A stretch of 27,171 bases of DNA from a virus. A program made the position numbers and the translations under genes. Numbering within the stretch: the first letter of the stretch is position 1; each line of letters begins with the position of its first letter. The notes under the pieces are model-generated. The model saw only the letters and a list, made by a program, of their open reading frames with translations, searched no databases and was not told where the DNA came from. This document shows, in pieces, positions 1 to 27,171 of the stretch. The stretch lies in IMG/VR virus record IMGVR_UViG_3300033134_000011, positions 1 through 27,171 of that record; one strand, 5' to 3'.

Positions 1-2
1 CC

Positions 3-1070
3 GTGAGCGCGAAGACGCCGCTCCTGTCGTGGAAGAAGCGCCCGCCCGAGTCGCCCGCGGAGGCGAAGGCCGCGCGCCTGCTCTCGCAGCTCGGGCCCGC
101 CCCCACGCTGCCGCCCGAGGCGCACGCCCGCATCGCGCAGAAGCTCCGGAGCGGCGCCGCGCCGCGCAAGGAGCGGCTCACCCTGCTGCCGCCCATGCGC
201 ATCTCCGTCATCGCGAGCGGCCTCGCCTCCATGGCCATCGTGGGCGTGCTCGTGTTCGTGATGTTCGACCAGAAGGCGGCGCGCGAGAGCCTCCTGGAGC
301 GGGCGCCCGCTCCGGCGGCGACCGCGGCGGCTCCGGCCCAGCCCCCCGCGCCCAAGGACGTCGACAACCTGGAACCGCAAGCGCCCGCGGCGCTCTTCGC
401 CGAGAAGCCCGCGGCCAACCACGGCGCGGCGGCGCACAGCGCGGCGAAGAAGGAGCGCGCCCCCCTGGCCTTCAAGGGCACGGGGAGCCTCGGTTTCGGC
501 AGCCCGGCGGCCGGCCTGGGACGAGGAGCACCGGAGGGAGCGTTCGCACACGCGCAACCGCCCCCCGGCTGGAGGGCGAAGACCGCCGCGCGCGGCGCCG
601 TCCAGGACCTGGCCGCCCCCTTCCCGGAGGAAGAGCTCGCGGGCGGGGGCGGCGCCGCGAGGAAGCTCCGCCTGCAGGAGCAGGGCCCGCCGCCCGCTCC
701 GCCGGCCGGCCCCGCGGCGGTCGCCCAGGCTTCCGCCTCTGCGGAGGCCGCGCCGCGGACCGCCCCCCCGGCCGCAGCGCCCGCCCCGATGGCCGTTACC
801 AAGGGCGAGCTCACCGCCGACGACAAGAACGACGAGGCCGAGCGCCGCGAGCAGGCGCCCGCGTGCGAGCAGTTCGCGCCGGGCCTCGACGCCGACGCCC
901 TCCCCGCGGCCCGCCTCTCCGAGCACGACCTCATCGCCCGGGCGCGCTGCCGCCTCGCGCGCGGCGACCGCAGCGGCGCACGCGACGACCTCGACGCCTA
1001 CCTCGCGCGCTTCCCGAAGGGGCGCTTCGCCCGCGAAGCCGCCGCCCGACGCGCGACCCTGCCGCCGTGA
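3..1070 (+). CDS. Single-pass membrane protein, anti-sigma-factor-like (host)
   Basis: A 355-aa host protein. It has a basic cytoplasmic N-terminus (about 1-64), one membrane segment (about 66-88, core SVIASGLASMAIVGVLVFVM), a long Ala/Pro-rich stretch likely to be periplasmic (about 95-290), and a C-terminal helical part (about 305-355) that reads like one TPR unit followed by the 'YLARFPKGRFA' type of motif. This layout is common for myxobacterial proteins encoded directly after an ECF sigma factor, where the N-terminal part holds the sigma factor and the C-terminal part senses or scaffolds. That role is an inference from architecture, as no conserved zinc-binding anti-sigma motif is visible. 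The start is GTG at 3; GTGA there implies a 4-base overlap with an upstream gene outside the window, probably the sigma factor. The gene ends 63 bp before the tRNA, on the same strand. Confidence 0.75.
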   Translation: MSAKTPLLSWKKRPPESPAEAKAARLLSQLGPAPTLPPEAHARIAQKLRSGAAPRKERLTLLPPMRISVIASGLASMAIVGVLVFVMFDQKAARESLLERAPAPAATAAAPAQPPAPKDVDNLEPQAPAALFAEKPAANHGAAAHSAAKKERAPLAFKGTGSLGFGSPAAGLGRGAPEGAFAHAQPPPGWRAKTAARGAVQDLAAPFPEEELAGGGGAARKLRLQEQGPPPAPPAGPAAVAQASASAEAAPRTAPPAAAPAPMAVTKGELTADDKNDEAERREQAPACEQFAPGLDADALPAARLSEHDLIARARCRLARGDRSGARDDLDAYLARFPKGRFAREAAARRATLPP

Positions 1071-1089
1071 CGCCGCGCCCTTCCGGCGC

Positions 1090-1118
1090 TGGACAAGGGC
1101 GCGCGCAGGTCGTAGAAA
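1090..1118 (+). promoter_or_regulatory. Putative sigma-70-type promoter of tRNA-Thr
   Basis: TGGACA (1090-1095) and TAGAAA (1113-1118) are separated by exactly 17 bp. They match 5/6 and 4/6 of the bacterial housekeeping consensus. Transcription would begin near 1125, just before the mature tRNA 5' end at 1134. The call rests on spacing and position only. Confidence 0.45.
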
Positions 1119-1133
1119 GCGCGGTCGCCGTCC

Positions 1134-1206
1134 GCCGACATAGCTCAGTTGGTAGAGCAGCTGATTCGTAATCAGCAGGTCCCCGGTTCAAGTCCGGGTG
1201 TCGGCT
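1134..1206 (+). tRNA. tRNA-Thr (anticodon CGT)
   Basis: A full cloverleaf can be drawn. Acceptor GCCGACA (1134-1140) pairs with TGTCGGC (1199-1205), with discriminator T at 1206. The D-arm has GCTC/GAGC around AGTTGGTA. The anticodon stem GCTGA/TCAGC encloses loop TTCGTAA with anticodon CGT at 1167-1169, which reads ACG (Thr). The T-arm is CCCGG TTCAAGT CCGGG. CCA is not encoded. It is the last recognisable host gene before the prophage, so its 3' end is a candidate attachment site. Confidence 0.96.
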
Positions 1207-1225
1207 CCTGAAATAAGGCGGTTGC

Positions 1226-1239
1226 GTTCCACGTGGAAC
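1226..1239. promoter_or_regulatory. parS-like ParB-binding palindrome
   Basis: GTTCCACGTGGAAC is a perfect 14-bp inverted repeat and fits the conserved core of bacterial parS, GTTNCACGTGNAAC. It is the only such site I found in the window. It lies in the 115-bp non-coding strip between tRNA-Thr and the last phage gene, so it may belong to the host chromosome or to the prophage. No parA or parB gene is present here. Function is inferred from the motif alone. Confidence 0.6.
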
Positions 1240-1321
1240 CTGCCGGCCCGCCGTAGGCCCGCGGTGAGCCCGGATTCAGCCAGGCCGCGAGCGTCTGTCA
1301 CCGGGTTGTCCCCCGGCCGGG

Positions 1322-1640
1322 CTAGGCGCGCTGCGGCCAGTGCAGATGGCCGGGCGTCGGCGCCGGGCAGATCGCGACCGACGTCACCCACAGCATCGCC
1401 GCCCGATCGTTGGATTCGCCACCGGCGCAGCCGTCGAGGAAGACCTGGACGTTGTAGCCGTCGCCCGGGAGCGGCTGGACCTTCGTGCCGTCCTCGTTCA
1501 CGATCTCGCATCCCTCGGCGTACTCGTTGTCCCAGACGCGAACGACGATGGCCGGGCGAATCTCGCCCTTCGAGAGACCCGGGCGCCTCGTTGCCGCGCG
1601 CCGTGTAGTGGAGAATCCGACCGACCGTTGCCTTGTCCAT
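1322..1640 (-). pseudogene. Small phage protein of 'MDK-TVGRI-HY ... HWPE' type, frameshifted
   Basis: Translation starts at ATG 1640 after a strong AGGAGG site (MDKATVGRILHYTARGNEAP). From about 1583 onward the sensible reading frame is one base later, giving 'GLSKGEIRPAIVVRVWDNEY' and ending 'PGHLHWPQRA' at the TAG at 1322-1324. The original frame runs on with low-complexity Arg-rich sequence to 1188, into the tRNA gene. Joined, the two parts make about 105 aa that resemble small phage proteins beginning MDKPTVGRIVHY and ending GTWHWPER; their function is unknown. The apparent single-base insertion lies in CCCGGG (1578-1583). It may be a real mutation, a sequencing error in a GC run or, less likely, programmed +1 slippage at CCC. 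This is the last gene of the late operon. Confidence 0.65.
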
Positions 1641-1657
1641 GTGCTCCTCCTGGTTGC

Positions 1658-2206
1658 TCAGCACCCCAGCGCCGCGCGCGCCCGCGAGATCGCCGCGGTG
1701 CGGAGCGCCAGGTCCGTCAGGCCGCCGTTGATCCGGCGGGTGATGCCCTCGATGTCGAAGCCGTCGGCGAGCTCGTTGAGGCCGCGCGTCGACCAGAACC
1801 ACCCGGCCACCCGCCAGCAGACTCCAGGGGTCGCGGCGAGGTCGGGCTGGTTCACCAGGTCGACGCCGAGCGCCTGGGAGGCCTGCTGGTAGTTCGATCG
1901 GCCAGTGATCTGAATCGGCCCTCGCCCGCGGAAGAGGTAGCCGTCCCCGGTCTGCGTGTTGCCGAGCTCGGTGGCCACGTGCGACGGCGGCTCGTACCGC
2001 GCCTGCGCCTCGGACGGCCCCCAGTCCTCCTCTAGGCCGCGGAGCTGGTTGCACTCGAGGCTACACTCGCCGAGCCAGCAGGCGAGCCGCGCGGGACTGT
2101 CGATGCCGAACTCGGCGGCCGCCGCGTTCAGCGGGTCGAGGTGGGCCGCGACGACGTCGGCCGGCGCGCGCGGCATGATGGCCTGCAGCTGCTCGGCGGT
2201 GATCAC
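1658..2206 (-). CDS. Endolysin, glycoside hydrolase family 19 (chitinase-like) fold
   Basis: A 182-aa protein that should cleave peptidoglycan glycan strands to release phage. The clearest signature is 'FRGRGPIQITGRSNY', the substrate-cleft motif of GH19-type phage lysozymes. 'LACWLGECSLECNQLRGLEE' upstream supplies acidic residues where the catalytic Glu is expected, although the usual order is only partly clear. There is no signal peptide, so export through a holin is expected. I chose GTG at 2206 because GTGA overlaps the stop of the upstream gene by 4 bases, the pattern used throughout this operon. A longer reading from 2260 would run through most of the preceding gene's 3' end. The protein is shorter than typical plant-type GH19 enzymes but normal for phage lysins. 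Confidence 0.85.
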   Translation of the reverse strand: MITAEQLQAIMPRAPADVVAAHLDPLNAAAAEFGIDSPARLACWLGECSLECNQLRGLEEDWGPSEAQARYEPPSHVATELGNTQTGDGYLFRGRGPIQITGRSNYQQASQALGVDLVNQPDLAATPGVCWRVAGWFWSTRGLNELADGFDIEGITRRINGGLTDLALRTAAISRARAALGC

Positions 2207-2475
2207 GGCGCGAAGGCCTCCCGCTCGAGCGCGGCCTCGAGCCTGTTGTAGTAGCGCCACCGCTGGGCCCGCGCGACCTCGCGCGCCAGGCTCGAGCTCG
2301 CGGAGAAGCGGCCATCCATCCCGCGCAGCCCAGGCCCGGCTGGGCGCAGGAAGACCGGCAGCGTCGGGACCGGCAGTGGCTCGTGGCGCCCGAACAGCGG
2401 CGCCTGGAAGGCGAGCGCGTTCACGCCCAGGATGAGGGCGATGACCGCGGGCGCGATGAGGGTCTCTCGCTTCAC
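2203..2475 (-). CDS. Small membrane protein in lysis region
   Basis: A 90-aa protein with one hydrophobic segment near the N-terminus (about 7-23, 'IAPAVIALILGVNALAF'), a Pro-rich stretch, and a charged helical C-terminus (about 60-88, with repeated Arg/Glu/Ala). It overlaps both neighbours by 4 bases (ATGA upstream, GTGA downstream), so it is surely translated. The topology (short N-terminal anchor and helical tail), directly before the endolysin, would suit an inner-membrane spanin or other lysis accessory. No family motif supports this, so it is best treated as unknown. Confidence 0.7.
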   Translation of the reverse strand: MKRETLIAPAVIALILGVNALAFQAPLFGRHEPLPVPTLPVFLRPAGPGLRGMDGRFSASSSLAREVARAQRWRYYNRLEAALEREAFAP

Positions 2476-3737
2476 TTCGCCGGCGACGTGGGCGCGCTGG
2501 CGCCCGCTGGAGCTCCGGCGGCTCCCGGCGCAGTGGTGTCCAACGTCGCCGGCGGCGGATTGGGAGGCGCTGTGGCGACCGTCGCGGGAGCCGCCGGCGG
2601 CCGCGTGTTCAGCTCCGCGGCGCCGCCGAGCTGGATGCCGATCGTGAGAGCGACGGCCATGTTCTTCAGGCTGAAGCTCCCGACGGCCAGACCCGAGATC
2701 GTGCCGCCGTAGTCCTGCACCAGGTCGGGCAACGCCACGATGCAGCCGAGGGCGCCGACGAAGCAGAGCGCCGGACCGGCGCCCACCGAGAAGAGCGTCT
2801 GTCCCCCGTCGGTCGCCAGGTTCGCGAGGCCGCCAAAGCCCAGGGTGAGGATCGGCTTGTTCCCGAGGACGGAGCCGAAGTTCTCCTGGAAGAAGTCCCA
2901 GCCGAACTCATAGCCGAGGCCACCGCCGAACGCGCTCGAGGCGGGCTTGCCGCTCGCGGGATCCTCCCACCGCAGGAGGTAACCGGACGCGAGGGGGCCG
3001 TGGGAGAACTGGCCGTTCGTGAAGGGCACGACACACGTGTTCGTCGTCTGGTCGAGCGTCTGTCCCGCCGGGCACGTGAGGGTCTGAGCCCGCGCCGGCG
3101 CCGCGAAGACGAGCCCGAGCAGGAGCACGGCGAGCAGCCGTGGCGGCGGCCGCGGCCAGCCGCGATCGCGCCGCGTGACGTAGACCGCGAGCAGGAGCCA
3201 GCCCGTCACCACCGCGGCGAGACAGATCGCGAAGGTCGCGTGCCCGGCGACCCAGAGGCGCCAGCCGAGGATCCCGAGCATGCTGAGGCCGCACAGGACC
3301 GCGAGCATCCGCTGGATGGCGAGGCCTCCCGCCGGCGAGGGCATGTTCGCCACGCCGCCGCCCGGCGTCGTGACCGGCGCCGGCGGCGGCAGATTCGCCT
3401 TCAGGTGCAACCGCTGGTGGATGATGTCGCCGACGATCGCCTCGGCGTCCTTTTCGGCCTGGCCGTGGTTCGCCGCCCAGAACGAGATCGCGGAGGCCTT
3501 CGCCGCGGCGAACGCGGCTGCCGGGTCCTTGCCGCCCTTGATGGCCTCGAGCATCCCCTCGCCGGCCTGCTCCGCGAGCGCAGCTGCGTCGGCCTCCGCG
3601 GCGTCGCCCTTCGAGGTGAAGAAGCCCACGACCGTCGCGCCCAGGCCGACCCAGGCGGTGATGAGGTGCGGTCCGAGCACGACCGTCAGGCCGAGCCAGA
3701 GGATGGGATTCGAGAGCTCTCCGAGTGCCTTGTCCAT
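2472..3737 (-). CDS. Polytopic membrane protein with an internal signal-peptide-like segment and exported beta-rich C-terminus
   Basis: 421 aa in one unbroken frame from ATG 3737, with AGGAGG just upstream. Residues 11-40 are hydrophobic and are followed by an Ala-rich helical region (about 45-115). Two membrane segments lie at about 143-163 and 166-187. Residues 201-218 (LLAVLLLGLVFAAPARAQ) look like a signal peptide with an AxA cleavage site. The remaining 200 residues are Gly/Phe-rich and beta-like, with two early Cys pairs (TLTCPAGQTLDQTTNTCVV), ending in a Pro/Ala/Thr-rich tail. The N-terminal part and location suggest a holin-like role; the exported C-terminal part is unusual for a holin. 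I saw no start codon that would let the C-terminal half be made separately. Function unknown. Confidence 0.7.
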   Translation of the reverse strand: MDKALGELSNPILWLGLTVVLGPHLITAWVGLGATVVGFFTSKGDAAEADAAALAEQAGEGMLEAIKGGKDPAAAFAAAKASAISFWAANHGQAEKDAEAIVGDIIHQRLHLKANLPPPAPVTTPGGGVANMPSPAGGLAIQRMLAVLCGLSMLGILGWRLWVAGHATFAICLAAVVTGWLLLAVYVTRRDRGWPRPPPRLLAVLLLGLVFAAPARAQTLTCPAGQTLDQTTNTCVVPFTNGQFSHGPLASGYLLRWEDPASGKPASSAFGGGLGYEFGWDFFQENFGSVLGNKPILTLGFGGLANLATDGGQTLFSVGAGPALCFVGALGCIVALPDLVQDYGGTISGLAVGSFSLKNMAVALTIGIQLGGAAELNTRPPAAPATVATAPPNPPPATLDTTAPGAAGAPAGASAPTSPAK

Positions 3738-3750
3738 GAGTCCTCCTGGT

Positions 3751-4020
3751 TCACTTCCCGCCGACGAAGGCGGCCTGCGCTGGGGCGGCGAGCCGCCCCT
3801 TGAGAAATGCGATCTGCGCGTCCTGCGCGTCGTTCTTCGCCGCGAGCGCCGCGTCCTGGGCGCGCACGTCCCGGTCGAGCTGCGCGACCTGGGTGGCGAT
3901 CGGCTCGACCGCGGCCTGGATGCGATGGTCGAGCCACGCGGTCGCGGAGCCCAGGAGCGCGGCCCCGAGCAGCGCGGCCTGCACCTGCTTCGGGAGCAGC
4001 TTCACGAGGAGCTCGCTCAC
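3751..4020 (-). CDS. Small membrane-anchored coiled-coil protein (lysis region)
   Basis: An 89-aa protein. A hydrophobic segment (about 14-29, 'VQAALLGAALLGSATAWL') is followed by a helical, heptad-like stretch (about 36-70, 'VAQLDRDVRAQDAALAAKND'). GTG at 4020 is chosen because GTGA overlaps the stop of the gene before it. The arrangement, N-terminal anchor and C-terminal coiled coil, mirrors that of its upstream neighbour (coiled coil and then anchor), so the pair may act together in the inner membrane. Possible roles are spanin or holin accessory; neither is shown by a motif. Confidence 0.7.
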   Translation of the reverse strand: MSELLVKLLPKQVQAALLGAALLGSATAWLDHRIQAAVEPIATQVAQLDRDVRAQDAALAAKNDAQDAQIAFLKGRLAAPAQAAFVGGK

Positions 4021-4406
4021 CGGCGCGCTCCCGGGTGCTCGGCCTGGTACGCCTCGATTGCGGCCACGATGGTCTCCACCGGTGGCGCCGGCGGATGCTG
4101 GACGGTCCAGAGCGAGACCAAGGTGGCAATCACCGCGGCGCCGGCGATCGCCCACTGTGGCCAGTTCGTCTGCCGCTTGTCCCTGGTCCGCTCGGCCTGG
4201 GACTGGATGCGGATGACCTCCGCGAGCTGCGGCTCGACCTCGGCCATGCGCTCCCTCAGCGCCATGAAATCCTTCTGCAGGTCTTCGATGTCGCGTGCGA
4301 GCCAGTCGTGCTCGCGGCGGTTGAGGTCCCGCAGCCCCTTGAAGGCCTCGTCGAGCCGCGCCGGGTTCGGGCTGTCGACGGTGTCGTGGTCGCGCTCGGA
4401 GGACAC
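4017..4406 (-). CDS. Coiled-coil protein with C-terminal membrane anchor, XhlA-like layout
   Basis: About 129 aa. Residues 15-75 are a long charged helix with a heptad pattern ('REHDWLARDIEDLQKDFMAL', 'RERMAEVEPQLAEVIR'), and a single membrane segment follows ('WPQWAIAGAAVIATLVSLW'). A coiled coil followed by one TM helix is the layout of XhlA-type holin partners, which fits the lysis region, but no specific motif proves it. The start is uncertain. GTG 4406 begins 8 bases after the upstream stop but has no clear ribosome-binding site; ATG 4508 would overlap the previous gene by about 90 bases with poor-looking sequence. Confidence 0.65.
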   Translation of the reverse strand: MSSERDHDTVDSPNPARLDEAFKGLRDLNRREHDWLARDIEDLQKDFMALRERMAEVEPQLAEVIRIQSQAERTRDKRQTNWPQWAIAGAAVIATLVSLWTVQHPPAPPVETIVAAIEAYQAEHPGARR

Positions 4407-4414
4407 ATCGGCGG

Positions 4415-4849
4415 TCAGAAGCCGTTGCCGGCCGGGTTCACCTGGCAGGCGCCGAGAACTCCGGCATCGCTGTTCGTGACGCTCAGCTGGACCTTCATCA
4501 TCGGCCACGCGTTCGCGGTCACGGTGATGGCCACGCCGGCGTCGAGGCCGCCGTCGAGCGCCTGGAACGTCGTCGAGGTGCTCGTGATGACCGCCCAGTA
4601 CTTCCCGTCGATGCTGCCGAGCAGCTGCACCGTGCCGTTGCCGTTCCCTGGCACCGGCGCGTAGACCGGGCAGGTCACGACGAACTGCGTGGGGTTCAAC
4701 CCGTTCGCGCTCAGCGTGACGACGTCGCTGGTGCGAACGCCGCCGTCGAGCAGGATCGTCTGTGAGCCGCCCCAGGTGAGGGGCAGCGCAAGCGCCCGGA
4801 TCGAGAAGACCGCAAGGAGCGCCCCAGCCAGAAGCGACAGCCGTCTCAT
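4415..4849 (-). CDS. Small exported beta-rich protein of unknown function
   Basis: A 144-aa protein starting with a clear Sec signal peptide (MRRLSLLAGALLAVFSIRAL, then ALPLTW). The mature part (about 120 aa) is rich in Thr, Val and Gly with repeated short beta-like stretches, Asp-Gly-Gly and Asp-Ala-Gly words, and two Cys ('VVTCPVYAPVP' and 'VLGACQVNP') that could form a disulfide. The start at 4849 is chosen for the signal peptide; the ribosome-binding site is weak. It is the first gene of the lysis region after the antisense lipoprotein gene. An exported beta protein here is unusual; it might act in the periplasm or at the cell surface. The same DGG-rich style is seen in the large exported fibre at 9848-12646. 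Confidence 0.7.
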   Translation of the reverse strand: MRRLSLLAGALLAVFSIRALALPLTWGGSQTILLDGGVRTSDVVTLSANGLNPTQFVVTCPVYAPVPGNGNGTVQLLGSIDGKYWAVITSTSTTFQALDGGLDAGVAITVTANAWPMMKVQLSVTNSDAGVLGACQVNPAGNGF

Positions 4850-5008
4850 ACCCGATCGGCTACGCCCGCGGCGCCGGCGCCGTCCACCGCTGCTCTGGCG
4901 CCCGTGCAAACGTTGCGTTCTGCGTCGATGGCCGCCTGAATTTTGCAGCCGTGTGGCCGTCTCAGTCGACAGGGCGTATCATCGCCCCAGCTCTCAGGAG
5001 GAGCTCCC
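4850..5008. promoter_or_regulatory. Divergent intergenic region upstream of the lipoprotein gene
   Basis: 159 bp between the minus-strand exported-protein gene and the plus-strand lipoprotein gene. It is the longest non-coding stretch in the phage part and must hold the lipoprotein promoter. TATCAT (4977-4982) is a possible -10, but no good -35 lies at 16-18 bp; TTGCAG at 4943 is too far away. No operator-like repeat is visible. Confidence 0.35.
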
Positions 5009-5572
5009 ATGCGTCACCAGGTGCTTGCACTCGTCGCCGCGGCCGCCGTTGCCGCCTGCGGCGCCCCCCCGGACACCTCGAGCAGCTCCTCGACGGGCGC
5101 AGGTTCCCCGAGCAGCTCCTCGAGCGGCGGCAGCTCGAGCGGCGGCCGCGCGGGGACCTCGAGCAGCTCCTCGGGCTCGAGCTCGTCGAGCAGCTCCACC
5201 TCGGCCGGCTCCTCGAGCTCCGGCGGCTCGACGGGCGGGAGCTCGAGCGGCGGCGGCTCGAGCGGGGGTTCGACCGGAGCACCGGCGTGCACGAATCCAG
5301 GACCGGCCAATGCGCTTCCATCCTGCAGCGCGAATGAAGGGTGCTGCCTCGGGACGGTTTGCACGACCACCGTGCCACAGTCCGGCGGTCTTCCGGCTTG
5401 CGTCTACGTGGGCCTGTGGACGTGCACGGCCGGTTACTGCTGGGACGGTACTGCCTGCGCCGCGGGTGGAACACAGTGTCCGCAGGAGCCAACCGGGGCT
5501 CCCTGCGACGATCGCAGCGATGGTCAGTGCAGCAGTGGATTCTGCAATCCCGATGCTGGGACCTGCCTCTAG
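5009..5572 (+). CDS. Ser-rich, Cys-rich lipoprotein (probable moron)
   Basis: A 187-aa protein. The N-terminus MRHQVLALVAAAAVAAC-G is a signal peptide ending in a lipobox, so the mature protein should be lipid-anchored. Residues about 24-90 are an almost pure Ser/Gly/Thr linker. The last about 95 residues form a compact domain with 14 Cys (an even number, consistent with disulfides), including 'EGCCLGTVC' and ending 'FCNPDAGTCL'. This linker-plus-Cys domain is typical of myxobacterial surface lipoproteins. The start has a perfect AGGAGGA (4996-5002). The gene lies opposite to all other phage genes, between tail-fibre and lysis genes, as expected of a moron expressed in the lysogen. Its target is unknown; surface alteration or superinfection exclusion is speculation. 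Confidence 0.85.
   Translation: MRHQVLALVAAAAVAACGAPPDTSSSSSTGAGSPSSSSSGGSSSGGRAGTSSSSSGSSSSSSSTSAGSSSSGGSTGGSSSGGGSSGGSTGAPACTNPGPANALPSCSANEGCCLGTVCTTTVPQSGGLPACVYVGLWTCTAGYCWDGTACAAGGTQCPQEPTGAPCDDRSDGQCSSGFCNPDAGTCL
5080..5280 (+). repeat. Degenerate Ser/Gly codon repeat
   Basis: Runs of agcagctcctcg-type units encode the Ser/Gly linker of the lipoprotein. They are degenerate and in frame, so they are a coding low-complexity region and not a mobile or CRISPR repeat. Such tracts can change length by slippage. Confidence 0.8.
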
Positions 5573-6261
5573 CTCCGCGGTCCGAAGGCCACGAAGAAGA
5601 TGCCCATCGCGGTCGTGGCGAGGTCGATCTGTGTGAGCGCCGATCTCGACCACATGCTCAGGTCCGCCTGTGTGCCGGAGCTCGCCGAGTAGGAGCCGAA
5701 CGCCGAGGAGCCGGCGGACGTGGCGATCACCAGGGCGCCGTAGTAGTTCGACGAGAAGCCCTTCGCGAAGTTGACGACGACGGCCAGACCGGAGATCGAC
5801 ACGCTGGCGACGTCGGCGCCCGCCTCGAGGCTGGCGTTGCCGGCGCCATCGGTCTCGATGTAGCCCCAGCTCGCTCCCTGCTTCGCGAGGAAGGCCAGCC
5901 AGTCGGCGCCCATCGAGAGCGGCACGTCGATGGCCGCCGCCGTCGGAGCGTCGGAGCCGACGGGTTCCTGGATGGTGGGCGCCACGCCGGCCATCGGGAG
6001 ATCGCCGGCGCAGGTCCAGGTGACCGTGCCGTCGACGACGGTCCCGCCCGGAACGAGGGGCCAGGGGGAAGGCTCGGACGATCCGGTCGTGCCGCTGCTT
6101 CCGGCGTTGTAGTAGTAGAGCCCGTTCGGCGCGGCCTTCGGGTAGACCTGCGCGCCCGTGCCCTTCACGGTGCTCGCCGCCCACTGCGCCGGGCTGCTCG
6201 GCGCCGGAGCTCCGGCCACCTGCGCGCTGCCCCCCTGCTGTCCTGCGTATCCGCTCGGCAT
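5569..6261 (-). CDS. Short tail-fibre / tail tip protein
   Basis: A 230-aa protein whose middle part carries the phage tail-fibre module of the type 'YPKAAPNGLYYYNAGSSG ... SEPSPWP ... VDGTVTWTCAG' (about residues 38-85), found in many fibre and collar proteins. A Gly/Ala/Ser-rich N-terminus precedes it and a beta-like domain follows (about 105-230). It is the last gene of the tail module and probably contacts the host surface or attaches a fibre. The position after the gp48-like protein corresponds to Mu gene S, but it is much shorter than Mu S. Its stop codon shares the CTAG tetramer with the stop of the convergent lipoprotein gene. Confidence 0.75.
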   Translation of the reverse strand: MPSGYAGQQGGSAQVAGAPAPSSPAQWAASTVKGTGAQVYPKAAPNGLYYYNAGSSGTTGSSEPSPWPLVPGGTVVDGTVTWTCAGDLPMAGVAPTIQEPVGSDAPTAAAIDVPLSMGADWLAFLAKQGASWGYIETDGAGNASLEAGADVASVSISGLAVVVNFAKGFSSNYYGALVIATSAGSSAFGSYSASSGTQADLSMWSRSALTQIDLATTAMGIFFVAFGPRS

Positions 6262-6270
6262 GGTGCCTCC

Positions 6271-7026
6271 TCAGTACGTGTAGACCGTCGATCCGGCCTG
6301 GGTCGCGAAGGTGCCCGCGCCGTCGCCGGTGAACGTCCGGCCTGGCGGGAAGTCGAACATCGCCCGCGCGGCGCCGCCGGACGTCCCGACGGCGACGGCG
6401 ATCCCCTCCTTCGCGGCGTGCCCGGCGCCCCAGCTCGTGAGCACGGCGCGCAGCGTGTTGAGCTCGTCGCTCCAGCCGGAGCCCGGAGAGGGGGGCGAGC
6501 CGCTCCAGCTCGCCGGCGCCGGCGAGAAGAGCAGGAGACTCCGGTTCCACATGCGCGCGATGTGGTCATTGAGGCCGTCGGCCTGGCCGTCCTCGCTCGA
6601 CATGGCCCAGACCGGACCCTTCAGGAGCGCCGGCGGGTTCGTGACGGTGACGCCGGAGCTCGGGCCGTACTGGCGGCCGTTCGGGTACACGACGTAGGCG
6701 CTCGCGTAGCCCATCGCGGCGAGCTGCAGGAGGATGCCCCAGGCGCTGCCGGCGGTCGCCCAGGCCTGCCAGGCCTGCCGCAGGCGCGTCGCGTACGAGC
6801 TCGAGCTCTCGGTCGGCCCCTGGGCGATGCCGCGCTCGAGCCCGATGGCGGCGAGCGCATCGAGCGGCCCGAGGCCCGGGAGCCGCGCCTTGATGGCCTG
6901 CTTCGCGCGGTCGACGAGGAAGTCCTTCTGCTGCCCGTGGGCGGCGAGCCAGGCCGCTCCGTAGGCCCCCGAGAGGAAGCGCGGGGCGATCGCCGGTTGG
7001 TGGACCTGGTAGAGCGGCCCGGCCAT
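6271..7026 (-). CDS. Baseplate/tail protein, Mu gp48-like (P2 gpI position)
   Basis: A 251-aa protein following baseplate J, where Mu gp48 and P2 gpI lie; these finish the baseplate and link to the fibres. The N-terminal 110 residues are helical, with the pattern common in this group ('GLGPLDALAAIGLERGIAQG', 'YATRLRQAWQAWATAG'). The C-terminal half has a Trp/Gly-rich beta-like part with 'WAMSSEDGQADGLNDHIARM'. ATG 7026 overlaps the J stop (TGATG). The call rests mainly on position and the N-terminal pattern. Confidence 0.7.
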   Translation of the reverse strand: MAGPLYQVHQPAIAPRFLSGAYGAAWLAAHGQQKDFLVDRAKQAIKARLPGLGPLDALAAIGLERGIAQGPTESSSSYATRLRQAWQAWATAGSAWGILLQLAAMGYASAYVVYPNGRQYGPSSGVTVTNPPALLKGPVWAMSSEDGQADGLNDHIARMWNRSLLLFSPAPASWSGSPPSPGSGWSDELNTLRAVLTSWGAGHAAKEGIAVAVGTSGGAARAMFDFPPGRTFTGDGAGTFATQAGSTVYTY

Positions 7027-8786
7027 CAGACGCTCACGTAGGCGCCGGAGCCCGGCGGGGTGAAGTCCGCCACCTGGGCGCCGACGAGGACGATGTCCGC
7101 CGTCCCGCCGTTGATGGTGAGCCCCTCGACGTTGCGCACGCCGGCGACGGCCTGGATCGTCTCGAGGACGACCGAGTAGTAGACCGTGCCGCCGATGCCG
7201 ATGGAGATCTCCAGGGCCGCGAGGGCGCTGGCGATCGCGGCCTGCGCGGCCGCGAGCTGCGCGGCGTGCACATAGATGCCGCCGCCGGCGCCGACGCCCA
7301 CCGCGATCGCGAGGCTCGAGACGTTCTGCACCGAGACGCTCACGCCCTCGGGGGCGCGCGCGTCGATGTAGCTCTGCACCGCGGCGAGGGCCGAGGCGCT
7401 CACGGGCTGGTCGTCCGCCTTCGCGACCAGGATGTTCACGAGGCCAGGGGTGTACTGGTCGACCTCGATCTGGGCGGTGGCCACCTCGTTGCTAGCGGAC
7501 TTCGCCCAGTTCACGTAGATCCCGATGGGCGGCGCCGGCGCGAGCGTGCCCCACTGGTTCACGCAGCGGGTGGCAAGGGAGACGTTGCTCTCGCTATCGG
7601 TCCCGTTCTGCTGCAGCCACGCGCTCGAGAAGGTGTAGAGGTCATCGATCTCGAAGGTCCCCGTGAAGGTCGCCGAGAGGCCGGTCCCGGGGATCGCATA
7701 GGCTCCGCTGGGGATGGTGACCGGAGCGGAGTAGGAGGCACCGTTGACCGAGTACTCGAAGGTCCCGACGCCGGCGCCGCCGGTGGCGGTGATGGAGATC
7801 GAGACCAGCTTCTCGGCGCTCGGGCTCCCCGAGACCGCGATCGTCCCGCTCCCGCTGCCGGAGTGGGACACGGGCGGGTTGGAGAGCAGCGGGTTCGAGA
7901 CCGAGACGCCGGCGAGCGGCGTGAGCATCGTGACGATGTTGTCGAGGCCCGGGGTCCCCGTGTACGAGGTGACCGCGTTGTACTTCGAGCCCGGTTGCTG
8001 CGCCTGGACGAGCAGCTGCAGCGTGCCGCCGGCGAGCAGCGTCCCGCCCTGCAGGTTGTACCAGACGCTCCCGTCGACGGCCTGGAACGAGAGCTGCCCA
8101 GCCTGGATGGTGTACGGGCCGGCGCCGGAGACCGCAGTCAGGGTCACATAGCCCTGGGCACTCTGCGCCACGTTCCGGCTGAGGTTGTAGACGGCCTGCG
8201 CGACCAGGTCGAGCCAGGCGCTCGGCGGCGGCGTGGGCACGCCGTTCACGAGCGGGGGCGTGAGCCAGGAGGTCACGAGGCCGCCGGCGGCGATCTGGGC
8301 GATGGTGCCGGAGAGGTCCGAGAGCTCCTGGGCCTCCATCTTCAGGAGCGTCATCGGGACGCTGCCCTCGCTCCAGTTCGTGATCGGGAACGTCGGCGTC
8401 GTCGAGGCGAAGGCGTAGGTCTCCCCCACCTGGAAGGACCCGCCCGAGGGGGCGTAGGAGCCGTTCGCGAAGGTGAGGGTGACGCCGATGGTCGAGAGCG
8501 CGTAGGACCCCGAGCTCGGGATCGTCTGCGTCGACGACCAGGTATTCCCGCCGTCGAGGGAGTACTGGAACGTCCCGACGCCCACCTGGCCCGAGGCGAT
8601 GATCTGCAGCACAACCTGGGCGGCCGCCGTCGCGGGCCCCTGCGCGCTCACCTGGCCGGTGCCCACGATTGCTGCGCCCGGAGCTCCGGACTGGATGACG
8701 GGCGAGACGCCCTGCAGCGAGGCGAGGAGCTGCTCCTCCATCTCGTCGGCGGTCAGGCCCGTGATGAGCTCGGCGAGGGTTACCAT
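7026..8786 (-). CDS. Baseplate protein J (Mu gp47-like) with two inserted beta domains
   Basis: A 586-aa baseplate wedge protein. The N-terminus ('LAELITGLTADEMEEQLLAS') and the C-terminal third ('YTPGLVNILVAKADDQPVSA', 'YIDARAPEGVSVSVQNVSSL', 'AGVRNVEGLTING') match the Baseplate_J type that builds the wedges with the gp46-like protein. It is longer than the usual 350-400 aa because of two related beta domains, about residues 47-131 ('GVGTFQYSLDGGNTWSS') and 307-390 ('GVGTFEYSVNG'). Related copies occur in the sheath. A further region (about 215-275) is also beta-like. The gene starts one base after the wedge-gene stop. Confidence 0.9.
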   Translation of the reverse strand: MVTLAELITGLTADEMEEQLLASLQGVSPVIQSGAPGAAIVGTGQVSAQGPATAAAQVVLQIIASGQVGVGTFQYSLDGGNTWSSTQTIPSSGSYALSTIGVTLTFANGSYAPSGGSFQVGETYAFASTTPTFPITNWSEGSVPMTLLKMEAQELSDLSGTIAQIAAGGLVTSWLTPPLVNGVPTPPPSAWLDLVAQAVYNLSRNVAQSAQGYVTLTAVSGAGPYTIQAGQLSFQAVDGSVWYNLQGGTLLAGGTLQLLVQAQQPGSKYNAVTSYTGTPGLDNIVTMLTPLAGVSVSNPLLSNPPVSHSGSGSGTIAVSGSPSAEKLVSISITATGGAGVGTFEYSVNGASYSAPVTIPSGAYAIPGTGLSATFTGTFEIDDLYTFSSAWLQQNGTDSESNVSLATRCVNQWGTLAPAPPIGIYVNWAKSASNEVATAQIEVDQYTPGLVNILVAKADDQPVSASALAAVQSYIDARAPEGVSVSVQNVSSLAIAVGVGAGGGIYVHAAQLAAAQAAIASALAALEISIGIGGTVYYSVVLETIQAVAGVRNVEGLTINGGTADIVLVGAQVADFTPPGSGAYVSV

Positions 8787-8787
8787 G

Positions 8788-9588
8788 TCAGGTCACCTGC
8801 AGGATGGTGGTGGAGAGGTCGGTGACGGCGACCACCATGCGGAATGGGCCGGACCCGACGGGGGTGATCTGGCCCACGAGCGTGAGGGTCTCCGTCTCCT
8901 CGTCGAACGAGAGGGCGACGTCGGCTTGCTGCACGCGGTCGTCGCGCTCGGCCTGGGCGGCGAGCTGGCCCTGCCAGGCCGCCAGCAGGTCGTCGGTGAT
9001 GCCCTCGTTGAGGAGCAGCTGGATGTCCTCGCCCCAGCTCGCGTCGTAGAAGAGCGTCCCCTTCTGGGTCGTCCAGCCGTGGTAGAGGTCCTGCGCGAGG
9101 ACCTGGCGGCCGGTGATGAGCGAGAAGCTCGGGTCGAGGTCGTCGACGCACAGGACGTCCGTGCCGTAGTCCGTCGAGCCGGCCGGCCCGAGCACCTGCG
9201 CGTTCGGAGGCGTCGCCGGCGCCGGCGCGGGGGCGGGCAGCGGGGACAGGTTCCAATAGCCGTCCCCGAGCTCGCCGGAGTCGGGCATTCCGGCCTGCGT
9301 CCAGCGCAGGATGGTCGAGGCGTAGAACGTCTCCGAGGACCAGGCGAAAACCTCGCTCTGGCCGGCGCCCAGGCGCACGGCGTAGAGCGCGCTGCCCGGG
9401 AGCTGGACGTACGGGCCGCCGTTCGAGACGAAGAGCCCAAGGTTCCCGCTGATGCCGTACGAGCCGCTCCCGGTCACCTCGACGATGACCGAGAAGCCGC
9501 CGCTCCCGGTCAACGAGATCGGGTCGGAATCGACGGCGGCCGCGGCGCTCACGGAGGAGGCGCCGCTCCATGTGACCTTCGTGCTCAC
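8788..9588 (-). CDS. Baseplate wedge protein, Mu gp46 / T4 gp25-like, with N-terminal extension
   Basis: A 266-aa protein. The C-terminal about 125 residues carry the GPW/gp25-type pattern: 'VDDLDPSFSLITGRQVLAQD', 'LLLNEGITDDLLAAWQGQLA', then a short beta end 'SGPFRMVVAVTDLSTTILQV'. This family seeds sheath assembly at the baseplate. The first about 115 residues are an added beta-like domain ('SGSYGISGNLGLFVSNGG') with a Pro/Ala linker (about 120-132), not found in the roughly 130-aa classic proteins. GTG 9588 is chosen because GTGA overlaps the preceding stop. It sits directly before baseplate J, as in Mu. Confidence 0.82.
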   Translation of the reverse strand: MSTKVTWSGASSVSAAAAVDSDPISLTGSGGFSVIVEVTGSGSYGISGNLGLFVSNGGPYVQLPGSALYAVRLGAGQSEVFAWSSETFYASTILRWTQAGMPDSGELGDGYWNLSPLPAPAPAPATPPNAQVLGPAGSTDYGTDVLCVDDLDPSFSLITGRQVLAQDLYHGWTTQKGTLFYDASWGEDIQLLLNEGITDDLLAAWQGQLAAQAERDDRVQQADVALSFDEETETLTLVGQITPVGSGPFRMVVAVTDLSTTILQVT

Positions 9589-9839
9589 TTCTTCGCAGGG
9601 CCTTTCGCGGGGGTCTTCGGCGCCAGCGGCGCTGCCTTGGGGGCCGGCGCGGGCGGCGGCTTCGAGGCCTGGACCATCGCGTCGACCAGCTTGGCCGGCA
9701 TGCAGAGCGCCAGCTCGCCGTCGGAGGTGAGCAGGAACTTCCCGCCGGGGCAGATCGCCCCCTGGTCGCCGGACAGCACGGCGGTGGCGGGAGGGGTCGG
9801 CGAGGCGGCGAGAAACAGCGAGAGAAGCGCGGCGTGCAT
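9585..9839 (-). CDS. Small exported Lys/Pro/Ala-tailed protein
   Basis: An 84-aa protein with a probable signal peptide (MHAALLSLFLAASPTPPATA), a short middle part with two Cys ('GAICPGGKFLLTSDGELALC'), and a strongly basic Lys/Pro/Ala tail of about 27 residues reminiscent of histone-H1-like tails. It has a strong site (AGGAGG) before ATG 9839. It lies between the large exported fibre and the wedge gene and overlaps the latter by 4 bases. Function unknown. A partner or chaperone for the fibre is a guess from adjacency and shared export. Confidence 0.68.
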   Translation of the reverse strand: MHAALLSLFLAASPTPPATAVLSGDQGAICPGGKFLLTSDGELALCMPAKLVDAMVQASKPPPAPAPKAAPLAPKTPAKGPAKK

Positions 9840-9847
9840 GAGGCCTC

Positions 9848-12646
9848 CTAGGAGCCGCTCGGACCGATGCCGAGGGCAACGTAATCGATCGTGTACTGAG
9901 ACTTCGTGTTCGGCGTGAAAGCCGCGGCGGCGTTGATGTTGATGGAGCTGGACAGCGGGGTCGGCAAGAGCACCGGGAAGACGGGTACGCTTCCGGCGTC
10001 GGTGTTGCCGGCGACGTTCACGAACGCGGACGGCGGCGCGCCGTAGTTTGTGTTGAAGGCGATCGAGAGCAGCCGACTGTTTACCGCGCAGGAGGAGGTC
10101 GAGGTCGCGGTGGTGACGACGATCGATCCGGCAGCGTCGGTGGACCCGCTCGTCACCGAGCACGTCGCACCGGAGCCCCAGCAGGCCGCGATGTCGCCGC
10201 TCGGGCAGGTCGGCGCGCTGCTCTGGATCGCCACCCCAAGGTGGTCGGTGTGCGATCCGAGCAGAAGAGCGCCGGAGGTCGTATAGACCTCGGGGCCGTA
10301 GCTCGATTCCCCCGCGATCGCGAGGGCGTAGGTGCTGCCCGCGCCGATCTCCGTGAGGCCCGACCCGGGCTCCAAGAGTATCGGACTCGAGGCCGTGCTC
10401 AGGACCGTGTTGCTGACGCCGGCCTGGACCTCCAGGCGCGTCGAGGCGTCGGAGCCCAGGTAGACCTCGCCGCTCGCGTTCGCGTTGAGCTGGATGGCCT
10501 GCCCGCTCGCGGCAGCGATCGTCACGGTCCCCGAGCCGTTGTCGGCGATGGAGCTGGTGCAGGTCGGCGAGCTGCTCTCGGTGCAGTTGAGGTTGAGGGC
10601 GTTCGTGCCGTAGATGTCCAAGGCCCCGACGTTCTCCGTGAAGGCGAGCGGCGAGAGGAAGAGGTTGGTCCCGTACCCGGCTGGGCTGATGAAGGATCCA
10701 CCGTAAGCCGACACGTAGCTCCAGGCGGCGGCGGCGACTTTGATGGTCCCGGTCGCGCCACCGATGGTCACGGCGCCGCTATTGGGGTTGAGAAGGAGAT
10801 CTCCGCTGTTCGTGACGATCTCGCCCCCGTTGTTCATCGCGAGGTTCCCACCGTCGACCGTCAGGCCGCCGTCCGCGAAGAGGTTGCCCCACACGTTGAC
10901 AGCGCCGATGAAGTTCGAGGCGCCGCCGCTGACGAGCAGGCCGCCCGCGCCCTGGAGGAGCCCGGCCGCGTAGAGGTTCCCGTAGAAGTCGCCGCCGGCC
11001 GCCACGTCCAGGCCGCCGTCGACCGTGAGCGTCCCGGGGCTCGTGCCGGTGTTGGCCGTCACCCAGTATGGAAGCCCACTGCCGCCGCCTGTGCTCCCGA
11101 GCGCGATCGGCGCCCACTGGCCGCCATCGCAGTAATACGGGATGCCGCCGTCGGAGATCACCTGGCCCGCGTTCGCCCCGGTGCAGGCCCACGCGGTCGC
11201 GTTGTTCACCAACTGGATCGGCACCCCGGCCTGGCAGTCCTCTCCGCTCGTGCAGAGGAGCATCGCGACGCCGTCGGTCGTGAAGCCCGCTGCGTACGAT
11301 CCGCCGGACGGCACGTTGACGAGCATGTTGGCGCCGCCGGAAGTGCAGATGCCGAACTGGTTTCCGCAGGCATTGGCGAAGTTGCCAATCGTGAGGAACC
11401 CGTTGGCGCTGTCCGAGGCGACGTAGTTCAAAGCCTGAAGCGTGCCCCGCGTCCCGGCGCCGTTGACCAGCGTCAGGGTGTTCCCGGCATCCGGGTAGAG
11501 GCCAGGCTCTCCTCCGTCGGCGATGCCGAAGATCAGGTCTCCGAAGGCATCGAGGGTGAGGACCCGGTCGAGCCACGGGTTCTGCTCGCCGCCGTCGGGG
11601 TCGTACTTGTTCGCGTGGATGAGGTCGTGGCCCGGCGAGCCTGGGCTGTTGGTGATGAACAGAGAGGAGGAGTACGTCGACGGCGTGGGAGAGAGATCGC
11701 TGGAGATGGCCACCACCGAATTGAGAGGGCCTGGAATGAACTCGGACAGGCCAGAGTAGCCGGCGGTGAAGTCGAGAGAGTTGCTGATCGAGGCGTTCCC
11801 GTTGCGGTCCATCAGCATCAGGAACTCCGACGACCCGCCGGCGTCCATGTAGATGGAAAGGGCGTAGCCAAAGCGGTAGCCCTTCCCCGCGGTGTCGTTG
11901 TCGACGATCGAGATCGCTGGGTAGTAGGGGCTGACGTTCGTCTGGCCGATCGGGTTGGTGACGAGCAGGCCCGGCTGCTGGCCGGTCCAATCGCTCGTGA
12001 CGCCGTTCGTGCTCGTGACAGTGCCTCCGTCGGTGGGACCGAGCGTGAGGCCGCCACCGGGGCCTTGGACGAGCTCGGCGCCGTTGCAGAACATGACGCC
12101 GAGGCCGTTGATCTCCGTGCAGTCCGCGATTGTCTCCGAGCCCGCGTCGAGGTCCGGCGTCGTGACCGATGCGGCGGTCAGGCCGGAATCTGGGAGCGCG
12201 AAGGGGCCCTGTGGACCCGTGGGGCCAGTGGGGCCGGGGATCGCGACCTGGCTGTTCACCACCGAGAGCGTGACCCCCGTCCAGGTGCTCCCGCCGGCGG
12301 TGTAGCTCACCCAGGCCGCGCCTGTTCCCCCGTCCGTGTTCAGGTAGCAGACCTGGATCCCCCCGTCCGTCGGCGAGGTGAACGGCCCGGCGTCGACCTG
12401 GGGCCCGATGGGGGAGCTCGGGTTCAACGGATCCACGGGCTGCAACGTGACGAAGAAGCCGCCGTCGGAGGCGACCGCGAGCCCACCGAGCGTGAGCTCG
12501 ACGCAGGTCTGGTTGTAGTAGAGCGGTGAGGCCGGGAACGTGCCCCCGCCGTCGACGGGTACGTAGTTCAGGATCTGGAAGGTCGCCTGCGCGGCCGCCG
12601 TGGAGGAGGCGAGGAGCGCCAGGAGCGCGATGAGCGTGGTCTTCAT
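9848..12646 (-). CDS. Large beta-rich fibre-like protein with Sec signal peptide
   Basis: 932 aa. Residues 1-19 are a clear signal peptide (MKTTLIALLALLASSTAAA, then QATF). A collagen-like triplet run (PGPTGPTGPQGP) lies at about 137-148. The long middle part is built of Gly/Asn/Asp-rich short strands with many DGG words, like beta-solenoid tail fibres ('YGNLYAAGLLQGAGGLLVSG', 'GNLFADGGLTVDGGNL'). The last about 125 residues have the pattern of phage-fibre C-terminal receptor domains ('STDAAGSIVVTTAT', then 'LLSIAFNTNYGAPPSAFVNV', ending 'YTIDYVALGIG'). The start is secure because ATGA overlaps the gp45-like stop. Tail fibres are normally cytoplasmic, so the signal peptide is odd. In Mu, gp45 and gp46 are adjacent; here this gene and the next separate them. 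Confidence 0.82.
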   Translation of the reverse strand: MKTTLIALLALLASSTAAAQATFQILNYVPVDGGGTFPASPLYYNQTCVELTLGGLAVASDGGFFVTLQPVDPLNPSSPIGPQVDAGPFTSPTDGGIQVCYLNTDGGTGAAWVSYTAGGSTWTGVTLSVVNSQVAIPGPTGPTGPQGPFALPDSGLTAASVTTPDLDAGSETIADCTEINGLGVMFCNGAELVQGPGGGLTLGPTDGGTVTSTNGVTSDWTGQQPGLLVTNPIGQTNVSPYYPAISIVDNDTAGKGYRFGYALSIYMDAGGSSEFLMLMDRNGNASISNSLDFTAGYSGLSEFIPGPLNSVVAISSDLSPTPSTYSSSLFITNSPGSPGHDLIHANKYDPDGGEQNPWLDRVLTLDAFGDLIFGIADGGEPGLYPDAGNTLTLVNGAGTRGTLQALNYVASDSANGFLTIGNFANACGNQFGICTSGGANMLVNVPSGGSYAAGFTTDGVAMLLCTSGEDCQAGVPIQLVNNATAWACTGANAGQVISDGGIPYYCDGGQWAPIALGSTGGGSGLPYWVTANTGTSPGTLTVDGGLDVAAGGDFYGNLYAAGLLQGAGGLLVSGGASNFIGAVNVWGNLFADGGLTVDGGNLAMNNGGEIVTNSGDLLLNPNSGAVTIGGATGTIKVAAAAWSYVSAYGGSFISPAGYGTNLFLSPLAFTENVGALDIYGTNALNLNCTESSSPTCTSSIADNGSGTVTIAAASGQAIQLNANASGEVYLGSDASTRLEVQAGVSNTVLSTASSPILLEPGSGLTEIGAGSTYALAIAGESSYGPEVYTTSGALLLGSHTDHLGVAIQSSAPTCPSGDIAACWGSGATCSVTSGSTDAAGSIVVTTATSTSSCAVNSRLLSIAFNTNYGAPPSAFVNVAGNTDAGSVPVFPVLLPTPLSSSININAAAAFTPNTKSQYTIDYVALGIGPSGS

Positions 12647-13146
12647 CCGATTTGCACCTTCGAGCTGCCGCTCGTGATCTGCCCGTCGAGGGTCTGCGTG
12701 GCGCCGGCGACGACGCACGCACCGCCCCCCGACGGCGCCGTGAAGCTGAAGGCCGAGAGCTTGGCGAGCGTCAGGTCGACCTGCACGCTGTCGCCGTTGC
12801 GCGCCGCGCCCTGCCCTCCGCCGGCGAGCAACATCGTGAGTAGCCCGCTCGAGCTCTGGTCGAAGAGGGCCGCGCGGGGCGAGCCTGGGTCACCCCCGTC
12901 GAAGCCGAAGCGTACGCGCGTGCCCTGGGCGACGGTGATCGTCACGCCCGGAGCGGTGTGCTTCAGCGGCACCTTCGAGAGCGATGGCCACCGCACGCGG
13001 TCATCGGGCTGCAGCTCGAGCGAGCCGTCCGCGTTCTGCGAGACGACGGTCGCCGGGAACTCGCCCCAGTAGTCGATGGCCGGGAAGACGGCCCGGATGA
13101 TGGCCGCGAAGGAGCGCTTCAGCCTGTCGAAGGTCGGGTCGTTCAT
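12643..13146 (-). CDS. Baseplate spike protein V, Mu gp45-like
   Basis: A 167-aa baseplate spike. Residues about 22-95 form an OB-fold-like core ('AIDYWGEFPATVVSQNADGS', 'TVAQGTRVRFGFDGGDPGSP') typical of gpV/gp45 proteins. The C-terminal part (about 115-167) is a short strand-rich end ('GDSVQVDLTLAKLSAFSFTA', 'GATQTLDGQITSGSSKV') that would trimerise into a spike tip for piercing the outer membrane. ATG 13146 overlaps the upstream stop by 4 bases (ATGA). No metal-binding HxH tip motif is visible. Confidence 0.85.
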   Translation of the reverse strand: MNDPTFDRLKRSFAAIIRAVFPAIDYWGEFPATVVSQNADGSLELQPDDRVRWPSLSKVPLKHTAPGVTITVAQGTRVRFGFDGGDPGSPRAALFDQSSSGLLTMLLAGGGQGAARNGDSVQVDLTLAKLSAFSFTAPSGGGACVVAGATQTLDGQITSGSSKVQIG

Positions 13147-13829
13147 GCGGGTGGCAGGCTCAGGTCCTCGAACCAGACCTTCGTGCGGAGCTTGTCGGGG
13201 TCGATGCGGTGCTCGACGTAGGAGACCTGCCCGCCCTCCCAGGTCGTCCCCGGCCACAAGCCCGGGTCATCCGAGGACATCTCGGCCCTCGAGTCCGCCG
13301 GGTCCCAGCTCAGGACCTCGTAGTGCTTCACCGAGCTGCTCGGCCAGGTCTCCGGGCCCAGCCACAGGGAACCGTCCTGCAGCAAGCGCCAGGGCACCCC
13401 TGCCTCGGCCGCGAGCGCGGCGACCGCGCGGTAGGCCGCCGTGCCCTCGCGCGTCCAAGAGCTCAGGAAGAGCGCCAGGGTGTTCGGGTCGGCCGAGCCC
13501 GAGAGCTGCTCGCCGATGGCCTGCAGCGTGTCCTGCAGCACCGCCTGCAGCGAGACCTGAGCGAAGGCCTTCGCCGGCACCGGCTGCGGCAGGCCGCCCG
13601 CGCCACCCACGAGCCGCGCGAGCGTCGTCCCGTAGGCCACCGAGGCCCGCCGCACCGCCCCCTGCAGCGTGAGCCGGCCGTTGTCGAGGATGAGCTCCAC
13701 CGCCTGGTCGTCCTGGATGGCGGACGGGTCATCGGTGTCGAGGGCGACGTCGGCGTGCCAGACGCCCACGCGCGGGATGCCGATGCGGGCGCGGAGCCCG
13801 TCGACGCCGGCGACGGTCAGGTAGCTCAC
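13143..13829 (-). CDS. Baseplate hub protein, Mu gp44 (P) position
   Basis: A 228-aa protein directly before the spike gene, where Mu gpP and the gpD/gp27-type hub proteins are encoded. It begins with a beta barrel-like domain ('GLRARIGIPRVGVWHADVAL', 'VELILDNGRLTLQGAVRR'), has a helical middle ('VSLQAVLQDTLQAIGEQLSG', 'AVAALAAEAGVPWRLLQDGS'), and ends with a strand-rich domain ('YVEHRIDPDKLRTKVWFED'). These features fit a hub that joins tube and spike. GTG 13829 is chosen for the GTGA overlap with the preceding gene. It is shorter than Mu P (about 380 aa). Confidence 0.65.
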   Translation of the reverse strand: MSYLTVAGVDGLRARIGIPRVGVWHADVALDTDDPSAIQDDQAVELILDNGRLTLQGAVRRASVAYGTTLARLVGGAGGLPQPVPAKAFAQVSLQAVLQDTLQAIGEQLSGSADPNTLALFLSSWTREGTAAYRAVAALAAEAGVPWRLLQDGSLWLGPETWPSSSVKHYEVLSWDPADSRAEMSSDDPGLWPGTTWEGGQVSYVEHRIDPDKLRTKVWFEDLSLPPA

Positions 13830-14485
13830 GGCGCGGCCGCCCCGGCCTGGCTCGGCGGCGTCTGGATGGTCGTCGCCGGCTGCAGCTGCGGGGCGAGCCG
13901 GATGCCGGCCACCGCGCTGACGCCCCGCGCCGTCTTCACCTTGCCGCTCTTGGGCTTGCGCCACTCGCGCGCCATGAGCGTCAGGTACTGGATGTCGTTG
14001 CGCCCCTTCCAGGTCCTGGGCGGGATGATGGTGGGGACGACGATCGCGTAGACCTTCAGCGAGGCCAGCGCGGGGTGCGAGACCTGGACGGGCAGCTCCT
14101 GCGTGGAGGACGAGCTCGTGATGATGGGCGCCGGCGCGTTCCCGACGAGCGGCACGGCCTCGACGTCGAGCGGCGGCAGCTTGCCCGGCTGGAAGAGCGG
14201 CAGCATCTGCTGCACCGCGGTCCACTGGTCCGCGCGCCACATGATGACGTCGATCTCGAAGGTCGCGCAGTCGTACCCGTGCTGCGTGTCGCTTGCGCCG
14301 TCGCGGCCCGGGGCCTTCTTGTGGTCGAGGCGCATCGGCCGCCCGCGCGAGCGCACGTCGACGAGCGCCGGCAGGAGGTCGAGGTTCGGGCCAACGTAGA
14401 GCAGGTCCCAGGCCGTCGGCGCGGTCTCACAGAAGTAGGGGATCTTCCCGACCGCGTCGCCCCAGAATGGAAGCCCGGAGCCCAT
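13826..14485 (-). CDS. Tail/baseplate adaptor protein in Mu gpN position
   Basis: A 219-aa protein between tape measure and hub, where Mu encodes gpN. Mu gpN is over twice as long, and I see no shared motif. The sequence has aromatic and charged beta-like stretches ('YDCATFEIDVIMWRADQWTA', 'VQQMLPLFQPGKLPPLDVEA', 'LASLKVYAIVVPTIIPP') resembling structural proteins that bind the tape measure to the hub. ATG 14485 overlaps the tape-measure stop (TGATG). Treat as a structural protein of unknown exact role. Confidence 0.6.
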   Translation of the reverse strand: MGSGLPFWGDAVGKIPYFCETAPTAWDLLYVGPNLDLLPALVDVRSRGRPMRLDHKKAPGRDGASDTQHGYDCATFEIDVIMWRADQWTAVQQMLPLFQPGKLPPLDVEAVPLVGNAPAPIITSSSSTQELPVQVSHPALASLKVYAIVVPTIIPPRTWKGRNDIQYLTLMAREWRKPKSGKVKTARGVSAVAGIRLAPQLQPATTIQTPPSQAGAAAP

Positions 14486-15987
14486 CAGCCGCCGCCCATC
14501 TCGGTCGCGATGAGGTCGGCCAGACGCTCGACGGCCCCGGGCAGGAGCTCCTCGAGCTGTTCGGCCTGCGTCTGCTCGCCGTGCCCGTGGCTGCAGCTCT
14601 GCACCACGACGGCGCCGGGGGCAATGTGGACGGTGACGCCATCGCCGCCGCCCGCGGAGCCCAGCGGCCGAACGCGCTCCGGGCCCTCTTCGCCGATGAG
14701 GGCGACGGTGGGGCCCATGACGTCGCCGCCGGCGGCGAGGTGGGGAAGCGGCGGGAGCGGCGCGTTCGCCTGGTTCTCGTTGACGATCTCGGAGCTCGGG
14801 ACAGCGCCACCGGCGCGCTGCAGCGCCGCGTCGCGGTCCACGTCGCGCTCCGCCTCGAGGGCCTCGCGGAAGGAGCCACCGCCGGCGAGCGTGCCCGCGA
14901 AGGCCCCGAGCTTCTCCATCGAGTGCACCGTGCCCTCGATGGCATCGACCGCCCAGCCCGCCGCGGTGACGGCCCCGTCGAAGAGCTTGACGAACGTATC
15001 CTTGTTCTCGGCGAGCTCGTGGAAGAGGCGGCCGCCGGTGGCGAGGACGCCGGCGAGCTCGCGCTCGAACTCCTTGCCGCCCGCGGTGGCGGGATTGAAG
15101 AGGTCGGCGATCTCGGACAGGTCGGTGCGGAACTCTCCGAACTCCGGCGCCGTGCCCACGCTCTCGAGCATCTCCTCCCAGCCGGTCTTGATCTTCTGGA
15201 TGGAGCCCGAGACGGTGTCCGCGTCCTTCACCGTGAGCGCCCCGAGGACCCCGTGCTCCTTCTCCTGCAGCGTGGACAGGATCGCGTTGATGCCCTCGGC
15301 CGCGGAGACCGGGGCCGTCATCAGCTTCGTCTGCAGCTCGCGGAAGTCGTGAGCCCCGAGCTTGTGCGCCATGCTCTCGACGTCGAGCCCGGAGGCCGCG
15401 AGCGTCCGCAGCTGCAGGCCCGAGAGCTCGCCGCGGTTGCCGATCTCCGTGAACATCTCCGCGATCTGGTCGAAGCTCTGGCTGCCCATCTTCGACAGGT
15501 CCGAGGCGCCGGCGAGGATGGTGGGGATCTCCACCGGCTTGAACTTCGCGTTCACGAGCTCGCGGTACGCGTCGACCGTCTGCTCGACCGGGAGCGCGGC
15601 CGCGAAGCTGAAGTGCTCGGCCGCCTCGATGGCCTCCCGCGCCTTGTCCGAGGAGCCCATCACCACCTCGAGGGCGTTCTCGGTCCGGTCGGCGAAGTCG
15701 GAGGCCTCCACCGCGGATTTGAAGAACTCCTCGCCGAGCTCGAGCGCGGTCCGGCCGAGCTCCTCGAGGGCGTCCTTCGCGAGCTCGGCCGAGAAGACCT
15801 GGCTGAAGATGCTCGAGCCGGCGGCCTCGGAGGCCTTGCCGGCCGTGCCCTGGTGCTGCTCGAGCTGCAGCAGGGCCTCGTTCGTCTGCTTCAGGGTGGC
15901 ATCGAGCTGCAGCAGGGCCTTGTCGGCGGCCGAGGTCGGGCCCGACATGCTCTCCTCGAACTTCAGCTGCCACTGCAACCCGTCCAT
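14485..15987 (-). CDS. Tail tape-measure protein (short)
   Basis: A 500-aa protein that sets tail length and is threaded through the tube. The N-terminal part is a long helical stretch ('AADKALLQLDATLKQTNEAL', 'LLQLEQHQGTAGKASEAAG'). The centre carries the tape-measure domain ('VEQTVDAYRELVNAKFKPVE', 'LAGASDLSKMGSQSFDQIAE'). The C-terminus has the tape-measure signature 'PTVALIGEEGPERVRPLG'. At roughly 1.5 angstrom per residue this predicts a tail of about 75 nm, shorter than that of Mu. It follows the frameshifted chaperone gene as expected. Confidence 0.88.
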   Translation of the reverse strand: MDGLQWQLKFEESMSGPTSAADKALLQLDATLKQTNEALLQLEQHQGTAGKASEAAGSSIFSQVFSAELAKDALEELGRTALELGEEFFKSAVEASDFADRTENALEVVMGSSDKAREAIEAAEHFSFAAALPVEQTVDAYRELVNAKFKPVEIPTILAGASDLSKMGSQSFDQIAEMFTEIGNRGELSGLQLRTLAASGLDVESMAHKLGAHDFRELQTKLMTAPVSAAEGINAILSTLQEKEHGVLGALTVKDADTVSGSIQKIKTGWEEMLESVGTAPEFGEFRTDLSEIADLFNPATAGGKEFERELAGVLATGGRLFHELAENKDTFVKLFDGAVTAAGWAVDAIEGTVHSMEKLGAFAGTLAGGGSFREALEAERDVDRDAALQRAGGAVPSSEIVNENQANAPLPPLPHLAAGGDVMGPTVALIGEEGPERVRPLGSAGGGDGVTVHIAPGAVVVQSCSHGHGEQTQAEQLEELLPGAVERLADLIATEMGGG

Positions 15988-15993
15988 GCCGCC

Positions 15994-16457
15994 TCACCGC
16001 CTCGTGAGAAAGGCCGCGAGGAGCAGTGCGCCCGCCTCGGCCTCTTCGGTGTCCTCGCCTCGAAAGAGCGCCCGGACCGCATCGGCGGCCGCCACCAGGT
16101 CGCCGCGCAGCTCCCCGAGCGCCGCTAGAGCTTTTTTGCCCGGACCTCCTTGAAGCCGCCGGCGAGCCGCCGGCACTCCATGCCAAGGTCCTCGCCCAGG
16201 GCCGGGTAGCGCTCGAGGATGGGCGCGAGCTCGGCCGCCTCCGGCAGCAGGCAGCAGTCGCGGAAGAGCTGCTCGAGCGCACCCGTGCGCTTCAGCGGAT
16301 CGGAGTCGACCGCCATGACCCGGAAGCGCTTGTACTCGCCGGACGTGGGCGGCCGGAGGATGAAGTCCAGCCCGAGCTCCACCACCTCGAACGGGTGCGC
16401 CTCGCCCGTCTTCGACTTCGCCTTTGCCTCTTCGACTTGGTCCTTCGTGAACGGCAT
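15994..16457 (-). CDS. Tail-assembly chaperone, -1 frameshift fusion product (gp41-41' type)
   Basis: If ribosomes slip back one base at A AAA AAG (16131-16137), the 110-aa protein is extended by 45 residues to give about 154 aa. The added part is helical ('ALAALGELRGDLVAAADAVR', 'EDTEEAEAGALLLAAFLTRR') and ends 6 bases before the tape-measure start. This is the same arrangement as Mu gp41/gp41' and lambda G/GT: a short and a long chaperone made in a fixed ratio, which coat the tape measure during tail assembly. The extension has no start codon of its own with a ribosome-binding site. Confidence 0.85.
16125..16457 (-). CDS. Tail-assembly chaperone, short form (Mu gp41-like)
   Basis: A 110-aa protein from ATG 16457 with a strong AGGAGGAGG site. 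It contains 'HPFEVVELGLDFILRPPTSG' followed by 'EYKRFRVMAVDSDPLKRTGA' and 'LEQLFRDCCLLPEAAELAPI', a pattern seen in short tail-chaperone proteins encoded just before the tape measure. It ends RAKKL-stop immediately after the slippery sequence. It should keep the tape measure soluble until the tube polymerises. Confidence 0.82.
   Translation of the reverse strand: MPFTKDQVEEAKAKSKTGEAHPFEVVELGLDFILRPPTSGEYKRFRVMAVDSDPLKRTGALEQLFRDCCLLPEAAELAPILERYPALGEDLGMECRRLAGGFKEVRAKKL
16131..16151 (-). promoter_or_regulatory. Programmed -1 frameshift site with Shine-Dalgarno-like stimulator
   Basis: On the minus strand, AAGGAGG (16151-16145) is followed after 7 bases by the heptamer A AAA AAG (16137-16131), in the correct phase (GCA AAA AAG). 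The stop follows one codon later (CTC TAG). A AAA AAG is the classic dnaX-type slippery heptamer, and dnaX also uses an internal Shine-Dalgarno-like element a short way upstream. A small GCTC-GGG-GAGC hairpin downstream may help. In this GC-rich gene a run of six A is exceptional. Confidence 0.87.
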
Positions 16458-16478
16458 GGCCTCCTCCTGAAGAAGCCC

Positions 16479-16495
16479 GCGCGGTCACGCCGCGC
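16479..16495 (-). other. Stem-loop between tube and chaperone genes
   Basis: GCGCGG (16479-16484) pairs with CCGCGC (16490-16495) around loop TCACG. It lies in the 43-bp gap after the tube stop. No U-tract follows, so it is not a typical terminator; it could protect the 3' end of the abundant tube message. Confidence 0.5.
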
Positions 16496-16500
16496 GACGT

Positions 16501-17004
16501 TTACGGCAGGAAGACCCCGCCGGTGCCAGCGAAGAACGGGTACTGGCCGTTCTTCACGAGATAGAGAGGATCGAGGTCCTGCTTGACCGTCAGGACGCCC
16601 TCCTCGTTCTTGTACGAGTGGCCGCCCTTCGTGAGCCGGCAGCCGCGAATCAGGTCCGTGAGGACGGGCTGCAGCGCGTCGGCGTATTGCAGCTGGATGT
16701 CGAAGGCGACCTCCTTGTAGCCGAGGCCCTGGGCCGCCCCGAGCTGGCCGAGCGCAGCCACCAGGTTCGCGTGCTCGACGAACGGCAGCGTGATGGAGGC
16801 TGTCGCCTCGTACTTGCCGCGGGTGCGGCCGATCGTCTGCGGCGACTTGCCCTTCAGCTTCCCGGGCGTGAGGGTGTCGTCGTAGTCCACGGACTGCAGC
16901 GCGATCTGGATGCCCAGCGGGAGCTTGAGGAAGCTCAGCTCGATGGAGCTGAAGGAATACCGGTGCCCGTTGATGTCCGGGTAGCTGGGCTGGACGATCG
17001 ACAT
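16501..17004 (-). CDS. Tail tube protein, Mu gpM-like
   Basis: A 167-aa protein located directly after the sheath gene. It shows strand-rich stretches typical of tube proteins ('INGHRYSFSSIELSFLKLPL', 'YDDTLTPGKLKGKSPQTIG', 'GYKEVAFDIQLQYADAL'). Hexameric rings of it form the inner tube through which DNA passes. 'LTDLIRGCRLTKGGHSYKNE' near the C-terminus is the loop region usually seen in this group. It starts 12 bp after the sheath stop. Confidence 0.85.
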   Translation of the reverse strand: MSIVQPSYPDINGHRYSFSSIELSFLKLPLGIQIALQSVDYDDTLTPGKLKGKSPQTIGRTRGKYEATASITLPFVEHANLVAALGQLGAAQGLGYKEVAFDIQLQYADALQPVLTDLIRGCRLTKGGHSYKNEEGVLTVKQDLDPLYLVKNGQYPFFAGTGGVFLP

Positions 17005-17016
17005 CGGTGCCTCCGC

Positions 17017-18777
17017 TTACGCCGCCTGGGGCAGCGCGAGAGCCGGGTTGATGAAGCCGATCGTGGCGTCGATCTGCTTCGCGTAGCCCAGCGGGGTGAT
17101 GCCGATGGTGACGGCGAGCGTCGAGGTCGACAGGATGTTCTGGGTCCGGCTCACCTGCACCGAGACCGCGCTCGCCTGCCCGACCTGGGTGGTGACCGCG
17201 GCGATGGCCGCCTGCACCGTGTTCTCGATCGTCCGCGCGTCCTGCTCGTAGATCGTCCCGTCGGCGTTCACCCGGACACTCGAGTTGAGGAACTGCAGGA
17301 GCGCCGTCAGGCCCGCGTTGCAGGCCGCGTCCATCACCCGTCCGTACTGCCAGTACTGGAAGTCGGACGTGGACGAGGCCATCAGCCGGCCGTTCGTGAG
17401 GTAGTAGCCGGCCTTGCCGCGGACGCTGCGCATCGTGGTGAAGCCGTACGCATCGAGGTTCGGCGTCGCCGCCTCGTCGCGCAGGATGTCCGCCACGCCG
17501 GCGCAGGAGCCGCTGGCGATGCGCCCGAGGTCCTCGCCGATGGGGACCACTGCCGAGCGCGCGGTCGCCGCCCAGGCGACGCTGCGCTGGACCTCGTTGC
17601 CCGAGAGCGGCGACACGATGTTCGCGTCGCCGGCGGCGACCATCACGCGGTCGGAGGTGAAGCTCGCGAAGGCCGTCTGCAGCGCGGTGTCGATGCTCGC
17701 GGCCGCGGTGTCGGGCGGGCACTCGATGATGGCCCGCGCGTAGCGCCCGGCGGACGCCCAGGAGGTCATCGCCGTGTCGACCGTGGAGGCCAGCGTGGCC
17801 GCGGCCGAGGGCGTCGAGGGCCGGCCGATGAAGTGGATCCAGCCCCAGACGAGGTTGCTCCCCACGATCCCGTTGCAGACGTTCGTCACGTCGGTCGTCG
17901 TGTATGCCGGCGCCGTGGTCGTGAACGAGTAGCGGTCGCCCGGCTGGAAGGCCGTGCCGCTGCCCGCGCCGCCGGTCGCGGCGAAGGTCACCTGGACGCC
18001 GCCCCCGAGCACCACCGGGCCGCCACCCGAGGGGATGAGCTGCGTCGACGAGAAGGTGAGCCCCCCGTCCATCGAGAACTGGTAGGTGCCGACCCCGAGC
18101 GTGCCCTGGGCCTGGATGACGATGACGACCGAGAAGGAATCGACGGGGACCGACCCCGTGGTCGCGATCGCGCCGGCGCCCTGGGCGGCGCCGGTGGCCC
18201 CGACCTGGGAGACCGAGGAGACCGAGCCGGTGGCCGTGGTGATGGGGACCACGTAGCTCCACCCGGCCGTCGAGCTGACGGAGGCGAAGTTGATGGTGAG
18301 CCCGGTCCCGGGGATGGCGAAGGTCGCCCCCGTGACCTGGGGGGCCGAGAACGTCTTGCCGCCATCGAGCGAGTAGGTGAACGTCGACGTGCCGCGCGCG
18401 CCGCTGCCGGCGATGTTGACGATGGGGCCCGAGCTGCCGCCGCTGGTCGGGTTGCCGTAGGGCGACATGGGCGCCCCGGTGATGGTCAGGTCGCTGTTGG
18501 CGCCGCCGCCGCTCGCGGTCGTCGAGCCCATCGAGCCGTCGTAGATGCGCGTGCAGAGCACCTCGGTCGCGCCCGTGGCGAGCACCAGCGCGGCCGCCTC
18601 GACCAGGGGGCCGCTCACGTACTCGGCGACCAGGCTGACGGTGTCGCCGATGGCCTGGACGACGCCGCCGGGCCCCGAGCTGGCCCAGCCGGCCTCGTTG
18701 GCGATGTTGCCGCCGCCCGGCTGGACGATGCCGAGACCGCCGTCCTCGATGGTGATTGCAACGCTGGGGATCGACAC
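17017..18777 (-). CDS. Contractile tail sheath, Mu gpL-like, with two inserted beta domains
   Basis: A 586-aa sheath protein. The N-terminus ('SIPSVAITIEDGGLGIVQPG') and the C-terminal half ('ASAGRYARAIIECPPDTAAA', 'DRVMVAAGDANIVSP', 'FQYWQYGRVMDAACNAGLTA', then 'TIENTVQAAIAAVTTQVGQA') match Mu gpL-type sheaths. Residues about 115-180 and 205-290 are two related beta domains ('GTSTFTYSLDGGKTFS', 'GVGTYQFSMDGGLTFSS') that account for the extra length over Mu gpL (about 495 aa). They probably decorate the outer surface of the sheath. The same domain type occurs twice in baseplate J. Confidence 0.9.
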   Translation of the reverse strand: MSIPSVAITIEDGGLGIVQPGGGNIANEAGWASSGPGGVVQAIGDTVSLVAEYVSGPLVEAAALVLATGATEVLCTRIYDGSMGSTTASGGGANSDLTITGAPMSPYGNPTSGGSSGPIVNIAGSGARGTSTFTYSLDGGKTFSAPQVTGATFAIPGTGLTINFASVSSTAGWSYVVPITTATGSVSSVSQVGATGAAQGAGAIATTGSVPVDSFSVVIVIQAQGTLGVGTYQFSMDGGLTFSSTQLIPSGGGPVVLGGGVQVTFAATGGAGSGTAFQPGDRYSFTTTAPAYTTTDVTNVCNGIVGSNLVWGWIHFIGRPSTPSAAATLASTVDTAMTSWASAGRYARAIIECPPDTAAASIDTALQTAFASFTSDRVMVAAGDANIVSPLSGNEVQRSVAWAATARSAVVPIGEDLGRIASGSCAGVADILRDEAATPNLDAYGFTTMRSVRGKAGYYLTNGRLMASSTSDFQYWQYGRVMDAACNAGLTALLQFLNSSVRVNADGTIYEQDARTIENTVQAAIAAVTTQVGQASAVSVQVSRTQNILSTSTLAVTIGITPLGYAKQIDATIGFINPALALPQAA

Positions 18778-18786
18778 GGCGGCCTC

Positions 18787-19080
18787 CTACCCGATGCGAA
18801 CGTTGCCCGCGGCCTCGATGGCCTCGATGAACTCGTCGTGCTCGACCTCGGCGTGGTCCGGCCACGCCTTTGCCGCCTTGGCCGCCCAGTACTTCCAGGG
18901 CTCGACCCCGAGCTCGTTGGCGAGGTGCTCGATGGTGTGCTTGCCGCCGTTCGCGGCCGCGTTGGCCTCCTCGAGCTTCTCGTCGGGCTTCGGCGGGAGC
19001 TGCCGCGGCCCGAGGGGCTTGTTCGCCTTGTCGAGGAGCGTCAGGCGGGGGCGGCGACGCGGCTGGTTCGGGGTGGCCAT
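18787..19080 (-). CDS. Small protein of unknown function before the sheath (Mu gp38 position)
   Basis: A 97-aa protein with a basic, Pro-rich start ('NQPRRRPRLTLLDKANKPLG') and an acidic helical second half ('HTIEHLANELGVEPWKYWAA', 'HDEFIEAIEAAGNVRIG'). In Mu the small gp38 (DUF2635 type) sits here, but this sequence lacks the expected DUF2635 pattern. It is probably a real gene, since it keeps operon spacing (9 bp on each side). Its function is unknown. Confidence 0.65.
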   Translation of the reverse strand: MATPNQPRRRPRLTLLDKANKPLGPRQLPPKPDEKLEEANAAANGGKHTIEHLANELGVEPWKYWAAKAAKAWPDHAEVEHDEFIEAIEAAGNVRIG

Positions 19081-19089
19081 CGGCGTCTC

Positions 19090-19617
19090 CTACGCGGGCG
19101 GGACTGGGAACTGGGGGTCCAGCTCGAGGGTGATCTGCTCGGTCTCGATGACCGCGGTCTGGGGCAGCGCGCGCACCACGGGCGTCGCGAGCTCGACCGC
19201 GAGCACGTAGTACCGGCCGTACGCGGTAAGCTCGCCGCCCTCCCCGGTATCCGGGGGCACCCAGGAGCCTGCCAGGATGCGGTAGTTCCCGCCGAGGACG
19301 GTGTCCTGCAGCGACTGCACCAGGGTCGCGATGATGGCCTCGACGTCGTCCGTGTTGTCGATGCCGCTGGCCTCTTCGCCGGGCTTGCCCCAGATGTGGA
19401 ACTCGACGCCGGTCCAGCGCTGCCGCAGCGTCCGCTGCGTCGTCGACGGCTGCGCCTGGGCGATGGTCGGGCCCTCGTAGCGGTCCTTCCCCGGGACCAC
19501 GACGATCTGGTGGCCGCCGGTCTCGTTGCTGATGTTCTCCTCGCCGAAGAGCATCGTGAGCTCGCCGTCGAGCTCCGTGACGTTCTGCTGCAGGTCCGAG
19601 AGGATCGCCGAGAGCAT
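19090..19617 (-). CDS. Tail protein, Mu gp37-like (DUF1834 type)
   Basis: A 175-aa protein. 'EFHIWGKPGEEASGIDNTDD' and 'YGRYYVLAVELATPVVRALP' correspond to the strand pattern of gp37/tail-terminator-like proteins, which cap the tail tube for joining to the head. It follows the gpG-like gene and precedes the small gp38-position gene, as expected in Mu-like phages. The start overlaps the preceding stop by 1 base (TGATG). Confidence 0.7.
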   Translation of the reverse strand: MLSAILSDLQQNVTELDGELTMLFGEENISNETGGHQIVVVPGKDRYEGPTIAQAQPSTTQRTLRQRWTGVEFHIWGKPGEEASGIDNTDDVEAIIATLVQSLQDTVLGGNYRILAGSWVPPDTGEGGELTAYGRYYVLAVELATPVVRALPQTAVIETEQITLELDPQFPVPPA

Positions 19618-20075
19618 CAGAGCGCCCCCGTCCCCGCGAAGGTCTCGCGCAGGGCCTTCTCGCTCTCGCGCCGGAAGGCCGTCGCCCAGAGCTGCCCGAG
19701 CTCGCCCTGGGGCACCATGCGGCGCGGCACCAGGCCGCGGCGCGTGCCGTCGTTGAAGAAGAGGCTATACCCGCGGCCGTTCCCCAGGCGGAACCCGGAC
19801 GCATCGGCGCGGGTGTAGAAGCCGTTGCGCATGGCGCCGGTGTTGACGCCGATGCGGTCGCCGCGCTTCTTCGGTCCCTGGCGGCGGCGCTGGGCCTTCA
19901 GCGGCGCCCAGGCGTGACCGTAGGGGTCCTCCTGCTTGCGGAAGCCATCGGCCACGAGCTTCAGCGCCTCGCGGCCCAGGCGCGCGGCGAGCTGCGCCCG
20001 GAAGCTCGGGCTGCCGGCGTGCCGGAGCGAGGAGCGGAGCTGCTCGAGCTTCTGGAAGTCGCCGACGATGGCCAT
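19617..20075 (-). CDS. Virion morphogenesis protein, Mu gpG / P2 gpS type
   Basis: A 152-aa basic protein with the family pattern: helical start, 'FRKQEDPYGHAWAPLKAQRR', then 'RIGVNTGAMRNGFYTRADAS' and 'YSLFFNDGTRRGLVPRRMVP'. Such proteins act in head-tail joining or tail completion. ATG 20075 is chosen because TGATG couples it to the preceding gene; GTG one codon earlier is an alternative. In Mu this gene lies before the protease; here it has moved to the gp36-gp37 junction, a variation seen in FluMu-like relatives. Confidence 0.82.
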   Translation of the reverse strand: MAIVGDFQKLEQLRSSLRHAGSPSFRAQLAARLGREALKLVADGFRKQEDPYGHAWAPLKAQRRRQGPKKRGDRIGVNTGAMRNGFYTRADASGFRLGNGRGYSLFFNDGTRRGLVPRRMVPQGELGQLWATAFRRESEKALRETFAGTGAL

Positions 20076-20521
20076 CACCAGCCCCGCGTCTGGCCGTCGC
20101 TGGCCGTCTGCCGGCGGTTCTGCGGCGACCTCGAGGAGAAGGAGAAGCCGGACGCGCCCTCGTTGGCGGTCTTCTGGTTGACCGAGCTGTCGACGATGCC
20201 CGCGGGGTGCACCTCGTTGCGGCCGATGGCCTTCAGCCATTCCATCCAGCGGTCGTAGTCTTCCTTGATCTGCGGGTTCGCCTTGGGGTTCCACCCGCGC
20301 TGGCGCAGGCATTTGTAGACGGCAAGGGCGCAGTTGCACTCGGTGACGTCCGTCTGCCAGGAGACGAGCGGCACCGTGAACTGCGTCTTGAGGTAGCCCT
20401 CCATCTCGTCGGCGGCGCGCTGCAGCGCGACCTGCTGGACGGTCGTCGACACCGCGGCCAACGCCGCAGCGTTGACCGAGTTGCCGAGGTCCGTCAGTGT
20501 CGCGTAGGGCGTCGCCGGCAT
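20075..20521 (-). CDS. Head-tail connector, Mu gp36-like (DUF1320 type)
   Basis: A 148-aa protein beginning 'MPATPYATLTDLG' and containing 'VALQRAADEMEGYLKTQFTV' and 'NCALAVYKCLRQRGWNPKAN', the standard DUF1320 pattern of a helical connector that docks on the portal. 'IKEDYDRWMEWLKAIG' follows. The C-terminal 40 residues are Ser/Gln/Arg-rich and probably disordered. It starts 3 bp after the gp35-like stop. Confidence 0.85.
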   Translation of the reverse strand: MPATPYATLTDLGNSVNAAALAAVSTTVQQVALQRAADEMEGYLKTQFTVPLVSWQTDVTECNCALAVYKCLRQRGWNPKANPQIKEDYDRWMEWLKAIGRNEVHPAGIVDSSVNQKTANEGASGFSFSSRSPQNRRQTASDGQTRGW

Positions 20522-20524
20522 GGG

Positions 20525-20875
20525 TTACTCGGCGGGCTTGCCCTTCCCCGCGGCCGCCGCCTTGTCGTCGCCGGCGGGCTTGCCCTTCCCCGCGGCCGCC
20601 TTGCGCAGCTCGCGCGCCTCGGCCTCGAGGTCCTCGGGGCTCTTGAGCATCTCGACGACCAGGTGCGGGTCGGCCTGCAGGATGGACAGCTGCGAGCGCA
20701 GCTTGTGCACCTGGTTGCCGAACTCGTCTTCCTTCATCAGGTGCTCGGCCGTCACCTCGAGCTCGACCGGCTGCCCGTGAGGGAAGAAGACACCGGGCTT
20801 CTTGTGGGTGCCGAGCGCGTGCTTCCCCGCGCGCCCCGGGGTCCGCGCCGTCACCTTGACCTTCACCGTCTTCAT
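20525..20875 (-). CDS. Small head-region protein, Mu gp35-like position
   Basis: A 116-aa protein from ATG 20875, with AGGAGGAAG upstream. The first half is strand-rich ('MKTVKVKVTARTPGRAGKHA', 'GVFFPHGQPVELEVTAEHL'), and the second half is helical ('LRSQLSILQADPHLVVEML') with a Lys/Ala/Gly tail made by a duplicated segment. Position right after the capsid gene matches Mu gp35. Function unknown. Confidence 0.7.
   Translation of the reverse strand: MKTVKVKVTARTPGRAGKHALGTHKKPGVFFPHGQPVELEVTAEHLMKEDEFGNQVHKLRSQLSILQADPHLVVEMLKSPEDLEAEARELRKAAAGKGKPAGDDKAAAAGKGKPAE
20530..20600 (-). repeat. 29-bp direct repeat in the gp35-like gene
   Basis: Identical 29-bp copies lie at 20530-20558 and 20572-20600, offset by 42 bp (14 codons, in frame). 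They encode the duplicated tail words 'AAAGKGKPA' of the gp35-like protein. The likely origin is replication slippage; the copies are perfect, so the duplication may be recent. Confidence 0.9.
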
Positions 20876-20895
20876 CGCCGCTTCCTCCTGTAAGT

Positions 20896-20958
20896 GGGCT
20901 CCGTCGCCGGTGGGCACGGGCCAGGAGGAGAATCCCGCGCCTCCCGGTCCCGGAGCCC
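20896..20958 (-). other. Inverted repeat between capsid and gp35-like genes
   Basis: GGGCTCCG (20896-20903) and CGGAGCCC (20951-20958) can form an 8-bp stem, and inside it GGAGG/CCTCC segments can pair further. The element fills most of the 88-bp gap after the capsid stop. It is followed by the next gene's ribosome-binding site and not by a U-tract, so it is more likely an RNA-processing or stability element than a terminator. Confidence 0.5.
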
Positions 20959-20963
20959 GTGGG

Positions 20964-21959
20964 CTAGTGGTTCGCCGCCTTCGCCGCGAGGAACCACAGC
21001 GAGTAGCCGGCGGAGCCGATGAGATCGACGCCGTAGCGGAACTTCTTCCGCTCCCAGACGTTCGGGTCGGTGGGCTTGTCGAGGGGGACGAACTCCGGCG
21101 CCTTGACGGTCGTGACCGCGAACGGCTTCACGGGCTTGGACGTGCAGAGCACGTACCAGGTGTCGTCGGCGCCGGCGAGCTGTGGGATCATCAGGGGCTT
21201 CACGGCCCCCTTCAGCATCGGGATGACGTTCTCCGACGCGCCGGTCGCCGCGTTGGCGCCGACGGCCTGCGCCACCAGCGTCGCGTTGGCGATGGTGTAG
21301 GCCGTCACCTCGAGCGCGGGCGGAACGGCCAGCGTATCGGGGATGATCCCCATCGGGCGGTTGTCCTCGCCCTTGTACGCTGCCATCGCCGGCCGGACGG
21401 TCGAACCGTAGTTCGCGCCGTTCAGCGGCAGGTCGCCCGACGTCGTCGAGTTGAAGAGGTTCGACTGCGTCGCGAGGGCCGTGTTGTTGATGTCGATGGG
21501 GTGCGACCCGTAGAAGAACGGGTTCCCGTCGAAGCCCTCGGGGTTGATGACAGCGCCGGTGTCGAGCGTCTGCGGCGTGGAGCTGTCGCCGTAGGTCATC
21601 AGGCCGTAGACCAGGTCGTCGGCCCACACCTTCGCCTGCTCGCCCAGGAGGTCCACGCCCTGGATGTAGAGCCCGAGCTGGTCGAAGATGATATCGTTGC
21701 GGTCGATCTCGATGGTGAGCTCGAAGTCCTGGTTCGTGATGGCGTACTCACGAGCCGCGAGGTTGTTGAGGGTGCGCTCCCCCGTCCAGAGCCGCATGCG
21801 GGGGATCTTCCCGATCCAGCCCATCTTCGTGATCTTGGTCTTGCTCGGGACCGAGGTGGCCACCTTGGCCGACCAGGGCTCGGCGTTCTGGTACGCCGCC
21901 TGGTATCGGAGCTCGAGCCCGACCCAGATCTCGTTGAGCGTGGCAAGCGTCAGGTCCAT
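20964..21959 (-). CDS. Major capsid protein, Mu gpT-like
   Basis: A 331-aa protein. The gpT pattern is clear: 'ATLNEIWVGLELRYQAAYQN', 'MRLWTGERTLNNLAAREYAI', 'FELTIEIDRNDIIFDQLGLY', and the later 'YGSHPIDINNTALATQSNLF' and 'KFRYGVDLIGSAGYSLWFLA'. It forms the icosahedral shell (HK97-like fold is known for the family). The length is normal. AAGGAG lies upstream of ATG 21959. Both flanking gaps hold stem-loops, in line with a need for very high expression. Confidence 0.93.
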   Translation of the reverse strand: MDLTLATLNEIWVGLELRYQAAYQNAEPWSAKVATSVPSKTKITKMGWIGKIPRMRLWTGERTLNNLAAREYAITNQDFELTIEIDRNDIIFDQLGLYIQGVDLLGEQAKVWADDLVYGLMTYGDSSTPQTLDTGAVINPEGFDGNPFFYGSHPIDINNTALATQSNLFNSTTSGDLPLNGANYGSTVRPAMAAYKGEDNRPMGIIPDTLAVPPALEVTAYTIANATLVAQAVGANAATGASENVIPMLKGAVKPLMIPQLAGADDTWYVLCTSKPVKPFAVTTVKAPEFVPLDKPTDPNVWERKKFRYGVDLIGSAGYSLWFLAAKAANH

Positions 21960-21978
21960 GTGCTTCGGCTCCTTGCGT

Positions 21979-21994
21979 GCCGGGTAGCCCCGGC
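21979..21994 (-). other. Small stem-loop upstream of the capsid gene
   Basis: GCCGGG (21979-21984) and CCCGGC (21989-21994) form a 6-bp GC stem with a 4-base loop in the 60-bp gap between decoration and capsid genes. It is followed by the capsid ribosome-binding site and not by U-residues. A possible role is mRNA processing or 5' end protection. Confidence 0.45.
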
Positions 21995-22019
21995 GGGGAA
22001 GAGTTGCGCCTCCTGGCTG

Positions 22020-22898
22020 CTACGCCTGGGTTCCGGCGGGGATGCCCCGGGGGAAGATGAACGCGGCGAAGGATCCGGACGCGGCGCCCGCGGTGAGCGC
22101 CACGCCGATGCGCTCGCCGGCGGTGACGTTGCCCGAGGAGAGCGTCGACGCGCACGCGACGGCGAGGCCGCTGGCGTCGGCCTCGAAGAAGGCGCCGACC
22201 CCGATGGTCCCGTCCGCCAGCACCGCCGGGTGGAACCCGAAGATGCGGACGATGCCCGCGGCGTTGGCCGCGCCGGGTGAGTTGACGAGCACGCCCAGGG
22301 CCGGGTCGCCGGCGACGCACAGGACGAGCTTGCCGGAGCTGTTCAGCTTGACGAGCTTGCCCGCGGCGAGGGCGCCGTTCGCGGGGAAGACCACGTCGAC
22401 CGGGCCGCCGCCCTGGGGCGCGAGCGCACCGCTCTCGACCCAGACGCCGTCCGAATCGACCTGGATGATGCGGCCCGCCGCGACGCGGTTGGCCGTGACC
22501 GAGCCGCCGACCGTGCCAGCGGTGAGGCCCACGGTCTGGTCGTCGATCGCGTAGGCGGTCTGCCCGATGTTCGCGGCGGAGATCGCGTCGACGCCGCTGC
22601 CGTTCGCCCACTTGAAGACGCCGCGCTGGATCTGGCAGGCGATGCTGCCGGCCACGCCGGAGCCGGAGAAGGCCGAGGTGCCGGTCCCGGAGTTGTCGGC
22701 CTCGCGCTCGGCGCGGCCCAGGATGGCGATGGGCGGGTTGCTGCCGCCGGGCGTCGCGGGCACGGCGTAGCCGTTCGCGTCGACGCCGGTGAGGCCGCCC
22801 TGGTAGATGTGCGTGGAGGCCTCGACGCCGGGCTCGACGAGGCTGATGACCGCGTCGGTTCCCATCTTCTTCGTGTTGCGACCCGCCGTGAGCGCCAT
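22020..22898 (-). CDS. Capsid decoration/cement-like protein, two-domain
   Basis: A 292-aa protein directly upstream of the capsid gene. It seems to hold two similar beta-rich halves: about 1-160 ('HIYQGGLTGVDANGYAVPAT', 'GRAEREADNSG') and about 168-292 ('ALAAGKLVKLNSSGKLVLCV', 'AGERIGVALTAGAASGSFAA'). Both resemble short DUF2190-like decoration proteins of about 110 aa, which bind the outside of the capsid. The second half fits better than the first. AAGGAGACGACG lies before ATG 22898. The role is inferred from position and style. Confidence 0.72.
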   Translation of the reverse strand: MALTAGRNTKKMGTDAVISLVEPGVEASTHIYQGGLTGVDANGYAVPATPGGSNPPIAILGRAEREADNSGTGTSAFSGSGVAGSIACQIQRGVFKWANGSGVDAISAANIGQTAYAIDDQTVGLTAGTVGGSVTANRVAAGRIIQVDSDGVWVESGALAPQGGGPVDVVFPANGALAAGKLVKLNSSGKLVLCVAGDPALGVLVNSPGAANAAGIVRIFGFHPAVLADGTIGVGAFFEADASGLAVACASTLSSGNVTAGERIGVALTAGAASGSFAAFIFPRGIPAGTQA

Positions 22899-22907
22899 CG
22901 TCGTCTC

Positions 22908-22954
22908 CTTGAAAAGCAAAAACCCCGGCGACCGCGTCTAGCGGTTCACCGGGG
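22908..22954 (-). terminator. Intrinsic terminator (or attenuator) inside the late operon
   Basis: On the minus strand, CCCCGG (22954-22949) pairs with CCGGGG (22928-22923), and ACCGC with GCGGT inside, around a 5-base loop. The stem is followed at once by TTTTTGCTTTT (22922-22912). This is a canonical rho-independent terminator for right-to-left transcription. It lies 10-25 bases before the decoration start, with the ribosome-binding site directly after the T-run. It must be partial or bypassed if the capsid genes are to be expressed from the same mRNA. Confidence 0.82.
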
Positions 22955-22992
22955 CCGGTTGTTCCGTACCTCGTGAGGCTATGGAGCAGGGT

Positions 22993-23142
22993 TCAGTTCG
23001 AGAGCTTCTCCTCGTTCGTCGCCTTCACCTTCACCGGACGGCCCGCCTGCAACGTGACCGTGAGCTCGCCCCAGGCCTTGCTCTTCTTCATCTGGCGGAG
23101 CTGGTTGAGCACGTGGGCCTCGTCTGGCGTCAGGTCCTGCAT
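22993..23142 (-). CDS. 49-aa protein, possibly DUF2292/YezD-like
   Basis: A short gene coupled to the protease stop (TGATG at 23142). It reads MQDLTPDEAHVLNQLRQMKK followed by a strand pair 'WGELTVTLQAGRPVKVKATN' and ends EEKLSN. A short helix followed by 'G-V-I-x-DGR-V-x-I-x-x-T-E-K-x-x-L' is the layout of the small DUF2292 family, of unknown function, and this sequence approximates it. It is real by coupling, codon use and position; the family assignment is tentative. Confidence 0.68.
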   Translation of the reverse strand: MQDLTPDEAHVLNQLRQMKKSKAWGELTVTLQAGRPVKVKATNEEKLSN

Positions 23143-23873
23143 CAGCTCCGGACGGCGCCCGCGGCGCGCTTCTTGTCGAGGCCTTCCTTCAGCTTGCCGG
23201 CGTCGACGCCCAGCGAGCTCGCGACGGACCGCTGGCTCGCGGTGGGCTCGCCGCCCGCCTGCTTCTCGAGCTCGGCCTCCTCCTCGGCCGTGAGCCGGCG
23301 GGAGCTCTTGCCGAAGCGGACCGGCGCGGCCGACAGGAACCCGCGCAGCTCCTCGGGGTCCTTCTCGCCCATCTTGCGGGCCCACTTCTCGAGCTCCTTG
23401 TTCAGCTTGCCGTCGGCGAAGCCCTGGGTGATGAGCTCCTCCACCTCGGACTTGCGCGACTTCGTCTCGAGCGCGGCGAGCCGCGCGGCCATGTCCTTGG
23501 TGCCCTCGGCCGAGGACTTCAGCCCGGCGATGATGCCCTTCGCCTCGGAGAGGCTCTTGGCGCCGAGCAGCGAGAGCAGCTCGCGGCTGCCGCGAACGAG
23601 GGCCGAGGCCTTCTCCTTGCCATCGCCTCCCTCGTCGTCGTCGCCACCCTCGTCCTCGTCCTCGTCGCCGTCGTCTCCGTCCGCGGCGTCGCACATCGCC
23701 TTCAGGTCCTCGTGCTTCTCCCCGAGGCCCTTGGCGAGCGCGGCGAGCTCGTCGTCGGTCGGCTTCTCGCCGTCCATGAACGCCTTGAGCTTGTCCTTCG
23801 AGAGGCCGCTCTTCTTGGCCATCTCGTCGAGTGGCATCTCGTGCTCCGACAGGTGCGAGGCCAGCGTCTTCAT
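23142..23873 (-). CDS. Probable nested scaffold protein (Mu gpZ-like) starting within the protease gene
   Basis: An in-frame ATG at 23873 (residue 289 of the protease) follows GGAGAAGG at a spacing of about 5 bases. It would give a 243-aa protein made of the HTH-like part, acidic linker and helical scaffold. In Mu, scaffold Z is made in just this way from within gene I, and lambda Nu3 from within C. The start coincides exactly with the boundary between the insert domain and the HTH-like domain, which strengthens the call. Use of this start is not proven. Confidence 0.6.
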   Translation of the reverse strand: MKTLASHLSEHEMPLDEMAKKSGLSKDKLKAFMDGEKPTDDELAALAKGLGEKHEDLKAMCDAADGDDGDEDEDEGGDDDEGGDGKEKASALVRGSRELLSLLGAKSLSEAKGIIAGLKSSAEGTKDMAARLAALETKSRKSEVEELITQGFADGKLNKELEKWARKMGEKDPEELRGFLSAAPVRFGKSSRRLTAEEEAELEKQAGGEPTASQRSVASSLGVDAGKLKEGLDKKRAAGAVRS

Positions 23874-24737
23874 GGTCGCCTTCTCCGTCTCCCAGGGCGC
23901 CTTCGCGCCCCACTGGTGGTAGTGCCGCTCGAGGTGCCGCCGCACTGCCGGAACGTCTGCACTCGCAATCGATACACCACCGCGCCCGCCTTGCAAGGCG
24001 GCCGCGGCAGCGATGACTCCCTGCTTCACGGTGACGAACTTCCCGCCGCGAATGTCGTGATGCGGGAGCTTCAACTGCGCCAGCGTTTTTCCGTCGCCCT
24101 CGACGTAGGCGAATCCGCGCGCGAGCTTCTTCCAGTCGATCGTCTCGCGTTTTCCGCTGCCGTCCGACGAGGCCCATTTTTGCAGCCGCTTCACCGCGGC
24201 GGCTCCGTCCCACGCTCCGTCGACGATCGGCGCGGCCTGGTACGCCACGGCGGACGCGGCCATCAGCGGCTTCTGGTCGAGCGCCGGAATGTTCACGAGC
24301 GCGCCGTTGACGTAGTCGAGGACCTCGAGCTCGTCGGTGTGGTCGAACGCCGGCGAGAAGTACCTCACCTTGTCCGTCTTCAGTCGCTCGACGGCCTCGG
24401 GCTCCCACTTCACGTTGACGGCCCACAGCCCGTCCTCGCGCAGCTCGACGTCGTACCAGGCCGCCGCTTCGATCGCGTCAGCGTCGGCGCCGGGCTCGAG
24501 GCTGTTGTGGTTGTAGTCCAGCATGAACTGGACGCCGGCGGCCTGGCGCTCGGCCGCCCAGTCGGCGATCTCCTTCGCCTTCTCGGGCGTGAGCTCGTAC
24601 TCGAGCTCGACGATCCCTTCCCCGCCGATGAGCTTCGTAGCCTTGAACTTGCCCATCGGCAGGAGCTTGAACTCGCTCGGCGGTCCCTTGTCGGTGACCT
24701 CGACGCGCGCGAGCACCGTCCGCTTCGCGGTCTTCAT
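23142..24737 (-). CDS. Head maturation protease with scaffold domain, Mu gpI-like
   Basis: A 531-aa protein. Residues 1-165 are the gpI-type protease ('FMLDYNHNSLEPGADADAIE', 'YFSPAFDHTDELEVLDYVNG', 'ALVNIPALDQKPL'); 'DYNH' is the candidate catalytic His region. Residues about 176-283 are an inserted domain with 'LPHHDIRGGKF' and 'VRRHLERHYHQWG', seen in other phage proteases. Residues about 292-345 resemble an XRE-type helix-turn-helix. An acidic linker (350-376, almost all Asp/Glu/Gly) leads to a charged helical scaffold-like C-terminus (380-531). It should process the scaffold during head assembly. ATG 24737 overlaps the MuF stop by 4 bases. It is longer than Mu gpI (about 361 aa), mainly because of the insert and HTH. 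Confidence 0.87.
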   Translation of the reverse strand: MKTAKRTVLARVEVTDKGPPSEFKLLPMGKFKATKLIGGEGIVELEYELTPEKAKEIADWAAERQAAGVQFMLDYNHNSLEPGADADAIEAAAWYDVELREDGLWAVNVKWEPEAVERLKTDKVRYFSPAFDHTDELEVLDYVNGALVNIPALDQKPLMAASAVAYQAAPIVDGAWDGAAAVKRLQKWASSDGSGKRETIDWKKLARGFAYVEGDGKTLAQLKLPHHDIRGGKFVTVKQGVIAAAAALQGGRGGVSIASADVPAVRRHLERHYHQWGAKAPWETEKATMKTLASHLSEHEMPLDEMAKKSGLSKDKLKAFMDGEKPTDDELAALAKGLGEKHEDLKAMCDAADGDDGDEDEDEGGDDDEGGDGKEKASALVRGSRELLSLLGAKSLSEAKGIIAGLKSSAEGTKDMAARLAALETKSRKSEVEELITQGFADGKLNKELEKWARKMGEKDPEELRGFLSAAPVRFGKSSRRLTAEEEAELEKQAGGEPTASQRSVASSLGVDAGKLKEGLDKKRAAGAVRS

Positions 24738-25408
24738 CGCAGCCGCTCCTCCGCCACCTGGCGCAGCTCGGGCGGGTAGTGGGACAGGTCGGGCTTCCAG
24801 CCGAAGCCGGGCGTGCCGCCGAAGCCGTCGTCCGCGGCGACGTCGGGCGGGCTCGCCTCGAGGCCGAGCTCCTGGGCCTCCTCCTCGGTGAGGTCGACCT
24901 CCTGGGTGCGACACGAGAAATGCAGCGGCGGGTGGTGGCTCGCGATGAACGCGCCGTCCTTCGGGAACGCGCCGAGGCCGTTGAGCGCCTCGCAGATGTC
25001 GCTCTCGCGCGAGTCCGGGACGGTGTCGAGCCGGACGTACGGACGCTGCCGCCGCGCCGCCGGCGAGTACTGCTCGCGGTAGCGGCCGGCGCTGTACGAC
25101 GTCTGCAGGTTCGTCCGGAAGATGGTCTCGAGGCGGCCGGGGATCTCGCCGCCCCATGCGTCCTCGAGCACGTCGGCGACGGCCTCCTGGAAGTCGGCGA
25201 AGGGCGTGCCCTGATCGATGGAGCTCTCGAGCGCGTTCCAGACCGCGGTGACGACGTCGAGCTGCGTGGCGCCGGTGACGTAGAAGGCGAGCTCGGCTGC
25301 CTCCTGCTCGAGCGCCGCGAGCTCCTCGTCGGTGAGCGGGACGCGCGCCTTGAACCAGCCGATCGCGGCCTCGAACTTCATCGGGTCAATGGGAGCCTCG
25401 AACGCCAT
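24734..25408 (-). CDS. Phage head morphogenesis protein, MuF (gp30-like)
   Basis: A 224-aa protein carrying the MuF signature 'RLETIFRTNLQTSYSAGRY' and the later 'HPPLHFSCRTQEVDLTEEEA'. A helical N-terminus precedes these ('FKARVPLTDEELAALEQEAA'). MuF proteins are minor head components that enter the procapsid with the portal. It is shorter than Mu gpF (about 425 aa) and carries no C-terminal toxin-like domain. The start overlaps the portal stop (TGATG); the stop overlaps the protease start (ATGA). Confidence 0.9.
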   Translation of the reverse strand: MAFEAPIDPMKFEAAIGWFKARVPLTDEELAALEQEAAELAFYVTGATQLDVVTAVWNALESSIDQGTPFADFQEAVADVLEDAWGGEIPGRLETIFRTNLQTSYSAGRYREQYSPAARRQRPYVRLDTVPDSRESDICEALNGLGAFPKDGAFIASHHPPLHFSCRTQEVDLTEEEAQELGLEASPPDVAADDGFGGTPGFGWKPDLSHYPPELRQVAEERLR

Positions 25409-27081
25409 CAGCCGTCCTTGCGCTTCGCCGAGAGCCGACCCGCGGCCGCGGCCATGATGAGCGCCCGCTGCATGAGCACCTGGAAGCGCTCGCCGTCCAT
25501 CGAGCTGAAGGCCCGCTTCAGCCGCCGACGCAGGTCCTCGCCGTCCCGTGCGTTCAGGACGGCGCGCTTGACGAGCTGCACGTCGGTCGAGAGCGCGCGG
25601 CCGCCGGCGCGCTGCGCCTCGTCGCCCAGGGCGTCCGCGTAGAGCTGGCCCTCGACGTGGCGGCTGCCCGTCGCTCGCGGCTTCGGCCGCGCGCTGAGCT
25701 GCTCGCTGCCGTCGCCTTCGATGCCGGGGTCCTCCGGTCCCGCCGGGTCGTCGGTCGGCTGGCCCTCGTCTGGGTTCTCGCCGCCGCCGGCGCCGCCCGG
25801 CTCACCGGCGGGCAGCATCCCGTCGCCGCGCAGCGGCAGCCCGAAGAGATCGGAGATCTCCTGCCAGTCGAGTGCGACGCCGGCGGTGCTGAAGTTCACC
25901 GCGGCGTTCGAGAGGTCGAGGAAGACCCCGGCCTTCTTCTCGAGGTCCTCGGGCTCCTCGACCTGCCACGTCGGCCAGGGCGCGTGGTCCTCGCCGCCCG
26001 GGTAGTACCAACCGGCCCACCAGGCCACGGGGCCGTTGCGCAGGAACGTCGAGAGGCACTGGCCATCGAACTTCGTGACGCCGGCCTCGGTGTGCTGGTG
26101 CTGCTTCGCCGCGCCGAAGCTGCCCTTCGCGCCGATGTCGGTCGTGAGGTTCTGCCCGAGCACGGCGATGTCGATGCACTTGTCCGTGTCCTCCTTCAGC
26201 TTCTGGATGCCCTCCCAGCTCTCGCTGCGCGCCTCGAGCAGCTCGAGGTTGTAGAGCGGCTTGCCGTCCGGCCCCATCGGCAGCTTGATGAGCCCCTCGC
26301 TCGAGAGCGACTTCAACGAGGTGAAGAAGTCGTTCTTCTCGTCGGGCTCCGCATTGGCGGGGATCGTCGCCTTCTTGATGGGCAGCCCGTGCACTTCCGA
26401 GAAGCGGGCCCAGTCGCGCTGCGCCCACTTGCGCAGGAGCCAGAGTACCGCGGTCGAGCGGATGAGTGCCTCGCGCCAGAACTTGTTGTCGGCCCCGTAC
26501 GGCGTGTAGATGAGCCACTCCGGGTCCTCGGGGTCGAGCTCGATCATGCCCTCGTTCTGGGTGATGAGCACGAACCGACGGGTCAGGAAGTTGTAGTAGC
26601 TGTTCGACGGGTGCCAGACCCGCGCGCGCTGGATCCACTCGCCGCCGCTGCGCTCCCACACGAGCTGACCGAAGCCGACCCCGATGCCGTTGCCCCAGTC
26701 GAGCAGCTGGGACAGGCTGTTCTCGGGGAACATCTGCCACCAGCGGAGCTTGAGCTCCTCGGCCATCCGCTTCGCCAGCGGAGTCGGGTCGGCCGGCTGG
26801 AAGTCCATCGGCAGGCCGAGCAGGTTGGTCTGCCGCTTGCGGAGCGCGGAGTGGAAGCGGTCGTCGGTCCGCATCTCGTCCCAGAGCAGCGCGGCCGGCT
26901 TGATGCGCCCGAGCTGCAGGCCGTAGAGCGCCTCGCGCACCGAGCCGACCGTCTCCCAGGTCGGCCACGGGTAGATGGGGATCTCGACGAGGCGATCGCC
27001 CTTCGTGGGCGGCGGCTCCTTGAAGCGGCGCGAGTTGCCGGACAGCCACGCGCCCAGCCTGCGAAGGCTCGCGAACTGCAT
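25408..27081 (-). CDS. Portal protein, Mu gp29-like (DUF935)
   Basis: A 557-aa protein forming the dodecameric ring at the head vertex through which DNA is packaged. Visible family features: 'ALRKRQTNLLGLPMDFQPAD' in the N-terminal wing, 'ARFSEVHGLPIKKATIPANA' in the centre, and 'VLGQNLTTDIGAKGSFGAAK' followed by 'QHQHTEAGV' in the clip/stem region. The C-terminal about 110 residues (Gly/Pro/Asp-rich and then helical) are variable. Codon coupling on both sides (TGATG) fixes the start at 27081. Confidence 0.93.
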   Translation of the reverse strand: MQFASLRRLGAWLSGNSRRFKEPPPTKGDRLVEIPIYPWPTWETVGSVREALYGLQLGRIKPAALLWDEMRTDDRFHSALRKRQTNLLGLPMDFQPADPTPLAKRMAEELKLRWWQMFPENSLSQLLDWGNGIGVGFGQLVWERSGGEWIQRARVWHPSNSYYNFLTRRFVLITQNEGMIELDPEDPEWLIYTPYGADNKFWREALIRSTAVLWLLRKWAQRDWARFSEVHGLPIKKATIPANAEPDEKNDFFTSLKSLSSEGLIKLPMGPDGKPLYNLELLEARSESWEGIQKLKEDTDKCIDIAVLGQNLTTDIGAKGSFGAAKQHQHTEAGVTKFDGQCLSTFLRNGPVAWWAGWYYPGGEDHAPWPTWQVEEPEDLEKKAGVFLDLSNAAVNFSTAGVALDWQEISDLFGLPLRGDGMLPAGEPGGAGGGENPDEGQPTDDPAGPEDPGIEGDGSEQLSARPKPRATGSRHVEGQLYADALGDEAQRAGGRALSTDVQLVKRAVLNARDGEDLRRRLKRAFSSMDGERFQVLMQRALIMAAAAGRLSAKRKDG

Positions 27082-27171
27082 CAGCGCATCTCGAGCTTCG
27101 GCACGCCCCGGGTGAGCCGAAGGCGCAGCCTGGCTCCGATCGCGGGCGCCTGCTTCTCGGCCGGGACCGGC
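27081..27171 (-). CDS. C-terminal end of an upstream phage gene (partial)
   Basis: The last 29 codons and stop (TGA 27083-27081) of a gene continuing past the window edge, overlapping the portal start as TGATG. The visible peptide is basic, ending 'RLTRGVPKLEMR'. In Mu-like phages the terminase large subunit (gp28) precedes the portal, so this is probably its end, but the residues shown are too few to confirm. Confidence 0.5.
   Translation of the reverse strand, partial: PVPAEKQAPAIGARLRLRLTRGVPKLEMR

Follow-up and report, generated by a model that had tools for sequence, protein, structure and literature searches.

A fibre-like protein with a predicted signal peptide encoded among the baseplate genes of a Mu-like phage

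Introduction

The virions of tailed phages are taken to be assembled wholly in the cytoplasm. Phage T5 makes, early in infection, the small receptor-blocking lipoprotein Llp. PblA and PblB of Streptococcus phage SM1 are not known to carry a signal peptide, and get to the surface of their Gram-positive host via the phage lysis system. They are tail proteins that serve as surface adhesins (see also PMC2920869). In the literature that we searched, which lay outside subscription journals and preprints, no description was found of exported or signal-peptide fibres of tailed phages.

Here we analyse the IMG/VR record IMGVR_UViG_3300033134_000011, whose 27,171 bases form the whole of the window referred to below. 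The nearest cultured relatives of the phage in the window are Myxococcus phage Mx4 (OK085710, a Mu-like myovirus) and phages of Meiothermus and Thermus, at 31–39% identity, and the host is therefore probably a myxobacterium. Identity to Mx4 is 39% for the sheath, 32–34% for the portal and 36% for the capsid, and these proteins and the order of the baseplate genes both place the phage among the Mu-like (Mx4-type) contractile-tail phages. The tail module of Mx4 has the same gp45-gp46-gp47 order, and also carries a lipoprotein-like ORF past the short fibre gene (on the minus strand in Mx4). It differs from the window in that gp45 and gp46 are adjacent with no insert, which bears out what a first-pass annotation had assumed for such phages; in addition gp46 has no extension, and no exported fibre-like protein was found in the Mx4 tail region.

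Results

Gene order and the inserted pair

At its left end the window has some 1.1 kb of apparently host-derived sequence, together with a tRNA-Thr gene (1134–1208, plus strand), which is located where the apparent host DNA meets the phage genes and is a possible integration site. Integration may be site-specific rather than by transposition, despite the Mu-like head and tail genes. The late genes are on the minus strand. Their order, taken from a codon-model gene caller, runs from the portal (27081) through capsid, sheath, tape measure, the gp45-like gene, P0001, P0002 and the gp46-like gene to Baseplate_J, a gp48-like gene, a short fibre gene, an exported 144-aa protein and the lysis region. 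The genes around the insert are as follows.

12643..13146, minus strand: gp45-like baseplate spike gene (HMM from relatives, E 4e-51)
9848..12646, minus strand: P0001, a fibre-like protein of 932 aa, whose translation has a signal peptide, a collagen-like GPTGPTGPQGP sequence and 16 Cys
9585..9839, minus strand: P0002, 84 aa, whose translation has a weak signal peptide, two Cys and a Lys/Pro/Ala tail
8788..9588, minus strand: gp46-like wedge gene, 266 aa (HMM E 8e-43 over residues 139–264; phrog_975 baseplate protein, 9.4e-6)
7026..8786, minus strand: gp47-like Baseplate_J wedge gene (PF04865, 9.6e-22)
6271..7026, minus strand: gp48-like tail gene, 251 aa, assigned by position, with a weak match to phrog_34969 (tail, E 0.048)
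5569..6261, minus strand: short fibre-like gene, 230 aa, resembling in position and start the gene that follows gp48 in relatives

The first-pass annotation had placed two genes between baseplate genes here, and both the pair and its flanks stand as described. The P0001 ATG overlaps the stop of the gp45-like gene by 4 nt (ATGA, 12646–12643), the P0002 stop overlaps the GTG of the gp46-like gene by 4 nt (GTGA, 9588–9585), and P0001 and P0002 are separated by 8 nt, with AGGAGG ahead of the P0002 ATG. Because the pair is coupled in this way to the baseplate genes at both ends, the two starts are secure, as had been argued. No promoter-like site of the types scanned was found for P0001 or P0002. 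With these overlaps and the 8-nt gap, the pair shows neither a promoter-like site of its own, among the types scanned, nor the opposite orientation of a moron gene.

P0001 is the only long fibre-like gene in the record, and its GC3 of 0.907 is the lowest among the baseplate and other structural genes. No homolog was found in viral contigs, genome contigs, phage records, PHROGs, Pfam or the PDB, nor in 247 genomes from the phylum of one distant match (probably not the phylum of the host). A match in L082 (E 4e-4) was rejected as a shadow ORF. The searches of Pfam, PHROGs, phage records and the PDB likewise linked P0001 to no known fibre or receptor-binding domain, and the phage-type receptor-binding C-terminus that had been suggested for P0001 finds no match in PHROGs, phage records or the PDB. 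Fold prediction, proposed earlier as a check, was uninformative (AlphaFold without an alignment, two runs, mean pLDDT 35 and 34).

Evidence for export

The N-terminus of P0001, MKTTLIALLALLASSTAAAQA, is a textbook Sec signal peptide, with n, h and c regions, a charge of +1, a cleavage site and a score of 6.2 in a rule-based scorer.

12584..12646, minus strand: predicted Sec signal peptide of P0001, residues 1–21 (rule-based scorer), with cleavage after residue 21, between AQA and TFQ

Scores this high are rare, since only 15 of 1,104 proteins of at least 150 aa in the loci of related phages reach 5.8. Both proteins of the pair had been described as starting with Sec signal peptides. This is well founded for P0001, while P0002 has only a weak score (4.4, by the same rules), with no Lys or Arg ahead of its hydrophobic stretch. 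P0001 has no lipobox, there being no Cys before residue 48. No internal start with a ribosome site was found in codons 2–200, so there is no obvious cytoplasmic form of the protein, and dual localisation by an internal start was rejected.

The cysteines of P0001 point in the same direction. They make up 1.72% of its residues, compared with 0.47% for 22 other head and tail proteins encoded in the window (p 1e-4). Read along the chain, the 16 form eight close pairs, with gaps of 52, 11, 7, 6, 18, 8, 8 and 24 residues, a degree of pairing that has p = 0.0008 against random placement. The number is even and the arrangement paired, as in a disulfide-type pattern.

The same mark was looked for in 1,182 distinct proteins of at least 150 aa from the other phage loci fetched, excluding the window and masking motif Cys. 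In this set, which draws on a limited range of phage groups and whose members are partly non-independent, even and odd Cys counts stand at 35:3 in proteins with a signal peptide and 332:254 in those without (p 4e-6), and the signal-peptide proteins also have tighter Cys pairing (p 7e-5) and more Cys (p 1e-5). The non-exported fibre-like proteins of the relatives have no Cys pairing (combined p 0.43). Signal peptides in such phages are accompanied by disulfide-like Cys patterns, and P0001 fits that mark. Given its signal peptide, and a number and spacing of Cys that suit an oxidising compartment, it is concluded that P0001 is very probably exported, in agreement with the first-pass annotation.

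The gp45-gp46 gap and the gp46 extension

Relatives were found by portal alignment in viral contigs, and the tail regions of 32 were retrieved; leaving out two near-copies and adding Mx4 gives the 31 relatives counted here. HMMs for gp45 and gp46 were built from the relatives, and both genes were found in every region, including the window. An insert was defined as at least one separate gene of at least 150 aa in the gp45-gp46 gap.

The first-pass annotation implied that an insert here is exceptional, and this is wrong: 12 of the 31 relatives have a fibre-like gene at the same site. None of these inserts is a homolog of P0001. By inspection, LamG-like and beta-helix-like proteins are among them, and on a Baseplate_J tree the inserts have been gained or lost at least seven times. 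The gap is a fibre hotspot, occupied time and again by diverse fibre-like genes, and such a hotspot is itself ordinary modular evolution of phage fibres. P0001 is encoded in the tail module at this fibre site. A convincing signal peptide is missing from all 12 inserts; two of them do score above 5 (L103, 5.49, and L127, 5.06), but with what appear by eye to be hydrophobic cytoplasmic helices. The unusual feature of P0001 is its predicted export and not its location. The inserts of L109 (922 aa, LamG-like), L102 (684 aa) and L098 (458 aa) illustrate this, as they share with P0001 the slot, a similar size and an extended gp46, but have no signal peptide, no Cys pairing where it can be tested, and no sequence similarity to P0001.

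The gp46 domain starts at or before residue 10 in 19/19 relatives that have no insert, and at residue 16 or later in 10 of the 12 that have one. In the window phage it starts at residue 139.

9175..9588, minus strand: N-terminal extension of gp46, residues 1–138, a candidate docking part from the association of extension and insert in relatives

The association (10/12 against 0/19, with one gp46 fusion, L120, left out) has a Fisher p of 1.5e-6, uncorrected for kinship; a kinship-aware test has three well-supported pairs, with one or two in agreement and none against, and is not significant. The link between extension and insert is thus suggestive. In addition, the fibres encoded downstream tend to be shorter in phages that have a gap insert (p 0.03). 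Taken together, the hotspot, the gp46 extension, the shorter downstream fibres and the fact that P0001 is the only long fibre-like protein of the record favour P0001 being a virion fibre attached at gp46.

Predicted exported fibre-like proteins in other phages

Exported fibre-like proteins are also predicted in the relatives L125 (477 aa), L126 (221 and 190 aa), L127 (729 aa) and L022 (207 aa), in all cases outside the gp45-gp46 gap. Residues 280–476 of the L125 protein, a C-terminal part amounting to 41% of its length, match a tail fibre, itself without a signal peptide, from cyanophage KBS-S-2A (32% identity, E 2e-5). Real fibre domains therefore occur in exported form. In L022, an SGNH/lipase-like protein (phrog_6102) and a fibre-like protein with 7 Cys, both exported, are the products of two overlapping minus-strand genes (3845–4525 and 4522–5145).

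A consensus for the N-terminus of an exported phage fibre was used as a DNA pattern. In viral contigs it gave 20 matches where about 0.1 would be expected (a rough estimate), and each of the 20 immediately follows a strong signal peptide. The matching proteins that are complete within their stretch are mostly of 400 to 1,344 aa, and several others extend past its end. In phage records the same consensus gave no significant match (E 10).

The contigs with these matches (20 of 20) form a podovirus-like group (L130–L149) with P22/BPP-1-like tail and capsid genes. Interspersed with their head and tail genes are arrays of genes for exported fibre-like proteins, with starts like MKRLLLxLALLLAPSxAxAQCNGVFPNNTVCGN. 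The structural operons of this group encode several further exported proteins, and 32 of its 114 proteins score at least 5.8. Six podophage records related to the group by tail protein contain no clear signal-peptide structural protein. The exported proteins of the group (start AQCxGxF..N.VCGN) resemble P0001 in having a signal peptide, a fibre-like character, paired Cys and a place among structural genes; they differ in sequence and in phage lineage, both unrelated, and P0001 lacks the AQC motif.

Other exported or accessory genes of the window

Three further genes of the window encode predicted exported or membrane proteins.

5009-5572, plus strand: lipoprotein gene located just past the short fibre gene, in the orientation opposite to the late operon
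4415..4849, minus strand: second exported late protein, 144 aa, signal score 6.89, with two Cys, two DGG and a weak match to phrog_16217 (function unassigned)
2472-3737, minus strand: 421-aa protein with the look of a holin-type membrane protein that continues in frame into a further stretch

An opposite-strand exported or lipoprotein-like gene after the short fibre gene occurs in the window, in Mx4 and in several relatives, with sequences that are dissimilar by eye. Examples are L002 (Mx4) 22561-22965 (minus), L098 12627-13148 (minus) and L109 7379-7852 (plus in the locus, opposite the late genes). This position is a recurrent accessory-gene slot. The Mx4 record instead annotates small plus-strand ORFs there (p68, p69). 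In the 421-aa protein, the in-frame stretch looks to be a second signal-peptide-like segment with a periplasmic domain carrying a CPAGQTLDQTTNTCV motif, which resembles the Cys region of P0002.

Discussion

The explanation that we tentatively prefer, and regard as quite possible, is that P0001 is a Sec-exported, disulfide-stabilised fibre that meets the virions at lysis. Late transcription would yield P0001 together with the baseplate proteins, and Sec would carry it to the periplasm, where it would fold and its disulfides would form. Fibre helpers are often encoded at such a place, and P0002, which is co-encoded with P0001, possibly assists P0001 in the periplasm. At lysis P0001 would meet the particles and dock on the baseplate, probably via the N-terminal extension of gp46, to serve as the main long fibre of the phage. 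Several findings speak against this reading. The inserts of the relatives have no convincing signal peptide, so that docking at the gap site does not need export; P0001 resembles no known fibre in sequence; the link to gp46 loses its significance once kinship is taken into account; and the six podophage records related to the podovirus-like group contain no clear signal-peptide structural protein.

The first-pass annotation had listed several roles for an exported protein here. A new route of fibre loading fits best of these, receptor masking at lysis is possible, and a lysogenic adhesin or biofilm protein fits poorly with a baseplate slot that has no promoter space.

The main rival is an exported receptor decoy. 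P0001, made late, would bind the phage's own receptor on the dying cell, on debris or on neighbours, either so that progeny are not lost or so that superinfection is blocked, and would be a soluble fibre-shaped analogue of a receptor-blocking protein. The signal peptide and paired Cys suit a decoy as they stand, the fibres in the same slot of relatives need no export, and a late operon is well timed for lysis. The pairing in L022 of an exported fibre-like protein with a signal-peptide SGNH/lipase-like protein would likewise suit surface modification. However, P0001 shows neither an outer-membrane anchor nor a lipobox, its gene is in the baseplate operon and adjoins an extended gp46, and a decoy would leave the virion with no other long fibre in this record. 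We consider a decoy, in either form, rather unlikely.

It is improbable that P0001 is a host-captured surface protein (an adhesin, biofilm or exclusion factor) expressed from the prophage. Lysogeny is made plausible by the apparent host DNA and tRNA-Thr at one end of the record, and the DGG-rich exported style of P0001 and its GC3, lowest of the structural genes, would suit such an origin. Against this, the overlapping genes leave no space for a promoter and none of the types scanned was found, and the window has a separate plus-strand lipoprotein gene, in the opposite-strand orientation that exported accessory genes have in several relatives and in Mx4; a lysogeny-time adhesin is less likely for both reasons. 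The recurrent fibre slot and the extended gp46 also argue for a virion-linked role over an adhesin or biofilm protein.

Last, an ordinary cytoplasmic fibre whose N-terminus merely resembles a signal peptide would match the fibre-like proteins in the same slot of relatives, but is very improbable, because the Cys pattern of P0001 makes a non-functional signal peptide unlikely, and exported-type proteins of other phages again combine a strong signal peptide with high, even and paired Cys, as controls do not.

Returning to the preferred reading of a fibre that meets virions at lysis, a wider form of it is a real possibility, which we put forward with some reserve: at least two unrelated lineages of tailed phages may use a two-compartment route, in which the particle is built in the cytoplasm, disulfide-bonded fibres are exported by Sec to the periplasm, and the two meet at lysis. 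If so, the window phage would be the clearest Mu-like case, with its fibre encoded among the baseplate genes beside an extended docking protein. A class of fibre-like proteins with signal peptides and disulfide-like Cys patterns, encoded in structural operons, would imply either that the last steps of some virions take place beyond the cytoplasm or that adhesive decoys are released at lysis, and either outcome would alter the prediction of receptor-binding proteins. The recurrence of such proteins in other, unrelated environmental viruses suggests that, in some tailed phages, the adhesive equipment is partly produced outside the cytoplasm.

Two further known systems invite comparison. PblA and PblB are like the proposed P0001 in being phage tail proteins that act at the cell surface, but they are not known to have a signal peptide, take the lysis-system route and belong to a phage of a Gram-positive host. 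If P0001 is instead a decoy, then T5 Llp is a parallel, as an exported phage protein that acts on a receptor, but Llp is a small early lipoprotein, whereas P0001 is a large late fibre with no lipobox.
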